Below, one piece after another: positions 1-64,000 of a stretch of 64,000 bases of DNA. The stretch covers positions 1 through 64,000 of the forward strand of contig CAMWSS010000006.1 of assembly GCA_947177035.1 (NCBI GenBank), given 5' to 3'. Position 1 is the stretch's first letter; each line of letters begins with the position of its first letter. The DNA comes from an uncultured Porphyromonadaceae bacterium (lineage in GTDB: Bacteria > Bacteroidota > Bacteroidia > Bacteroidales > Muribaculaceae). Under the pieces are notes generated by a model, which made no database searches, had not been told where the DNA came from, and saw nothing but the letters and a program-made list of their open reading frames with translations. The translations under genes and the position numbers were made by a program.

Positions 1-54
1 GCACGGCGCTTGACCGCCCCAGCGTTAACAAATATTGGGGAACGGGGTCTAAAA

Positions 55-96
55 CTGCATCCCGAAAGTCCGTTTCATGACTTGTTCGGGATGCAG
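55..96 (-). terminator. Stem-loop terminator after the flavodiiron gene
   Basis: A perfect 12-bp inverted repeat (CTGCATCCCGAA / TTCGGGATGCAG, 18-nt loop) lies about 20 bp beyond the flavodiiron stop codon. Read on the minus strand it is followed by GTTTTAGA, so it fits an intrinsic terminator. The first 54 bases of the window hold nothing I can assign. Confidence 0.75.
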
Positions 97-118
97 TTCT
101 ATGTTTTTAATGTGTTTG

Positions 119-1336
119 TCAGTTCGTCTGGTGCGCAGATGCGTCAGCCTGCAACGCTTTGGCAAAATCTTCACCGAATTTCCGACAGGCGGCGACCGCC
201 TCGTCGTCGGGCACCCAGAGCAGCCTCAGTCCCTTGCCTGCCACATTAAATCCGGCTTCAGCAAGATCCTTGCCCATGCGCTCGACCGCCTCGCCGCTCC
301 ATCCGTAAGAGCCGAATGCCGCTCCATGCTTCCCGCGGAACTTCATTCCTTTGAGCATTTCAATGATGCCGCCCATTGCAAACGAGTAGCCCTGATTGAT
401 GGTCGGGCATCCAGTAAGCACAGCCTTGGATCGGAACACTGCCGTGACAATATCATTCTTGTCATGGTGAGCCACATTGAACAGTCTGACTTCTGTCGAC
501 GGATCTGCTTCTCTGATTCCGTCGGCTATGCTTTCAGCCATTACTCGCGTGGAGTTCCACATGGTGTCATAGAGAATGGTCACCACATTCTCCTGATAGG
601 CAGCCGACCATTTCCGATAACACTCGACGATGCTGCTGACGTCGTCACGCCAGATTATGCCGTGACTCGGAGCGATTACGTCGATCGGCAGATTCAGTCC
701 GTCAAGTTCTTTCAACTTGCGGGCCACCAGCGGACTGAATGGCTGCAGAATGTTGGCATAGTATTTCTCGGCCTCGGTGAACACCTCGTTCACCGAGGCC
801 GTATCGTCAAACAACGAAGCCGACGCATAGTGCTGTCCGAAACAATCATTGGAAAAAAGCACCTTGTCACCGCTTAGATAACTCATCATGGTGTCTGGCC
901 AGTGAAGCATCGGCGCCTCGATGAAAGTGAGAGTCGTTTCTCCGAGCGGAAGTGTGTCGCCGGTCTTCACATTAACAAAATTCCAATCCTGATGATAATG
1001 GCCGCGAATGATTGCCTCACCGCGCTTCGTACAATAGATCGGAACGTCAGGAATCTCCCGCATAAGCTCCGGCAAAGCGCCGCTATGATCCACTTCATTG
1101 TGGTTCATAACAATATAGTCTATCTCCTTGAGATCGATCTGCTCTCGAAGGCGAGAAACGAACTCCTTGTCAAACGGCAACCAGACGGTGTCGATCAACA
1201 CCGTCTTTTTGTCGCGCACCAGATAAGAATTATAACTTGAACCGTGGTGCGTTGAAAGTTCATCGCCGTGGAATGATGTGAGCTGCCAATCGGTTTTGCC
1301 CACCCACTGTGCGTGGTCGGATATTTTTATTGCCAT
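119..1336 (-). CDS. Flavodiiron protein (FprA-type, O2/NO reductase)
   Basis: A cytoplasmic A-type flavoprotein of 405 aa, the usual length for two-domain flavodiiron proteins that reduce O2 to water or NO to N2O. The N-terminal metallo-beta-lactamase-like domain shows a full di-iron ligand set: H79, E81, D83, H84 (in NHNEVDH), H145, D164 and H225. The C-terminal flavodoxin-like domain (about 250-395) begins VVTILYDTMWNST, the FMN phosphate-binding loop, with GSYGWSGEA later. Rubredoxin, its usual electron donor, is encoded 12 bp upstream on the same strand with thioredoxin further up, which supports an oxygen or NO defence role in an anaerobe. Whether O2 or NO is the main substrate cannot be told from sequence. 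Confidence 0.95.
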   Translation of the reverse strand: MAIKISDHAQWVGKTDWQLTSFHGDELSTHHGSSYNSYLVRDKKTVLIDTVWLPFDKEFVSRLREQIDLKEIDYIVMNHNEVDHSGALPELMREIPDVPIYCTKRGEAIIRGHYHQDWNFVNVKTGDTLPLGETTLTFIEAPMLHWPDTMMSYLSGDKVLFSNDCFGQHYASASLFDDTASVNEVFTEAEKYYANILQPFSPLVARKLKELDGLNLPIDVIAPSHGIIWRDDVSSIVECYRKWSAAYQENVVTILYDTMWNSTRVMAESIADGIREADPSTEVRLFNVAHHDKNDIVTAVFRSKAVLTGCPTINQGYSFAMGGIIEMLKGMKFRGKHGAAFGSYGWSGEAVERMGKDLAEAGFNVAGKGLRLLWVPDDEAVAACRKFGEDFAKALQADASAHQTN

Positions 1337-1348
1337 TTCTCTATTTTG

Positions 1349-1510
1349 TCACTCTTCTGGCTCAAACATATCTGTTCCGACTCCACACAGCGGACATGTC
1401 CAGTCAGCTGGCAATTCTTCAAACGGAGTGCCTGGCGCTACACCGTGCTCCGGATCTCCTGCTGCCGGATCATAGACATATCCGCAGACCGTACATACAT
1501 ATTTTTTCAT
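1349..1510 (-). CDS. Rubredoxin
   Basis: A 53-residue iron protein. It has the two rubredoxin knuckles, CTVCGY (C6, C9) and CPLCG (C39, C42), which bind one iron through four cysteines, and the conserved [19 protein letters not shown] stretch between them. Length and spacing are canonical. It lies 12 bp before the flavodiiron gene on the same strand and almost certainly passes electrons to it. The ATG is at 1508-1510 and the stop TGA at 1349-1351. Confidence 0.95.
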
Positions 1511-1585
1511 ACTCTTGTGCTTGTTTTGTTTTTTGAGGGTTAAGGAGAAAGTAGGTGATGGGAAACGGACCCACTGCCAAGTTCG

Positions 1586-1702
1586 TTAAAACCAGTATTC
1601 CGAACCAAGAGACTCGTATGCGATAACCGGCTCGTTCTGGAGATTGGCCTGATGCCCCATGTCATAGCCTGTGCTGGAGGCAAGGATAAAATTGAAGTTC
1701 AT
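1586..1702 (-). CDS. Possible 38-aa small protein of unknown function
   Basis: An ATG-initiated frame of 38 codons between thioredoxin and rubredoxin on the same strand. The product begins MNFNFILASS and ends GSEYWF; it has no cysteine pair, signal peptide or membrane segment I would trust. The 70-bp space after it and 93-bp space before it leave room for a small gene in the thioredoxin-rubredoxin-flavodiiron cluster, but there is no family match I recognise. It could be chance. Confidence 0.25.
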   Translation of the reverse strand: MNFNFILASSTGYDMGHQANLQNEPVIAYESLGSEYWF

Positions 1703-1795
1703 GTCGATTAATGAGTTTGAGGTTTGTTTACGACATTACAACAATCGCGTTAGACATAAAGTTCGCAGGCTAAGCCCGTTTTAACATTCTTTTGT

Positions 1796-2089
1796 TTATA
1801 AAAAGCTTTTCGCTTTGCCGGCGAGCTCCTGGCTGTCCATCTCACCGGTGTTGCGCCATTGCTCTACTCCGTCTTTATAGATGATAAACGTCGGCACTGA
1901 CTCGACGTTACAGGATTGGGCAGTCTCTTCATTCTTGTCTATGTCAAGTTGCGTCACTGCCACTTTGCCATCAAGCATCTCTTTTACTTCATCCATCACC
2001 GGCATCATGCGTCGGCAATGCGGGCACCATGTGGCATAAAACTCGATCAGAGTCACGGGAGTCTGTTTTGTCTGTGTTTCGTATGTCAT
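1796..2089 (-). CDS. Thioredoxin-family protein with a CPHC active site
   Basis: A 97-aa single-domain thioredoxin without signal peptide, so cytoplasmic. It has the beta strand LIEFYATWCPHC and the cis-proline loop SVPTFIIYKDG. The active site reads W21-C22-P23-H24-C25: the CPHC dipeptide known from DsbA rather than the CGPC of standard thioredoxin. In DsbA the histidine makes the disulfide more oxidising; whether that holds in this fold is inference. It is upstream of rubredoxin and flavodiiron protein on the same strand, suggesting a redox-stress role. A thioredoxin-fold protein is certain; the substrate is not. Confidence 0.88.
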   Translation of the reverse strand: MTYETQTKQTPVTLIEFYATWCPHCRRMMPVMDEVKEMLDGKVAVTQLDIDKNEETAQSCNVESVPTFIIYKDGVEQWRNTGEMDSQELAGKAKSFL

Positions 2090-2187
2090 AATCTTAAGTT
2101 TAGTTTAAGTAGTTTACGACACTATAACACTCCAGTTCAAACGCCGGTTGACAAGGAATGGTGAAAAAACGTTAATCGCGACAAAGA

Positions 2188-2622
2188 TCAGGGCGCAGTT
2201 TCAGATACTTTTCCGGTTTCTATGTCATATACAAGGCGGGTGGCAAACAGCAGAACGTCATAAGCCAACTCATTGCGCGCCACCGCATATATGGCGTTTA
2301 TCTGTTCCTTTGAGTCTATGTAGTCATAGAGCGGGGCAGGGAAGTAGTCAAACGCTATGATCTGAGGCAATGTGCCTCCATTGCCATGCAGGTCAGTCCA
2401 TGACCCATCTTCGTCAAATGTCAGAGTCGGCCCGTTTGTCATTTTGACCACATATACACCCGGAGATGTTTCCTCTTTTGAGTTGACGTAACTCGACGGG
2501 AAATAGCGATAGATGAAATCAGTAGCCTTTTTCGGCAGACTGACATCTCCGTCCGTGCTATGACATGCACATAACGCGGAAAGCCATATCATCAACGCTG
2601 CTACAGCCCTGATGGAACGCAT
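2188..2622 (-). CDS. PepSY-like putative lipoprotein
   Basis: A 144-aa exported protein. The first 20 residues form a signal peptide with hydrophobic core AVAALMIWLSAL and a possible lipobox LCAC, making C20 the lipidated residue. The rest resembles the small PepSY-like (DUF2874-type) proteins of Bacteroidetes: IYRYFPSSYVNS, then VYVVKMTNGPTLTFDEDGSW, a beta pattern ending in DEDGSW. These are periplasmic or surface proteins of unclear job, perhaps inhibitors or folding aids. The start overlaps the previous gene's stop by one base (TAATG), implying translational coupling. Confidence 0.7.
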   Translation of the reverse strand: MRSIRAVAALMIWLSALCACHSTDGDVSLPKKATDFIYRYFPSSYVNSKEETSPGVYVVKMTNGPTLTFDEDGSWTDLHGNGGTLPQIIAFDYFPAPLYDYIDSKEQINAIYAVARNELAYDVLLFATRLVYDIETGKVSETAP

Positions 2623-3185
2623 TATTGCTCGTCAAATGTCATTTCATCAAATCCGGCTTCATCGAATTCGTCCGCGCTATATTCATCGGATCCATAGAAA
2701 TTCTCGTCATAATCATCCAGCGTGGCTGCCGTTTTGGCTGCATTGGCTGCGTCTACTTTCGAGTCGAATTCGTTGAAATCCATTACCTGTGACGGTGGAG
2801 TCCCCATTGAGCGGGTGCAGAGAGGTTCAAGCATATTGCGGCCGGTTTCGCTCGTCTTCATCTCAATGAAAAAAGAGCGGTCGGTCATATAGTCAAAGGT
2901 CAATATCAGACGCTGTCCTTCGTCCTCGATCTCATCTGACAATATGGTGTCGTCCATCAGATAGGCATCCTCCGACGAATCAAACCCCATATCTTCAAGA
3001 GTCACCTCGCGACCTTTTTCCCAGTTGTTGTCACACAGGAAGAAGGAGCATAGCTGATTCTTGTCATAGCCTACACTGTCATATATGGCATTGCGGAGAT
3101 CGAGAAAAGTTGCGTCTGCATCGATTTGGATGTCACGGCGAAAGTTATCTACTTCGTCAGAGACTACGCGAAAGTTGAAAATCAT
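2622..3185 (-). CDS. pRiA4b ORF-3-like protein
   Basis: A 187-aa cytoplasmic acidic protein. The N-terminal two thirds (FRVVSDEVDNFRRDIQIDADATF, then GYDKNQLCSFFLCDNNWEKG, then LTFDYMTDRSFFIEM) fit the plasmid pRiA4b ORF-3 family, often labelled IS1096 passenger TnpR-like. That name is historical; no recombinase function is shown. The tail (about 140-187) is strongly acidic and low complexity. It shares one base with the downstream lipoprotein gene. Function unknown. Confidence 0.7.
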   Translation of the reverse strand: MIFNFRVVSDEVDNFRRDIQIDADATFLDLRNAIYDSVGYDKNQLCSFFLCDNNWEKGREVTLEDMGFDSSEDAYLMDDTILSDEIEDEGQRLILTFDYMTDRSFFIEMKTSETGRNMLEPLCTRSMGTPPSQVMDFNEFDSKVDAANAAKTAATLDDYDENFYGSDEYSADEFDEAGFDEMTFDEQ

Positions 3186-3255
3186 ATAGTTAGATCAATT
3201 CTGTTGTATTATGTTTGCTTTTTAGACTGCGAATATAGTAATTTTCGCCCGACAA

Positions 3256-3287
3256 TTTGCAAATTTTTAAGCAAATTTGTTACTTTG
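3256..3287 (+). promoter_or_regulatory. Promoter of the M23 peptidase gene
   Basis: A TTTG (3256-3259), 20 bp, then TTACTTTG (3280-3287), one base off the Bacteroidetes TAnnTTTG -7 box. Its position rules out any start codon upstream of about 3290 and supports the ATG at 3313. Confidence 0.7.
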
Positions 3288-3312
3288 CATTCGAAATAGA
3301 GCTGTTTTCCAG

Positions 3313-4281
3313 ATGAGTAAAAAGATATACTACCGCTATAACCCCCTGACTGAGACATATGAGCGAGTCTACCCGTCACGCAAAAGCCGCGTGTTTACGG
3401 CAATCGGGCATTTTGCGGTGAGTCTGACCATGGGCGCGGCTGTGTTTTGGGCTCTTTCCGAAGTTGTGGATCTCCCAAAAGAGCGCGCGCTGAAAAACGA
3501 AAACCGCGAATTGAGCATGCAGTTGCGCCTGCTCGGAGAGCGGATTGACGAAGCCCAGGAGGTCATGGATCATCTGGCTGACCGAGACAATAATTTTTAT
3601 CGAGTGATGATGCAGGCCGATCCGATAACCGATGCCGACCGCTTTGCTGGACTGAACCGCACCAGATATGACAAGCTCGCTTCCATGACCGACAATCAGC
3701 TCGTAAGCACACTGTCTGATGGTATGAATCTGCTGGAACGAAAAATATATGTGCAGATCAACTCTTTTGACCAGCTGAAAGAGCTGGCATCAAATCGCCA
3801 GGACAGGCTTGCCCACATTCCGGCCATTCAACCTGTGGCGGAAAAGCATCTCAAGCAGATGGCCAGCGGTTATGGAAGCAGAATCGATCCGATCTATGGC
3901 ACCGTCAGATTTCATGAAGGAATGGATTTTGCGGCCAATATCGGCACCCCGGTCTATGCCACAGGCAACGGCACTGTGGTGTTGGCAAAGTGGAACAGCG
4001 GCTATGGCAATTGCATTGAAATAGACCATGGCTTCAATTATCTGACACGCTATGCCCATTTGTCGGAGATAATGGTCACCGACGGACAGTCTGTCAAACG
4101 TGGTGACATGATCGGCAAAGTAGGCAACTCAGGCAAATCAACCGGCCCGCATCTCCACTATGAAGTGCGGCTCAAAGGTGTGCCGCAGAATCCGGTTAAC
4201 TATTATTTCTTCGATCTCACACCTGAAGAATATGCCGCCATGATCGAGCGGGCTGAAAATGCCGGCCACGTCATGGACTGA
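3313..4281 (+). CDS. M23 family metallopeptidase (cell-wall endopeptidase)
   Basis: A 322-aa inner-membrane-anchored protein. A single transmembrane helix lies at about 28-50, a coiled coil at about 56-95, and a LytM/M23 domain from about 195 to 295. The zinc ligands are visible: H201 and D205 (HEGMD) and the HLH pair at 280-282. M23 enzymes cut the peptide cross-links of peptidoglycan during growth or division; the TM-coiled-coil-M23 layout is that of the Bacteroidetes envelope peptidases near MerR genes. The ATG at 3313 is chosen because an in-frame TTG at 3277 falls inside the promoter. The MerR gene follows after 16 bp. Confidence 0.93.
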   Translation: MSKKIYYRYNPLTETYERVYPSRKSRVFTAIGHFAVSLTMGAAVFWALSEVVDLPKERALKNENRELSMQLRLLGERIDEAQEVMDHLADRDNNFYRVMMQADPITDADRFAGLNRTRYDKLASMTDNQLVSTLSDGMNLLERKIYVQINSFDQLKELASNRQDRLAHIPAIQPVAEKHLKQMASGYGSRIDPIYGTVRFHEGMDFAANIGTPVYATGNGTVVLAKWNSGYGNCIEIDHGFNYLTRYAHLSEIMVTDGQSVKRGDMIGKVGNSGKSTGPHLHYEVRLKGVPQNPVNYYFFDLTPEEYAAMIERAENAGHVMD

Positions 4282-4297
4282 TTATCACTGATTCATT

Positions 4298-4630
4298 ATG
4301 GACCTGACGAAAAAATTCTACAAAATACGCGAAGTGAGCGAGTTGCTCGGTCTGCCGGCGTCGACCATCCGATACTGGGAAACGGAGTTCGATCAGCTCA
4401 GCCCCAGGCGCAACGACAAAGGCACCCGCTACTTCACGCCCGACGACATCGAGATTATCCGTCAGATCAAATACCTGCTCCATGACCGGGGGCTGAAAAT
4501 CGATGCCGCCCGCGAGCAGCTCTCCTTCGCCTCCAACACCGTCGAGAGCAAGCAGCGCGCCATCGACCGCCTGCGCGACATCCGCGCCCGCCTCGTCGCC
4601 CTCCGCGACTCCCTCCACAAACTCCGCTGA
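4298..4630 (+). CDS. MerR-family transcriptional regulator
   Basis: A 110-aa DNA-binding protein. The N-terminal winged helix reads YKIREVSELLGLPASTIRYW, the classical MerR recognition helix, and continues to KYLLHDRGLKIDAA. The C-terminal 35 residues form the dimerisation coiled coil. No cysteine pair is seen for metal sensing, and the effector domain is minimal. It follows the M23 peptidase in a likely two-gene operon. In Bacteroidetes this small MerR commonly sits with M23 genes; its target is unknown. Confidence 0.9.
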   Translation: MDLTKKFYKIREVSELLGLPASTIRYWETEFDQLSPRRNDKGTRYFTPDDIEIIRQIKYLLHDRGLKIDAAREQLSFASNTVESKQRAIDRLRDIRARLVALRDSLHKLR

Positions 4631-4688
4631 ATCTCCCTCTCAATGAGAATTGAAAATTCCATTCCATACTAAACTTTTTTGGCGTGGT

Positions 4689-4720
4689 TTTGGTCGGATA
4701 AGAAAAGAGCATTATCTTTG
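4689..4720 (+). promoter_or_regulatory. Intact promoter of the truncated nucleotidyltransferase gene
   Basis: TTTG (4689-4692), 20-bp spacer, TATCTTTG (4713-4720): a full match to the Bacteroidetes consensus, 20 bp before the ATG at 4741. Confidence 0.75.
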
Positions 4721-4740
4721 CGAATAAATAAGTGACAGAC

Positions 4741-4908
4741 ATGGTTAGCGAACGAATCAAGCTCCTTATTCCTAAAATTCAGGAATTTATGGCGGGTCAG
4801 CCTATCCAGCGAGCCTGGCTCTTCGGGTCGTGTTCGCGTGGAGAGGAGACGAGCGACAGTGATTTTTCATTGGCTCTAAATTGCGAAATACTTTCATATA
4901 TTTATTAG
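4741..4908 (+). pseudogene. Truncated nucleotidyltransferase (MNT family)
   Basis: The ATG at 4741 opens a frame that matches the start of minimal nucleotidyltransferases: a helix, then AWLFGSCSRGEETSDSD with the GSxxRG loop and both aspartates of the DxD motif (D39, D41). Right after the second aspartate the frame runs into foreign sequence and stops at 4906-4908 (55 aa against roughly 100 for the family). The third catalytic aspartate and the C-terminal strands are missing. MNT genes usually pair with a HEPN partner (toxin-antitoxin); none is present. The promoter is intact, so the break is in the coding part, at about 4863-4885, where the opposite-strand glycosyltransferase begins. Confidence 0.8.
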
Positions 4909-5674
4909 CCATTTCAACAGAAGAATATTTGGTGCTCAAGAGCCTATGATTGTATTGGATAAATAGTTTTTGTAATGATGTAGAGGTGTTGAATGCAGTT
5001 TGTACTGCATCTGTGATTCTTTTGGCATACCGCTTTACTTTTACAACATTTCCTATTTGAACTACAAATGCATTTATGCCATCAATAAACATATCTCGAA
5101 GTCCCATACCATTAGAGGAAACGATCGGAAGCCCTGCGTCCATCATTTCAAGTGCTGCAAAACTGCATTGTTCCGAATAAGAAGTAATAACACCAATATC
5201 TGCCGCTGCGTACCATTTTCTAAGCTCAGACGGTGTTAGAAATCCAGTCAATATTATGTTGGCTGCACAACTTCTGCATAAGCTCCACCTGCTCACCACT
5301 TTATTCACATCGCCAGCAATTACGCACCTTAGCTCTGGGAACTCTTGTCTTAATTTGGACACTGCTATCAATAAAGCATCAAATCCCTTGCTTCGCACTG
5401 GACGCCCCACATAAATAATTACTTTTGCTAATTTAGGAATACCCAATATAGCTCGTGCCCTATTCTTGGTTACATATCTGCTAGTTGCCTGTTGTCTAGT
5501 AAATCCATTTTCAATTTTGACAATTTTATGCTTGGGGATTTTATATATTTGAATTAAAACTTTCCGCATTGAATCTGACAAGCACACAATTTTGTCTACG
5601 GAGTTGTATATTTCAAGCTCTTTATAACAATACTCTTTCACAAATGCAGCTGTGCTATCAGATACAACTGGCAC
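4802..5674 (-). pseudogene. Glycosyltransferase, C-terminal half (frameshifted)
   Basis: The C-terminal Rossmann domain of a GT-B glycosyltransferase (family GT1/GT4 type). Visible are NGFTRQQATSRY, AKVIIYVGRPVRSKGFDALL (start of the nucleotide-sugar domain), and the donor-binding EQCSFAALEMMDAGLPIVSS. The GTG at 5672-5674 is not a natural start; the frame continues upstream and is separated from the N-terminal half by a one-base shift. The last 20 or so residues (after MKVFRNL) are read antisense through the truncated nucleotidyltransferase gene, so the natural C-terminus is also disturbed. Base composition is clearly more AT-rich than in neighbouring genes, a sign of transfer. Confidence 0.8.
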
Positions 5675-6102
5675 AATAGCGCCATTGAGAATTTTGATAA
5701 TAGTATTCTATTGCCCATCAATGGTGCGCACCATCCCTGATCGTGTATTATAAAAATCCATTTTGATAAAGGATATGACTTTTTGAGAGTATTAATAAAT
5801 TCCGCGCATGGTGAATAATTCATTATAAAAATATTATCGACTAAATCTGATACCACATTTAGGAGTTCTGATGCGATAAGGTCTCCACTAGACCGCCAAT
5901 CACCGCTGTTATAGAATGGCAGTTTAAGTTCTTTCCAGTTTTGGTGGTTCACCTCTTCTCGCTCATTACATCCTGAATTTAGCGATACTAGAGTTAGAGA
6001 CACTTCTACATAGGAAGATATAGTAGACACAAATATGTCTCGAAACGTACCAATTCCGTTTTGACAGGAACACTGATAATCATCAATAAATATAATTCTC
6101 AT
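5638..6102 (-). pseudogene. Glycosyltransferase, N-terminal half (frameshifted)
   Basis: The N-terminal acceptor domain of the same glycosyltransferase: MRIIFIDDYQCSCQNGIGTF, then NHQNWKELKLPFYNSGDWRS, NIFIMNYSPC and KWIFIIHDQGWCAPLMGN. These features recall the TIGR04157 glycosyltransferases of GG-Bacteroidales peptide systems. The frame ends at 5638. Adding one A in the A-run at 5692-5695 (minus strand) gives SKILNGAIVPVVSDST and restores one reading frame of about 430 codons across both halves. No precursor peptide, radical SAM enzyme or exporter from such a system lies nearby, so the gene is an orphan. Confidence 0.78.
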
Positions 6103-6373
6103 AAAGTATTTGGTTAATAGCTTGAATTCTTTACCGTGTGCGATTCCATTAAATCGTACAATAATAAGTTTATTCCCAGAGAACTATTCTGAAAAGGAAT
6201 AGTGTTTATTTTAAAAGGAGGCTGTGTCGTTCTGAACTTCCGTGGCATTACAAAAATTTTATTTCATCTGACAAGAGATCGTTCCGATTACCGCAGGTTC
6301 ACAAAATTATTTAGAGTTCCAATAATTTTTCATAACTTTACAACGACAAATACGCATATAATCGCATAACACA
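6103..6373. other. AT-rich spacer, possible junction debris
   Basis: A 271-bp AT-rich stretch between two divergent genes. It contains AAAAGGAGGCTGTGTCGTTC (about 6217-6236), which resembles the terminal sequence of some Bacteroidales insertion elements, but no partner end or transposase is visible. A GTG-started frame of about 54 codons (from about 6203 to the upstream side of the next gene) shows no recognisable motif. A weak promoter for the next gene, TTTA (6310-6313), 19 bp, TAACTTTA (6333-6340), is the clearest element. Confidence 0.3.
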
Positions 6374-9301
6374 TTGAGATACTCTAATTTTATTCTGTTT
6401 ATGTTCATTTACACCATGTTGCCGGTAGAAGCATGGTGCAAAGAAAAGAAAGCACCTGATAACTACATTTTTAATGTCGATGTAAGAGATGCATTAACTC
6501 GTAGGTCAATTTTCGGCGCGCAAGTTAATCTCAGCGCAAACATTGATTCTGTCAACATTCAGACAGCAGGCCGGACGCACAACGATGGAATATCAGAACT
6601 TACCATAGCGTCTGGTGCGGATAAATATGTATTTAAGATATTTTACAAAAGCGGTGGACCGCAAAAGCAATCATTGTATGAGTATGAAACCGAATATGCG
6701 GAATACTCCATTACGAATAAATATCAGAAAGTTCACAATGTCGGGCCAATTTATCTCAGACACAAAAAGCACATAGATCTCGACGAAGTTTCAGTATCGG
6801 CCTCAAAGGTTATGTTCTATTATAAGGGTGACACGCTGATTTACAATGCCGACGCATTCGTGCTGGCCGAGGGGTCGATGCTTGACGGACTTATTTCTCA
6901 GATGCCCGGAGTGCAGCTTAACCGCTATGGCGAGATCACCATCAATGGCAAGAAAGTGGACGCTCTGCTCCTTAACGGCAAGAACATATTCAATGGCAAT
7001 AATCAACTGATGCTTGAGAATCTGGCAGCTTACACAGTTAAGGACATTGCAGTATACGACAAGGCCAGATTTGAAAGCAAGGCTCTTGGCATAAATGCCG
7101 GCTCGCAATATGTGATGGACGTGCGGCTAAAACGACAATTCAGACATGGATTTCTTGGAAATGCGGAAGCGGGATATGGCAGCGATAGTCGTTATCGAAC
7201 GAAGCTTTTCGGAATGTGGTATTCAGAAAACGGTGGCATGACTGCTTTTCTTTCAAGCAACAATCTCAACGACGACGCCAAACCCAAGCCCGGATATTCC
7301 GATGGCGCGTGGAGCGATCTCAGCCCCTCGGCCGGAACAGGGTCATATCATTCCGGCGGCATCACCTATAACGCCGAAGGAGCAGACAGCAAGTGGAAAG
7401 TGGAGGGTGACGCTATGGCCAGATATTCCGATGGAACCGTATGCAGGAATCAAAACACTGTAGTGCTTATTCCGGCCAATGAAATGTATCAGTCCAGTTT
7501 TTCCGACGTCCGCGACAAAGACTTCCAGATCAATAGCTCACATGATCTCAAATTGTCATTGGCCAAGCGTGCGGTCGTTACTCTCAGCCCAAAAGTTGAC
7601 TACTTGCGATACAGACATGAAAGTTCCGATATTTCAGCTGCATTCAATAAGGAAATCGAGGGCATCTCGCGCCAAATCATCGAAAACGTCTATTCCTGTC
7701 ATCAGGAATTCAGCCAATATCTACTTAACCGTACACTCGTGCAAAGTCTTGAACGCAAGAATCGCTTCACATTCGATGTTGACGGCAATTCTCTCATACG
7801 GCTTCGCCCCAATGATGGCCGTGCGATGCTGACTGTCGGAGTCGCGGCCAATGTTGACAATCAGCGGATGAAGCATTACACGTATCGCCGGCTTGATTTC
7901 ACATCACGGCCCGAGGAAAATGCCTCATTACTCCAGTACAATGACGACAGCCCCTACCGTGACCGCATATATCAGGGATATGCCAAGTATACCCAATCAT
8001 TCAACGTATTCAATCTGACTCTCAATGTCGACTATAACTATACGCGTCAAGAGCAGATTCGCAATTCTCAATTCTATCAGGCCTCACTTTTGCAGGACTA
8101 TCTCACACCTTCGGTCCTGCCAGATCTGAGCACTGATCTTCCGCTTGACCCAGACGAAAGCTATCGCAGCCGGCAATGGGAAAACAGACACTCGCTGAAT
8201 CCATCTGTCAGCATGAGATGGAACCTGAAAGCTAAAAGTCGACTTGGACTGGTGGTGAACGTACCCCTAATTTTGTCGCAACGCACCTTAGATTATCATC
8301 GTGGCGATCATGACCAACACATCTCGTCGACAAAACTTCTGCCGGAAACGAATGCGTCACTTATATTTCAGACGCAACGCCCGGGACGCTACTACTTATT
8401 GTCAACAGAATTCAAATCGTCTATCAGTCAGCCGTTGTTGCTCAATATGGCAAATGTAATCGATGCCATTGATCCTCTGAATATTACTCTCGGAAATCCA
8501 GATCTTGCCGATTCCCGCCGCAACACTGTGTCATTAAGCCTTCAAGTACAGGGCAAAGCCCCACATCACGCCTTGTCAATGTCGTACTCCACAATCAGTA
8601 ATGCCATTTCTCAGGGCTACTACTACATCAGCAACACTGGCCAACGACTGCGGCGTTCATACAATGTTGACGGTAACCGACAGGCAAATGCGTCTTATAC
8701 GGTCAGTTGGTTCAAAATGGATAAATCTACGCTGACAAACAAATTCAACTGCGGGTATCAGCGCAGTCGCGAGCTTATAGGCGCCATTGTCCAATCCGAT
8801 GACGATTTTGACATCACAACGGCGCCTCAGGCCAATCAGGTCGAAAAAGTCTCAGTAAGTGATCGTTTCGACATCAGCTTCAACCTCGGAGGCAAATACA
8901 ATCTCAAGGCCTTTGCCGATTTGGGATTGGCCAGATATCGGAGTACCCAATCCTCATTGGCCAACGACGTCACTTTTAACGGTAGTTACGGCTTATCCGC
9001 CATATTGAACTTTCCATTTAATTGGGGCTTAAGCACCGATCTGACACTTTTCACTCGTCGTGGATATTTAGACAATAGACTTAATACCACGGATATTCTA
9101 TGGAACGGATGTCTGAGCAAATCTTTTCTCAAAGGCTCACTTGTTTGTGCCGTCGAGGCATACGATATTTTGCATCAGCTCAGCAACATATTCTATACTG
9201 TTAATGCACAATACCGCACCGAAACCATCACGAACGTCATCCCCGCCTATGTGCTCTTTTCCATACAATACCGCTTTAATAAACAGCCTAAACGTAATTG
9301 A
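6374..9301 (+). CDS. Outer-membrane beta-barrel protein (TonB-receptor-like, OMP_b-brl_3 type)
   Basis: A 975-aa outer-membrane protein. The first 20-25 residues are a signal peptide; residues about 30-140 form a beta-sandwich like the carboxypeptidase regulatory domain, followed by a plug-like region (SMLDGLISQMPGVQLNRYGE, ITINGKKVDALLLNGKNIF) and a long barrel with alternating aromatic strands to the end (VIPAYVLFSIQYRFNKQPK). It fits Bacteroidetes barrel proteins of the OMP_b-brl_3 group. No SusD partner is present, so glycan uptake is not implied. The start is a TTG at 6374; an ATG at 6401 would shorten the signal peptide. The first few hundred bases are AT-rich like the broken region before it, the rest like the core. 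Confidence 0.85.
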   Translation: MRYSNFILFMFIYTMLPVEAWCKEKKAPDNYIFNVDVRDALTRRSIFGAQVNLSANIDSVNIQTAGRTHNDGISELTIASGADKYVFKIFYKSGGPQKQSLYEYETEYAEYSITNKYQKVHNVGPIYLRHKKHIDLDEVSVSASKVMFYYKGDTLIYNADAFVLAEGSMLDGLISQMPGVQLNRYGEITINGKKVDALLLNGKNIFNGNNQLMLENLAAYTVKDIAVYDKARFESKALGINAGSQYVMDVRLKRQFRHGFLGNAEAGYGSDSRYRTKLFGMWYSENGGMTAFLSSNNLNDDAKPKPGYSDGAWSDLSPSAGTGSYHSGGITYNAEGADSKWKVEGDAMARYSDGTVCRNQNTVVLIPANEMYQSSFSDVRDKDFQINSSHDLKLSLAKRAVVTLSPKVDYLRYRHESSDISAAFNKEIEGISRQIIENVYSCHQEFSQYLLNRTLVQSLERKNRFTFDVDGNSLIRLRPNDGRAMLTVGVAANVDNQRMKHYTYRRLDFTSRPEENASLLQYNDDSPYRDRIYQGYAKYTQSFNVFNLTLNVDYNYTRQEQIRNSQFYQASLLQDYLTPSVLPDLSTDLPLDPDESYRSRQWENRHSLNPSVSMRWNLKAKSRLGLVVNVPLILSQRTLDYHRGDHDQHISSTKLLPETNASLIFQTQRPGRYYLLSTEFKSSISQPLLLNMANVIDAIDPLNITLGNPDLADSRRNTVSLSLQVQGKAPHHALSMSYSTISNAISQGYYYISNTGQRLRRSYNVDGNRQANASYTVSWFKMDKSTLTNKFNCGYQRSRELIGAIVQSDDDFDITTAPQANQVEKVSVSDRFDISFNLGGKYNLKAFADLGLARYRSTQSSLANDVTFNGSYGLSAILNFPFNWGLSTDLTLFTRRGYLDNRLNTTDILWNGCLSKSFLKGSLVCAVEAYDILHQLSNIFYTVNAQYRTETITNVIPAYVLFSIQYRFNKQPKRN

Positions 9302-9334
9302 GTTTTTTAGCTGCCACCTCGCTTCTTTTTATAT

Positions 9335-9365
9335 TTTGAACTCTCGGCAAAATTTTGTAATTTTG
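9335..9365 (+). promoter_or_regulatory. Promoter of pheS-nth
   Basis: TTTG (9335-9338), exactly 19 bp, then TAATTTTG (9358-9365): a full consensus Bacteroidetes promoter, 20 bp before the pheS ATG. Confidence 0.85.
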
Positions 9366-9385
9366 CGGCATTATAACTGACTATT

Positions 9386-10411
9386 ATGCTTGAAAAAATC
9401 AACCGTATTCAAGAAGAGATAGCTTCGCTGAAGGCTGCGTCGGCGGCCGAAGCTGAGGAGCTGAGAATAAAATATCTGAGCAAAAAAGGTGAAATCTCGC
9501 AGCTTATGGGCGACTTCCGTTCTGTGGCTCCCGAGCTGAAACGCGAGATCGGCCAGAAGCTCAATCAGCTGAAAGACTTTGCCACCGAGCGCATAAACGC
9601 GCTCAAAGAGGCCGCGGCCAACAGCTCGGCACGCGAGGAGGCCGCCATCGACATGACCCGCTCGGCTGCTCCGCTCGAAGTCGGCTCGCGCCATCCGCTC
9701 AGCATCGTGCGCGGCGAGATCATCGACATATTCTCGCGTCTCGGCTTCTCGATTGCCGAAGGACCGGAGATTGAAGACGACTGGCACGTGTTTTCATCAC
9801 TCAACTTCGCCGCCGATCATCCGGCGCGCGATATGCAGGATACATTCTTCATCCAGCGTCAGCCCACCGACGTGCTGCTACGCACCCACACGTCGTCGGT
9901 GCAGAGCCGCGTGATGGAGCACACGCAGCCGCCAATCCGCATAATCTGTCCGGGACGTGTGTACCGCAACGAGGCCATCTCTGCACGCGCGCACTGCTTC
10001 TTCCATCAGGTCGAGGCTCTGTATGTCGACGAGCACGTCAGCTATGCCGACTTGCGCCAGACCTTGCTCTACTTCGCCCAGGAGATGTTCGGCCCCGACA
10101 CCAAGATCCGTCTGCGCCCGAGCTACTTCCCGTTCACTGAGCCGAGCGCCGAGATGGACATCAGCTGCAATCTCTGCGGCGGCAAGGGATGCGCGTTCTG
10201 CAAGGGCACAGGATGGGTGGAGATTCTCGGCTGCGGCATGGTCGACCCCAACGTGCTGGAATCGTGCGGCATCGATTCTAAGAAATACAGCGGCTTCGCT
10301 CTCGGAATGGGCATAGAGCGCATCACCAACCTGAAATATCAGGTGAAAGACCTGCGCATGTTCTCTGAAAACGACGTGCGCTTCCTCTCCCAGTTCAAAA
10401 GTGCGCGATGA
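9386..10411 (+). CDS. pheS: Phenylalanine--tRNA ligase alpha subunit
   Basis: Catalytic subunit of the (alpha-beta)2 enzyme that charges tRNA-Phe. It is 341 aa, the normal length. An N-terminal coiled coil (1-90) that grips tRNA is followed by the class II core: HPLSIVRGEIIDIFSRLGF, HTSSVQSRVME (motif 2 region), ICPGRVYRNEAISARAHCFF, FPFTEPSAEMDISC and the final motif 3 GFALGMGIERI. The cysteine pairs CNLCGGKGCAFC at about 257-268 are usual in Bacteroidetes PheS. The beta subunit gene is not in this window. Translation of nth starts within the pheS stop (ATGA). Confidence 0.98.
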   Translation: MLEKINRIQEEIASLKAASAAEAEELRIKYLSKKGEISQLMGDFRSVAPELKREIGQKLNQLKDFATERINALKEAAANSSAREEAAIDMTRSAAPLEVGSRHPLSIVRGEIIDIFSRLGFSIAEGPEIEDDWHVFSSLNFAADHPARDMQDTFFIQRQPTDVLLRTHTSSVQSRVMEHTQPPIRIICPGRVYRNEAISARAHCFFHQVEALYVDEHVSYADLRQTLLYFAQEMFGPDTKIRLRPSYFPFTEPSAEMDISCNLCGGKGCAFCKGTGWVEILGCGMVDPNVLESCGIDSKKYSGFALGMGIERITNLKYQVKDLRMFSENDVRFLSQFKSAR

Positions 10412-11046
10412 CCCGTCGGGAACGATTTGACGCCTTAATAGAATATTTTTCCGTCGCCATGCCCGAGCCGAAAACCGAGCTTGAGTATGGCGGCGATCCT
10501 TTCAGGCTACTTGTGGCCGTGATACTGTCGGCACAGTGCACCGATAAGCGCGTAAACATGATAACTCCAGCTCTGTTTGACGCCTTTCCGACACCACAAA
10601 GCCTTGCCGCCGCCACAGAAGAACAGGTCTATGAGCTGATCAAATCATGCTCATATCCTAACAATAAGACAAAATCTCTTCTTGGGATGGCACGGAAACT
10701 GATTGATGAGTTTGGCGGTGAAGTCCCGTCAGACATTGATTCCTTGCTACAACTGCCTGGAGTGGGACGCAAAACGGCCAACGTTATTCTCTCTGTGGTA
10801 TGGAATGAAGCCGCCATGGCCGTTGACACTCACGTTTTCCGTGTCAGCGAACGTATCGGGCTGACAACCAACAGCAAAAATCCGCGACAGACAGAAGAGA
10901 CACTGATAAAATATCTGCCAAAAGAAGTAGTGGCAAAAGCTCACCACTGGCTGATACTGCATGGCAGATACGTCTGCAAGGCGCGCCGTCCGGATTGCCT
11001 GAATTGCGCGCTCACGTCATTTTGCCGTCATTTCACTGGCAGATAG
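10408..11046 (+). CDS. nth: Endonuclease III
   Basis: A base-excision-repair glycosylase/AP lyase for oxidised pyrimidines, 212 aa. The helix-hairpin-helix LPGVGRKTANVIL carries the catalytic lysine K122, and the general acid D140 sits in AVDTHVFRV. The 4Fe-4S loop is complete: C190, C197, C200, C206 (spacing 6-2-5). Start ATG overlaps the pheS stop by four bases, so the two are coupled. Its 3' end overlaps the convergent folK-like gene by 14 bp. Confidence 0.97.
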   Translation: MTRRERFDALIEYFSVAMPEPKTELEYGGDPFRLLVAVILSAQCTDKRVNMITPALFDAFPTPQSLAAATEEQVYELIKSCSYPNNKTKSLLGMARKLIDEFGGEVPSDIDSLLQLPGVGRKTANVILSVVWNEAAMAVDTHVFRVSERIGLTTNSKNPRQTEETLIKYLPKEVVAKAHHWLILHGRYVCKARRPDCLNCALTSFCRHFTGR

Positions 11047-11407
11047 CATCAAACCCACGGCGGAAATATGCCCGCGAATATTCTGCCGGACGGAGAATGA
11101 TGCCATTACACATCACCACATCGACATCTATCGGCACGCATCCCCGCACTTTGCTGTCGGGGGTACGTCCGCATTGACGCTCATATTCCTTCGCAAGCGA
11201 CGCCATCTGTGCGGCGTCGACGTCTGCCGATACTTCTGCCACCATATTGGCATAGTCCGGTCCAATGCCGCTCACTGGCGCTGAGGTATAGATCTCTGAG
11301 CAGATCACTTCGCTGAAACTGTCGGCAAGCCATTTGCCCGCATGGTTCAGTCGCTCCGTCTTATCGGCCGTATTTGAGCCGATGCTCAACACAAAACGAT
11401 TCATCAT
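11033..11407 (-). CDS. Short HPPK/FolK-like protein
   Basis: A 124-aa member of the 6-hydroxymethyl-dihydropterin pyrophosphokinase family. Family marks are LSIGSN at the N-terminus, SEIYTSAPV..GPDYANMV in the pterin pocket, KEYERQCGRTPDSK, and VPIDVDVVMCNG, the metal-binding D-x-D. Usual FolK is about 150-160 aa; the C-terminal HPR..ERxF..PL segment is missing. Short forms at this place next to tex may be a distinct family without confirmed folate function. Start shares an ATGA overlap with the tex stop. Confidence 0.72.
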   Translation of the reverse strand: MMNRFVLSIGSNTADKTERLNHAGKWLADSFSEVICSEIYTSAPVSGIGPDYANMVAEVSADVDAAQMASLAKEYERQCGRTPDSKVRGCVPIDVDVVMCNGIILRPAEYSRAYFRRGFDAICQ

Positions 11408-13560
11408 TCCTGGCGGCCTACACCTTTTAATGTAAGAGCAATGCGGCCTCTGTCATAATCCACGTCAAGCACTTTGGCCCGCACGGTCTGATCCAGCTTC
11501 ACGACATCTGACGGTGACGACACGAATGATTCGCTTAACTGCGAAATGTGTATCAGACCGTTTTCCTTGATGCCCAGATCGACGAATGCGCCGAAGGCTG
11601 TGATATTGTTGACCTTGCCCTGAAGCACCATGTCCGGCCGTATATCACGGATGCTGGTTATCGAATTATCGAACACCGGCGCACTCTCTTCGGCTGTACG
11701 CGGATCGCGGCCAGGTTTCTTCAATTCGTCGAGAATCATGGTGAGAGTAGGGACACCGACCGTTTTTGTCAGATAGTTGGCAATCTCGATCTTTGAAATC
11801 AGCTTGTCATTATTGATCAATTGGGCCGGAGTGCACTTCAGATCTGCGGCCATTTCCTCGACAATATGATAGCTCTCGGGGTGTATGGAAGTGTTGTCGA
11901 GCGGATTGGGCGCTCCTGGAATACGGAGAAATCCCGCACATTGCTGAAACGCTTTCTCTCCCATGCGATTCACCTGCATCAGCTGTGAACGCGACGTGAA
12001 ATCACCGTTTGCCATGCGGTATTCAATAATATTTTTTGCCAGAGCAGGACCGATGCCGCTGACATAGCTGAGCAAAGCGCTCGACGCAGTGTTGACATTG
12101 ACACCGACAGAGTTCACACACGATTCGACCGTGTAGTTGAGAGCTGCTTTCAGTTTATTCTGGTCCACGTCATGCTGATACTGGCCGACGCCGATACTTC
12201 TCGGCTCGATTTTCACCAGTTCCGCAAGTGGATCGATCAGACGACGCCCGATCGACACCGCTCCACGCACCGTTATATCCTCGTCCGGCAACTCTTCACG
12301 CGCGATTTCCGATGCGGAATAAACCGACGCGCCATCTTCATTGACCATGACCAGTTGAACCGGACGCGGATACCTGAGTTGTCCGAGAAATTTTTCTGTT
12401 TCGCGTCCAGCTGTGCCGTTACCTATGGCAATCACGTCGACACGACAGGCATCGACCATCGCACACACGGTATAAGTAGCTCCATGATAGTCATTTGTCG
12501 GCGGAGTAGGGTAAATGACGTCGTGAGCCAGCAGATTGCCTTGTTCGTCAAGACACACCACCTTGCAGCCGCTTCTGAACCCGGGATCAATTCCCATAAC
12601 TCTTTTGCCGAACATCGGAGGAGCCAGCAGAAGTTGGCGCACATTGTCAGCAAAAAGATCAATTGCAGCTTTATCGGCGCGCTCTTTGGCCAATGCAGCG
12701 ATTTCGTTTTCAATTGACGGGCGAATCAGACGCTTATAGCTATCGCGAACGGCATCACGGACAATTGCCGCACACGCTTCGGTGGCATCAGGCTTGACAA
12801 AAAAGCGGCATAGGCGTTCGGATATCTCATCATCATCAATGCCGATGCTGACTTTCAGAATTCCGGCATCCTCGCCGCGGCGTATTGCCAGATAGCGGTG
12901 TGAAGCACAAAGCCGGAGCGGCTGCGAATAATCATAATAGTTGACATAGAGCTGATCCGGATCCTCTGCTTTCGATGATTTCTTTGCAGAGATCACCGCG
13001 CTGCGGTTAAAGCGCGCGCGCACAAGCGAACGCGCTTTCTCGTTTTCGCTGATCCACTCGGCAATTATGTCGCGGGCGGAGGCTATCGCGTTTTCAGCTG
13101 CAGGCAATTCCTCTTTCAGATACTTTCTGGCCACACGCTCAGGATCTGCGACCGACTGAGCCATGATCTGACGTGCCAGCGGCTCGACTCCAAGCTCACG
13201 GGCCGCTTCGGCGCGAGTGCGCCTTCTGGGCTTGAACGGAAGGAAAATATCTTCAAGTATCGCCGGGTCAAGCGTTGCCTCGATTCTGGCAGACAGCTCA
13301 GGAGTCAGCGCTCCCGCCTCCTTAATTACCGACACAACATATTCGCGTCGTTTCAAGTATTCACGGAGAGACTCTAACCTGGACTGGATCATGTGAATGA
13401 CCGTTTCATCCATTCCGCCTGTCGCTTCCTTCCGATAACGCGCGATAAAGGGGACAGTAGAACCGTCGTCAAGCATTTTTATTGTTGCGTTGACGTATTT
13501 GCGGGCAATGTTAATCTCACCCCCGATTATTGACGGGAGATCTGTCGATGGTATTCTCAC
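11404..13560 (-). CDS. tex: Tex-like RNA-binding transcriptional accessory protein
   Basis: A 718-aa cytoplasmic protein of normal Tex length. It shows the N-terminal helical region, the YqgF-like RNase H fold (MGIDPGFRSGCKVVCLDEQGNLL), the helix-hairpin-helix pair (SYVSGIGPALAKNIIEYR and NPLDNTSIHPESY) and a C-terminal S1 domain (about 645-715: VLQGKVNNITAFGAFVDLGI). Tex binds nucleic acids and affects transcription and stress tolerance in other bacteria. It overlaps both neighbours by four bases, forming one unit with the phosphoesterase upstream and folK-like downstream. Confidence 0.96.
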   Translation of the reverse strand: MRIPSTDLPSIIGGEINIARKYVNATIKMLDDGSTVPFIARYRKEATGGMDETVIHMIQSRLESLREYLKRREYVVSVIKEAGALTPELSARIEATLDPAILEDIFLPFKPRRRTRAEAARELGVEPLARQIMAQSVADPERVARKYLKEELPAAENAIASARDIIAEWISENEKARSLVRARFNRSAVISAKKSSKAEDPDQLYVNYYDYSQPLRLCASHRYLAIRRGEDAGILKVSIGIDDDEISERLCRFFVKPDATEACAAIVRDAVRDSYKRLIRPSIENEIAALAKERADKAAIDLFADNVRQLLLAPPMFGKRVMGIDPGFRSGCKVVCLDEQGNLLAHDVIYPTPPTNDYHGATYTVCAMVDACRVDVIAIGNGTAGRETEKFLGQLRYPRPVQLVMVNEDGASVYSASEIAREELPDEDITVRGAVSIGRRLIDPLAELVKIEPRSIGVGQYQHDVDQNKLKAALNYTVESCVNSVGVNVNTASSALLSYVSGIGPALAKNIIEYRMANGDFTSRSQLMQVNRMGEKAFQQCAGFLRIPGAPNPLDNTSIHPESYHIVEEMAADLKCTPAQLINNDKLISKIEIANYLTKTVGVPTLTMILDELKKPGRDPRTAEESAPVFDNSITSIRDIRPDMVLQGKVNNITAFGAFVDLGIKENGLIHISQLSESFVSSPSDVVKLDQTVRAKVLDVDYDRGRIALTLKGVGRQE

Positions 13561-14762
13561 TTGTTATTTCTGCGTGGAGTGATAGTAAAAAGGGTTATTT
13601 CGGGAGTTGCCCCGAGGCGCATCGGCACGCCAACAGTTCCAGCTCCGATATTGACATAGAGCGGACGCTCGTTATCTTCTGTCTGATACAGGCCGCCCCA
13701 TGTCCGATAGCGCCATACGGCCGGGCTGAAACCGGCTATCTCCATCTGCATTGCATGAGTATGGCCACTGAGTGTAAGTCCGAATTTCATTGTGTCGACC
13801 GGTGCTATACAGCTGATCCAATGGGCCGGATTGTGGGTGAGCAGGATTTTCGCCACTGAATCACCCGGAGTGGAATATGCCTGATTCAGATCTCCGTATG
13901 TCGGAAATGGTGGATCGCCCCAATTTTCCACTCCGACAATGACCAGAGAATCACTGGCCGACTGGCCATAGATCACAGTCGAAGAATTAGTAAGAAGTTC
14001 CCAGCCCATCTCAATCTGCAGATCCAAGAGCCATTCCAGATTCTGCTCTTTGGCATTTTGCGAAGGCCAGTTGTAATAATCTCCATAGTCGTGATTGCCA
14101 AGAATTGAAATCACACCGTCGGGCGCGCTGAGGCGGCTGAGCGGTCTGACAAACGGCACTAATTCAGACGTGGTGCGGTTGACGATATCGCCGGTGAATA
14201 CAACCAGGTTTGGATTGAGCGAGTTGACTTTCTCGACAAGATCATGGATAAAGGCGGTGTCATTGCCATATGTCCCGACATGAAGATCCGAAATCTGGGC
14301 GATCCGGTAACCATCGAAACTTTCAGGCAGCCCCGTCATTTCGACCTCAACCTCACACACCTGGATCCGGTGTCGGTTTACGAGCGCGCCCCACCACATT
14401 CCGACGAAGGTGATCAGGCCGAGAGCAGCGCCGAACCATGACAAAGACCGGTAACGGCAACACTTCCAGAGCGCAGGCAGCGACGCCAACAGATCGAAAA
14501 GGATAAACACCGTTTTTGACAGGTAGACGGCAACGTATGCAAACAGCATCCACATCTGGATCTGCAACAGCGTGTTTGACGCATCTCGCTTTGGCATGCA
14601 GAGGAAAACGGAAATGTATGCCAGAAAAAACGCGCCTTCCCATAACTGAAACTTAGCCACTCTCGGCGAGCGACAACGTTTGCGGGCGATATTCAGCAGA
14701 TAGAAATCAACGCCTATCTGCGCTATAAAAACGATTAATGCGAGAGCTAACGGGAGCCTCAT
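13557..14762 (-). CDS. Membrane-anchored metallophosphoesterase
   Basis: A 401-aa calcineurin-like phosphoesterase. Four hydrophobic segments fill residues 1-125 (about 3-25, 42-57, 70-92, 105-128), putting the catalytic part outside the cytoplasm. The two-metal site is complete: D159/H161 (SDLHVG), GD191-192, N223-H224-D (LGNHDYGD), H310, and H334/H336 (GHTHAMQ). It resembles YkuE/YaeI enzymes, some of which cleave lipid pyrophosphates; the substrate here is unknown. Four-base overlap with tex; 3 bp after the acyltransferase gene. Confidence 0.92.
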   Translation of the reverse strand: MRLPLALALIVFIAQIGVDFYLLNIARKRCRSPRVAKFQLWEGAFFLAYISVFLCMPKRDASNTLLQIQMWMLFAYVAVYLSKTVFILFDLLASLPALWKCCRYRSLSWFGAALGLITFVGMWWGALVNRHRIQVCEVEVEMTGLPESFDGYRIAQISDLHVGTYGNDTAFIHDLVEKVNSLNPNLVVFTGDIVNRTTSELVPFVRPLSRLSAPDGVISILGNHDYGDYYNWPSQNAKEQNLEWLLDLQIEMGWELLTNSSTVIYGQSASDSLVIVGVENWGDPPFPTYGDLNQAYSTPGDSVAKILLTHNPAHWISCIAPVDTMKFGLTLSGHTHAMQMEIAGFSPAVWRYRTWGGLYQTEDNERPLYVNIGAGTVGVPMRLGATPEITLFTITPRRNNK

Positions 14763-14765
14763 TTT

Positions 14766-15923
14766 TTATATATTCAGTTTGTTGCGCAGCGGGTTTGCAT
14801 ACATTGTAAGCATCATCCGCTTCATATATCCATGCTCTTCAGCGGTCAGATCCTCAATATCCACTTTGGCCAACTGCGAATCCAGATATGAATTGACTGA
14901 TTTGACGTCTTCTTTAGTATACTGGTCGGCAAAAGCTGTTTTTCCGGTAAGCTCATCATAAGCTATATAATTGATCGGGAACAGTTTATAGTGGGAATGT
15001 ATTGCGCTGTCAATCATTTCACATATTGCCGGGACAGCCTCAGCGCGGTCGGCATTGTCGCCAAGCCGGGCGTCAATCATACTGTTAATCGGCTCTGTCA
15101 ATGCAAAATGAATCCGACCTTTGTTCTGCAACAGACCAGTTTCCATTGAAAAAAGGTCATCGCGCTGACTTTTCTTGAATTCCGGATCACGTTTTTTAAG
15201 CAGGAATTCGCGAGCCTTCAGATAGTCATTAGGATCAAATTCATAGCTTATGGCCACAGGCATCAGATTCACCTCTTTTATATGACGGACAAAAGAGTCA
15301 TCCTCGCCCTCCAGACCAAGCATTTTTATGAGACTTTCCTGCGTCCGGTCATTTGAGTCTTTTGCCCGTCCTTCACGATGGGCAATCCATACGCTCTTGC
15401 CTTTGTCGTTGATCGCGTGATGTATATAAGCCGAAAGAGCTCTGGCTGCAGTCAAAGCCTCTCGCATTCCGGTATTCCGCTTGACTATGAAACTTCCGTT
15501 AACCCTTACCAGATCATCGATCCACGGGTATATGAGCAAATTATTACCGATGGCCACTTCGCTTGTAGGCAGCCCGTTACGTACAAGACACAAGTTAAGG
15601 AACGATGCGTCAAGTACAATATCCCGGTGGTTCGAAATCAGGGTATAAGCTTTTCCGGGAACATAGTTTTCAATACCCTCACACGAAAGGCCGTTGGATG
15701 TTTTGGCAACAAGAGTTTCCAGAAATGGGCACATGATACCAACCTGAAACTCGTCCTGAGAACGTACAGATAGTAATTTTTGAGCAAACGAAGGATAATC
15801 TACTCCAGGCATCACCCACTTTACGGCATGCTCAAATCCAGGCTCTTTAACCAAAGCGGAGAGATGTTCATAAAATTTCTCTCCTTCAAACGGTGCTATA
15901 TCGCTATAATTTATTTCAGTCAT
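14766..15923 (-). CDS. 1-acyl-glycerol-3-phosphate acyltransferase-like protein
   Basis: A 385-aa membrane-associated acyltransferase of the PlsC/GPAT superfamily. Residues 97-105 read SNHRDIVLD, holding the catalytic histidine H99, and HREGRAKDSND at about 192 is the glycerophosphate-binding block. The spacing H99-x5-D105 is one longer than the usual H-x4-D, as I recall for this Bacteroidetes subfamily. No clear TM helix. Likely moves acyl chains onto a glycerolipid or related acceptor; the exact acceptor is not readable. Promoter TAACTTTG lies 38 bp upstream. Confidence 0.85.
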   Translation of the reverse strand: MTEINYSDIAPFEGEKFYEHLSALVKEPGFEHAVKWVMPGVDYPSFAQKLLSVRSQDEFQVGIMCPFLETLVAKTSNGLSCEGIENYVPGKAYTLISNHRDIVLDASFLNLCLVRNGLPTSEVAIGNNLLIYPWIDDLVRVNGSFIVKRNTGMREALTAARALSAYIHHAINDKGKSVWIAHREGRAKDSNDRTQESLIKMLGLEGEDDSFVRHIKEVNLMPVAISYEFDPNDYLKAREFLLKKRDPEFKKSQRDDLFSMETGLLQNKGRIHFALTEPINSMIDARLGDNADRAEAVPAICEMIDSAIHSHYKLFPINYIAYDELTGKTAFADQYTKEDVKSVNSYLDSQLAKVDIEDLTAEEHGYMKRMMLTMYANPLRNKLNI

Positions 15924-15961
15924 TTCTCACAAATAGTGAAACGTAGTGAAAAAACACACCC

Positions 15962-15994
15962 CAAAGTTACGACTATTTTTTCAATACCGCCAAC
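15962..15994 (-). promoter_or_regulatory. Promoter of the acyltransferase-phosphoesterase-tex operon
   Basis: On the minus strand, TTG (15991-15993), 21 bp, TAACTTTG (15962-15969). The -33 box is partial; the -7 box is full. Confidence 0.6.
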
Positions 15995-16040
15995 TTTTCA
16001 ACTAAAATCTGCCAGACGCACCGCTATGATCCGAAAGAAA

Positions 16041-16077
16041 CATACAGAGCCACACATTTTTTGTATGGCTCTGTATG
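16041..16077 (-). terminator. Terminator after the M56 peptidase gene
   Basis: A perfect 12-bp stem (CATACAGAGCCA / TGGCTCTGTATG) with a 13-nt loop lies 7 bp beyond the M56 stop. On the minus strand it is followed by TTTCTTTC. Confidence 0.8.
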
Positions 16078-16084
16078 ATATGAT

Positions 16085-17044
16085 TTATTTCTCAGATTCC
16101 AAGTCATCCGGTTTTAGCGTCACAATATAAACCGATGCTGGCTGTGCCAACGTTCTGTCGACAACAAATGACATGATCCGATCGGCATTTATCGAGTCAA
16201 GTTCCTGTGTGGTAACAGGCTTGGAGTCAACAAAAATAGCCCTGTCTGTTACGGCCAACGGTATGCCGCTGGTGTTTACGACCGACCTATGCCCGGCACT
16301 ATCTGTGGTCAATACCAGATCGGTGCGATAATTTTGGACATATGTTTTAATGTCGACACCATTGTCAACGACATAACTGTCAGCCTGAAATTCGTGCACA
16401 GATGTGAGTTCGCGTCTAAGTATCCACGCCACAGGACAATACCAGCAGATTATCGCTATGATCTGGGCCATGACGCGGTCAGCGGTATGATGATTTTTGA
16501 TATGGCCGAGCTCGTGGTACATGATATTGTCACGACAGGTTTCGAAGTCGTTACGACTCATTACTATACATCGGCCTATGCAGAATGGTGAAAACTGTCG
16601 TTTGTCAGTCAGATAGACTCTATATCCTGCCACCATGACTTTTTCAGACTGAAGGCAGACAATGATTATGTGCAGAAATGACAACAAGGTTAAGATGGCG
16701 GCGAGCGCAAAGCCGGCAACATATATGGCGAGCATAATATCCCAGTGAGTTTCTGCAGCCCGCTCATTAATGTATGGAGTGGCAACCGCAGGAAGCGCCA
16801 CCATATTTATTGATGCCGCATGATCTCCAGCAACCGCTAATGAATATGCCGGATGGGTAGAGAATGATTTAATCCATCTGCCGACCGGCATGGAAAGGAG
16901 CGAGAGCAGGTAGATGCCGAGTATAATGGCGCGATTGATCTGTGGCCGGCCGTCGGATATCGACGTCCGGATCATCCGGTAGGCGAACCACATCAGTGAC
17001 ATAGTGATCGATGTGGCGAGCGAGAGAGAAAACAAAGTGCCCAT
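16085..17044 (-). CDS. M56 family metallopeptidase (BlaR1-like)
   Basis: A 319-aa inner-membrane protease. Transmembrane segments lie near 4-22, 37-55, 103-130 and 192-210. The zinc site is H177-E-L-G-H181, with a likely third ligand in HEFQAD near 217-222. In BlaR1/MecR1 systems such a protease cleaves the BlaI repressor on signal. Here the C-terminus lacks a penicillin-binding sensor; residues about 265-315 (DRAIFVDSKPVTTQELDS and SVYIVTLKP) look like the small TonB-plug-like module found in Bacteroidetes M56 proteins. The BlaI gene lies 10 bp upstream, so the two act together. Confidence 0.9.
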   Translation of the reverse strand: MGTLFSLSLATSITMSLMWFAYRMIRTSISDGRPQINRAIILGIYLLSLLSMPVGRWIKSFSTHPAYSLAVAGDHAASINMVALPAVATPYINERAAETHWDIMLAIYVAGFALAAILTLLSFLHIIIVCLQSEKVMVAGYRVYLTDKRQFSPFCIGRCIVMSRNDFETCRDNIMYHELGHIKNHHTADRVMAQIIAIICWYCPVAWILRRELTSVHEFQADSYVVDNGVDIKTYVQNYRTDLVLTTDSAGHRSVVNTSGIPLAVTDRAIFVDSKPVTTQELDSINADRIMSFVVDRTLAQPASVYIVTLKPDDLESEK

Positions 17045-17054
17045 ATCCGGTATA

Positions 17055-17432
17055 TCAATCTTTTCCGGACTTGCCGTTATTTTCTACTATTGCCAGAAGT
17101 TCTCTAAGCTCATCTGCCGAAAGCTGTTCGTCCGCCACAAGTTGTGACACCATGGAAAAATTGCTGCCGAAAAAATTTTTCACTAACCGGCCCATGGCAT
17201 TGTCGCGATAGTTGGCCTTTGGCACTGTGGCAAAATAAATGTAGCCGCGCCCCTGCGGTTTATGGTCAACCATACCTTTTTGTTCAAGAATGCGGACAAA
17301 TGTTGAAACGGTATTTAGATGCGGTTTATTTCCATCGTCAGGCATATGGTCGAGCAGGGTCTTGACAGTGCAGGGACCATACTCCCAAAGCAAGAGCATT
17401 ATTTCTTCTTCTTTTTCAGTGAGTCTGTTCAT
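17055..17432 (-). CDS. BlaI/MecI/CopY-family repressor
   Basis: A 125-aa winged-helix regulator. The DNA-binding half shows LTEKEEEIMLLLWEYGPCTV and HLNTVSTFVRILEQKGMVDH, the BlaI recognition helix; GRGYIYFATVPKANYRDN is the wing. The C-terminal 50 residues dimerise. It probably represses its own promoter until cut by the M56 protease encoded 10 bp downstream. No beta-lactamase is in sight, so the regulated trait is unknown. Confidence 0.94.
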   Translation of the reverse strand: MNRLTEKEEEIMLLLWEYGPCTVKTLLDHMPDDGNKPHLNTVSTFVRILEQKGMVDHKPQGRGYIYFATVPKANYRDNAMGRLVKNFFGSNFSMVSQLVADEQLSADELRELLAIVENNGKSGKD

Positions 17433-17459
17433 TTTGCGATAGTTGATTTATTCACACCG

Positions 17460-17491
17460 CAAAATTAAACTAAACTTCTCGTTGAAACAAA
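17460..17491 (-). promoter_or_regulatory. Promoter of the BlaI-M56 operon
   Basis: Minus strand: TTTG (17488-17491), 20 bp, TAATTTTG (17460-17467), a full consensus, 28 bp before the BlaI start codon. A near-palindrome GTTAATAATTGTTAAC lies 8 bp further upstream (17500-17515) and might be an operator, though BlaI sites normally overlap the promoter. Confidence 0.75.
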
Positions 17492-17533
17492 GAACGCGGG
17501 TTAATAATTGTTAACTTAGTTGAATCTATGGAA

Positions 17534-18634
17534 TCAGTCTTCAGTCGGATCGGGGAGGGGGCGGGTTGTTTTCGCACCCATGCGGCGGAGATTGTCGGCA
17601 CGACGCAGAAGATTACCCTTGCCGGTGCTCAGCTTGGTAAACGCGTCTGACACTGTTTTCGATGCCTGATTGAGTTGCTGGTCTATCCGCTGGAGATCGG
17701 ACACGAAGCCGGCAAACTTGTCGTACATCTTTCCGGCCTCTTCAGCAATTGCCACAGCATTGCGCTCGCGGGCATCGTGGCGCCACATCTGCTGCACAAG
17801 CTTGAGCACGGAAAGCAGATGAGTCGGTGAAATTATAAGCACGCGCTTGTCAAACGCTTCCTGCCACAGCCCCGGCTCAATCTGCATGGCCGCCAGATAT
17901 GCAGCCTCGTTTGGGATGAACATCATCGCGAAATCAAGACGGTTAGTGCCGACAAAATCCTGGTAATTCTTGCGGGCCAGCTCCTGGATATGCGAACGCA
18001 CCGATGCCACATGGGCGCGTCCGGCCATGTCGCGGTCATGTCGCGAATCGGCATTTGCCCAGTTGACATAGGCTGTGAGCGACACTTTGCTGTCAATCAC
18101 CACGCATGATTCTCCGGGAAAGCGGACCACCACGTCCGGGCGAAGGCCATCTGTGGTCTGCTGCACGCTGAACTCGCGTCCCTCCACAAACCCGGCTTTC
18201 TCAAGTAACGATTGCAGGATAGTCTCACCCCACTCACCCTGAACACGATTGTTGCCCCGTAGGGCTGTAGCGAGTTCGCGCGCATCCTGCCCGATAATAT
18301 CATTCAGCCGGCGCAGTTCATCAATTTTTGACGCAAGGGCATATCGTTCACTTGCTTCCCGCGAATACTTTTCGTCGATTGTGCGGTTAAAACTGTCAAT
18401 ATTGGCTCTGAGCGGCATGAGGATCTCCTCGAGCATCCGTCCGGACTCATTTCTGAGCTGCTGACGCGAATCGGTCAGTATTTCGTTAGCAAGATTACGA
18501 AAGCGGTCGTCGTCATTTCGCGCGCCGAGCGCCGCGTTTTCCATTTTTGCGGCCATCAGTGCTGAATTGGCTTTCAGCAACAGGCCCAACAGAATCACGA
18601 TTATGACCGACAGGCTTATAATGGCGATTGTCAT
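17534..18634 (-). CDS. rmuC: RmuC-family protein
   Basis: A 366-aa protein with an N-terminal TM helix (4-22), a coiled coil (about 28-120) and the RmuC nuclease-like domain (NRVQGEWGETILQSLLEKAGF, LRPDVVVRFPGESCVVIDSKVSLTAY, RLDFAMMFIPNEAAYLAAM). In E. coli RmuC limits recombination between inverted repeats. DSK in VVIDSKVS matches the PD-(D/E)xK-like core. It starts 12 bp after the TonB receptor gene on the same strand. Confidence 0.95.
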   Translation of the reverse strand: MTIAIISLSVIIVILLGLLLKANSALMAAKMENAALGARNDDDRFRNLANEILTDSRQQLRNESGRMLEEILMPLRANIDSFNRTIDEKYSREASERYALASKIDELRRLNDIIGQDARELATALRGNNRVQGEWGETILQSLLEKAGFVEGREFSVQQTTDGLRPDVVVRFPGESCVVIDSKVSLTAYVNWANADSRHDRDMAGRAHVASVRSHIQELARKNYQDFVGTNRLDFAMMFIPNEAAYLAAMQIEPGLWQEAFDKRVLIISPTHLLSVLKLVQQMWRHDARERNAVAIAEEAGKMYDKFAGFVSDLQRIDQQLNQASKTVSDAFTKLSTGKGNLLRRADNLRRMGAKTTRPLPDPTED

Positions 18635-18646
18635 TCCGGGAGTGTT

Positions 18647-21076
18647 TTAAAAATCAATAGAAAGGCGGATGTTGAATTGACGGCGCGTCAGATAATTCGG
18701 CACGGCATACTGGATCGAGTTTACGTCAGTGACCCAATAGTAACTGCTCACATTGGATATGTCGAGCAGATTGAACACGTCTGCGCCAAGCCAGATGCTC
18801 TTTATGAAGCGCCCGATGCCGGAGCGCGCCGGAGAATGATCAGACCTGGGTGATAGCAACGCATAACTCAGGCCGATGTCCACTCGTTTATATGCAGGAG
18901 TGCGGAAATAGCCTTTGTCACGTGTGGAGCGGGGTGGAGTCACCGGCAGGCCATCGGAAAATATCCCACGCAGGGAGAATTTCAATTTCGGAAACTTAGG
19001 AAAGTAATCCGTGAAATAAAGGCCGACGGAATATCGCTGGTCAGTCGGTCGTGGCACCCTGGTTCCATTGAGATTTTCGGCTGTATTCATGAGCGAGAAG
19101 CTTATCCAGGAGTCAGATCCGGGAACAAACTGCCCGAACAGTTTTAAGTCAATACCGGCGATATGGCCCGAACCGCCGTTAACGCCCGAATAATTCAGCT
19201 TAAGGTTGTCGATTTCATATGGAATAATATTACCGAGCGCTTTGTAATATGCTTCTGCCGAAATTTTAAACGGACGATTCAGCGACCGGAATGTAAAGTC
19301 AGCGCCTGCTATCAGATGGAAACTGCGCTGCGACTTTATCTCCCTGTTGAGGCATATGATGGTGTTGGCGTCGGAATCACTGACCGGCTGCCGATATTCT
19401 TTATAGAAAGGCGCCTGATAATACAGTCCGGTGGCGAAACGAAACGCCCAATTGGAGTTCGCCTCCGGAACAAAGCCGACGCTTGCGCGCGGGCTCACCA
19501 GAGTTTCCCTGTTGAAGTCCCAATAACTTAAGCGGACTCCGGCATTGACAGTCCAGTATCCTGACGAAGCGTTGATGCGCCAGGAATCCTGGGCAAATAC
19601 CGACAGTCTTGTCGACGCCACATCGTGATGCGACGACAGGTTATAGATCACTTTCACCGCATCGGGCACCGCCGGCAAAGAATATCCGGCCGAATCCCGC
19701 ATTTCCCATTCTCTGGCTCTATCCATAATCTGCTCGCGGTTCAGAGTGACTCCGTAACTGAGATTATGGTTCGAGATTCCGGTGTTGCCACGCAGCGAGA
19801 TTGAAAAAACAGACGCTTTGAGCCTGTTGCGGGCATGTTCCTTGTATTTGCCGACACCAAGCTCGCCGCCGATGGTTCCGGAACCTGATCCGGCCTGATC
19901 GAGCCAATACTCTCCGGAGATGTCATACGTGACAAGTTCATTTGTGAGATACCCGGATGCAAGCAAAGTGAAGTCCATGGCGCGCGAAGGCCGAAAATTG
20001 AGCATCACTGCACCAAAGTATGTGTCAAACCGGTCTTCTTCCTGTCCGTCAAAATACACTTTAAACTGTTTGGCATCGTTCATAGTGCCGAAACTCGTCT
20101 CTCTGGTGGCCGGTGTAAACGAATATTTATTGATAGAAATATTGCCGAGAAACGACGCTTTCCATTTTTGACTGAAGCGCACATTGATGTTGGTCTGGTA
20201 GTCGAAGAAAATCGGGTTGTATTCACCCCGGGTTTCAAGTGACGACAACAGAGAGTTGTTGCGTTTGAAGCGCACCCCATGAAGCTGACTGAAACTCTTC
20301 GAGCCTGAGCCAAGCGAGAGAGAAGCGCCCATCAGCGAGGCCGACACCGAGCCTTCAAATGACTCGGGCTGACGATATGTTATATCAAGAGCCGACGACA
20401 TCTTGTCGCCGTATTCAGCAGAAAATCCACCGGTCGAAAAGTTGACCGATTTAACCATATCGGGGTTGATGATGCTGAGCCCTTCTTGTTGCCCGGAACT
20501 GATGAGTTGCGGACGATAGACTTCAACTCCATTTATATAAACGGAATTTTCATCATACGAGCCGCCGCGAACGGAATACTGACTCGACATTTCGTTCGAA
20601 GAATTTACTCCGGCCATGGTTGTCAGAAGAGATTCGATACTGCCTCCGCTGACGTCGGGAGAAAGCTTATAAGCCTCGGCATCGACCCGCTGCATATTCG
20701 ATAGCTGCTTCCGATAGTCGGTCACGACAACTTCCTTAAGTTCTGCTGAAGAGGGCAGCATTTTCACGTTGATCGTAACGTCTCCTTCCGGATTTATCAG
20801 CTCACGTTTCGAATCATGATAGCCCAGACAGCGAAACACGACGCGTATAGTGTCTGCTTTTGGAGCCGAAAGGGAATAAGTACCATCCAGCTGTGTAAGT
20901 CCTCCTATAGAAGTGCCGGCAATCTGCACCGTAACAAACTCAAGCGGTTCATTCGCCTCGCCATCGCCGTGAGTAACCTTTCCGTGAATCCTCACTTGTG
21001 CAATAACAGCTGTAGGCAAGAAGAACGCAGCAGATGTCGTGATTATGATGTTTATTAATTGATGTTTGAACTTCAT
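18647..21076 (-). CDS. TonB-dependent receptor with carboxypeptidase-regulatory-like domain
   Basis: An 809-aa outer-membrane receptor. Signal peptide 1-27 (MKFKHQLIN..AVIAQ), a beta-sandwich domain (about 29-115: VRIHGKVTHG..SIGGLTQLDGTYSL), a plug (LKEVVVTDYRKQLSNMQRVD, SVRGGSYDENSVYINGVEVY, STGGFSAEYGDKMSS) and a barrel to the last phenylalanine (RRQFNIRLSIDF). It moves a substrate using TonB energy; no SusD or siderophore gene nearby reveals which. The ATG at 21074-21076 is chosen because it starts a good signal peptide. -7 box TACTTTTG at 21147-21154 upstream. Confidence 0.95.
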   Translation of the reverse strand: MKFKHQLINIIITTSAAFFLPTAVIAQVRIHGKVTHGDGEANEPLEFVTVQIAGTSIGGLTQLDGTYSLSAPKADTIRVVFRCLGYHDSKRELINPEGDVTINVKMLPSSAELKEVVVTDYRKQLSNMQRVDAEAYKLSPDVSGGSIESLLTTMAGVNSSNEMSSQYSVRGGSYDENSVYINGVEVYRPQLISSGQQEGLSIINPDMVKSVNFSTGGFSAEYGDKMSSALDITYRQPESFEGSVSASLMGASLSLGSGSKSFSQLHGVRFKRNNSLLSSLETRGEYNPIFFDYQTNINVRFSQKWKASFLGNISINKYSFTPATRETSFGTMNDAKQFKVYFDGQEEDRFDTYFGAVMLNFRPSRAMDFTLLASGYLTNELVTYDISGEYWLDQAGSGSGTIGGELGVGKYKEHARNRLKASVFSISLRGNTGISNHNLSYGVTLNREQIMDRAREWEMRDSAGYSLPAVPDAVKVIYNLSSHHDVASTRLSVFAQDSWRINASSGYWTVNAGVRLSYWDFNRETLVSPRASVGFVPEANSNWAFRFATGLYYQAPFYKEYRQPVSDSDANTIICLNREIKSQRSFHLIAGADFTFRSLNRPFKISAEAYYKALGNIIPYEIDNLKLNYSGVNGGSGHIAGIDLKLFGQFVPGSDSWISFSLMNTAENLNGTRVPRPTDQRYSVGLYFTDYFPKFPKLKFSLRGIFSDGLPVTPPRSTRDKGYFRTPAYKRVDIGLSYALLSPRSDHSPARSGIGRFIKSIWLGADVFNLLDISNVSSYYWVTDVNSIQYAVPNYLTRRQFNIRLSIDF

Positions 21077-21699
21077 CGCATAAAAATAACGCCGTTTTTT
21101 CCGAATAATTATAAGAGTAAGCAAAAATATTTAATTCTAAAGCCCTCAAAAGTAAACTTTTTTCGAGTATATAGGGTCTCTATTAATGAGTTAGGTCGTT
21201 TTGCTGTCTTCAAAATATTTATTGCAACCAGATAAATAAGCAGAATTTGCAAATGAATTTTGCAAATGCAACCACGGCTCCACCGCTGCATTCTCAAATG
21301 GAAACATGCTTCACAAACGCAAACCACATCAACTGATACAACTTCAATTGCATCCGTAAATTGTATTATGCAACTGTAAATACATGATTTCTACTGCTGC
21401 ATTTACACATGTGCAGAGTTGTGACGTTGTATTTGAAAACACGTTCTCATTCGCAACAAACATTCAATTAACATCAAACAACATTAGCGCTAATCAGCTA
21501 AAACCCATATTGTTATATTAATTATTAAAAGCAATTCTTTATATTTCGCGTTTAAACCCCGCTGAGCTCTAATAAGATCACTGTAGCGCATCGTATATTC
21601 CTGAGATTATAGATAATAATGAGCATTTATTTAAGTAATACATTAAATAAACATCTTATTTCACATGATCAATACTGCCTCTAGATGTATCATCGTGTG
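21077..21699. other. Long AT-rich regulatory region
   Basis: About 620 bp without a gene, more AT-rich than its surroundings. It holds the TonB-receptor -7 box TACTTTTG (21147-21154, minus strand), two TTTGCAAA palindromes (21246-21253 and 21259-21266), CAAACGCAAA (21314-21323), and many looser GCAAA/TGCAA words down to about 21460. From 21480 to 21690 I see no structure apart from AT-rich tracts. No tRNA or small gene was found. Confidence 0.6.
21246..21323. promoter_or_regulatory. Distal cluster of TTTGCAAA-type operator sites
   Basis: Two exact TTTGCAAA palindromes 13 bp apart (21246-21253, 21259-21266) and a 10-bp match to the inner part of the promoter repeats, CAAACGCAAA (21314-21323). 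They lie about 95-170 bp upstream of the TonB-receptor -7 box. Same words as in the inverted repeat at the HTH gene, so probably bound by the same protein. Confidence 0.45.
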
Positions 21700-21772
21700 T
21701 TGCGTTTGCAAATATAGATTACAAAAATAAATTTTGTGTTTTCAAAATAATTGATTACATTTGCAAACGCAA
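21700..21772 (+). promoter_or_regulatory. Inverted-repeat operator over the HTH gene promoter
   Basis: Two perfect 14-bp arms, TTGCGTTTGCAAAT (21700-21713) and ATTTGCAAACGCAA (21759-21772), each with an internal TTTGCAAA palindrome. Between and over them lies a consensus promoter: TTTG (21733-21736), 19 bp, TACATTTG (21756-21763). The downstream arm overlaps the -7 box, the upstream arm ends 19 bp before the -33 box; binding to both would block or loop the promoter. The ATG follows at 21793. Confidence 0.7.
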
Positions 21773-21792
21773 AACAATCAATTTTAAACACG

Positions 21793-22356
21793 ATGGACTT
21801 TGTAAACCGCTTAAAAACATTCATGAACGCAGAATCGATCAGCAGCACTCAGTTTGCAGATGCCTGCAGGATTCCGCGGCCGACCCTGTCGCAGATATTG
21901 AGTGGACGCAACAAAAAAATCAGCGACGAAGTTATTGGTAAAATCCACGAAGCATATCCTTCATTAAGCGTCATGTGGCTGCTGTTTGGCGAGGGAGATA
22001 TGCGAGTCGGTTCAAATATGCAAACGTCAGACGCTCAAAATGGCGGTTTTATCGATATTTATACAGCAGAACAGTCTGACGCAGACCCTAATAGGCTTTT
22101 ATCGGCCGACGTTAGCGACGATGACGTTTTTAACTCAAAAAAAGTCGAACAGAGCATTCCGTTCGACTTAGACGATAAAAATGAGCCTAAACAACCGGCT
22201 CAAAGTATTTCAATTGCTGACGACGACGAATCCGCCGCCCCTGTCCAGCCTTCGTCTCCCCGCAAGGTGAGCATTGCCGCCGATGGGGCCAAATCCATCA
22301 TAAATATAACGGTATTCTACAGCGATAACAGCTTTCAGGTGTTCAGGCCTGCCTGA
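21793..22356 (+). CDS. Small XRE-like HTH regulator with acidic linker
   Basis: A 187-aa DNA-binding protein. Residues 1-70 form a helix-turn-helix domain (STQFADACRIPRPTLSQILS is the HTH; LSVMWLLFGEGDM closes it). Residues 75-155 are acidic and low complexity, probably disordered. The end, ADGAKSIINITVFYSDNSFQVF, is a short conserved beta motif seen in Bacteroidetes relatives. An in-frame TTG at 21751 is rejected as start because it sits in the promoter. The operator over its promoter suggests autoregulation. Targets may include the divergent TonB-receptor gene. Confidence 0.85.
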   Translation: MDFVNRLKTFMNAESISSTQFADACRIPRPTLSQILSGRNKKISDEVIGKIHEAYPSLSVMWLLFGEGDMRVGSNMQTSDAQNGGFIDIYTAEQSDADPNRLLSADVSDDDVFNSKKVEQSIPFDLDDKNEPKQPAQSISIADDDESAAPVQPSSPRKVSIAADGAKSIINITVFYSDNSFQVFRPA

Positions 22357-22382
22357 CGTGATTTCAGACCGAGCGGCAGCCC

Positions 22383-23546
22383 CTATTCATCCCAGATAAA
22401 TGTTGTGAGCAGCGGATAGTGATCCGACGATCTGATGTCGCCTCGCTCGACGCTGACGGGTCTGAAAGCGCCAGAATAAAGCACGTGGTCAATCCGGAAA
22501 AACAGACGGGAATCATTAAACGTGATCATCGGACCGCAACCTACTTCCGAGTAAGCGTCTTTAAGTCCGGCTTCTTCAAGCACCTTTATAGCCCGGCAAC
22601 CGGGCACATCATTAAAGTCTCCGCAAACGATCACATTCTCACCAGGCATCTGCTCGACATATTCCCGGATATATTGAGCCTGCACATTGCGCTGCTTGAA
22701 CGCGCCATAAAGTTTTTCGATAAGCCTCGATCTCACGTCTGACACATGCACGGATTTTGTCTCCATTTCCGTTATGTCGTGATACAGACTCTTGTCATCG
22801 GCATCCAGCCCGAATGACACCAGATGGACACCGAAAATCATAACACCTCTGCCGTTGATTATTGTGCGATACACCTCATGAGAGCCGCTGGCATATTGCT
22901 GAGACGGCAACACCGCATATAATATAGGCGTCTTGGAATAACAGGCGTTTCCATGTTTACCCAACACGAAATAAGGATACACGGCATTCAGCGAGTCGAT
23001 CTGAGATTGCGGCACAAACGTGTTCAATGCACCCTGATTGTCAAACTCTGCCATGATGACCACGTCCGCACCCGAGTGCAAAATGATATGAGCGGTTCTG
23101 TTAAACCCTTCTATGGTTTTGTCCGGTTCATTATCATGAAAACTGAGCACGTTGTATGACATCACCTTAAACATTCTGGCCGAATCCTGTGGCGCCACCT
23201 CGTGCTGACCGATATTCAGCGGACAGAACGTCCACATCGGACCGGCACAGCTGATCAGTGATCCGAGTGGGAATAAAGCCAAGATTCTGGTGCGTCGCGA
23301 ACATATCAGATCAACGGCCAACATCACAACGTTGACCACGCACCAGCCGGCAAAAGTCATTCCGGCCAGACCGGCAAACGGCATTTCATCGGGATTTATA
23401 TGTCCGGCATAAGCCGTAAATATCAGTATGGCGGCAAACATTATGTTCAGAGCCACCAGAATCGGAAGCAAAATCCCCGCAGACCTTTTCTTTTCAGAAA
23501 CATGATCCGCCCTTCCGCAATTCATTGTGTTCTTATCTTCTGTCAT
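22383..23546 (-). CDS. Membrane-anchored endonuclease/exonuclease/phosphatase-family protein
   Basis: A 387-aa protein. Three hydrophobic segments (about 24-48, 56-79, 87-108) precede an EEP domain from about 128: MSYNVLSFHDNEPD, DVVIMAEFDNQ, FGVHLVSFG, VIVCGDFNDVPGC, and SDHYPLL at the C-terminus, the full set of metal and phosphate ligands. Related enzymes hydrolyse phosphodiesters of lipids, sugars or nucleic acids; the substrate is open. It overlaps the upstream rhomboid gene by four bases. Confidence 0.92.
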   Translation of the reverse strand: MTEDKNTMNCGRADHVSEKKRSAGILLPILVALNIMFAAILIFTAYAGHINPDEMPFAGLAGMTFAGWCVVNVVMLAVDLICSRRTRILALFPLGSLISCAGPMWTFCPLNIGQHEVAPQDSARMFKVMSYNVLSFHDNEPDKTIEGFNRTAHIILHSGADVVIMAEFDNQGALNTFVPQSQIDSLNAVYPYFVLGKHGNACYSKTPILYAVLPSQQYASGSHEVYRTIINGRGVMIFGVHLVSFGLDADDKSLYHDITEMETKSVHVSDVRSRLIEKLYGAFKQRNVQAQYIREYVEQMPGENVIVCGDFNDVPGCRAIKVLEEAGLKDAYSEVGCGPMITFNDSRLFFRIDHVLYSGAFRPVSVERGDIRSSDHYPLLTTFIWDE

Positions 23547-24328
23547 AGTCTATTGCTCAATTCCAATAATTTCTTTCGCTCCAGCGAGGTTAAGGAAGTA
23601 TAGCCCGAACGACGCACCTTGTCCAGAAGGGCATCAAGCACAACCCGGTCATCGGCCACCTCACATCTGTCAATCAACACAGATTCGCGTCGTTTGGCCA
23701 CTGGCTTCACTCTCACCGAAGGTCTCATCTTAGCGCTTCCCCACATCAGGGCAAACGCCACTCCGGCCACAGCCCCACCAAGATGAGCTATGCCGCCTCC
23801 GACATTTGGCCCGGAAAGAGTGGTCAGCAGGCTCAGCCCGACAGCCGCCACGGCAAGCCATCGCAACTGCACTCCGCCAAGCAGAAGCAATTGCATTTCA
23901 AAACGGGGCATACGCCACGCGGTTGCCACCACAACTGCCAGCACCGACGCCGACGCGCCACACAGATCGCCATTAATCCAGCCCAGTCCCCCGGCCGCCA
24001 GATAGAATGCACCGCCAAGCACTCCTCCCGATATATATAAGGAGATCAGCTGCCGGTTGCTGCCGAGTGTGAGAAAATACTCGCTGAACCAATACAGCCA
24101 GAGCATATTAAACACAAGGTGGAAAAATTTTATGTGCACAACCATATACGTTGCCAGCGTCCATGGCCGGAAAATGAATTGCGACGGCAGTGACGGCAGG
24201 GCAATCCATGAATCTATGCCCCAGCCGGCCAATGCCGCCACTCTGACAATTATAAAAACTATGGCATTAAGCGCCACAAGCTGAGCCGGCACGCCATTGC
24301 GGCGAATCCTGTCAGTATAACGGTTCAC
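23543..24328 (-). CDS. Rhomboid intramembrane serine protease (second of a pair)
   Basis: An about 261-aa membrane protease with six hydrophobic segments. Catalytic serine in CGASAS and histidine in GGIAHLGG are both present. The chosen start is GTG at 24328, 9 nt after an AAGGAG; an ATG at 24361 is possible and would overlap the upstream gene by 50 bp (17 bp with GTG). The soluble C-terminal tail (about 205-261) is basic. It is co-transcribed with another rhomboid and an EEP protein. Confidence 0.88.
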   Translation of the reverse strand: MNRYTDRIRRNGVPAQLVALNAIVFIIVRVAALAGWGIDSWIALPSLPSQFIFRPWTLATYMVVHIKFFHLVFNMLWLYWFSEYFLTLGSNRQLISLYISGGVLGGAFYLAAGGLGWINGDLCGASASVLAVVVATAWRMPRFEMQLLLLGGVQLRWLAVAAVGLSLLTTLSGPNVGGGIAHLGGAVAGVAFALMWGSAKMRPSVRVKPVAKRRESVLIDRCEVADDRVVLDALLDKVRRSGYTSLTSLERKKLLELSNRL

Positions 24329-25064
24329 GGTTGATAACTCCTTTTTTTCGCCAGTACACAATCAGCAACAAGGCAACAATCATGCCTCCGAGATGGGCAA
24401 AGTGGGCCACTCCGCTCTGCACTCCTGTGACTCCGAGCGTCAGCTCCAGCACGCCATAGGCGATCACCATCCATTTCGCTTTGATCGGAATCGGTATAAA
24501 GAAGAAATACAGTGGCATATTCGGGAAAATCATACCGAACGCCAGCAGGATTCCATAGATAGCGCCCGAAGCACCGATTGTCGGCGCATTGATCAGAGCA
24601 TAAATTTCAGCTCCGGCCATATACTGTTCGCGTCCGGCTCCGACTGGCACAAGCCCTTTGGCTATGCCGGCGAGAGCCTGCGCATCAAAACCGGCCGACG
24701 ATGCGAGATGCTGAATCCAGATGGCGTAAACCCCTTCCTGCACAAGCGCGGCGCCTATGCCGACCGTGATATAGAAAAACAAAAACCTCTGGCTTCCAAA
24801 GACACGCTCAAGGGTCGAACCGAACATAAACAGGCCGAACATGTTGAAAAACAGATGAGTGAACGATTGGGTATCGTGCATAAACATATAGGTCAACCAC
24901 TGCCATACGCCAAAATCTGGCGATGTGACATAGTGCATCGCACCAATATCCACGATATTCACTCCTAAGCGTGACGGCAATATGACCATGGCCAGCCATA
25001 CGATCACGTTTATTATGATGATATTAAGTGTAACAGGGGGGATTCTGTCTGTTATAGAACTCAT
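24312..25064 (-). CDS. Rhomboid intramembrane serine protease (first of a pair)
   Basis: A 250-aa integral membrane protease with six TM segments. Catalytic dyad S166 (GASGAIYG) and H224 (HFAHLGG); the L1-loop region FTHLFFNMFGLFMFG carries the conserved H and N. Rhomboids cleave single-pass membrane proteins inside the lipid bilayer; bacterial substrates are mostly unknown. The gene leads the rhomboid-rhomboid-EEP operon and has a full promoter 30 bp upstream. Confidence 0.94.
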   Translation of the reverse strand: MSSITDRIPPVTLNIIIINVIVWLAMVILPSRLGVNIVDIGAMHYVTSPDFGVWQWLTYMFMHDTQSFTHLFFNMFGLFMFGSTLERVFGSQRFLFFYITVGIGAALVQEGVYAIWIQHLASSAGFDAQALAGIAKGLVPVGAGREQYMAGAEIYALINAPTIGASGAIYGILLAFGMIFPNMPLYFFFIPIPIKAKWMVIAYGVLELTLGVTGVQSGVAHFAHLGGMIVALLLIVYWRKKGVINREPLY

Positions 25065-25093
25065 ATTATATAATTATCAGTTTAATTGACAGG

Positions 25094-25125
25094 CAAAATT
25101 ACGCAAAAAATCCATATACTCCAAA
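25094..25125 (-). promoter_or_regulatory. Promoter of the rhomboid operon
   Basis: Minus strand: TTTG (25122-25125), 20 bp, TAATTTTG (25094-25101), full consensus; 5' leader about 25 nt. Confidence 0.8.
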
Positions 25126-25183
25126 ATTGCAGACAACAAAGGATAACAAAAGGCAAATAGGCGCATTTTGCCACGAAACATAA

Positions 25184-25215
25184 TTTGCATGAGGCGGAAA
25201 TTTTGTGTACCTTTG
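25184..25215 (+). promoter_or_regulatory. Promoter of the tdk operon
   Basis: TTTG (25184-25187), 20 bp, TACCTTTG (25208-25215), full consensus, leaving a leader of about 65-70 nt before tdk. Confidence 0.82.
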
Positions 25216-25289
25216 TCCGCAGTTATGAATTAAAGGCGACCTTTGAAATTGCAGTAGCAGACAACGGTCGCTGACTCCGATAACAAACC

Positions 25290-25913
25290 ATGAGCAGAAA
25301 AGGTAAACTATATTTCCGATACGGCACGATGGGATCGGCCAAGACAGCGTTGCTTCTCACTACTGCGTATAATTTTGAAGAACGAGGAATGCGCTATGTG
25401 TGTCTGAAGCCGGTTGTCGACACCCGCGAAAAGATCAACGTGATCCGGTCGCGCATCGGCATTGAGCGCGAATGCAAGTGGATCCATGCCGACACCGATC
25501 TATATATGTTGGCACAGGATCTGTTTGAACAATCAATGTGTGTGATCGACTGGTTTCTGATCGATGAGGCCCAGTTCCTTACTTCGGCGCAGGTCGACCA
25601 GCTTGCCAGAGTGGTCGACGACTATGGTAGCAACGTCATTTGCTATGGACTGCGAACGGACTTTCAGACACACCTGTTTGAAGGATCGAAGCGCCTATTT
25701 GAAATAGCCGACACTATTGATGAAATCAAAAGCACATGCACCTGCGGACGAAAAACCATTGTCAACGCACGCATCGGAGCCAACGGCGACTTCGTGACAG
25801 AAGGCGCCCAGGTGGAAATCGGCGGTGACGACCGATACATTTCAGTGTGTCGCAGATGCTGGCGCAACAAAAGAATCGAGCAGGCCACAAAAAACACTCT
25901 GCCTCTGATCTGA
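25290..25913 (+). CDS. tdk: Thymidine kinase
   Basis: A 207-aa type II thymidine kinase that phosphorylates thymidine in the salvage pathway. The P-loop is GTMGSAKT (12-19), the DEAQ box FLIDEAQFL (about 94-102) carries the catalytic glutamate, and the lasso has the zinc cysteines CTCG (about 152-155) and CRRC (about 190-193). The P-loop ends SAKT where many have SGKS or SGKT. First gene of a four-gene operon; its stop overlaps the next start by one base (TGATG). Confidence 0.95.
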   Translation: MSRKGKLYFRYGTMGSAKTALLLTTAYNFEERGMRYVCLKPVVDTREKINVIRSRIGIERECKWIHADTDLYMLAQDLFEQSMCVIDWFLIDEAQFLTSAQVDQLARVVDDYGSNVICYGLRTDFQTHLFEGSKRLFEIADTIDEIKSTCTCGRKTIVNARIGANGDFVTEGAQVEIGGDDRYISVCRRCWRNKRIEQATKNTLPLI

Positions 25914-26695
25914 TGAGAAAAAGATTCAGCATAATAATTGCCGTTCTTTCGCTGCTGTGGCTTTCGGGTACGCCCCGAGGCATGGCTCTGACATTTGGCA
26001 ATGAACAACTCAGCTACAGGGCCACCTATAAATGGGGCATAATCCAGAAAGTGGCCGGCGACGCAACCATGCGCCTGACCCAGTTGCCTGACAGCAGCTA
26101 TCGAGCCATTCTGACTGCTCGCACCAGGCCCTGGGCTGATCCGATTTTTTCCGTGCGCGACACTCTGGTCGGACGTATGCTGAAAAACTCAATGCTCCCG
26201 TCACTATATGACAAATCCACCCATGAGGGCGGATCTTACCGGCACGACGTGATCCACTACAAATATCGCGACGATGTGGCATACGCATCGGTCGAACGTT
26301 ATAAAAAAGACAAAAAAGGCCGGATCACACGACGCGATTCAGTCATGTCGGCACGCATTCCGGCCGTGGACATGCTCAGCGTGTATTTTTATGTGCGCCG
26401 CCTGCCATTTGAAACGATGAAACCGGGCACCGTAAACCGCTCCAACATCTTTTCAGGAGCAAAAATCGAATCTCTGGCAGTGAAATATTGCGGGCGCAAA
26501 AAAATAAAGCTCGACGGTGTCACATGGGATTGCTATGAGATTCACTTCTCCTTCAGCTCCGAACGCATGAACAATTCATCTGCGCCAATGAAAGCCTGGA
26601 TCCGCACCGACGGCACCAGAATCCCGATCAAACTTGAAGGCGAACTGCCGATCGGCAAAATCCAGGTATTATGGAATAATCCGGATAAAAAATAG
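25913..26695 (+). CDS. DUF3108-domain exported protein
   Basis: A 260-aa exported protein. Signal peptide at 1-23 (KRFSIIIAVLSLLWLSGTPRGMA); the mature part is beta-rich (LSYRATYKWGIIQKVAGDATM, VDMLSVYFYVRRLPFETMKPG, APMKAWIRTDGTRIPIKLEG), matching DUF3108, a fold like periplasmic lipoprotein carriers. Role unknown; likely envelope. The ATG at 25913 uses the tdk stop (TGATG), far better than upstream in-frame starts that would overlap tdk by 67 bp. Confidence 0.85.
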   Translation: MRKRFSIIIAVLSLLWLSGTPRGMALTFGNEQLSYRATYKWGIIQKVAGDATMRLTQLPDSSYRAILTARTRPWADPIFSVRDTLVGRMLKNSMLPSLYDKSTHEGGSYRHDVIHYKYRDDVAYASVERYKKDKKGRITRRDSVMSARIPAVDMLSVYFYVRRLPFETMKPGTVNRSNIFSGAKIESLAVKYCGRKKIKLDGVTWDCYEIHFSFSSERMNNSSAPMKAWIRTDGTRIPIKLEGELPIGKIQVLWNNPDKK

Positions 26696-26733
26696 CACAA
26701 CAACCAAACCAACATAATATTTATCAAACAAAA

Positions 26734-27933
26734 ATGAATAAACTTATGCTTGCCATCGGACTTTCGGCAGCCTGTGCAGGACAGGCCGTCGCTCAGTCTG
26801 AATCCAATGACTCAGTCAAAGGCTTTGTTTTCACTGACGAAATCATCGTGCCGACCACCTCTGTCAAGGACCAGAATAAGTCGGGAACATGCTGGTGTTT
26901 TGCAGGTACATCGCATTTTGAAGACGAAATCATGCATAATGGCGGAGACTCTCTCAATCTCAGCGAAATGTTCACTGTGCGCTATTGCTACCTCGACAAA
27001 GCTCGCCGCCACGTTCTCTCGCAAGGCAACTCTCACTTTGCTGCCGGCGGAAGCATCCTCGACGTGCCTTACGTCTGGGACACATACGGCGCAGTGCCTG
27101 AATCGGTCTATGAAGGACTCAATTATGGCGAAGAGAAACATGACCACGGAGAACTTGACAAAGCAATCTCTGCCTATGTTCATGCCGTTGCCACCGGCAA
27201 GAAGGCCACAACCGCATGGCTTCAGGGCCTGAACGGCATTCTTGACGCTTATTTTGGTGCGGTGCCCGAAAAATTCGTTGTCGACGGAAAGGAATACACT
27301 CCCAGAACTTATGCCGATCACCTTGGACTGAAATCAGACAACTATGTGGCCCTGACGTCATTCACCCATCATCCCGAATACAAACCGTTCGTGCTTGAAG
27401 TTGCCGACAACTGGCTGGCCGGACAGTATTACAACCTGCCGCTCCAGGAATTCAAAGCAGCTGTGGATCACGCCCTCAAGCAAGGCTATTCAGTCGTGTG
27501 GGCTGCCGACGTGAGTGAAGACGGTTTTAAGTGGAAAGAAGGATACGCACTTCTTCCTGCTGCAAAAACTGAATCCGATATGGACGCCACGGAACTCGCC
27601 CGCTGGGTCAAACTCAGCGACGCCGACCGCAAAGCCGAACAGGCCAAAATCGATGGCCCTGGAGTGAAGGAAATCGACGTGACGCCTGAGATCCGTCAAC
27701 AGATGTTTGAAACCTTGCAGACAACCGACGACCATGGAATGGTTATCGTCGGCACCGCCACCGATCAGCTCGGCAACCGATACTACAAGGTGAAAAACTC
27801 ATGGGACACTAACCAGATATACGACGGATACTTCTACGTATCAGAGCCTTATTTCCTGGCCAAGACACTTAGCGTGCTGATCAACAGAAAGGCCGTTCCG
27901 TCCAAAACACTGAAAGCACTGAATCTTAAATAA
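26734..27933 (+). CDS. C1 family cysteine peptidase (bleomycin hydrolase/PepC-like)
   Basis: A 399-aa exported papain-fold peptidase. Signal peptide 1-20 (cut AVA-QS); catalytic residues Q47, C53 (QNKSGTCWCF), H334 (DDHGMVIVG) and N355 (VKNSWD). The C-terminus resembles bleomycin hydrolases, which trim peptides as aminopeptidases. The signal peptide places it in the periplasm or outside, unlike cytosolic PepC. It follows DUF3108 by 38 bp and precedes a SPOR lipoprotein by 2 bp. Confidence 0.93.
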   Translation: MNKLMLAIGLSAACAGQAVAQSESNDSVKGFVFTDEIIVPTTSVKDQNKSGTCWCFAGTSHFEDEIMHNGGDSLNLSEMFTVRYCYLDKARRHVLSQGNSHFAAGGSILDVPYVWDTYGAVPESVYEGLNYGEEKHDHGELDKAISAYVHAVATGKKATTAWLQGLNGILDAYFGAVPEKFVVDGKEYTPRTYADHLGLKSDNYVALTSFTHHPEYKPFVLEVADNWLAGQYYNLPLQEFKAAVDHALKQGYSVVWAADVSEDGFKWKEGYALLPAAKTESDMDATELARWVKLSDADRKAEQAKIDGPGVKEIDVTPEIRQQMFETLQTTDDHGMVIVGTATDQLGNRYYKVKNSWDTNQIYDGYFYVSEPYFLAKTLSVLINRKAVPSKTLKALNLK

Positions 27934-27935
27934 GA

Positions 27936-28427
27936 ATGCGCCGGTTTCTCCTCGTCGCGGCAACAGCCGCATTCGTGATGACAATGTCGTCGTGCAAAAC
28001 GACAGAAGCCAACTATAGGGAAGCCTATGAGGCCACCGTCGCACACCGCGAATCCCAGGCAGACACGGCATTCGACCGCGAGTCGGAAGTCCGCACAGAC
28101 AGCGCTGCGGTTTTGACTGTGTTTCTGTCGCCTGTTAAATCCGACAGAAGCGCCGACGCCGCGACTCCGGCAAAAGCCTTTCCGTTTAATGCGGCAGTCA
28201 ACAAATTCAAACAAGTGTTCAATGCCAAAGCATTGTGCCACAGACTGCGCGACAACGGATGGCCACAAGCCTATGTGGCCAAGACTCCAGACGAAGAATT
28301 CTATGTGATGGCAGGCGGGGCCTCAACAGAGGCAGAAGCGGCAGAGATTTGCTCAAACCTGCGCAAATCGGCAAAAACAGTGCCGTTGGGACGCGGCTAT
28401 CCGACCATTGTCAAATCAGCGCGCTGA
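27936..28427 (+). CDS. SPOR-domain lipoprotein
   Basis: A 163-aa protein with an N-terminal signal ending in the lipobox MSSC (lipidated C22) and a C-terminal SPOR-like domain (about 95-163: HRLRDNGWPQAYVAKTPDEE, FYVMAGGASTEAEAAEIC). SPOR domains bind glycan strands lacking stem peptides, often at division sites. Two bases after the peptidase gene; last gene of the tdk operon. Confidence 0.82.
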   Translation: MRRFLLVAATAAFVMTMSSCKTTEANYREAYEATVAHRESQADTAFDRESEVRTDSAAVLTVFLSPVKSDRSADAATPAKAFPFNAAVNKFKQVFNAKALCHRLRDNGWPQAYVAKTPDEEFYVMAGGASTEAEAAEICSNLRKSAKTVPLGRGYPTIVKSAR

Positions 28428-28451
28428 ACCTGACACAGAATTCAATATATG

Positions 28452-28494
28452 CCATACAGGAGGCCATCGATTTTTAGACGGGCCTCCTGTATGG
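28452..28494 (+). terminator. Terminator of the tdk operon
   Basis: A perfect 14-bp stem, CCATACAGGAGGCC / GGCCTCCTGTATGG, 15-nt loop, 25 bp after the SPOR gene. No T-run follows; the loop itself is T-rich. Confidence 0.65.
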
Positions 28495-28602
28495 TATATA
28501 TTATGGAGTTAAAAAACGTGAAAACGGCAGCTTTTTCCAACATTGGCACAATCTTTGCATTCTATGGTGGGTTATATGATTAATATGAATATGTTTTGAT
28601 AC

Positions 28603-31131
28603 ATGGAAATAAATCTCTCGATAGAAATGAAGCGTGTTCTTGAAAGCGCGCGTCAGTATGCGGTCAATTCCCGTCAGCCATACATCAGTCCGCAACATCT
28701 GCTGCTTGCGATGACAGACGAGACAATTTCGGCCGATACTGTAAACTATATTGATGCTGAACTTGGAGGCGGAAGCGCTGCCGAGATCAACCGCACCATA
28801 GCGGTCGGCGACATCAACTCTGACAGCATGGCAGATATTGAAGTCAAGGTCAGTGTGATTGTCGACCGTCTTGTCAAACTTAGCGTTCTGGAAGCACGGA
28901 TGCTGAAACACATTGAGGTCACCCCGGTGCATCTGCTCCTTGCCATGCTGCATAATTCCGAAGTGTGCGCTCTGCCGTTCATGAAAAATCTGACCGGCCG
29001 CAATTTCGTATACCAGAAGCTATATGAACTCGTCGCCGCTGACAGCGGACAGATCACCCCACAGATGGGCGGAGCCTTTGCTGATGACGAGGATGACACC
29101 GAGATGCCGGCAGACGCAAACGGGGCAGGGCAGTCGTCTAAGCAGGACAACACTGCCAGAACGTCAGCCGGCGGCAAACATGACACTCCGGTTCTTGACA
29201 AATTCGGCGTTGACATGACCCGTGCGGCGGCCGACGGGCGGCTTGATCCTGTGGTCGGCCGGGAAGTCGAGATCGAACGCCTGGCACAGATCCTAAGCCG
29301 GCGCAAAAAGAACAACCCCGTGCTCATCGGCGAACCCGGAGTCGGAAAATCGGCCATTGTCGAAGGGCTTGCCATGCGCATAGTGCAGCGCAAGGTCAGC
29401 CGGGTGCTGTTTGACAAGCGTGTGATCGCGCTCGACATGGCGTCTATTGTGGCCGGCACAAAATATCGCGGCCAGTTTGAAGAGCGCATAAAAGCGATCC
29501 TGAACGAACTGAGCAAGAACAAAGACGTGATTCTTTTCATCGACGAGCTCCACACGATTGTTGGCGCCGGCAATGCCGCCGGTTCGATGGATGCCGCCAA
29601 TATGCTCAAGCCGGCGCTGGCGCGCGGAGAGATTCAGTGCATCGGTGCCACAACGCTTGACGAATTCCGCACTTCGATTGAAAAGGACGGCGCTCTTGAG
29701 CGTCGCTTCCAGAAAGTGATGGTGGAAGCTACTTCGGCAGAAGAGACTCTGACAATCCTCTCTAATATCAGAGACAAATACGAAGAGCATCATAATGTGG
29801 CATACACTCCTGAGGCCCTTCAGGCATGTGTCAAACTGACCGAACGCTATGTCAGCGAGCGCACATTTCCCGACAAAGCCATCGACGCGCTCGATGAAGC
29901 CGGATCCCGCGCCCATATCACAAACATAACCGTCCCTGCCGAAATTGAATCGCTCGAAGAGCAAGTTTCCGAAGCTGAGCAAAGCAAGCTCAACGCCGTG
30001 CGTGCGCAGAATTTTGAATATGCAGCGGCTTTTCGCGACACCGAACAGCGCCTGAGAGCAGACCTTGAACAAGCCAAGCGTCGCTGGGAAGACGATATGA
30101 AAAGCAAGCGTGTCACCGTCACCGAAGACATGGTGGCCGAAGTCGTGGCTATGATGACCGGAGTGCCTGTGCAGCGCATAGCGCAGGCCGAAGGAATGCG
30201 TCTGCTTGAAATGGGACCGGTGTTGCGCAATGCGATTGTGGGGCAGGACGAGGCTATTGACAAAATGGTCAAAGCCATACGCCGCAACCGCGTCGGGCTC
30301 AAGGATCCCAACAAGCCGATCGGCACATTCATGTTTCTCGGGCCCACAGGTGTCGGCAAAACGCATCTGGCTAAAAAATTGGCAGAATATCTGTTTGATT
30401 CGGCCGACACGCTCATACGCATCGACATGAGCGAATATATGGAAAAATTCACAGTCAGCCGGCTGGTCGGAGCACCCCCCGGATACGTCGGCTATGAAGA
30501 AGGCGGACAATTGACGGAAAAAGTGCGCCGCAGACCATATTCTGTCGTACTTCTGGATGAAATAGAGAAGGCGCACCCCGACGTGTTCAACCTGCTGCTA
30601 CAGGTAATGGACGAAGGTCGGCTCACTGATTCACTCGGCCGCAAAATCGACTTCAAGAACACCATTCTGATCATGACGTCAAACATCGGCACACGCCAAC
30701 TCAAAGATTTCGGTTCAGGAGTGGGTTTCACCACCGGCGAGATAAGCAAAGAATACTCGCACGGAGTACTGAGCAAGGCCCTCAACAAAGCCTTCTCGCC
30801 AGAATTCCTTAACCGAATCGACGACATAATCATGTTTGACACGCTGTCGAAAGAAGCCATTTTCCAGATTATCGATATCGAACTGAAAGGATTCTTCAAT
30901 CGTGCGGCCGAATTGGGCTATACGCTCGAAATTTCGGAAAGTGCCAAAAATTACATAGCGGAGAAGGGATATGACGCACAATATGGTGCCCGACCGCTGA
31001 AACGCGCCATCCAGAAATATCTTGAAGACCCGCTGGCCGAAATGATAATCACAGCCGAACTTAATCAAGGCAACACGATTGTTGTGGATTATGATCAGGC
31101 CAACGACAAGATCACAACAGCAATACATTGA
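28603..31131 (+). CDS. clpC: ClpC-type AAA+ unfoldase
   Basis: An 842-aa Hsp100 chaperone subunit. Two N-terminal Clp repeats (1-145), a low-complexity acidic linker (about 150-190), first AAA domain (Walker [10 protein letters not shown]), a UVR-like motif ([17 protein letters not shown]) between the domains, second AAA domain (GPTGVGKTH) and a VGF loop in FGSGVGFTT that can dock ClpP. It unfolds proteins and feeds them to ClpP, which is not in this window. No clear consensus promoter upstream; AATCTTTG at about 28549 is the best -7 candidate. Confidence 0.96.
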
Positions 31132-31141
31132 CCCTTCAACT

Positions 31142-31184
31142 GAAAATCTGGCGAATCTCTCATGGATGGATTCGCCAGATTTTC
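31142..31184 (+). terminator. Terminator of clpC
   Basis: A perfect 16-bp inverted repeat (GAAAATCTGGCGAATC / GATTCGCCAGATTTTC), 11-nt loop, ten bases after the clpC stop. The right arm ends in TTTTC. Confidence 0.85.
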
Positions 31185-31236
31185 AATATATTAGACTATT
31201 GTGCATAAAATTTCCACAGATTTTTTGTTCGAAAAA

Positions 31237-31268
31237 TTTGCATATCCCAGAAAAAGGCCCTAACTTTG
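31237..31268 (+). promoter_or_regulatory. Promoter of the initiator tRNA gene
   Basis: TTTG (31237-31240), 20 bp, TAACTTTG (31261-31268), full consensus, about 20 bp before the tRNA. Confidence 0.85.
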
Positions 31269-31288
31269 CACTCGCAAAAGAGAAATAT

Positions 31289-31363
<75 letters not shown>

Positions 31364-31367
31364 GAGG

Positions 31368-31399
31368 CAAGCGAATTCCAAAAGGGTTCGCTTGTTTTT
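31368..31399 (+). terminator. Terminator of the tRNA gene
   Basis: CAAGCGAA / TTCGCTTG (8-bp stem, 11-nt loop) followed directly by TTTTT: a classical intrinsic terminator four bases after the tRNA 3' end. Confidence 0.88.
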
Positions 31400-31437
31400 G
31401 CTATCCACGGAAACAATATGAATTTTTTAGTTCCTAT

Positions 31438-31469
31438 ATTGTCAGAATCATGGGGATTTTGTAAATTTG
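31438..31469 (+). promoter_or_regulatory. Promoter of the purL operon
   Basis: ATTG (31438-31441), 20 bp, TAAATTTG (31462-31469). The -7 box is full; the -33 box has one mismatch. An in-frame start codon at 31467 lies in the -7 box and is excluded. Confidence 0.7.
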
Positions 31470-31505
31470 TGGTCTGAAAACAATCACTATTTCTTGAACC
31501 ACCCT

Positions 31506-34500
31506 ATGATTCAGTTCTTTCGGAAAGACGCCACCACAGTCTATGCAGTGGACACCGATCATTCCCTTTCTACCTCCGAACTTGAAAAGCTTTCGTGGCT
31601 CTTCTCCGGAGCCGAACCCTTGACTCAGTCAGCAATTGACGGCCGTTTCGTTGGCCCGCGCCGTGAAATGATAACTCCGTGGAGCACAAATGCTGTCGAA
31701 ATCACTCAGAACATGGGCCTTCACGGCATTTCTCGCATTGAGGAATTCCATGCCGATCCTGATGGAAACGCTCCGTTCGACAAAATGCTTCAGCGTGTCT
31801 ATGACGGCATCGATGGTGATGTGTTTAAAGTAGACGCCACACCGGCTCCTATAGTATATATTGAGGACATCCACGCTTATAACCAAAGCGAAGGACTTGC
31901 CCTGAGCCCTGAAGAGGAAGCGTATCTGAGCGACCTTTCAAAGCGCCTCGGCCGCCCGCTCACCGACAGTGAAGTCTTTGGATTTTCTCAAGTGAACTCC
32001 GAACACTGCCGCCACAAAATCTTTAACGGCACGTTTGTGATCGACGGAGAACAGAAGCCGGAATCACTGTTCAAACTCATTAAAAAAACTTCACAGAATC
32101 ACCCCGGCAAACTGGTCAGCGCATATAAAGACAATGTGGCCTTTGTGGAAGGCCCTGTGATCAACCAGTTCGCACCGGTCAATCCCGAGCGCCCTGACTA
32201 TTTTGAAGTGCGCCCGATCGAATCGGTGCTCTCTCTTAAAGCCGAAACACATAACTTCCCGACAACAGTAGAACCGTTCAATGGAGCCGCCACTGGTTCA
32301 GGCGGTGAAATCCGTGACCGACTGGGTGGCGGACGCGCATCACTTCCATTGGCAGGAACTGCCGTCTACATGACGTCATATCCCCGTCACCAGGAGCATG
32401 TGCAGCCCTGGGAAGCAATGCTCGACCCGAGAGTATGGCTCTATCAGACGCCGGCTGAAATTCTCATCAAAGCCTCCAACGGCGCATCGGATTTCGGAAA
32501 CAAATTCGGTCAGCCTCTGATCTGCGGCTCACTGCTCACCTTTGAACACGACGAAAACGGACGTTTTTACGCATACGACAAAGTGATCATGCTTGCCGGA
32601 GGCGTAGGTTTCGCTTCAAAACGCGACGCCTTGAAAGGACACCCTGAAGCCGGAGAGAAGGTGATTGTAATGGGCGGTGACAACTACCGTATCGGCATGG
32701 GTGGCGGAGCTGTCAGCTCTGTGGCCACCGGACAATACGACAACGCCATCGAACTTAATGCCGTGCAACGCGCCAATCCCGAAATGCAGAAGCGCGTAGC
32801 CAATGTGATCCGTGCTCTGGCCGAAAGCCCTGAAAACCCGATCGTGTCGATCCACGACCATGGAGCAGGCGGCCACCTGAACGCCCTGTCTGAGCTGGTT
32901 GAAGAAACAGGCGGACGCATTGACATCGCCTCGCTTCCGGTAGGAGATCCGACTCTGTCGTCCAAAGAAATTGTCGGCAATGAAAGCCAGGAACGCATGG
33001 GCATGGTGATGAAGGCCGAGGACATCGACCGCGTCAAAGCGATTGCCGACCGCGAACGCGCTCCGTTCTATGTGGTAGGTGAAACCACCGGCGACGACCG
33101 GTTTGTTTTTGAGCAGGCTGATGGTGTGAAGCCTATTGATCTCGGCATGAAGGACATGTTCGGATCCTCGCCTAAGACCGTGATGACTGACTCCACTGTG
33201 ACTCTGTCATATGCCGACGCAGAACTGAAAGAAGACAATATCGAAGAATACGTCAAGAACGTGCTCGCACTGGAGGCAGTCGGATGCAAAGACTGGCTCA
33301 CAAACAAAGTAGACCGCTCTGTGACCGGCAAAGTGGCACGTCAGCAATGTCAGGGCGCCACTCAGATGCCTCTGAGCGACTGTGGCGCTGTGGCACTTGA
33401 TTTTACAGGCACAAAAGGCATGGCGACCTCGATCGGACACGCTCCGCAGGTTGCGCTTGTTGACTCAGCCAAAGGCTCAGTCATGGCCATTGCGGAAGCT
33501 CTGACCAATATTGTCGGCGCCCCGCTGGCCGACGGACTTGGCGGAATATCGCTGTCGGCCAACTGGATGTGGCCGTGCAAAAACAAAGGCGAGGACGCAG
33601 CCCTATATCGCGCCGTGCAAGCGGCAAGCGATTTTGCCTGTGCACTTGGCGTGAATATCCCCACCGGCAAAGACTCCCTGTCAATGACACAGAAATATGG
33701 TGAGGACAAGGTCTATGCACCTGGCACCGTCATCATCTCGGCCGCAGCTGAGACCGGCGATGTGCGCAAGATCGTCAGCCCGGTTCTGGAGCCAGTGAAA
33801 TCGACTCTGCTCCACATTGACTTCTCGTCAATGCCTGCTGCGCTCGGCGGCTCGGCTTTGATGCAGACTCTTGGAAAAATCGGCAGCGAAGCTCCCACTG
33901 TGGCATCGCCTGAAGCATTTGCAAAAGCATTTGCCGCAGTCCAGCAGCTGGTCAACCTCCAGTTGATCGAAGCTATCCACGACATCTCGGCCGGCGGTGC
34001 AGCCACAACGTTGCTTGAAATGATGTTTGCCACCTCTGCCCCCGTGTCTGTCACATTTGACACACAGCACCTTAATTCCAACGCTGTTATGGCTCTGTTT
34101 GCCGAAAATCCCGGCGTTGTGCTTCAGGTGGTCAACGAAAATCTTGATGCAGTCCAGAAACTGCTGTTCAGCTGCGGCGTAAACGCTTCTTTGATCGGTC
34201 TGGTATCGCCGTCCGAAAAGAGCGCGCTCACCGTCATAACCGCTTCTGGAAAACACATAATCCTCAACGTTGAAGAAGTTCTGCGCGATTGGATCACGCC
34301 GTCGGCAATGCTCGATGCGATCCAAAGCGGCAAAGAGTGCGCCGCTCAGCGAGCCGCCAATTATGGCCAACAACCGGTGCGCTATCGCTTCGCCGAAAAC
34401 TGGGATGGCACCCTGGCTTCACGCGCATTGTCGTTCAGCCACGGCCGCACTGGAGTCCGCGCAGCCATCATCCGCGAAAAGGGTGTGAACGGTGACCGCG

Positions 34501-35207
34501 AAATGGCTTATTCTCTCTATCTGGCCGGATTTGACGTAAAAGACGTTCATATGACCGACCTGATGACTGGCCGCGAAACATTGGAAGATGTGAACATGAT
34601 CGTATTCTGCGGCGGATTCTCCAACTCCGACGTCCTCGGTTCAGCCAAAGGCTGGGCTTCCGGATTCCGCTGGAACGACACCGCCCGCGCCGCTCTGGAA
34701 CGCTTCTACAAGCGCAACGACACACTGAGTCTTGGCGTATGCAATGGTTGCCAGCTGATGATGGAGCTGAATCTGCTTGGTCTCGACGACACAGAGGCAC
34801 ACATGGACCATAACATCAGCCATAAGTTTGAATCGACATTCCTGAGCCTGGAGATCCCCGACAACAATTCGGTGATGCTCAGCTCTCTGGCGGGCCTGTC
34901 GCTCGGCATCTGGGTGGCTCATGGCGAAGGACGTTTCTGCCTGTCTAAACCCGAAAGCGAATATCACATCGCAGCAAAATACTCATATTCCACATATCCT
35001 GGCAATCCTAACGGATCGGCATACGACGTGGCCGCCCTGACATCGGCCGACGGCCGTCATCTGGCAATCATGCCGCATCTGGAACGAGCCATCTTCCCAT
35101 GGCAGTGCGGATATTATCCCACCGCTCATCGTTCAGATGAAGTAACACCCTGGATCGACGCGTTTATCAATGCCCGCAAGTGGATTGAAAAGACTGCTGC
35201 TCAATAA
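31506..35207 (+). CDS. purL: Phosphoribosylformylglycinamidine synthase
   Basis: A 1233-aa large-type PurL, fourth step of purine synthesis: FGAR plus glutamine and ATP to FGAM. Visible are HCRHKIFNG, ETHNFPTTVEPFNGAATGSGGEIRD cut into the ATP/FGAR site, the second AIRS-like half (ALGVNIPTGKDSLSM), and a C-terminal glutamine amidotransferase with nucleophile C in LGVCNGCQLMMEL and WVAHGEGRF. Start ATG 31506 is chosen over in-frame 31467. It heads the operon purL-MFS-DUF2752-dnaG. Confidence 0.98.
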   Translation: MIQFFRKDATTVYAVDTDHSLSTSELEKLSWLFSGAEPLTQSAIDGRFVGPRREMITPWSTNAVEITQNMGLHGISRIEEFHADPDGNAPFDKMLQRVYDGIDGDVFKVDATPAPIVYIEDIHAYNQSEGLALSPEEEAYLSDLSKRLGRPLTDSEVFGFSQVNSEHCRHKIFNGTFVIDGEQKPESLFKLIKKTSQNHPGKLVSAYKDNVAFVEGPVINQFAPVNPERPDYFEVRPIESVLSLKAETHNFPTTVEPFNGAATGSGGEIRDRLGGGRASLPLAGTAVYMTSYPRHQEHVQPWEAMLDPRVWLYQTPAEILIKASNGASDFGNKFGQPLICGSLLTFEHDENGRFYAYDKVIMLAGGVGFASKRDALKGHPEAGEKVIVMGGDNYRIGMGGGAVSSVATGQYDNAIELNAVQRANPEMQKRVANVIRALAESPENPIVSIHDHGAGGHLNALSELVEETGGRIDIASLPVGDPTLSSKEIVGNESQERMGMVMKAEDIDRVKAIADRERAPFYVVGETTGDDRFVFEQADGVKPIDLGMKDMFGSSPKTVMTDSTVTLSYADAELKEDNIEEYVKNVLALEAVGCKDWLTNKVDRSVTGKVARQQCQGATQMPLSDCGAVALDFTGTKGMATSIGHAPQVALVDSAKGSVMAIAEALTNIVGAPLADGLGGISLSANWMWPCKNKGEDAALYRAVQAASDFACALGVNIPTGKDSLSMTQKYGEDKVYAPGTVIISAAAETGDVRKIVSPVLEPVKSTLLHIDFSSMPAALGGSALMQTLGKIGSEAPTVASPEAFAKAFAAVQQLVNLQLIEAIHDISAGGAATTLLEMMFATSAPVSVTFDTQHLNSNAVMALFAENPGVVLQVVNENLDAVQKLLFSCGVNASLIGLVSPSEKSALTVITASGKHIILNVEEVLRDWITPSAMLDAIQSGKECAAQRAANYGQQPVRYRFAENWDGTLASRALSFSHGRTGVRAAIIREKGVNGDREMAYSLYLAGFDVKDVHMTDLMTGRETLEDVNMIVFCGGFSNSDVLGSAKGWASGFRWNDTARAALERFYKRNDTLSLGVCNGCQLMMELNLLGLDDTEAHMDHNISHKFESTFLSLEIPDNNSVMLSSLAGLSLGIWVAHGEGRFCLSKPESEYHIAAKYSYSTYPGNPNGSAYDVAALTSADGRHLAIMPHLERAIFPWQCGYYPTAHRSDEVTPWIDAFINARKWIEKTAAQ

Positions 35208-36459
35208 AACGACACGAAGCTGTCCGGCATCATGGATTCCCTCTCTCTATCTGATAGAGGGACTTCCCAATGCTGTCGTGGCAACTCTGTCAGTAATTCT
35301 GCTCAAAGACATGGGCGTGGACAATGCCGAAGTGGCATTGTTCACGTCATTGTTATATCTTCCTTGGGTCATCAAACCCTTCTGGGCGCCATTTGTCGAC
35401 ATATTGATGACCAAACGCCGATGGATTCTGCTCATGCAGGCGGCGATGGGAGCGGGAATGGCACTGGTTGCCGTGGCACTGCCTGGTCCTGATTTTCTCA
35501 GGCTAAGCCTGGCGGCATTCTGGGGTGTCGCTTTCTGTTCAGCTACTCACGACATTGCCGCCGACGGACTTTATCTGCTGGCGCTCACACAGAAAGACCA
35601 GGCATTCTATGTCGGCATACGCTCGACGTTTTATCGTCTTGCCAATCTGGCGGCATCCGGCGGAGTTGTCTATCTGGCCGGGCGTATGATCAGAAACGGG
35701 CTATCGGTCTCATCGGCCTGGAGCATGGTATTTGTCGGACTGTCGGCCTTCTTCTTCCTCGGCGCCCTATATCACTCGTTCATTCTTCCGCGCCCCACTG
35801 CCGATGCTTCCCACGGCAAGCAATCGATCGGCGGAATTGTGAAAGATTTCGGCACCACACTCGTCACATTCTTCACCAAACCCGACATGAGTGTGGCGAT
35901 GGCCTTCATGATGCTCTATCGTCTGCCTGAAGCTCTGCTCGGCAAAATGGTGCAACCGTTTCTGAAAGATCCTGTGGAATGTGGCGGCCTTGGGCTGACA
36001 ACCGAACAGATCGGAATCGCCAACGGCACATTCGGAGTCATCGGTATTGTTGCCGGCGGCATAGTCGGCGGCATCTGCATAAGCCGATACGGTTTGCGGC
36101 GGATGCTTTGGCCGATGGCGCTGTCACTGACTCTGCCAAGCGCATTCTACTGCTATCTGGCAATTGCACAGCCTCAGTCTCTGTGGCTCATCAGCAGCGG
36201 TTTGCTGGTGGAGCAATTCGGCTATGGATTCGGCTTCACAGCATATATGATGTATCTGATATATTTTTGCGGCAACACATCATACTCGACATCACACTAT
36301 GCTTTCTGCACAGGAATCATGGCTCTCGGACTGATGCTTCCGGGCATGATTGCCGGAAAACTACAGGAGGCAGTGGGTTATATCGACTTCTTTTCATTGG
36401 TCATGGTGAGCTGCCTGGCCACATTTGCAGTGTGTGCCATTGTTAAGATCGACAAATGA
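35170..36459 (+). CDS. MFS transporter, AmpG-like
   Basis: A 429-aa inner-membrane protein with about twelve hydrophobic segments. The opening WIPSLYLIEGLPNAVVATLS, and LLYLPWVIKPFWAPFVD, is that of the AmpG/PAT branch of the major facilitator superfamily; AmpG imports anhydro-muropeptides for wall recycling, but other members carry acetyl-CoA or siderophores, so the substrate is not certain. It overlaps purL by 38 bp with this start. Confidence 0.88.
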   Translation: MPASGLKRLLLNKTTRSCPASWIPSLYLIEGLPNAVVATLSVILLKDMGVDNAEVALFTSLLYLPWVIKPFWAPFVDILMTKRRWILLMQAAMGAGMALVAVALPGPDFLRLSLAAFWGVAFCSATHDIAADGLYLLALTQKDQAFYVGIRSTFYRLANLAASGGVVYLAGRMIRNGLSVSSAWSMVFVGLSAFFFLGALYHSFILPRPTADASHGKQSIGGIVKDFGTTLVTFFTKPDMSVAMAFMMLYRLPEALLGKMVQPFLKDPVECGGLGLTTEQIGIANGTFGVIGIVAGGIVGGICISRYGLRRMLWPMALSLTLPSAFYCYLAIAQPQSLWLISSGLLVEQFGYGFGFTAYMMYLIYFCGNTSYSTSHYAFCTGIMALGLMLPGMIAGKLQEAVGYIDFFSLVMVSCLATFAVCAIVKIDK

Positions 36460-36836
36460 GGATAAGAAAGGCAATGCTCATTCTGCCGGTCGCTGCGATA
36501 GTTGCCGTCGGCGTGATCTCGGTGATTGATCCCACAGGAGATTACGGGCATTTTTTCCCTAAATGTCCGTTCATGAACTTTACCGGATATGCCTGTCCGG
36601 GTTGCGGAACATCGAGAGCGATACATGCGTTATGTTCATGGCGCTTTGCCGACGCTCTATCATATAATTATTTTCTTCCGCCAGTAATCCTGTTGTTGTT
36701 GTCGGCCATAATAGTCGAAATGTGGCCGACACGTTTTCACCTATTGCGCCATGTTGTGCTTTCGCGGGCTGTGCTTTACTGCTTTTTGGCCTTGACAATA
36801 GCATGGTGGATTATCCGTAATATTTTCGGCATATGA
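36456..36836 (+). CDS. DUF2752 membrane protein
   Basis: A 126-aa protein with three TM segments (about 7-24, 67-87, 99-121). Between the first two lies CPFMNFTGYACPGCGTSRAI, the CPGCG signature of DUF2752. Function unknown. Four-base overlaps with both neighbours place it in the purL-dnaG operon. Confidence 0.9.
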   Translation: MRIRKAMLILPVAAIVAVGVISVIDPTGDYGHFFPKCPFMNFTGYACPGCGTSRAIHALCSWRFADALSYNYFLPPVILLLLSAIIVEMWPTRFHLLRHVVLSRAVLYCFLALTIAWWIIRNIFGI

Positions 36837-39004
36837 GAAGAATTGATCCGGAAACAGTCAGAAAGATACTTGACACCGCCGACATCGTGGAAGTGGTGTC
36901 TGATTTTGTCAACCTTAAGCGACGGGGTGCGAACTATATGGGCCTGTGTCCGTTTCACAATGAACGCACACCATCGTTTTCCGTAAGCAAGGCCAAAGGT
37001 TACTGCAAGTGCTTTTCATGCGGCAAGGGAGGCAGTGCCGTCGGCTTCATAATGGAGCATGAGCAACTCGGTTACGGCGAGGCTCTGCGCTGGCTGGCCA
37101 ATAAATATGGCATAGAAGTGGCCGAAGAGGAGATGACTCCAGAGCAGATGGAGGCTGCCACCGAGCGCGAAAGCATGTTGGCGCTCAATGACTTCGCTTT
37201 ACGCCATTTTGAACACAACATTACTGAGAATCCTGATGGACGCGCCATCGGCCTTTCGTATTTCCGTGAACGCGGAATCACCGATGCCGCCATCAAGCGC
37301 TTCAGGCTCGGCTATGCGCTTGACCGATGGGACGCATTGCTGTCGGACGCGCTTAACAAAGGTTACTCTGAAAAACTGCTGCTCGACACCGGATTGTGCG
37401 GAAAGAGCGAGCGCGGACAGTTGTTTGACCGTTTCCGTGGCCGCGTAATCTATCCCGTATTCGCATTGTCGGGCAAAGTGGTGGCTTTTGGCGGCCGCAC
37501 TTTGCGCAAAGACAAGGATGTATCCAAATATGTCAATTCGCCCGAAAGCGTAATATACCATAAAAGCAACCAGTTATACGGACTCTATCAGGCGAGGCGC
37601 GCCATTGTGTCGGCCGACAAGTGTATTCTTGTTGAAGGATACATGGATGTCATATCAATGTCGCAGCGTGGAATGGAAAATGTGGTTGCATCGTCCGGCA
37701 CGTCACTCACTGACGGTCAGATCTCGCTGATACACCGGTTCACAGAAAATGTAACCGTGATCTATGACAGTGACGCGGCAGGCATCAAGGCCTCGCTTCG
37801 CGGAATCGACATGCTGCTGGCCGAAGGTCTGAACATTAAAGTGATGCTGCTCCCCGACGGCGAAGATCCTGATTCATTTGCCCAGGCACACACTCTGGAG
37901 CAGATCCAGGCATATATGGCAGAGCACGAAACAGACTTTCTCCGCTTCAAAACTCAGGTTCTGCTGAAAGACGTGGCAGCCAATGATCCTATCGGACGAT
38001 CACGCGTCATCACGGACATCGTGCGCTCCATCTCCGTAATCCCCAATGACGTCACCCGAAATGAATATGTCAAGGAGTGCTCGCGTCTGTTGGGCGCCAA
38101 TGAAGACACTCTGGCACTTCAGGTGGCAAAATTCCGCGCACAGGCAGCCGATGTCAAAGCCGGCCGGACTCGACCGACCAACGAAAACAGCGGAGACGAA
38201 TCCGCCATAGTGACCGATTCGTCTCTGATAAAGAGGGAAACTGCCATAAGCTCTGACCGCATGGCATATCTGCGACCATATGAACTGGCCACTCTGAGAC
38301 TGGTGCTGAAATATGGAATGATCCATCTGTGTGACGTCACAGACAATGAGGGAAACATCATGCCGGTCAGAGTCATCGACTTTATTGACTCCGAACTCGC
38401 GCAAGACGACATGACCTTCTGCAATGCCGATCTGCTTAACGCTTATAACGCGGCCATGGGGCTTACCGACCAGTGGCGTCACGAGCGTGCGGCCAAGGAA
38501 GCAGAAGTTGAAGAAATCATGAACCGCCACCGTGAGGAAGGGGTAAAACGCATAATGAATGAGGCGACAACGCTTGCGCAAACAAAAAAGCTTGAAGATG
38601 AGCTTGGCGCTGAAATAGAGAACATGCGCAATTCTATGCTTGACGAATTCGACGAATTGTTCATCTCGCGCCTTCTCGCATCAGATCCTGACGACACTTT
38701 GCGCAGGCTCGCCGCCAATATGGTTAGCGAAAAATACCAGCTTAGTCGCATTCACACCAAGCATTCAAAAGTGGAGACCGAGCGTGATTGTCTTGCCGAC
38801 AGAGTGCCCAAAGCAGTTTATGGATGGAAAAACGCAGTTCTTGAATGGCAGGAAAAAGAATTACGGCGCCTGATGACAGACGCCGCAGCAAACAATGACT
38901 CAGACCGCGTGAACAGTATTCTCACTGAACTGATGGAGTTGCGCGGCAAGGTCACCGCTCTGGCAAAATATCTTGGAGAACGGATTGTCTTGCCGCGCAA
39001 GTAG
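36833..39004 (+). CDS. dnaG: DNA primase
   Basis: A 723-aa primase that lays RNA primers at the replication fork. The CHC2 zinc finger (C39, H42, C60, C63), the RNA-polymerase core with FGGRTLRKD, the TOPRIM domain (LVEGYMDV, YDSDAAG) and a helical C-terminal DnaB-binding part (about 480-720) are all visible. Its stop abuts the stop of the convergent GH92 gene with no space. Confidence 0.97.
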   Translation: MRRIDPETVRKILDTADIVEVVSDFVNLKRRGANYMGLCPFHNERTPSFSVSKAKGYCKCFSCGKGGSAVGFIMEHEQLGYGEALRWLANKYGIEVAEEEMTPEQMEAATERESMLALNDFALRHFEHNITENPDGRAIGLSYFRERGITDAAIKRFRLGYALDRWDALLSDALNKGYSEKLLLDTGLCGKSERGQLFDRFRGRVIYPVFALSGKVVAFGGRTLRKDKDVSKYVNSPESVIYHKSNQLYGLYQARRAIVSADKCILVEGYMDVISMSQRGMENVVASSGTSLTDGQISLIHRFTENVTVIYDSDAAGIKASLRGIDMLLAEGLNIKVMLLPDGEDPDSFAQAHTLEQIQAYMAEHETDFLRFKTQVLLKDVAANDPIGRSRVITDIVRSISVIPNDVTRNEYVKECSRLLGANEDTLALQVAKFRAQAADVKAGRTRPTNENSGDESAIVTDSSLIKRETAISSDRMAYLRPYELATLRLVLKYGMIHLCDVTDNEGNIMPVRVIDFIDSELAQDDMTFCNADLLNAYNAAMGLTDQWRHERAAKEAEVEEIMNRHREEGVKRIMNEATTLAQTKKLEDELGAEIENMRNSMLDEFDELFISRLLASDPDDTLRRLAANMVSEKYQLSRIHTKHSKVETERDCLADRVPKAVYGWKNAVLEWQEKELRRLMTDAAANNDSDRVNSILTELMELRGKVTALAKYLGERIVLPRK

Positions 39005-41311
39005 TCACTTATGATCTGAAAAAGAGTAGGGGGCAGAAGCGGGAGATGTGCCACGCACGGTGTTCGGGATGGCCGACATCGTGAAATTGATGTCACAGCC
39101 TCCGACCAGCTCATCGTGAGTGAGATAGTTACGGTCGATCACTGCACCATCCAGAGTGAGTCTGTCGACATAGGGTGTAGCTTCAGAATTATCCGGCGCG
39201 AATATGTTGACTGTCTTGCCGTTTTCAAGCTTGACTGACACATTCCGGAAAAGAGGCGAACCAAGCGCATATTGATTCGATCCAGGAGCTACAGGATAGA
39301 AACCCAAAGCCGAAAAGACATACCAGGCAGATGTCTGTCCGTTGTCTTCGTCTCCACAATACCCATCAGGAACAGGCAAGTAGAGCGAATCCATTGTCCG
39401 CCTCAGCCAGAACTGTCCTTTCCAAGGCTGGAGAGCCCAGTCATAGAGATATATAGCATGTTGCACCGGCTGATTGCCGTGAGCGTAATTTCCCATATTC
39501 ATCACGGTCATCTCGCGTATTTCATGTATCGGAAAGCCATAGTAGCTGTCGTCAAACAGCGGCGGGATCGTAAACATAGAATCGAGCTGGGCAACAAAAG
39601 TGTCGTGGCCACCCATCAGCGAAATCAGACCAGCCGGATCATGAAAGACCGACCATGTGTAATGCCAGGCATTTCCTTCAGTGAACACGTCGCCCCATTT
39701 CAGCGGAGAGAACGGAGCGGCAAAAGAACCGTCGGCACGGCGTCCGCGCATCAAATGGAATTCAGGGCTATAGAGATTTTTATAATTCAATGCGTTACGC
39801 TTATATTGCGCAAGCTCTTTTTCAGAGCGGCCGAGAGCTTTTCCAAGACGATAGATACACCAATCGTCATAGGCATATTCCAGCGTGCGGGCCGCGCTTT
39901 CGTTGATGCCTATGTCACACGGAACATATCCAAGCTTGTTGTATTCCTCCCAGCCAAGGCGTCCTGTCGAACTGACCGTCGGGTGAACCGAATTTGCGCC
40001 GGAGATAACGCCTCGCCAGAGAGCTTCCGGATCACTGACACGTATTCCTTTAAGCCATGCGTCAGCCATGACAGATGCGGAATTGTTGCCGACCATGCAG
40101 CCCCGGTGGCCCGGACTGCACCATTCAGGGAAAAATCCACTTTCCCGCCATGCATTGAGGAATCCTTCCTGCATCTCATAGCTCACAGACGGATACACCA
40201 GATTTAGGAGCGGAAACAGACAACGGAACGTGTCCCAGAAACCGGTGTCGGTATACATATAGCCCGGAAGGACCTCTCCGGAGTATGGGCTATAATGCAC
40301 AGGCTGGCCTTCGGCATTTATTTCATAGAACTTGCGCGGAAACAGAGTCGACCTGTAAAGACATGAATAGAATGTGCGTTTCCGATCAAGGTTGTCGGCC
40401 TCAGTGTCATTTACGGCCAAACGTCCCAGCACGTTGTTCCAGACATCCTTTCCTTCATTGACCAACGACTCAAAGTCGCGACCGTCAAGTTCTTTAAGAT
40501 TCAATTCGGCCTGTTCGGCAGAGATAAACGACGATGCCACGCGTGCCATCACCTGCTCATTCCGTTCAGTATTGAATCCGATCACAGCTCCGGCATGAAA
40601 TCCGGAATATTCAACCGATCCGGGCTTCAGCACCAGCGAATCGCCTTTGGCCGCACTTCCGAACGTGGCGACATAGGTGACCGGTTTGTCAAATTCAACG
40701 ACAAAATAGTTGGCAAAGTTTTCAGGCACGCCGCCGCTGTTGCGTGTGGTGCGTCCCGACACCTTACGTCCATCGGCCGATATGCTCACTTCCGAACCAC
40801 AATCGAAAGCGTCGATGACAACGTATGACTCACCTTCAGGAAACGAAAATCTGAAAGCTGCCGCACGTTCCGTCGGAGTCATTTCCGCCAACACATCGTG
40901 ATCGGCCAGATACACGCTATAATAATAAGGCGTGGCCTGCTCTGCTTTATGGGAAAACCAGCTGGCCCGCTCAGATTCTTCATATACCGGTTTTTTTGTA
41001 ACCGGCATCAATGAAAATTGCCCATAGTCATTGATCCACGGACTGGGCTGATGCGTCTGCTTGAATCCGCGGATGAGGTGGGCGTCATAGGTATATTGCC
41101 ATCCGTCGCCCATGGCTCCAGTCTGTGGAGTCCAGAAGTTCATGCCCCATGGCCGTGCTATAGCCGGATAGGTGTTGCCCGCCGACAATTCATAGCTCGA
41201 CATCGTTCCCATGAGCGGATTGACAAATGCGATGTAATCTTCTGTGGCATATGCCCATAGCGCTACGCAGGCTGCGAATGCCACAGTCTTACTTCTTCTA
41301 TTGTTGTTCAT
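39005..41311 (-). CDS. GH92 family glycosidase (alpha-mannosidase)
   Basis: A 768-aa secreted glycosidase. Signal peptide 1-21 (cut near AYA). The GH92 marks are present: VNPLMGT near the mature N-terminus, GDGWQYTY and GFKQTHQPSPW, TDTGFWDTFRCLFPLL, NMGNYAHGNQPVQH and GYCGDEDNGQTSAWYVFSALGFYPV with the catalytic-site acids. GH92 enzymes remove alpha-linked mannose in a calcium-dependent way, often from host N-glycans. No SusCD pair is adjacent. Start ATG at 41309-41311, preferred to a longer frame overlapping the nitroreductase end. Confidence 0.95.
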   Translation of the reverse strand: MNNNRRSKTVAFAACVALWAYATEDYIAFVNPLMGTMSSYELSAGNTYPAIARPWGMNFWTPQTGAMGDGWQYTYDAHLIRGFKQTHQPSPWINDYGQFSLMPVTKKPVYEESERASWFSHKAEQATPYYYSVYLADHDVLAEMTPTERAAAFRFSFPEGESYVVIDAFDCGSEVSISADGRKVSGRTTRNSGGVPENFANYFVVEFDKPVTYVATFGSAAKGDSLVLKPGSVEYSGFHAGAVIGFNTERNEQVMARVASSFISAEQAELNLKELDGRDFESLVNEGKDVWNNVLGRLAVNDTEADNLDRKRTFYSCLYRSTLFPRKFYEINAEGQPVHYSPYSGEVLPGYMYTDTGFWDTFRCLFPLLNLVYPSVSYEMQEGFLNAWRESGFFPEWCSPGHRGCMVGNNSASVMADAWLKGIRVSDPEALWRGVISGANSVHPTVSSTGRLGWEEYNKLGYVPCDIGINESAARTLEYAYDDWCIYRLGKALGRSEKELAQYKRNALNYKNLYSPEFHLMRGRRADGSFAAPFSPLKWGDVFTEGNAWHYTWSVFHDPAGLISLMGGHDTFVAQLDSMFTIPPLFDDSYYGFPIHEIREMTVMNMGNYAHGNQPVQHAIYLYDWALQPWKGQFWLRRTMDSLYLPVPDGYCGDEDNGQTSAWYVFSALGFYPVAPGSNQYALGSPLFRNVSVKLENGKTVNIFAPDNSEATPYVDRLTLDGAVIDRNYLTHDELVGGCDINFTMSAIPNTVRGTSPASAPYSFSDHK

Positions 41312-41354
41312 TGTGTTTGTATGCTTTTTCCCGATTGATCTACTTTCTGTATGA

Positions 41355-42104
41355 TCAACGCTCCGGCACGAATCCCTGTCGGGCCATAGCGACCAGAGTA
41401 TGATATGACATGCCTTCACGATAATACGACAGAATATGATCAGCCCAGTCGTTGTCTGATGTAGATCCGGAGCGAGTGGCGTTATATTGTGTCACGCGCG
41501 CATCATAGGCTTCCAATTCAGAAAGAAGCTCGGCATGGTCGGCATATCTGTCTTTCATTATCAAAGCGTTCAGCGGCTGCTTCGGGTGCATGTCTGGCAT
41601 TTCACGCGGCACGCCTATGGCCAGTCCGCACACTGGAAATACCCCTTGAGGCAGACCAAGAATAGAGCACACAGCTTCCGGATCTTTCGTCCGGATAAAG
41701 CCGATCGGACAACTTCCGAGCCCAATGGAATCAGCGGCCACAATCGCGCTCATCATTGCCAGCGAGGCATCTACAACACCGACAACTATTCCGTCCATCG
41801 TGTGGGTGAATTGCGGGTTTTTCAATGCTTTACGCTCGCCGAGAATATCTATTTTATGGTAATCGGCACAAAAGAGCATGAAATGCGAACACGTTTTAAT
41901 CTGTTTCTGTCCCGTCAATTCCTCAAGTCTGAGTTTGATGTTCTGGTCTGAGATATCTATTACGGAATACTGCTGTCCGTTGTAGCTGGTGGGAGTGTTG
42001 CGTATAGCCTCGCAGATGAAGTCCATCTGTTCGGCCGTAATAGCTTCGCGTTCATAACGTCTGATGGAGCGGCGCTCCAGCAAGGTGGATTTCACGTCTT
42101 TCAT
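41355..42104 (-). CDS. Nitroreductase-family FMN oxidoreductase (NfsA-like)
   Basis: A 249-aa FMN enzyme. LLERRSIRRYERE at the N-terminus, NTPTSYNGQQYSVIDI for FMN contact, GLGSCPIGFIRTKDP and VCGLAIGVP follow the NADPH-dependent NfsA branch. Likely reduces quinones, nitro compounds or flavins. The ATG at 42102-42104 (MKDVKSTLLERRS) is chosen; a long in-frame extension upstream is read through a structured leader. GH92 lies 43 bp downstream. Confidence 0.92.
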   Translation of the reverse strand: MKDVKSTLLERRSIRRYEREAITAEQMDFICEAIRNTPTSYNGQQYSVIDISDQNIKLRLEELTGQKQIKTCSHFMLFCADYHKIDILGERKALKNPQFTHTMDGIVVGVVDASLAMMSAIVAADSIGLGSCPIGFIRTKDPEAVCSILGLPQGVFPVCGLAIGVPREMPDMHPKQPLNALIMKDRYADHAELLSELEAYDARVTQYNATRSGSTSDNDWADHILSYYREGMSYHTLVAMARQGFVPER

Positions 42105-42428
42105 ATCAAAGGATTTATGATGAAGTATCGAAAATAAAAAAAGCCTCATCAAAGGATTTGGATGAAACTCCGAAAGACAGGATTTGAGTGCTTGTCGTCC
42201 TTTGTAATCTGCCTGGTGCAATGCACTCTATCAATGGAAACCAATGATAGCGGAGCCCGCCATTGGGCGACTAAGCTTGTCTCGGCATTTCTAAAACAAT
42301 TGAAGAGTTTCCCAATCTGCTTTGATGTGGCTTAATATGTTAAGTATGTCTGTTTACTGTCGTTTTCAGTAACGCTTCACATTAATGAAACATCCCTCCG
42401 GATGAAAATGTTCAGCTCTTTGTTTTTG
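42105..42428 (-). promoter_or_regulatory. Long structured leader of the nitroreductase gene
   Basis: About 325 nt between the predicted start of transcription and the ATG. Visible hairpins (minus strand): CATCC-GGAG-GGATG near 42390-42405, CTATCATTGG-TTTCC-ATTGATAG near 42226-42250, and GCCC/GGGC near 42254-42270. Close to the gene, TCATC-loop-GATGA followed by GGCTTTTTTT (42131-42165) looks like an attenuator. ATCAAAGGATTT occurs twice on the plus strand (42105-42116, 42148-42159). I match it to no known riboswitch. Confidence 0.5.
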
Positions 42429-42434
42429 TTTATG

Positions 42435-42466
42435 CAAAGTTAGTTCACCGTCTTGAAAAATCCAAA
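42435..42466 (-). promoter_or_regulatory. Promoter of the nitroreductase gene
   Basis: Minus strand: TTTG (42463-42466), 20 bp, TAACTTTG (42435-42442), full consensus. It starts 18 bp after the NlpC gene stop. Confidence 0.85.
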
Positions 42467-42484
42467 TTTTCCAAGTAAAAATTT

Positions 42485-43060
42485 TCAGAGTATGCGACGG
42501 GCTCCGATGAACCGTCTGGAGTAATATGCTTCATCGAGACGCGACACCGTGATGCCAAGCCTATGGGTGGAGTGAATGAAACGCACGATACCGGAGTCAG
42601 GATCACGGTCTATGACCATCCCAACATGACCGACACGTCCAAGATCGGCCGCACGTCCTGAGAAAAACACAAGATCGCCCATACGAAGATCTTTTTCTTC
42701 GACTGGGGTGCCCTGGCGGTATTGATCACGAGATGACGCTCCAAGCCGGATTCCGACTGTTTTAAACACATAGCCCGTGAATCCGGAGCAATCGAATCCT
42801 TTGGGTGTCTTTCCGCCCCGTCTGTATGGCAGCCCCATGAACGAAGAGGCATAATTCACCAGAATGTGCGGTGTTATTGCTTTTGACAGGTCTGAGCGTA
42901 ACCACGGGAAAAGCTCGGCTTCCTGCTCAAAAGTTTTGTCTTCTATCACACACACTCCATCCGGGCTGTCAAAATCATCGGCAAGAAGAGTGTCGGTCGG
43001 CAAATCAGTATTATTGCCGACCGACAGAGTCAAGATTGTTAGTAAAAGCGTGGTAATCAC
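42485..43060 (-). CDS. NlpC/P60 (C40) family cell-wall peptidase
   Basis: A 191-aa protein with a short signal peptide (1-15) and one NlpC/P60 domain (about 65-190). Catalytic C91 (FDCSGF), H145 (VGHVGMV) and H163 (FIHSTH). These enzymes cut D-Glu to diamino-acid bonds in wall peptides. It shares four bases with thiL and is the last gene of the sppA operon. Confidence 0.93.
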   Translation of the reverse strand: MITTLLLTILTLSVGNNTDLPTDTLLADDFDSPDGVCVIEDKTFEQEAELFPWLRSDLSKAITPHILVNYASSFMGLPYRRGGKTPKGFDCSGFTGYVFKTVGIRLGASSRDQYRQGTPVEEKDLRMGDLVFFSGRAADLGRVGHVGMVIDRDPDSGIVRFIHSTHRLGITVSRLDEAYYSRRFIGARRIL

Positions 43061-44091
43061 AGATGTGTAAATCCTTGGGCTTTGAGCTGAATTTCCTCGT
43101 CGTTACGTCCAACAAGCACACATCCGAGTTCCTGTCGCGTGATGTGACCAATGAGTTTGACGCCTTTCATTTTTTCTATTTTCTGCAGGTCTGTCAGCGG
43201 CACTGTGAAAAGAAGCTCATAGTCTTCACCGCCATTCAGGGCGGCAGTGACCAGATTCATGTTCAGTTCTTCTGCCATTACAGCGGTCTGGTAGTCTATC
43301 GGAATCCTGTCTTCATACACACGGCATCCGACACCCGAGGCTTTGCAGATATGAAGCAGCTCTGACGACAACCCGTCGCTAACGTCGATCATCGACGTCG
43401 GCACGATTCCAGCGTCGTGCAGATCCTTGACAATGTCACGCCTTGCTTCCGGTTTGAGCTGACGCTCCACCAGATATTCCTTACCGGCGAAATCAGGCGT
43501 GAAGTCCGGCTGTCCGGCCGATGCCGTTTTCTCTCGTTCAAGCACCTGCAGACCCATATATGCCGCGCCAAGATCTCCGCTCACGCAGATCAGGTCGGTG
43601 TCTTTCGCACCGCTTCGCAGTGTGACATCCGACGCTTTCGCCGTCCCCATACAGGTTATGGATATGACCAGGCCGGAGCGCGAAGACGTTGTGTCACCTC
43701 CGACAAGATCGACGCCATAGATGCCACATGCCAGTTTTATGCCTTCGTAAAGTTCTTCAAGATGCTCCACGGTAAAACGCTTGCTGACGCCCAGGCCGAC
43801 AGTGATCTGACGCGGAGTGCCGTTCATTGCGTATATATCGGAGAAGTTGACAACCGCAGCCTTGTAGCCCAGATGCTTCAGCGGCACATATGTCAAGTCA
43901 AAATGCACACCTTCAAGCAGCATGTCGGTAGTTACCAGCACCCGGGTGTCGTTTTCGGCGACATATTGCATTACGGCGGCATCGTCGCCGACCGCAGTCA
44001 GGGTGGATGGATCACCAGCTTTTACGCCCGTCGTGAGTCTGTCGATCAAGCCGAATTCACCCAGCTGGGATATTTCAGTCTCTTCTGCCAT
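43057..44091 (-). CDS. thiL: Thiamine-monophosphate kinase
   Basis: A 344-aa enzyme that makes thiamine diphosphate, the last step of vitamin B1 synthesis. It shows GEFGLIDRL, VGDDAAVMQY, TTDMLLEGVHFDL (metal and ATP site), NFSDIYAMNG, VGGDTTSS and NGGEDYELLFTV. Ten bases after punA, four-base overlap with the NlpC gene. Confidence 0.96.
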   Translation of the reverse strand: MAEETEISQLGEFGLIDRLTTGVKAGDPSTLTAVGDDAAVMQYVAENDTRVLVTTDMLLEGVHFDLTYVPLKHLGYKAAVVNFSDIYAMNGTPRQITVGLGVSKRFTVEHLEELYEGIKLACGIYGVDLVGGDTTSSRSGLVISITCMGTAKASDVTLRSGAKDTDLICVSGDLGAAYMGLQVLEREKTASAGQPDFTPDFAGKEYLVERQLKPEARRDIVKDLHDAGIVPTSMIDVSDGLSSELLHICKASGVGCRVYEDRIPIDYQTAVMAEELNMNLVTAALNGGEDYELLFTVPLTDLQKIEKMKGVKLIGHITRQELGCVLVGRNDEEIQLKAQGFTHL

Positions 44092-44100
44092 GGTTGACGG

Positions 44101-44937
44101 TTATTCTTCAAAACGTGAAACCAGTTCGCGCATGATCTCCATCATACGAGGCTGAGCCGCTTCGGCCGCACGCTGCACGTCTTCATGAGTGGCCACTTCC
44201 ACGATGCCTTCCACTCCAAGGTCTGTGATGACGCTGACGCCAAACACTTCCATGCCTCCGTGGCGGGCAACGATGACTTCAGGCACAGTGCTCATTCCGA
44301 CAGCATCTCCTCCGATGCGACGGAAGTATCGGTATTCGGCCGGAGTTTCAAACGTCGGGCCTTGAGTGCCGACATACACACCCTGCTTCACCCGGATGCC
44401 TTTTTCTTTGGCAATGTCAAGAGCATGATCGATCAGGCGCTTTGAATATGCCTCGCTCATGTCAGGGAAACGAGTGCCCAGTTCAGGGAAATTTTTACCA
44501 CGCAGCGGGTGTTCCGGGAAGAGGTTGATATGGTCGTTGATGATCATTATCTCACCGATCTGGAATTCAGGATTCATACCGCCGGCAGCATTGCTGACAA
44601 AGAGAGTCTTGACGCCAAGCGCCTTCATGACGCGCACAGGAAACGTCACCTGCTTCATGTCGTAACCCTCATAATAGTGGAAACGTCCCTGCATGCCCAT
44701 GACTGCTTTTCCGCCAAGGGTGCCGATGATCAGATTGCCACTGTGGCCTTCAACCGTGGAAACCGGAAAATTCGGAATTTCGGAGTAGGGGATATATTGC
44801 TTGTTTTCGATATGATCCACAAGAGCACCAAGACCTGTGCCAAGTATTATGGCAGTACGAGGCATCGGACCGTTGACACAACCGCGGATATAATCTGCGG
44901 TTTCATTGATTCTGATGAGTAAATCTTCTGATTTCAT
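44101..44937 (-). CDS. punA: Purine-nucleoside phosphorylase
   Basis: A 278-aa trimeric-type PNP cleaving inosine or guanosine with phosphate. Marks: ILGTGLGALVDHI, VEGHSGNLIIGTLGG, FVSNAAGGMNPEF, GVYVGTQGPTFETPAEYR, and GMSTVPEVIVARHGGMEV. Nine bases after lpxK, in the sppA-lpxK-punA-thiL order common in Bacteroidales. Confidence 0.96.
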   Translation of the reverse strand: MKSEDLLIRINETADYIRGCVNGPMPRTAIILGTGLGALVDHIENKQYIPYSEIPNFPVSTVEGHSGNLIIGTLGGKAVMGMQGRFHYYEGYDMKQVTFPVRVMKALGVKTLFVSNAAGGMNPEFQIGEIMIINDHINLFPEHPLRGKNFPELGTRFPDMSEAYSKRLIDHALDIAKEKGIRVKQGVYVGTQGPTFETPAEYRYFRRIGGDAVGMSTVPEVIVARHGGMEVFGVSVITDLGVEGIVEVATHEDVQRAAEAAQPRMMEIMRELVSRFEE

Positions 44938-44946
44938 AGATGGGAA

Positions 44947-46071
44947 TTATTTTTGATTATGTTTAGAGAGAGCGTGAATAAGAGTATTTTCAAAATCATC
45001 GGATCCGGCAGAGTTTTCAGATGCAGGATTCGGAATAAATGACACTTTTATAGGCTGATAGAACATACGTGACCGCAATTCTTTCGGCATATTCTTTATC
45101 GCGCTCAGACGCATCGCGTCTTTTTCGGTAGTTACGATGAAGGTGCGCTGCGGATCAGGCATTGAGAGCAGACGTTGTCTGATCAGCAATATGTCTTCTT
45201 TATTGAAGTTGTGATGATCAGGAAAAACCAGTGCTTTCACCTTGGCCCTGAAGCTGCGCAGATGTTTGATAAAGGGCCGCGGATTTGCCACTCCCGCAAC
45301 CGCGAGAATGTAATCCTGCTCACCGAGTGCGTTGAAAAACGGCGTGGAGATCGCTTCTGAAGGGAAAAGAGGACGGAGCGGCCCATAGAGATATTTGGTG
45401 AAGTAAAGCTTCTGCCACGGTTGCAGGTTAAGACGTTTGACAAAGATGCGGTAGTCCATCGGTCTCATCTCAGCCGGGCATTTGGTCACAATTACCATGT
45501 CGGCGCGCTGGATAGATGCCGCCGATTCGCGCAGATGTCCGGCAGGCATCACGGAATCATTGTAGACCGGCCTTGAGTGCTCGGTCAAGACAATGGCCAC
45601 TGTCGGTCTGACATAGCGGTGCTGGAAAGCATCGTCCAATATGACCAGATTGATCGATGGATCTATGACCCGAAGTTCGTCAATGCCCTTGCAGCGGTCT
45701 TCACACACAGCCACCGTTACATGCTTGCCATATTTCCGATAGATCTGATATGGCTCATCTCCGATTTCACGCGGTCCGGTTTTGTCGGAAGCGAGCACAA
45801 ATCCGCTGGTCTTTCGGTTATAGCCACGTGACAACACCGCAATGTGAAAACGATAGTGAAGAAGCTCCACCAGATATTCCGTATGAGGAGTTTTTCCTGT
45901 GCCTCCAACCGCTATGTTACCGACTACAAGCACAGGAATGTCAAACTTGCGCTGTGAAAGAATTCCGATGTCAAACATCTTGTTGCGCGTGCCTGTAATA
46001 GCCCCATAAGCCATCGACAGCGGCTTAAGGAGCAACGTTTTAAGCAATGGATTTACGCTCTTGTTTGACAT
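44947..46071 (-). CDS. lpxK: Tetraacyldisaccharide 4'-kinase
   Basis: A 374-aa membrane-bound kinase that adds the 4'-phosphate to the lipid A precursor. The P-loop NIAVGGTGKTPHTEYL, SRGYNRKTSGFV, and DDAFQHRYVRP are typical LpxK. The N-terminal helix (about 8-25) anchors it to the inner membrane. 25 bp after sppA. Confidence 0.95.
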   Translation of the reverse strand: MSNKSVNPLLKTLLLKPLSMAYGAITGTRNKMFDIGILSQRKFDIPVLVVGNIAVGGTGKTPHTEYLVELLHYRFHIAVLSRGYNRKTSGFVLASDKTGPREIGDEPYQIYRKYGKHVTVAVCEDRCKGIDELRVIDPSINLVILDDAFQHRYVRPTVAIVLTEHSRPVYNDSVMPAGHLRESAASIQRADMVIVTKCPAEMRPMDYRIFVKRLNLQPWQKLYFTKYLYGPLRPLFPSEAISTPFFNALGEQDYILAVAGVANPRPFIKHLRSFRAKVKALVFPDHHNFNKEDILLIRQRLLSMPDPQRTFIVTTEKDAMRLSAIKNMPKELRSRMFYQPIKVSFIPNPASENSAGSDDFENTLIHALSKHNQK

Positions 46072-46096
46072 TTCGGTGTTCTGTGATTTTAAAATA

Positions 46097-47890
46097 TTAA
46101 TTGATGACTATGTCTTCCATCCGGCACTGCACACGCGGAGCCTGACGGAGCCATGACACGCGCTGCATCAATCGGAGTGTTTCACGATCCATGCCGGTGG
46201 CGTTCACCAGCTCGTCCATTTCCAGCAGCTCCATCCACCATTTTTCCTGATTGCGGGGATATGATTCCACTGAATATTTGTCAATGCCAAGATCGGCAGC
46301 CATTGCCAGAATGGCTGAATGCAGGGAGCCTATACTGTCCACCAGTCCGATGCTCTGAGCGAGCGCGCCATCCCAGACGCGACCTTCGGCGATCATCTTG
46401 ATAGAATCCTGGCTCATGTGGCGGCCTTCGGCACAGCGTTTTGTGAAAGTATCATAACCACGTTCAATGTAGCTCTGCATTTTGTTGCGCTGACTCTCAG
46501 TCATCGGAGTGATGATAGACGGGAAATTGCCGTTTTTGTTGGTCTGTACGGTCGCAGTGTTGACACCGAGCTTGTCCGTGAGCAGACCGTTGATCTCAGG
46601 GATCATGCCGAAAATTCCTATCGAACCGGTTATAGTGGCCGACTGGGCAAAAATCTTATCTGCGCCACATGAAATATAGTAACCGCCGGATGCAGCCACA
46701 TCGCCCATCGACACGTAAAACGGCAATCCTGTTTCCGATTTGAAACGTTCAAGGGCTTCCCAGATCTGTTCGGAAGCGAACGCACTGCCACCAGGCGAAT
46801 TGACGCGGAGAATCAGTCCGGCCAGACGATCTGAATCTTCAATGAGATTTTCGATTTCACTGACCATGTCATTTCCGATTATGCCGGATTTTCCATTGTC
46901 TGAAATTTCACCCTCAGCATAAAGCACAGCGATCACGTTACTGTCATGTCGGGCCGTGGCGACTTCAGGCAGATATGAATAATCCGTCAGATCAACAGCA
47001 GAGATATAGTCATTGATCGATATGGTTTTAACATCCGCGAATTTTTCTTTGTCGACCATTTCGGCAATGTGCTTTTCAGCCTGATGCCTATAGCCTATAG
47101 CCGAGACCGCGCCAAGCGCCTTGGCTGAATCGGCCGACATGGTAAAAAGCAGATCGTCAGCCCATCCGTCGACCTGGGCAGGGGTCACCTTGCGGTTTTC
47201 GGCAATGCGGTCCTTAACGGCATTCCATATGGAATTCATATAGACCTCCTGCTGCATCCGTGAAGCGGGACTCATGTCTTTAAGTATATATGGTTCGACA
47301 GCGCTTTTGAATGTTCCGACCCGGAGAACCTGCATTTTCACTCCAAGTTTGTCGAGCAGTCCGGTATAGAACATTGTTGTTGCCGACAGGCCGTGAACGT
47401 CTACCGCTCCCAGAGGATTCAGCCAAAGTTCGGTCGAACCGCTGACTGCATAATAGTTGCCCTGTGTATATGAATCCGCATATGAGACGATCCATTTGTC
47501 AGGACGTGACGCAAAATAGCGCAGCGCTTCATCAATCGCTTGAAAGGAGGCAATGCCGGCAACAGCACCATTGCACTCCACGTATATTCCCTCGATTCTG
47601 GAATCATGGGCGGCTCGATAGATCGCGGCTGTGATCTGCCCGAGCGAACGCCGGTCGGTCACATTGCCCGACATCACATCAGAAACCGATGGAGTACCCT
47701 TGATTTCGCAGATCTCACCGCTCATGTCAAACACCAGAACACTGTGCTTGCCAACTCCGGTTGTTTTCTTGTCAGACGACGACATAACCGCAGAGACTAT
47801 TCCGGTGACAAAAATCACACCGAAAAGGAGCAGCGACAGCCATATGGCAGCCATTGATCCGAGAAACGTTAGAAAAAAGCGCTTTATCAT
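46097..47890 (-). CDS. sppA: Signal peptide peptidase SppA (67K type)
   Basis: A 597-aa inner-membrane protease that degrades cleaved signal peptides. One TM helix (7-30). Catalytic dyad K195 (VGTFKSAVEPY) and S401 (GDVAASGGYY), each from one of the two repeats, as in the E. coli enzyme. 13 bp after the threonine-synthase-like gene; leads the conserved sppA-lpxK-punA-thiL set. Confidence 0.95.
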   Translation of the reverse strand: MIKRFFLTFLGSMAAIWLSLLLFGVIFVTGIVSAVMSSSDKKTTGVGKHSVLVFDMSGEICEIKGTPSVSDVMSGNVTDRRSLGQITAAIYRAAHDSRIEGIYVECNGAVAGIASFQAIDEALRYFASRPDKWIVSYADSYTQGNYYAVSGSTELWLNPLGAVDVHGLSATTMFYTGLLDKLGVKMQVLRVGTFKSAVEPYILKDMSPASRMQQEVYMNSIWNAVKDRIAENRKVTPAQVDGWADDLLFTMSADSAKALGAVSAIGYRHQAEKHIAEMVDKEKFADVKTISINDYISAVDLTDYSYLPEVATARHDSNVIAVLYAEGEISDNGKSGIIGNDMVSEIENLIEDSDRLAGLILRVNSPGGSAFASEQIWEALERFKSETGLPFYVSMGDVAASGGYYISCGADKIFAQSATITGSIGIFGMIPEINGLLTDKLGVNTATVQTNKNGNFPSIITPMTESQRNKMQSYIERGYDTFTKRCAEGRHMSQDSIKMIAEGRVWDGALAQSIGLVDSIGSLHSAILAMAADLGIDKYSVESYPRNQEKWWMELLEMDELVNATGMDRETLRLMQRVSWLRQAPRVQCRMEDIVIN

Positions 47891-47903
47891 TTTTTGATTT
47901 AAT

Positions 47904-48665
47904 TTATTTAACTGATATTGAAGACGAGAGGATCCGCATAACGGCGTCGACGGTAGGAGCTACGCGCAACGAACGCTTACTGCCTATCCTGGCGGATTTC
48001 ATCCGCGGTGCGGCCGTCGGCTGGGCAGATACAAGAACCGGCGGCTCGCAACGAAGCCCAAGGTTGCGGGGGATCTCGTATGCCCGGAGCATTGCCGCCG
48101 AATTCGCTTCGGGCGACTTGTCGGGCGATATCTGCGGATGGGTGGCGCAATAGATTGCCACGGCGACTCTCACGGCAGAGGCGGCCGCATTGTGCAATGT
48201 GCACACCATGGCAAACCGCTCAAGCTCACTGCACAGGTGCAGGCAATCGGTGGCGGAGCCTTGAACGTCAATGGCCCGCGCTCCGACAACGTCGCCCATC
48301 ATGCCCTTTGGCATGATCACATTCAGATTTTCGCATCGGCCGGAAAGAGCGTCGACCAGATAGAAATCTTCAGGTTCGACAGCACACAGCAGAGTAGGCG
48401 CCTGGAGCGGAGCGCCCGCATAGGCCCACAGCGCAGCAACGAACGCAGACTCGGCTTCAGGCGAAAACGGTTGCGTGTCGCTCAGCGAAGTATCGACCAG
48501 ACGCTTGAGGGCATCGGCCTCTATTTCATCGCCAAGAAGCACATCGAGAACCACATAGGCAATCTCGCGGAACGTCATGTCGGAAGCATTTTTGAAAAAT
48601 GCTTCCGGCAGCTTGTGCACCCGCTGCTGTCTGATGTCGCTATGATTTATGAGATAGGGGTGCAT
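47904..48665 (-). CDS. Shrunken threonine-synthase-like protein, probable pseudoenzyme
   Basis: A 253-aa protein resembling Bacteroidetes threonine synthase (ThrC, about 430 aa) but reduced. Residues 18-67 follow the ThrC N-terminal domain (KLPEAFFK, MTFREIAYVVLDVLLGDEIE). Residues 113-175 follow its middle part (NLNVIMPKG, ARAIDVQGSATDCL, MVCTLHNAAASAVRVAVA), and PPVLVSAQPTAA recalls the C-terminal VFLETAHPAK. The block with the PLP lysine (FKD) and the SGDTG phosphate loop are absent, so catalysis is not expected. It overlaps the aspartokinase gene by 19 bp. The frame is clean, with no stop or shift, suggesting a maintained protein. The match is from memory of the family, not a search. Confidence 0.6.
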   Translation of the reverse strand: MHPYLINHSDIRQQRVHKLPEAFFKNASDMTFREIAYVVLDVLLGDEIEADALKRLVDTSLSDTQPFSPEAESAFVAALWAYAGAPLQAPTLLCAVEPEDFYLVDALSGRCENLNVIMPKGMMGDVVGARAIDVQGSATDCLHLCSELERFAMVCTLHNAAASAVRVAVAIYCATHPQISPDKSPEANSAAMLRAYEIPRNLGLRCEPPVLVSAQPTAAPRMKSARIGSKRSLRVAPTVDAVMRILSSSISVK

Positions 48666-50014
48666 GACGGAAAGAAAGTGGAATGAACCGCCCGCAGTGC
48701 TTCATGGAGCGATTGCTCCGGAACCATGCAGGCCACAGTAGTCGAAGAATTCATGCGAGGAGGAGCTGGCACCGGTATTCCGCATCCATTGAGCACATTG
48801 ACCAACTTTTTGTCAATGTCGGTCATGCCGTCAAGCGCATATCCAACCAGCGCAATAGTGCTCAAACCGGTTACCGGCTGTATGTTTTCGATTTCGCCGG
48901 TTGTCAGTTCATCGGCAAGTTCGTCAGAAAGGATGGCCATCGCGCTTTCAACGTCAGAGCCACGAAGACCAAAAGTGCCGTTTTCAGGCGAAGCCAAGAA
49001 GATGTCGACGCCATTGCGCGACAACGAATTGAAAACACGGTCAAAGTTCACCGGTCTGCTACCGGATATGCGTATGATAGCCGTTGGCGTCATTGAGCTG
49101 AGTCCGGCCATCCTTGTGGCGAGCACCTCGCCGTCGGCAATGATCGTGCCCGGAGCCTGCGCATTGAATGTGTTTTTTATCACAATCGGAATGTTGCGGT
49201 TGAACACCGGGTAGATGGTCGGCGAATACACCACTTTGGCCCCGAAATTGCAAAGCTCCATGGCTTCGACAAATGACATCCGGTCAATCACTTCGGCGTT
49301 TTTAACAATTCTCGGATCGGCCGTCATAAAGCCATCGACGTCAGTCCAGATTTCCAGAATTTCGGCGCCAAGCTCAGCTGCGATGATGGCCGCGGTGTAA
49401 TCGCTGCCGCCACGTCCGAGATTAGTTATCTTGCCAGAGTCATCATCACGGGCGATAAAACCAGGCACGACTATGGTCCGATGTCTTTTCAGTTCCGGAG
49501 CCACGATTTCGGCAATCAGCCTGGAGGTGGATTCTTGAGCGAGAACATGTTTGCCAAAACGGGATCTGGTGCGGATAAAATCAGGGGAATAGCACAGAGC
49601 GGCGTCTGACAGCATATTGCTGACGATCACACACGACATCCTTTCGCCATAGCTCACGATAAGATCCATGGTGCGCGACGTCAGTTCGCCCAGCAAAGCT
49701 ATGGCATCGAACAGAGTCGACAGCTGCTGCAACAGGGTGTCAACTTTTTCCATGACTTCCGCATGACGCGCGGCATCGGTCACGACTCCATCAATCACAG
49801 AGTGGTGACGCTCCTTCATCGCCTGATGAAGTTCTATATAGGTGTTGTCGCCAACGGAGGCACGACGGGCACAATCCATCAGGCAGTCTGTTATGCCGCC
49901 CAATGCCGAAACCGTAACAATACATTCCGTCTGCTGACTCTCAACAATAGCTTTCACATTACGCAGACTGTCTATCGAGCCAACGGATGTGCCGCCAAAT
50001 TTGAGTACTTTCAT
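48647..50014 (-). CDS. Aspartokinase, ThrA-type, lacking homoserine dehydrogenase
   Basis: A 455-aa protein phosphorylating aspartate, the first step to Thr, Met and Lys. The kinase part is intact: MKVLKFGGTSVGS, TVSALGGITDCL, NLGRGGSDYTAA, EIWTDVDGFMTADPRI, MELCNFGAKVVYSPTIYPV. Two ACT domains (about 310-455, with VDIFLASPENGTFGLRG and LSTIALVG) could bind an amino-acid effector. Its closest pattern is the N-terminal half of bifunctional ThrA, but it ends at LRAVHSTFF plus nine residues, just where the dehydrogenase would begin. -7 box TAAGTTTG at 50059-50066; first gene of the sppA operon. Confidence 0.9.
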   Translation of the reverse strand: MKVLKFGGTSVGSIDSLRNVKAIVESQQTECIVTVSALGGITDCLMDCARRASVGDNTYIELHQAMKERHHSVIDGVVTDAARHAEVMEKVDTLLQQLSTLFDAIALLGELTSRTMDLIVSYGERMSCVIVSNMLSDAALCYSPDFIRTRSRFGKHVLAQESTSRLIAEIVAPELKRHRTIVVPGFIARDDDSGKITNLGRGGSDYTAAIIAAELGAEILEIWTDVDGFMTADPRIVKNAEVIDRMSFVEAMELCNFGAKVVYSPTIYPVFNRNIPIVIKNTFNAQAPGTIIADGEVLATRMAGLSSMTPTAIIRISGSRPVNFDRVFNSLSRNGVDIFLASPENGTFGLRGSDVESAMAILSDELADELTTGEIENIQPVTGLSTIALVGYALDGMTDIDKKLVNVLNGCGIPVPAPPRMNSSTTVACMVPEQSLHEALRAVHSTFFPSCTPIS

Positions 50015-50058
50015 TTACGTGTTTAGCGTGAAAATCGAAACGTTTGGGTTTTAGAGTG

Positions 50059-50066
50059 CAAACTTA
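50059..50066 (-). promoter_or_regulatory. -7 box of the aspartokinase-sppA operon
   Basis: TAAGTTTG on the minus strand, 44 bp before the aspartokinase start. No TTTG is found at the right distance, so the -33 box is weak. Confidence 0.5.
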
Positions 50067-50092
50067 ACAAAAATTCTGCAAATATTCACGTT

Positions 50093-50371
50093 TTAAAAAG
50101 TGAATTTTTCCAAAGTGAGAGTGCCAAGCTGCTCCATTTCGCCCACAAGGCTTTTGAAATGTTCTGTCTCCATATGTTTTGCCAACGACTCTTCATCCTG
50201 CCATGTTTCACAAATGAACAGACGGGCATCTGATGTAAGTGCGGAAAAAGCTTCATATGAAACCACTCCGGCATCGTTGCGTGAATACTCCTCCAGCCTG
50301 ACGGCTGCATCGATGAGTGCTTGCCGGTTATCGGGATTTCCGGCATTTATAAAAACGTTAAGACGTATCAT
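50093..50371 (-). CDS. ABM-domain monooxygenase-like protein
   Basis: A 92-aa single antibiotic-biosynthesis-monooxygenase domain: LNVFINAGNPDNRQALIDA, DAGVVSYEAF, LFICETWQDEESLAKHMETE, HFKSLVGEM. Members such as YgiN handle quinols; many have unknown substrates. Last gene of the endA operon, 10 bp after mrp. Confidence 0.88.
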   Translation of the reverse strand: MIRLNVFINAGNPDNRQALIDAAVRLEEYSRNDAGVVSYEAFSALTSDARLFICETWQDEESLAKHMETEHFKSLVGEMEQLGTLTLEKFTF

Positions 50372-50381
50372 TTCTTATTGT

Positions 50382-51488
50382 TCAGTGTTTTAGTTCAACT
50401 TTAGCAGTTGGCGGCAGTTCTGAATTCCGCTCGTCGGTGGCTTGTTTGACTTCAGCTGCCAGAGCGAGGAAGGCAATCCCTTCGGGGCTGTCGGCAAGAG
50501 CGATCGGCTCTCCGCTGTCGGCCTGACCGCAGATGTCTGCCACCAGAGGTATCTGTCCGAGCAGTTTCACGCCAAGTTCCCCGGCCAGGCGCTTAGCGCC
50601 TTCTCGTCCGAAGATGTAATAACGTTCCTCCGGATGAGGAGCAGGCGAGAACCACGCCATGTTCTCAACAATTCCAAGCACGGGAACGTTCACCTTGTCA
50701 TCCATAAACATGGCCACTCCCTTGCGTGCATCGGCAAGAGCCACTTCCTGCGGAGTGCTGACAATCACCACTCCAGTGATACCGAGTGTCTGCACAAGCG
50801 TCAAATGTATGTCGGAAGTTCCCGGAGGCATGTCAATGAGAAAATAGTCCAGTTCGCCCCAATCGGCTTGTGTGATCAGCTGGTTCAAAGCATTAGACGC
50901 CATTGATCCGCGCCACAGCACCGGCTTTGACGGATCGACCATGAAACCGATCGAAAGCAGTTTAATGCCAAATTTTTCTGCCGGAATGATCAGGTCGCGA
51001 CCGTCAACCTCATGCATGAACAACTCGGCATGCTCCAGTCCGAACATCTTCGGAACAGACGGTCCGAAGATATCGGCGTCAAGCAGACCGACCTTATAGC
51101 CGCTTCGGGCCAACGCCACTGCCAGATTAGCGGCGACAGTGCTCTTGCCGACACCGCCTTTGCCGGAACTGACGCCTATTATGTTTTTGACACCGGGCAA
51201 TGGATTGGCCGGTTTTGGCGACGGATTGGCGTGGCGGGTCTTGACCGCTATATTTCCACGTATATCGACATCGTTTGACACAAATGTCAGAATCGCAGCC
51301 TCAGCAGCCTTGACCACAGACTTTATAAACGGATCGGTGGGGCGTTCAAACAGAATCGAGAAACTCACTTTGTTGCCGTCGATACGCATATCGTCTTCGA
51401 CCATGCCAAGCTCCACAATATTTTTTCCGTTGCCCGGATAGCGCACCTGCCGGAGCGCGTCAAGAATAAGATTAGGATATAGTGTCAT
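50382..51488 (-). CDS. Mrp/NBP35-family Fe-S carrier ATPase
   Basis: A 368-aa protein with an N-terminal MIP18/DUF59 domain (about 5-75) and a P-loop ATPase (SSGKGGVGKSTVAANLA; DADIFGPSVPKMFG; DYFLIDMPPGTSDIHLT). It loads Fe-S clusters onto target enzymes. I see no CxxC pair in the ATPase C-terminus. The ATG at 51486-51488 is chosen (MTLYPNLILD); it overlaps trmB by 17 bp. Confidence 0.93.
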   Translation of the reverse strand: MTLYPNLILDALRQVRYPGNGKNIVELGMVEDDMRIDGNKVSFSILFERPTDPFIKSVVKAAEAAILTFVSNDVDIRGNIAVKTRHANPSPKPANPLPGVKNIIGVSSGKGGVGKSTVAANLAVALARSGYKVGLLDADIFGPSVPKMFGLEHAELFMHEVDGRDLIIPAEKFGIKLLSIGFMVDPSKPVLWRGSMASNALNQLITQADWGELDYFLIDMPPGTSDIHLTLVQTLGITGVVIVSTPQEVALADARKGVAMFMDDKVNVPVLGIVENMAWFSPAPHPEERYYIFGREGAKRLAGELGVKLLGQIPLVADICGQADSGEPIALADSPEGIAFLALAAEVKQATDERNSELPPTAKVELKH

Positions 51489-52242
51489 TTTGATTTCTGG
51501 TGTTATAGTTTCTTCCATAGCTGCGATATGTGTCGAGCGGAATGTCATCTTCCTCAGGTTCGGCGAGTTCCAGGTTTTGCGGCAAGCCGAATGCCAGATA
51601 TTTGATCGTCAGGCCGCGGTCAAGCCACTGAGATTCATAATGAGTGCGTATGCGCAGTATGTCGGTCAGCGCTCCCGGAGTGTGGTATATGTCGGAAATA
51701 TTGGCTACCACAGGCAAGCGGTTCAGGCTGACCAGTCTTTCAGTGTAAGTATAGAGAAACGGACTGTCGGTTTTGAGGTTTATGATGCCATCCGGACGCA
51801 GGACTTTACGGTAAGTGTCGAGAAACATTGTCGAAGTCAGTCGACGACGCGGCTTCTTCATTTGCGGATCAGGAAATGTGATCCAGATTTCGTCTACTTC
51901 ACCGGATGAAAAGAAAAACGGGAGCAATTCCACGTTGGTGCGCAGAAAAGCCACATTCTTCAGCCCTTCAGTCATAGCCTGCTTGGCGCCGGCATGGATG
52001 CGAGCGCCCTTTATGTCAACCCCGATAAAATTGCGGTCAGGAAATTTGCGCGCAAGGCCGACTGTATATTCTCCGCGTCCACACCCGATTTCAATCACAA
52101 TCGGATTGTTATTATTGAAAAATCCTCCATGCCAGTTTCCTTTCAGCGGAAAACCTTCAGATTCCAGACGCGCAAAAGGAAACTGAAAGACATGGTCCAT
52201 TTGCTCTATTTCGGCAAATTTTTTAAGTTTATTTTTTCCCAT
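51472..52242 (-). CDS. trmB: tRNA (guanine-N7)-methyltransferase
   Basis: A 256-aa SAM-dependent enzyme methylating G46 of tRNA. Marks: VIEIGCGRGEYTVGLA, FIGVDIKGARIHAG, EIWITFPDPQMKKPRRR, LKTDSPFLYTYT. The C-terminus is extended by about 30 residues (EPEEDDIPLDTYRSYG), common in Bacteroidetes. Six bases after the LRR gene. Confidence 0.96.
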   Translation of the reverse strand: MGKNKLKKFAEIEQMDHVFQFPFARLESEGFPLKGNWHGGFFNNNNPIVIEIGCGRGEYTVGLARKFPDRNFIGVDIKGARIHAGAKQAMTEGLKNVAFLRTNVELLPFFFSSGEVDEIWITFPDPQMKKPRRRLTSTMFLDTYRKVLRPDGIINLKTDSPFLYTYTERLVSLNRLPVVANISDIYHTPGALTDILRIRTHYESQWLDRGLTIKYLAFGLPQNLELAEPEEDDIPLDTYRSYGRNYNTRNQNDTIS

Positions 52243-52248
52243 GGTTGG

Positions 52249-53571
52249 TTATTTGAACAATACGATTTTTGCGACTCCACTTGATGATGTGACGACAAGA
52301 TATGCACCTCCAGGCATGGATGAAATGTCAATTTCTGCATATTTTCCCGCACCGACGTCCGTCAGAGCCACGCGAACGCCAGAAGTGTTGAACATCGAAA
52401 CTGTCCCAAGCTCAGCCAGTTCAGATCTGACATACAAAACATTGCCGTCGACAGACACAGTGATATATGGCGAATCAGCCAGTTTGGAATCAATGTCGGT
52501 GGTCGACGCGATATAGTCCGAATGTCTCACAATTCGGAAGTCCTGCCATTGCGATGCTTCACTGAAGCGTTCAGCAAGATCATCGGCCACAACAAGCGTG
52601 ACAGCACCAGAATCAATTCCACGCCACACTCCATCGCCAAGTTCAGGAATGCCGGTGAGTGCTGACACGTTGAAATCAGACAGAGCATCCCAGTCAGCCA
52701 TAGCTCCTGAGGCAAAGAACGTCACTGACGCAGGCAACGAGAATGTCGCCACCTGCCTTAATCCGGCCAACGAGTATTCGTCAAAAGTCTCGACTCCATG
52801 CGACAGAGCGAGATTCTCGACGGCACCGTCTTCCAGCATAGCGCCACGACCTAACGTCTTTACGGCCGACGGAATGACTACTTCGGTCAAAGAATGGCAA
52901 TGAGCCAGTGACCATGGACCGATTTCAGTGCATTGCGCAAGAGCGTCAACATTCAATTCCTGCAAAGACGTGCACCCTTCAAAGGCTCCGGCCGGAAGCC
53001 TGTCTAATGAATTGCCCGGAGCAAAGACCACTCTTCGAAGTGATGTGCAGTTGGCAAACGTGCGAAGACCAAGTTGCTCCAATGAAGCAGGCAGCTCAAC
53101 AGACTCCAGACCTTCACACCGCAAAAAGGCATAGTCAGCAATCGCCACAACGCCATCAGGCACCAGGACTGACCGGATGCCGGATCCGGAAAATGCACCT
53201 GTGCCGATCGTGGTCAGCGTCTGAGGAAGAACCACCGATTCGAGATTTTTCATACCGACAAAGGAGTAGGAGGGCAGTTGCGCCTGAGCCGAACTTCGCA
53301 ATCCGGAAAAAGGAAGCTCCTTGCCAGAGTATGCAACAATCGAACAACCTGAGATGTCAAGCTGCGATATATGAGACATTCTGTCGGCGATAAACGCAAA
53401 ATCAGACGCATCAAGAACTCCTGTCACCTTAAGGACTTGTGCTGTGGTGTCGGCACCGACAGCGTCAGCCAGTCCGCCGGCCCGGACGCCTGTAACGTCT
53501 GCGGCATATGCATTGCAGACAGTCAATCCTGCAAAAAGCGATGAAAATATGGCGATTCTATTCATTTTCAA
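52249..53571 (-). CDS. Secreted leucine-rich-repeat protein (BspA/LRR_5 type)
   Basis: A 440-aa exported protein. Signal peptide 1-23; about ten BspA-type repeats of roughly 23 residues (about 60-350; for example NLESVVLPQTLTTIGTGAF, GLESVELPASLEQLGLRTF). The end (VSVDGNVLYVRSELAELGTV..GGAYLVVTSSSGVAKIVLF) resembles the C-terminal sorting-type domain of Bacteroidetes secreted proteins. Such repeats often bind host proteins or other cells. It lies in an operon with an XRE-S24 regulator. Confidence 0.88.
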   Translation of the reverse strand: MKMNRIAIFSSLFAGLTVCNAYAADVTGVRAGGLADAVGADTTAQVLKVTGVLDASDFAFIADRMSHISQLDISGCSIVAYSGKELPFSGLRSSAQAQLPSYSFVGMKNLESVVLPQTLTTIGTGAFSGSGIRSVLVPDGVVAIADYAFLRCEGLESVELPASLEQLGLRTFANCTSLRRVVFAPGNSLDRLPAGAFEGCTSLQELNVDALAQCTEIGPWSLAHCHSLTEVVIPSAVKTLGRGAMLEDGAVENLALSHGVETFDEYSLAGLRQVATFSLPASVTFFASGAMADWDALSDFNVSALTGIPELGDGVWRGIDSGAVTLVVADDLAERFSEASQWQDFRIVRHSDYIASTTDIDSKLADSPYITVSVDGNVLYVRSELAELGTVSMFNTSGVRVALTDVGAGKYAEIDISSMPGGAYLVVTSSSGVAKIVLFK

Positions 53572-53577
53572 TACATA

Positions 53578-54294
53578 TCAGCACTGCTGGCGATAATTGA
53601 TTATACCCTCCACCAGATAGAGTCCTATCACCTCCGATCTGGCAATCTCAATGTCATCATAATCAGGATTCACACTATGCAGGATCAGCCGATCAGGATC
53701 AGCGTGACGACGCACGATCTTGACCATACGGTAGTCTTCCAGAATCACCACATATATCTGACCCCAGAAGATAGTCTTCGACTGAATTTCGCGCAAAGCG
53801 ATGTAACCGCCGTTATTAATGAGCGGCTCCATGCTGTCTCCGCTCACACGCACAATCCTGACCCCGTCGCTAACGCCAAGTTGCGGCAGGTCAACAACAC
53901 CCGAAAGACGGTCGTCCGTAAACATCCTTGACAATTCTCCGAACCCGGCAGTAACATCGATATCGTATACCGGAATACCTTTTGACACATTGCGAGTCTC
54001 GATTCGGCCAAGCGTTTCTGACGGTGCCAGCATCATGGCGTGATCGGCCTCCGGTTTTGAATACGGAGTGTCGGTGCCATTGACCAGCCAGTTGCGGTTT
54101 ATTCCGAAATCCAGAGCTATTCGGTTGATCAACCCTGTTGAAATCGGAAGTTTGCCTGACAGATGTTTCGAGAAATTGGCAGCATTGACATTGATGCGCT
54201 CAGCAAAGCGCACCTGAGTCATGCCGAGATGCTTCATCAGAAAACGAATGCGTTCGATGATGGCCGCCTGCTGTCGAGTGTCGGAGCGTGGCAT
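53578..54294 (-). CDS. XRE-S24 (LexA/CI-like) regulator
   Basis: A 238-aa repressor. N-terminal HTH (18-70: TQVRFAERINVNAANFSKHL) and C-terminal S24 peptidase with S154 (SGDSMEPLI) and K192 (RMVKIVRR), the autoproteolysis dyad. An Ala-Gly pair, A116-G117 in DVTAGFGEL, is at the position expected for LexA-type self-cleavage. It overlaps endA by one base and probably controls this operon, perhaps on DNA damage. Confidence 0.92.
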   Translation of the reverse strand: MPRSDTRQQAAIIERIRFLMKHLGMTQVRFAERINVNAANFSKHLSGKLPISTGLINRIALDFGINRNWLVNGTDTPYSKPEADHAMMLAPSETLGRIETRNVSKGIPVYDIDVTAGFGELSRMFTDDRLSGVVDLPQLGVSDGVRIVRVSGDSMEPLINNGGYIALREIQSKTIFWGQIYVVILEDYRMVKIVRRHADPDRLILHSVNPDYDDIEIARSEVIGLYLVEGIINYRQQC

Positions 54295-56015
54295 CAGAAT
54301 TCGGAGATGACAATTCGCAATGTTTTGCCGCAGTCGATAGAACGAATGAAATAAATTCCTTCATTCAGTTCCAACACATCTCCGTTGCGGGAGTCTTCTG
54401 TTTCCAGAATCAGTCGTCCGGTGGTATCATACACCATGATGCGTCCGATGACGTCAGAGCCGGTGAGCATCACTCCGTCAGGATGGCGGCGCAAGCCGAA
54501 TGTCCTGCTATTGTCAACGCCGGTGATTGAATTTTGCCCGACAAACACAACATTGCTTTGCGGCGAATACACTCCGAGTCGGACAGACTGGACTGTGTAG
54601 CTTTCAGACCCTGAAAACTCTGTAATCTCAAGGCTGTTTTCCTCCGCAACAAGCTGTTCGGTCGAAGCCGCTCCACCTTCGTATCGGGTACGGTTCACGA
54701 CAAAATAGTCCACAACCTCGCCTTCGACCGGAGTCCAGTTTGCAGTGTAGCTGCTTGTGGTGACGTCTGTAGGGTCATTGGCGGTAGGAGCAGTCAGCAC
54801 CGGTTCCGGCAGACATTGGCCGGTCAACCCGATGCCTAATGAACCGCTGATTCCGCCACCCGATATCACCATGCGGGTCGAATGCGAGCCAACGGAGGTA
54901 GGGGTATAGGTCACATTGACCCACAGGCCATCCTGTGAATTCACGGCGCTGACCGATGCGTTAAAGCGCTGATTGCCATCATCCATGCTGAACAAAGCGG
55001 CGTCTTTTGTCTCGGCATTGTCATAAATACTCAGGGCAAGCGTCTTTCCTGTAAGATTTTCGCCGAGCAGATGAAGCTTTGCCACATTGGAACGACCTAT
55101 GGCCACTTCGCCGAAATCAAGTTCCATTCCCTGGACTGGAGTGATCAGCACAGGCTTCCCGCTGGTATCCGCTCCGCCTTCATGTTCGCTGAGAATAAAA
55201 GCATCGCCCTTGTTCTCGCCCCAGATATACTCGGCCAGCTCCGGAAAATCAATAAACGGATTCCGGTTGGCCTGAATGGAGTAGATCACTTCATTGCGAT
55301 CTATTTCCTTCTGACTGACCGGATCCTGGCGGTGCCATTTCAGCAACAGTTCCTGCGACCATCCGTTCAGGGTCGGATAAAGGTTGTTGCTCAGCATATA
55401 GGTGTATTTCCACGTCAGATTCTGATAGCATGTGGCCATATAGAAATATGTACGTGCGAAATCGCCTTTGTATTCGTCATCCGGTTCAAACACATATGCC
55501 GCACCACCGCCCTGACCGGTCACTGCAAATCCAACCAGAGAAACACCATTGTCAAAACGCACCGAGGTGCTGCGGTCAACCACGCCGAGCGGGTAGTTGC
55601 TCTTGGCCTGGTTGGCTTTGGCTTCCGACGGATACAGGTGATTCAAGTCCACGTATGCCGGAATGGTCGTGCTTCCGCCCCACCAGCTTTTAGGCAGCGA
55701 ATGCTCGCGGTTAAGACCGGAGAATGACGGGCCATAGAGTGGTATGTTTCCATACATGTCCCACCATTGCCTGGTGCCTGGATACATATCTGTGCGCTGG
55801 AAATATTTTGGCAGATCGGAATAACTGCTTACTTCCGTGTGGCTGTAGATTACGTTATGGAGAGCGGTTTTCAAATCTCCTTCGCGTTTGCCATCAATCC
55901 TGTTGTAATAGCCGGCTGGAATTGTGCGGTCGGCAGCAAAAGCTTCACTCACAGCCATCGCCGCCAACACTGAGAACACCGTCAGACCTCTGACGATTTT
56001 ATAATTCTGATACAT
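54294..56015 (-). CDS. Secreted endonuclease I family nuclease with C-terminal repeats
   Basis: A 573-aa exported nuclease. Signal peptide 1-27 (AFA cut). Endonuclease I domain (about 35-270) with H105 (NREHSLPKSWW), N125-H126 (DLNHLYPSEAKANQAKSNYP), N135 and N140, the metal-dependent active site. Then an Ig-like region (about 290-400), a fibronectin type III-like domain (about 405-490) and a C-terminal sorting-type tail. It degrades DNA outside the cell for nutrients or release from nets. Confidence 0.92.
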   Translation of the reverse strand: MYQNYKIVRGLTVFSVLAAMAVSEAFAADRTIPAGYYNRIDGKREGDLKTALHNVIYSHTEVSSYSDLPKYFQRTDMYPGTRQWWDMYGNIPLYGPSFSGLNREHSLPKSWWGGSTTIPAYVDLNHLYPSEAKANQAKSNYPLGVVDRSTSVRFDNGVSLVGFAVTGQGGGAAYVFEPDDEYKGDFARTYFYMATCYQNLTWKYTYMLSNNLYPTLNGWSQELLLKWHRQDPVSQKEIDRNEVIYSIQANRNPFIDFPELAEYIWGENKGDAFILSEHEGGADTSGKPVLITPVQGMELDFGEVAIGRSNVAKLHLLGENLTGKTLALSIYDNAETKDAALFSMDDGNQRFNASVSAVNSQDGLWVNVTYTPTSVGSHSTRMVISGGGISGSLGIGLTGQCLPEPVLTAPTANDPTDVTTSSYTANWTPVEGEVVDYFVVNRTRYEGGAASTEQLVAEENSLEITEFSGSESYTVQSVRLGVYSPQSNVVFVGQNSITGVDNSRTFGLRRHPDGVMLTGSDVIGRIMVYDTTGRLILETEDSRNGDVLELNEGIYFIRSIDCGKTLRIVISEF

Positions 56016-56028
56016 ATCCTAATTTGCA

Positions 56029-56061
56029 AAAGTTGTAAATTCTTTGCAAATTTACAACTTT
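56029..56061 (-). promoter_or_regulatory. Perfect inverted repeat over the endA promoter
   Basis: AAAGTTGTAAAT (56029-56040) and ATTTACAACTTT (56050-56061) with a 9-bp centre. It covers the minus-strand -7 box TAAATTTG (56047-56054) and the likely transcription start, 14 bp before the endA ATG. A repressor site; the XRE-S24 protein encoded next in the operon is the natural candidate. Confidence 0.65.
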
Positions 56062-56129
56062 ATTTTCAATTCACATAACCGAAATTGCTTTAGAGCCGTC
56101 AAGATTTATTATCTGGCCGGCTTTCATTG

Positions 56130-57692
56130 TCATGCCCCTGATTTAGGAATAAATGAACCCCACGACGAACGGTCGAGATTACGATAGCTGATGGCCTCTC
56201 TGATATGGTGCGGCTGAATCTGCCGGCAGGATTCCAGATCGGCGATGGTACGCGCCACTCTGACTATTCTGTCGAAAGCGCGTGCACTCATGTCGAGTTT
56301 GGTCATCGCATCACGCAGGATTGTCTGACATTCTCCGTCAAGCTGAGCATACACAGCCAGCTGCTTTGGCCCCATCTGGGCATTGCAGTGTATTTGCGGA
56401 AGATCGCGGAACCGTTCTGTCTGGATCGCTCTGGCCATGACAACCCTCTGCCTGATCTCTGCCGACGATTCACCTGCCGAGGCAGACGCAAGCTGCTCAA
56501 ACGGCACCGGCAGAATTTCAACTTGCAGATCTATGCGGTCAAGCAACGGGCCTGATATTCTGCTCATATACCGGTTGACCGCACCAGGAGGGCAGGAGCA
56601 CGCACGTGTAGGGTGGTTATAATATCCGCATGGGCATGGATTCATTGAAGCAACCAGCATGAATCCGGCAGGATAATCTACTGAATATCTCGCTCTTGAA
56701 ATGCTTATGCAACGATCTTCCAATGGCTGGCGCATCACTTCAAGGACCGCGCGTGAAAATTCCGGGAACTCGTCAAGAAACAGCACTCCGTTGTGGGCCA
56801 GAGAGATTTCGCCCGGCATCGGGTGAGTCGATCCGCCGCCGACAAGAGCGACAGGTGATATGGTGTGATGAGGCGAACGAAAAGGCCGCGTGGTCATCAA
56901 ATGCGATCCGCGAGGAAGTCGCCCGGCGACAGAATGGATCTTTGTCGTTTCAAGGGCTTCACTCAGCGTCAACGGAGGCAAGATCGACGGAAGACGCTTG
57001 GCCATCATGGATTTGCCTGATCCGGGAGGGCCGACAAGCAATATGTTGTGACCGCCGGCACAAGCCACTTCAAATGCCCGCTTGACTAGCTCCTGACCTT
57101 TGACTTCCGAAAAATCAAAATCAAAATTGCCGGACGCTTTGGCAAATTCGGCGCATGTATCTATTGTCGTTGGCGCAAGTTCTGTCTCTCCATTGAAAAA
57201 ACCGACCGCCTGCGAGAGTGATTCAACTGCATAAACATCAAGATTATTGACAACAGCAGCCTCGCTGACGTTTGCCGCAGGCACGATCATTCCGTCAAGC
57301 CCCATTTCACGTGCCTTTATGGCCATCGGGAGCACGCCACGTATCGGCAGCACCGATCCGTCAAGCGACAATTCTCCCATAATCATGAAGCGACGAAGAC
57401 GAGCTGCATTCACTTGTCCATCGGCGCCAAGAATTCCCAACGCAATCGGCAGATCATAGGCCGCACCCTCTTTGCGCACATCGGCCGGCGACATGTTTAT
57501 AAGTATGTCGCGGTGTGGCGGAGTCAGGCCGCTCTGACCGATAGCGCTCATTACGCGGTCATAACTCTCACGCACGGCGGCATCGGCAAGGCCAACGATT
57601 GAAAATTGAAATCCCCTGCTCACCACAACTTCAATTGAGATGGGCAGGGCATCAATGCCTTGTACGGCAGCTCCGATAACCTTAACCAGCAT
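56130..57692 (-). CDS. comM: YifB/ComM family Mg-chelatase-like AAA ATPase
   Basis: A 520-aa protein. Lon-like N-terminal fold (1-170: IEVVVSRGFQFSIVGLAD), AAA core with Walker A GPPGSGKSMMAKRL, Walker B GVLFLDEFPEF, the conserved MNPCPCGYYNHPTRACSCPP zinc-like stretch, and the C-terminal Mg-chelatase domain. ComM aids branch migration during transformation in other bacteria. It overlaps aroE by 11 bp. An 18-codon frame starts two bases after its stop. Confidence 0.94.
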   Translation of the reverse strand: MLVKVIGAAVQGIDALPISIEVVVSRGFQFSIVGLADAAVRESYDRVMSAIGQSGLTPPHRDILINMSPADVRKEGAAYDLPIALGILGADGQVNAARLRRFMIMGELSLDGSVLPIRGVLPMAIKAREMGLDGMIVPAANVSEAAVVNNLDVYAVESLSQAVGFFNGETELAPTTIDTCAEFAKASGNFDFDFSEVKGQELVKRAFEVACAGGHNILLVGPPGSGKSMMAKRLPSILPPLTLSEALETTKIHSVAGRLPRGSHLMTTRPFRSPHHTISPVALVGGGSTHPMPGEISLAHNGVLFLDEFPEFSRAVLEVMRQPLEDRCISISRARYSVDYPAGFMLVASMNPCPCGYYNHPTRACSCPPGAVNRYMSRISGPLLDRIDLQVEILPVPFEQLASASAGESSAEIRQRVVMARAIQTERFRDLPQIHCNAQMGPKQLAVYAQLDGECQTILRDAMTKLDMSARAFDRIVRVARTIADLESCRQIQPHHIREAISYRNLDRSSWGSFIPKSGA

Positions 57693-58458
57693 AATTCTTT
57701 ATGTTTTCGCCGGTCCATATTCTCCAGGCGAGCAGCGCCTGAAGTTTCAGCATATCCGCGCCATTTTTCACTTTAGCGCCGCGGGCAGCACTTTGTTTCA
57801 TGAAAAGAGTCTCAGTCGGATTATAGACCAGGTCATAGCAGATATGATTTTCAGTTATCAAATCATACGGTATATCGGGACACATATCGACGTCGGGCGC
57901 AGTGCCAAGCGGCGTTGCGTTGACAATCACTGTGACACCGTCCATCACCGCAGAATCTATGTCAGCATAGGCCATCACCCCCTGGCGCGGGGTGCGGCTC
58001 ACCCGCATCGGCTCGACACCAAGCATTTTCAATCCGGCACAAACCGCAAGTGATGCGCCTCCAGTGCCAAGCACCAATGCCCGCAACGGGTCACTGCCGT
58101 CAGGCAGCAACGGAGCGAGAGTGCGTGCAAACGCCGGCGCGTCTGTGTTATATCCCGTCAACGACAACACTTCGCCATCGGCATCGCGGTCAATCGTGAC
58201 GGTGTTTACCGCACCGACCATACGCGCCAATGGCGAGAGATCATTCAGATATGGCATCACCAGTTCTTTGTAGGGAATGGTGACGTTCAGACCACAGAGA
58301 TCAAGCTGTTCGGCAATCAACTCCATCAGATCACCAATGTCAGGCAATTCAAAGTTCAGATACCTGGCATCAATTCCTTCGTTTTCAAACTTGCGATTGA
58401 AGTTGACGGCAGAATAAGAATGTGACAGCGGATTGCCGATCAAGCCATAAATTTTCAT
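57682..58458 (-). CDS. aroE: Shikimate dehydrogenase
   Basis: A 258-aa enzyme reducing dehydroshikimate with NADPH for aromatic amino acids. N-terminal LIGNPLSHSYSAVNFN binds the substrate, NVTIPYKE carries the catalytic lysine, VLGTGGASLAVCAGLK is the NADP loop, and VNATPLGTAP follows. 29 bp after rpoZ. Confidence 0.96.
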   Translation of the reverse strand: MKIYGLIGNPLSHSYSAVNFNRKFENEGIDARYLNFELPDIGDLMELIAEQLDLCGLNVTIPYKELVMPYLNDLSPLARMVGAVNTVTIDRDADGEVLSLTGYNTDAPAFARTLAPLLPDGSDPLRALVLGTGGASLAVCAGLKMLGVEPMRVSRTPRQGVMAYADIDSAVMDGVTVIVNATPLGTAPDVDMCPDIPYDLITENHICYDLVYNPTETLFMKQSAARGAKVKNGADMLKLQALLAWRIWTGENIKNYAG

Positions 58459-58487
58459 CCGGTGGGCTGGGGGATGCGAAACAATGA

Positions 58488-58823
58488 TCAGTTGTCCAGG
58501 TTTTTGTCGCGGGCAGGATTGCGGAAATGAATTTTTCCTTCCTCATATTCCTGTGCGGCAATCAGAGTGGGCTTGGGCAGCTTTTCGTAATAGCGTGAAA
58601 TTTCGATCTGTTCGCGGTTTTCCGACACTTCTTCAAGCGTGTCGTTGAGCGAGGCAAATTCCTGGAGTTTTTTCTCCAGATCACGCTTCATCTGTTCTGC
58701 GATCTGATTTGAGCGTTTGGCTATGATGGCCACAGTTTCATACACGTTGCCGGTGTCTTCCGAGAGTTTCACCATGTCGCGGGTCACTGTGTTGAGGGGA
58801 GCATTGGTTTTCTTGTAGTCCAT
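58488..58823 (-). CDS. rpoZ: RNA polymerase omega subunit (Bacteroidetes type)
   Basis: A 111-aa protein of the RpoZ/Rpb6 type that helps assemble RNA polymerase. NVYETVAIIAKRSNQIAEQMK is the omega core; KLPKPTLIAAQEYEEGKI is typical of the phylum. ATG at 58821-58823 (MDYKKTNAP) is chosen over an ATG three codons earlier. 37 bp after bamD. Confidence 0.9.
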   Translation of the reverse strand: MDYKKTNAPLNTVTRDMVKLSEDTGNVYETVAIIAKRSNQIAEQMKRDLEKKLQEFASLNDTLEEVSENREQIEISRYYEKLPKPTLIAAQEYEEGKIHFRNPARDKNLDN

Positions 58824-58860
58824 TCTTGTCAATAAGTATGTACGTGAAGTTTTTTGAATT

Positions 58861-59664
58861 TTATTCTGGTCTGATATGACGGGCCGCGGCTTTATAGATA
58901 TTGTCTGCCTCGTTCCGATATGAACTTTCCGGATAGTTATTGATAAACGAGTAATACTCGTCGACCACCTGACGGTATCGTTCGGCTTTCTTCTCGTCGA
59001 CCGAAAGTTCAGCCTCTTTATACCTGGATTTCAGGATGAGCATTTCAAGCTGCTCTTTATATTTTGAATAAGGATAGGTCTTGATGGCATTCTGGGCCAC
59101 AATAACGGCTGCTTCGAAATTATTGCCGCCGAAAGTGCCGAGATTGTAATATAGCTGCGCGTTCTGAAGCTGCTTCAGAGTCAGTTTATCCTGAAGTTCA
59201 AAAACAGCGTTCTGAGCCATGGGAACTTTGTCGCTGGCAGGATATAACTCCAGAAAGTCTGTCAGTTCCTCAATCGCTTTCATTGTGCCCGTCTGGTCAA
59301 GCTGGGCATCCGGCGAATCCAGGTAGTAACCGTAGCCACAGAAAAATCTGGCGTCTTCAGCATATTTGCCTTTCGGATAGCGACGATAATATGTCCGGAA
59401 GTATGATCCTGAATTCAGATAATCTTTGTTTTCATAATTACACATTCCGAGCATAAACAGCGTTTCTTCCGCTTTTTCAGTGCCCTTGAACGAAGTCACC
59501 ACCTCCTGAAGCACAGAAGCCGCCTGAACGTATTTGCCTTCGTCATACATGCGCTTGGCATACTCGTATTTCAGATTGGCATCATGGCTCTTGAGCACAC
59601 GCTGATATTCGCCACAGGAACTGAGGCATAGCGCTAATATGGTGATTGACAAAAGCTTTCGCAT
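58861..59664 (-). CDS. bamD: Outer membrane assembly lipoprotein BamD
   Basis: A 267-aa lipoprotein of the BAM complex. Signal peptide with lipobox LSSC (C17), followed by five TPR-like helix pairs (YEYAKRMYDEGKYVQAA, ETLFMLGMCNYENKDYL, KYAEDARFFCGYGYYLD). -7 box TAACTTTG at 59698-59705 upstream, with a poor -33 box. It leads bamD-rpoZ-aroE-comM. Confidence 0.94.
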   Translation of the reverse strand: MRKLLSITILALCLSSCGEYQRVLKSHDANLKYEYAKRMYDEGKYVQAASVLQEVVTSFKGTEKAEETLFMLGMCNYENKDYLNSGSYFRTYYRRYPKGKYAEDARFFCGYGYYLDSPDAQLDQTGTMKAIEELTDFLELYPASDKVPMAQNAVFELQDKLTLKQLQNAQLYYNLGTFGGNNFEAAVIVAQNAIKTYPYSKYKEQLEMLILKSRYKEAELSVDEKKAERYRQVVDEYYSFINNYPESSYRNEADNIYKAAARHIRPE

Positions 59665-59697
59665 ATCAAAATTATTGCATTATATATATTCAAGATG

Positions 59698-59705
59698 CAA
59701 AGTTA
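59698..59705 (-). promoter_or_regulatory. -7 box of the bamD operon
   Basis: TAACTTTG on the minus strand, 33 bp before bamD. No good -33 box seen. Confidence 0.55.
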
Positions 59706-59807
59706 CTATTTTTTCGTCACATAATCCACTTTTTCAGCAGGAGCATCGATTGATTTTTTATTAAAAAAGCTAAAATCAACGACGCGAACCGAATCTCCAG
59801 CATCGGA

Positions 59808-61007
59808 TTATGTCAGAAAAAGACAGGCGTCGCCATAGGAAAGAAAACGGAATTCAGGATCATCAAGCGCATGATTGTATATCGGACGCCAATCACGCGG
59901 AGCGACAAACGCGCTGACAAGCAGCAGCAAAGTCGACCGCGGCTGATGGAAATTTGTGATTATTCCTTTAACAATCCGATAATCATATCCTGGAGCGATA
60001 AGCAAACGGGTCGACGCTATGAGTGTCGGGCCGCAGACATCGGCCAAAGCCGAAAGCGCCTCTGCTGGAGAAAGATTCGGATGGGATGGATCATAGGGAT
60101 ACCACTGCGGCAGCTCGTCGAACGGAAGACCGGCAGCGGCGCGACAGCCAAGATGATAGAGCGACTCAAGAGTGCGCACGGATGTTGTTCCGACGGCAAT
60201 CACCGGCCGATGCGATGAAGCAAGTTCGCAGATAAGGTCACGACTCACTGCGATAAACTCGCTGTGCATGGCGTGATCTCCGATATTCTCGGTCTGCACC
60301 GGCTGAAAAGTGCCGGCGCCGACATGAAGGGTAATTTCCCTGCGACAGATTCCACGACGGTCTATTTCGGCCAGCAAAGACGGAGTGAAATGCAATCCGG
60401 CAGTAGGCGCTGCCACCGATCCGTCGACTCGCGAAAAGACGGTCTGGTAATCAGTATTGTCTGACTGCTCTGTTGACCGATTCAGATATGGCGGAATAGG
60501 CAGCTCACCTGCAGCAGCTATTATTTCAGCAAAAGTGTGGCGGCCGGTCCAGCTGAGACGCACAACAGAATCCTTTTCATTCTTGGCAATGCGCTCGGCC
60601 GTCAGAATACATTCACTGTCTCCGACATTGACCGTCGCACGAAGCTCACCGGTTTTCCATCGCTTGGAATTGCCGACAAAACAAAGCCACTCGACCGCAT
60701 CTTCCGACGCGAAACTCTGCGCATAATCAGCCGGAGCTTTCGGCTCCAGACAAAAAACCTCAATCAGCGCTCCAGACTCTTTGCGGAATCGCAGACGGGC
60801 GTTGATGACACGGGTATTATTGTAAATCAGAGTAGCATCCGGCGGAAGCAAGTCCGGGACTTCGGAAAAGAAATGCGTTGAAATGCGTCCGTCGGCCCGA
60901 TGTACGAGCAAACGGCAACGGTCTCGTTCGGCCAGAGGGAATTTAGCGATTCGCTCGTCCGGTAACGGATAATCAAATTGGTCTATGTTGATTTGTCGTG
61001 GATTCAT
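59808..61007 (-). CDS. queA: QueA-type tRNA ribosyltransferase-isomerase
   Basis: A 399-aa enzyme that moves the ribose of SAM to preQ1 in tRNA to give epoxyqueuosine. Marks: FDYPLPDERIAKFP, IYNNTRVINARL, PTAGLHFTPSLL, LHVGAGTFQPV, VGTTSVRTLESL, NFHQPRSTLLLLVSAFV. It is longer than standard QueA (about 340-350 aa) mainly by an insert at about 80-150. Four-base overlap with murF-alr. Confidence 0.94.
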   Translation of the reverse strand: MNPRQINIDQFDYPLPDERIAKFPLAERDRCRLLVHRADGRISTHFFSEVPDLLPPDATLIYNNTRVINARLRFRKESGALIEVFCLEPKAPADYAQSFASEDAVEWLCFVGNSKRWKTGELRATVNVGDSECILTAERIAKNEKDSVVRLSWTGRHTFAEIIAAAGELPIPPYLNRSTEQSDNTDYQTVFSRVDGSVAAPTAGLHFTPSLLAEIDRRGICRREITLHVGAGTFQPVQTENIGDHAMHSEFIAVSRDLICELASSHRPVIAVGTTSVRTLESLYHLGCRAAAGLPFDELPQWYPYDPSHPNLSPAEALSALADVCGPTLIASTRLLIAPGYDYRIVKGIITNFHQPRSTLLLLVSAFVAPRDWRPIYNHALDDPEFRFLSYGDACLFLT

Positions 61008-63286
61008 TCGCGAAAATAAACACGTTTGACTCTGGGTGATACAGAAGTCAGGATTTCATAAGGAATTGTGCCGACAGCGTCGGCCATAGTATTGATAGAG
61101 TTATTGTCTCCGAAGAACTCAACGGAATCACCCACCTTCACTGAATCACCAGCCGCTGTCACGTCTATCATGCAGGCGTCCATACATATGTTGCCGACAA
61201 TCGGACAAAGCGCCCCATTGACCATCACCTTACCGACTCCGTTGCTGAGATGTCGGTTAAGTCCGTCGGCATATCCGACGGGAACGGTGGCCACTATGGC
61301 TGAGTGATCAAGAATAGTGCGGCGGCCATAGCCTATGGCAGTCCCGGCCGGCCAGCGCTTGATGGAAATAATAATCGAACGAAGCGAAGCCACCGTGCGC
61401 AACGACGAGGTCTCAGGTATGCCCAAAGTATCCACTCCATACAGACTTATCCCGAGCCTGACCATATCATATTGCCATTCCGGAAAACGCGCGATGCCGG
61501 CCGAATTCAGAATATGGCGCAGAAATACCGGACCGATCTCTCCCGCCATTTCACAGCAGATGCTGTCAAACAGCTTGAGTTGATCTATGGTGTATTGATC
61601 CATGTCAAGACAGTCCGCAGTGGCCAGATGCGAAAAAATGGATTTCGCTTTGACAGTAGTTGTCGATCGCAAAAGACGCCCTATCGCAGGGATATCTTCA
61701 CGGAGGAATCCAAGCCGATGCATTCCTGTGTCAAATTTTATATGAACAGGATAATCGGAGATACCGCGTTTTTCGGCTTCGGCAATTATCTCTTCAAGCA
61801 TATTGAAGCTGAACACTTCCGGCTCCAGACGATTAGCAAACAAGGAATTATAGTTTGTCACCTTAGGGTTGAGCACCATGATAGGCATGGTGATGCCGGC
61901 CGATCGCAACTCTTCGCCTTCGTCAACCACCGCAACGGCAAGATATGCCGCTCCCTGGCTCTGCAATGTCTTCGCCAGCTCATATGAGCCGACACCATAA
62001 CCTGATGCTTTCACCATTGCCACCATTCCGGTGGTCGGGCGCAGCATTGCCTTAAAGTGGTTGAAATTATGAATGATGGCATCCAGATTGACCTCAAGCA
62101 CAGTTTCATGATGGCGCGAACGCAGACGTTCCGCGATCTGATCGACCGCTCCGCCCGGCTCTCCTTTGGCAAGAATCAACTCAGAGTCAAAATCGGCGGC
62201 CGACAGACTGGCCACGCATTCATCGGCCGACTGAAAAACAATCGAACCGACCGGCAGACGGTCCGCTATCTCCGCATATTCGGCACCGATGCCGATAAAC
62301 CGGTCAATATGGTAAAGCGCCAGATATCGACAAAGATCATCGCCATTAAAATCCGTCAGCGAATCAAGCAGAAGCGTGAGCCGTTTCTGCGACGCTGTCA
62401 GCCGGCGCACGGCAAAATCAAGCGCCGATTCCAGCGAAGGCAGATCGCAAGTGAACCTGTCGGAAACCAGCAGACAGTTATTGACCGCCTCAGTAACATC
62501 AAGGCGGGTGCGTATCGTGCGGTTCTCGACTTCTGAATCCACACCGATGGCCTTCAACACTCGTTTACAAAGACGAAGATTGTCGTTCTCGCTTGTGCAG
62601 TCTGTCGGCGCGACAACAAGCCCGACAGATTGTGCAAGCTTCATTTTTTCAGCCCGCTTCTCTTCGAGATCATTAAACCCTTCGTCATGTTCGCCTGGCA
62701 ACACATTTGTGATCACCGCGACGTCAGGAGCAATGATGTCGGCCAGAGTCTGCATCTCTCCGCGGGTAGAGATTCCGGCTTCTATGACTGCATAGCGATG
62801 ACGCGACGGATCAATGCGGAGCAATGACAACGGAACCCCGACGCGGCTGTTCCAGCTTCGCGGCGATCTGACAGAGGGTGCTACCCTGGAGAGTGCCCCG
62901 TAAAGCATCTCCTTCACCATTGTTTTTCCACGCGAACCGCCAACCGCTATCACCATCGTGTCGGCACACATGGCGCGATGCGCCTTGGCCAGACGCATCA
63001 GAGCCGCCAGCGGGTCATTCACAATAATGAAGTCGGCCGAATCGAGGTCCACTCCATCCGGGATATGTGTAACCACAAAAGCCCGCACACCGGAAGCGAC
63101 CAGAGGCGCGATGTAATTGTGTCCGTCATTATTGCATGTGGCCAGCGCGAAAAAAAGCGAGGAGCCTGGCTGCGTTAGCGCCCGGCTGTCGGTCAGCGGG
63201 GTATCTATCATCAGATCAGGCTGCCGCAGCAACGCGCGGTCATAACCTATGGCATCGGCTATCTCCGCCAGAGTTTTTGCTGTCAT
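61004..63286 (-). CDS. Fused MurF (UDP-MurNAc-tripeptide:D-Ala-D-Ala ligase) - alanine racemase
   Basis: A 760-aa fusion known in Bacteroidetes. Residues 1-390 are MurF (ATP loop VGGSRGKTMVKEML, SWNSRVGVPLSLL, VITNVLPGEHDEGF); residues about 395-760 are Alr with the PLP lysine in MVAMVKASGYGVGSYE and the tyrosine loop VGYADGLNRHL. It makes D-Ala and adds D-Ala-D-Ala to the wall precursor. The chosen ATG (63284-63286) leaves a hairpin in the spacer; a longer frame begins at 63331. Confidence 0.96.
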   Translation of the reverse strand: MTAKTLAEIADAIGYDRALLRQPDLMIDTPLTDSRALTQPGSSLFFALATCNNDGHNYIAPLVASGVRAFVVTHIPDGVDLDSADFIIVNDPLAALMRLAKAHRAMCADTMVIAVGGSRGKTMVKEMLYGALSRVAPSVRSPRSWNSRVGVPLSLLRIDPSRHRYAVIEAGISTRGEMQTLADIIAPDVAVITNVLPGEHDEGFNDLEEKRAEKMKLAQSVGLVVAPTDCTSENDNLRLCKRVLKAIGVDSEVENRTIRTRLDVTEAVNNCLLVSDRFTCDLPSLESALDFAVRRLTASQKRLTLLLDSLTDFNGDDLCRYLALYHIDRFIGIGAEYAEIADRLPVGSIVFQSADECVASLSAADFDSELILAKGEPGGAVDQIAERLRSRHHETVLEVNLDAIIHNFNHFKAMLRPTTGMVAMVKASGYGVGSYELAKTLQSQGAAYLAVAVVDEGEELRSAGITMPIMVLNPKVTNYNSLFANRLEPEVFSFNMLEEIIAEAEKRGISDYPVHIKFDTGMHRLGFLREDIPAIGRLLRSTTTVKAKSIFSHLATADCLDMDQYTIDQLKLFDSICCEMAGEIGPVFLRHILNSAGIARFPEWQYDMVRLGISLYGVDTLGIPETSSLRTVASLRSIIISIKRWPAGTAIGYGRRTILDHSAIVATVPVGYADGLNRHLSNGVGKVMVNGALCPIVGNICMDACMIDVTAAGDSVKVGDSVEFFGDNNSINTMADAVGTIPYEILTSVSPRVKRVYFRE

Positions 63287-63298
63287 GTTTCCAGATTG

Positions 63299-63343
63299 TC
63301 CGGACAGGCCGCAGCTCAGAAAATGAGCCATGACCTGTCCGGA
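63299..63343. other. Stem-loop between gpmI and murF-alr
   Basis: TCCGGACAGG / CCTGTCCGGA (10-bp stem, inner CTCA/TGAG). On the minus strand no T-run follows, on the plus strand TTTT does. It could be a weak terminator for gpmI or a 5' element of murF-alr. Confidence 0.4.
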
Positions 63344-63371
63344 TTTTATTGGTCGGGATGCTGTGTCAGTT

Positions 63372-64000
63372 TTATTTCGAAATAAGCGAGTGTCCGGTCA
63401 TCTGTTCAGGCTGGGGCAGACCCATGATCGACAGGATGGTGGGAGCCACGTCAGCCAGCTTGCCGTTGGCGACATGACCGTTCTTCTCGTCGGTCACCCA
63501 CACACACGGAACCGGATTAAGCGAATGGGCGGTGTTCGGAGTGCCGTCTGAATTGATGGCATTGTCCGCATTGCCATGGTCAGCGATGATGATGGCGTCA
63601 TAACCTGACTCCTTGGCTGCTTCAATGGTCGACATCAGGCATTCGTCGACAGCCACGACAGCTTTCTCGATCGCTTCATAGATGCCGGTATGTCCAACCA
63701 TATCACCGTTTGCATAGTTGACCACAATGAAATCATACTCCTGAGAGCGGATAGCGTCTGTGAGTTTGTCGCAGACTTCATATGCGCTCATTTCAGGCTT
63801 CAAGTCATAAGTGGCCACTTTCGGCGACGGCACAAGAATGCGCTCCTCGCCTTCAAACGGAGTTTCACGTCCGCCGTTGAAAAAGAAGGTCACATGGGCA
63901 TATTTTTCAGTTTCGGCAATGTGCAGCTGTTTCTTGCCGTTTTTGCCGAGATATTCTCCAAGAGTGTTGTCAACGTTCTCCTTGTCGAACAGAATGTGCA
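63372..64000 (-). CDS. gpmI: 2,3-bisphosphoglycerate-independent phosphoglycerate mutase (partial, C-terminal)
   Basis: The frame is open through the right edge of the window, so only about the last 209 of some 500 residues are seen. Marks: [32 protein letters not shown] and [11 protein letters not shown], which carry the manganese and phosphate ligands. It interconverts 3- and 2-phosphoglycerate. The internal ATG at 63893 is not the start. Confidence 0.95.

Follow-up and report, generated by a model that had tools for sequence, protein, structure and literature searches.

What does a threonine synthase (ThrC)-like protein without its catalytic lysine do beside an aspartokinase (AK) without its homoserine dehydrogenase (HSDH)? 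This question is raised by two overlapping genes in a stretch of 64,000 nucleotides, here called the window (positions 1 to 64,000 of contig CAMWSS010000006.1, assembly GCA_947177035.1), from an uncultured Porphyromonadaceae bacterium of the gut family Muribaculaceae. The original prediction, made from this DNA alone, saw in the pair either a repurposed regulatory module, consisting of an amino-acid-sensing kinase and a ligand-binding pseudoenzyme tied to envelope genes, or the maintained remains of a thr operon. Below, g1 denotes the genus of the window and G000 the genome that carries it; 11 g1 genomes were examined. The features of the locus are as follows, with the evidence for each in parentheses.

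50059..50066, minus strand: TAnnTTTG motif upstream of AK (likeness to the Bacteroidota -7 promoter element)
48647..50014, minus strand: monofunctional AK, 455 aa, derived from bifunctional ThrA, with an intact kinase core and a degraded ACT effector motif but no HSDH (ORF, Pfam, alignment and quick tree)
48647..48665, minus strand: 19-bp overlap of the AK gene end and the pseudo-ThrC gene start (ORF coordinates)
47904..48665, minus strand: ThrC-derived pseudoenzyme (pseudo-ThrC), 253 aa (ORF, profile, alignment and predicted fold)
Pseudo-ThrC residues about 17-61: N-terminal domain
Pseudo-ThrC residues about 91-205: reduced small domain
Pseudo-ThrC residues about 206-230: variable linker
Pseudo-ThrC residues about 233-248: retained C-terminal helix
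46097..47890, minus strand: sppA (signal peptide peptidase), 13 bp downstream of pseudo-ThrC (ORF and Pfam)
44947..46071, minus strand: lpxK (ORF and Pfam)
44101..44937, minus strand: punA-type purine nucleoside phosphorylase (ORF and Pfam)
43057..44091, minus strand: thiL-type AIRS protein (ORF and Pfam)
42485..43060, minus strand: NlpC/P60 peptidase (ORF and Pfam)

The aspartokinase ends at the ThrA linker

The best match of the AK is the AK half of bifunctional ThrA (NCBIfam PRK09436, 366 bits, positions 1 to 462 of 819). A quick tree that included LysC places it with ThrA, ruling out a LysC-type enzyme, and joins the ten g1 AKs in one clade. The protein differs from ThrA in two respects. 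First, it stops where the dehydrogenase should begin, as had been proposed: its end falls in the ACT/HSDH linker, reading ...VHSTFFPSCTPIS against ...IHDSFFLSETQVLNLF... in ThrA relatives, which run on into HSDH, and a Pfam scan of the 455-aa ORF found no HSDH domain. Second, although the catalytic core motifs KFGGTS, NLGRGGSDYTAA, and WTDVDGFMTADPR are all present (AA_kinase, 134.7 bits), the ACT part is degraded, so that the earlier description of both parts as intact holds for the kinase only. The motif GMVGI ... VSQASSENN, whose GMVGI ... VSQASSE portion binds the effector in aspartokinases, is gone from 10 of 10 g1 AKs and is kept with small variants in 10 aligned ThrAs. Pfam ACT_9 scores 146.5 bits in two stretches of the G011 ThrA versus 28.7 bits in one stretch of the window AK; among congeneric AKs, it scores 45.9 bits in two stretches (G136) or 19.4 bits in one (G041). 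Because the effector motif is degraded in all ten AKs, an "amino-acid-sensing" kinase is unsupported.

The gene block is kept without the pseudoenzyme

Both frames of the pair are open and overlap by 19 bp, as originally read. The same 19-bp overlap is present in G096, and in G136 the aligned start of pseudo-ThrC follows the AK stop by 4 bp. The two genes lead a run of seven on the same strand (AK, pseudo-ThrC, sppA, lpxK, punA, thiL, and NlpC), with gaps of at most 25 bp or overlaps, and Pfam backs the predicted names. The TAnnTTTG motif recurs ahead of AK in all nine upstream stretches compared across the genus, a count made without a chance control.

The predicted tie to envelope genes fared less well. 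The block AK-sppA-lpxK-punA-thiL stays together in seven congeners without the pseudoenzyme, and in G002, 1 of 11 stretches read from other genera, lpxK-punA-thiL and an ordinary thrA-thrB-thrC operon are about 6 kb apart (neighbour genes in relatives were labelled by motif patterns of our own making). An inherited neighbourhood may therefore suffice to explain the proximity, and we judge a functional envelope link unnecessary.

Three other ORFs lie in or near this region. An antisense ORF of 182 aa (48138-48686, plus strand) covers the AK/pseudo-ThrC junction and is open in G096 too; it is probably a by-product of codon usage. Between an mrp-type ATPase gene and AK lies the gene for a 92-aa ABM-domain protein (50093-50371, minus strand; 47.8 bits). 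Farther upstream, a BspA-type leucine-rich repeat protein (52249-53571, minus strand) has a weak, subthreshold Por secretion tail and evolves fast (dN/dS of 0.195 versus G096).

The 253-aa protein descends from ThrC

The second gene had been read as a ThrC N-terminal domain with a reduced core that lacks the lysine block and the SGDTG loop, and profile and alignment confirm this reading. Homology to ThrC is supported by profile and by predicted fold, which matches that of ThrC, as the original reading required. Pfam Thr_synth_N scores 20.2 bits on the window protein, below its gathering cutoff of 25, and matches 12 of 13 pseudo-ThrC members at E values of up to 10 (best, 9.3e-5). No NCBIfam family matches the protein up to an E value of 1, and a PDB sequence search with a nine-row profile gave weak matches only: the ThrCs of yeast (E = 0.05) and M. 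tuberculosis (E = 0.067), plus two histone rows.

Compared with ThrC of the E. coli/yeast type (Thr_synth_N plus pyridoxal phosphate [PLP] fold type II; about 437 aa), the protein is far shorter and has lost most of the large domain. The block GPTxxFKD, which holds the PLP lysine, is deleted in all 11 g1-type sequences aligned, and the same 11 have LLCAVEPED or a similar sequence in the SGDTG column. The final helix (RVAPTVDAVMRIL) nevertheless lines up with the C-terminal helix of ThrC, which rules out a simple C-terminal truncation and places the losses inside the protein. The 253-aa protein thus descends from ThrC and has lost the catalytic lysine block and the cofactor loop by internal deletions. 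With both absent, we do not class it as a threonine synthase, and PLP binding has presumably been lost. A still-active PLP enzyme with altered chemistry would fit the recognizable fold type II scaffold and ThrC-like small domain; with lysine block and phosphate loop gone from all 11 sequences and little of the large domain left, we regard it as very improbable.

Conserved residues invite another reading, in which the former active-site cleft has taken on a new function independent of AK. Cys94 and Cys155, close to where ThrC has its PLP loop and SxNS motif, occur without exception in all 13 members, and the ThrC used for comparison has other residues there; Glu97 and His158 are at least 90% conserved. 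Together these residues could bind a metal or a small ligand and make the protein a sensor or carrier. Sequence P0011, however, lacks both Glu97 and His158. Cys141 is also invariant, but ordinary ThrC has it too, and the cysteine pattern is therefore partly old. To judge from these residue patterns, a new site of this kind is unlikely.

Genus g1 is predicted to be auxotrophic for threonine

The original prediction called for a genome search for intact thrA and thrC. Neither was found in G000, which is 99.8% complete, nor was thrB. Its two PALP-family loci (PF00291) we read, by their motifs, as IlvA- and TrpB-like, so we rejected both as an intact thrC. None of the 11 g1 genomes has thrC (TIGR00260) over the cutoff, with weaker matches in 10 of them, and thrB (TIGR02535) has no match in any of the 11.

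G000 also carries LysC, and its only HSDH match is a stand-alone ORF of 396 aa where contig C34 begins; each of the 11 genomes has one HSDH, in an open frame of 396 to 487 aa. That of G041 adjoins a gene which, by its motifs, we read as metX-like. A threonine aldolase route in G000 was rejected, as the best PF01212 match (27.2 bits; cutoff, 27) is partial and barely over the cutoff; four g15 genomes give longer matches of about 70 to 95 bits. A side activity of GlyA may supply threonine in G000. Because thrC and thrB are missing over the cutoff from the 11 genomes and G000 has no strong aldolase, threonine auxotrophy is predicted for the g1 lineage.

Pseudo-ThrC is retained in part of the genus, with selection on its N terminus

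A search of 5.8 billion proteins returned 9 pseudo-ThrC clusters, or 11 with an extended profile (the window's own counted), with about 37 to 98% identity to the window protein and lengths of 230 to 263 aa; in two, the first 29 residues are missing. A genome contig search returned two loci, including a ThrC of ordinary length. AK is present at the locus in 10 of the 11 g1 genomes, the exception being G110 (88% complete), where none was found. Pseudo-ThrC accompanies it in three (G000, G096, and G136), and in the other seven, AK is followed directly by sppA. An intact gene broken only here would leave a full-length thrC or thrA at the AK locus of relatives; none stands there in the 10 congeners read. 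Retention of the pair in G096 and G136 as well points to more than chance. Across the family, 397 genomes were searched and 147 had no match; some of these are misses, as at most six candidates per genome were scored, and G041 and G061 are possible misses among the eight unmatched congeners.

Selection on the gene is uneven. By pairwise Nei-Gojobori estimates (pairs with saturated dS gave no ratio), pseudo-ThrC has a dN/dS of 0.15 between G000 and G096 (bootstrap, 0.09 to 0.25), faster as a whole gene than its neighbours AK (0.083) and sppA (0.037). By segment, the ratio is 0.03 for codons 8 to 90, 0.11 for codons 91 to 205, and 0.53 (0.21 to 1.35) from codon 206 to the end, indicating that the N-terminal part is under purifying selection and the linker close to free. 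In simulations with substitutions only, an unconstrained ORF stayed open in 0.2% of runs at the dS distance of the pair and in 2.9% at half of it, or in 7.4% at the raw nucleotide divergence and 25% at half.

These results bear on two readings. The overlapping antisense ORF, which is open in G096 as well, could raise the suspicion of a chance frame or an error of assembly, but pseudo-ThrC recurs in the independent assemblies of G096 and G136 and in 11 protein clusters, shows codon-level selection, and matches by fold and profile; we give this reading almost no credence. The main rival to the model we prefer below is a slowly decaying remnant: thrC would have shrunk stepwise after the loss of threonine synthesis, its frame being kept by its place in the operon, where translation would be coupled to that of sppA, or by a weak leftover role. 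Such decay accords with complete loss from seven of ten congeners that keep AK and sppA, with a dN/dS above that of the neighbours, and with the nearly free linker. Against it stand the 83 N-terminal codons (8 to 90), which are about as constrained as sppA, and the length of 230 to 263 aa that the 11 clusters hold down to about 37 to 42% identity. We consider slow decay possible but somewhat unlikely. The original proposals of a thr operon remnant that is maintained and of a ThrC-derived pseudoenzyme are supported: the fold match, the missing lysine and SGDTG, the lack of an intact thrC, the retention in relatives, and the purifying selection on the N-terminal part all agree with them.

Lysine-lacking ThrCs occur elsewhere in the family, mostly behind thrA

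We read the lysine column in 80 ThrC-like loci, a nonrandom sample of top matches, a spread across genera, and targeted picks from g15, g16, and g17. The lysine is present in 61 and absent from 19: Asn replaces it in 11 (8 of 8 g15 loci, both g17 loci read, and G065), Tyr in 4 (all 4 g16 loci read), and Arg in 1 (G240), and it is deleted in 3 (g1). Genomic context differs as well. A thrB-type ORF lies directly upstream in 23 of the 61 lysine-bearing loci (21 by script label and 2 by their start) and a thrA end in 4 (g9). In 17 of the 19 lysine-lacking loci, thrA or its AK is directly upstream, 6 of them overlapping by 1 to 19 bp; in the other two (G133 contig C6 and G240), no thrA stands directly upstream within the stretch read. 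Of the 31 genomes tested for thrB, three (G002, G011, and G133) have a match above its cutoff.

The lysine-lacking ThrCs of g15, g16, g17, G065, and G240 resemble pseudo-ThrC in that the catalytic lysine is replaced, the frame is open, and the gene mostly follows thrA directly; at 342 to 434 aa, they are far less reduced. The ThrC-like loci read in the family grade from about 440 aa with lysine and SGDTG down to 253 aa, as stepwise decay would predict. Selection in g15 argues in the other direction: lysine-lacking ThrCs there have dN/dS values of 0.031 and 0.058 in two pairs from one group of three genomes. A third g15 pair has 0.18, and a g16 pair has 0.073 at a dS of 1.9, ratios to be read with dS above 1 in several g15 and g16 pairs. 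Lysine-bearing pairs give 0.022 to 0.028 (g3 and g13) and 0.068 to 0.092 (g18 and g9). Fused-size HSDH open frames (811 aa or more) are found in 7 of 8 g15, 5 of 7 g16, and 1 of 2 g17 genomes. A quick ThrC tree calls for at least four lysine changes, two of them forced by strong branches; as long branches meet in this quick tree (g1 with g16), we claim no number of independent losses.

Several single loci are worth recording. In G039, ThrA (L063, 2-1294, its start outside the stretch) keeps AK and ACT, and its HSDH half is a tail of roughly 190 aa, a shrunken pseudo-HSDH that no HSDH Pfam model recognizes; it lies before a lysine-lacking ThrC, and the genome also has a separate 409-aa HSDH. 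AKs of about 300 aa in g18 (L130, L131, and L132; L133 and L134 are similar) end just after the kinase domain, with no ACT or HSDH visible by eye, and sit directly before a lysine-bearing ThrC-like gene with no thrB between. G133 (L135 and L136) carries, besides its lysine-lacking ThrC on C6, a complete thrA-thrB-thrC on the 6.1-kb contig C114, either a regain by transfer or a contaminating contig; its fused-size HSDH is on a contig other than that of the lysine-lacking ThrC. G022 (L024/L095, g22) has a lysine-bearing ThrC-like protein with TSGDSGG, no thrB over the cutoff, and only a stand-alone-size HSDH, and this protein possibly acts on a different phospho-substrate. Finally, a Lys-to-Asn ThrC-like protein in G016 (L110/L062) exceeds the NCBIfam thrC cutoff (178.9 versus 167.1 bits), so automated annotation would name it threonine synthase.

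A possible noncatalytic partner of the aspartokinase

The explanation we tentatively prefer, at somewhat less than even confidence, is that the 253-aa protein now serves as a noncatalytic partner of the AK encoded by the overlapping gene. Once threonine synthesis was lost, AK would have been kept to feed methionine and diaminopimelate synthesis via the separate HSDH. Overlapping translation would yield AK and pseudo-ThrC in similar amounts, and the N-terminal domain that remains of ThrC would attach to the kinase and stabilize or tune it. The family suggests a series of stages in which threonine synthesis is lost, thrB goes first, and thrC dies yet stays behind thrA; HSDH would later be dropped where a separate one exists, and thrC would shrink and finally vanish. 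We infer this order from comparing living genomes.

HisZ, a noncatalytic protein descended from histidyl-tRNA synthetase, offers the nearest functional parallel. It is the regulatory protein of short HisG, the first enzyme of histidine synthesis (PMC9734150), and the parallel we propose is that of a regulatory protein partnering the first enzyme of a biosynthetic pathway. Pseudo-ThrC differs in its ThrC ancestry and in its absence from 7 of 10 congeners, and its partnership is putative.

Several findings weigh against a partner. The AK of those seven congeners does not need pseudo-ThrC. A position next to thrA comes with descent from the operon and so is weak evidence of contact; the four lysine-bearing g9 loci also follow thrA directly, and two of the 19 lysine-lacking loci do not in the stretch read. 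The nearly free linker and the faster evolution of the whole gene count against the model too. Extended to the family, it would hold that loss of threonine synthesis repeatedly turned ThrC into a noncatalytic subunit translationally coupled to AK, which in g1 was trimmed to 253 residues and took over regulation of a kinase with a decayed ACT sensor. This broader version seems to us rather doubtful.

Implications for the family

Pseudoenzymes often stem from gene copies. Here, loss of the pathway was apparently followed by conversion of its own enzyme in place. The kind is known; what is unusual is the apparent conversion in place with intermediates preserved. A literature search of titles and the beginnings of abstracts, with most subscription journals and preprints outside its scope, returned no description of a shrunken ThrC beside a lone AK, and the portion of PMC12627464 consulted holds nothing on such a pair. 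For annotation, a ThrC-like match, even one over the NCBIfam thrC cutoff as in G016, does not prove that a member of this family can make its own threonine. Apparent intermediates survive in sister genera, from full ThrC through lysine-lacking ThrC of 342 to 434 aa, mostly behind ThrA, and the 253-aa remnant behind a lone AK to AK alone, and their preservation makes possible a stepwise test of when retaining an inactive enzyme still pays.
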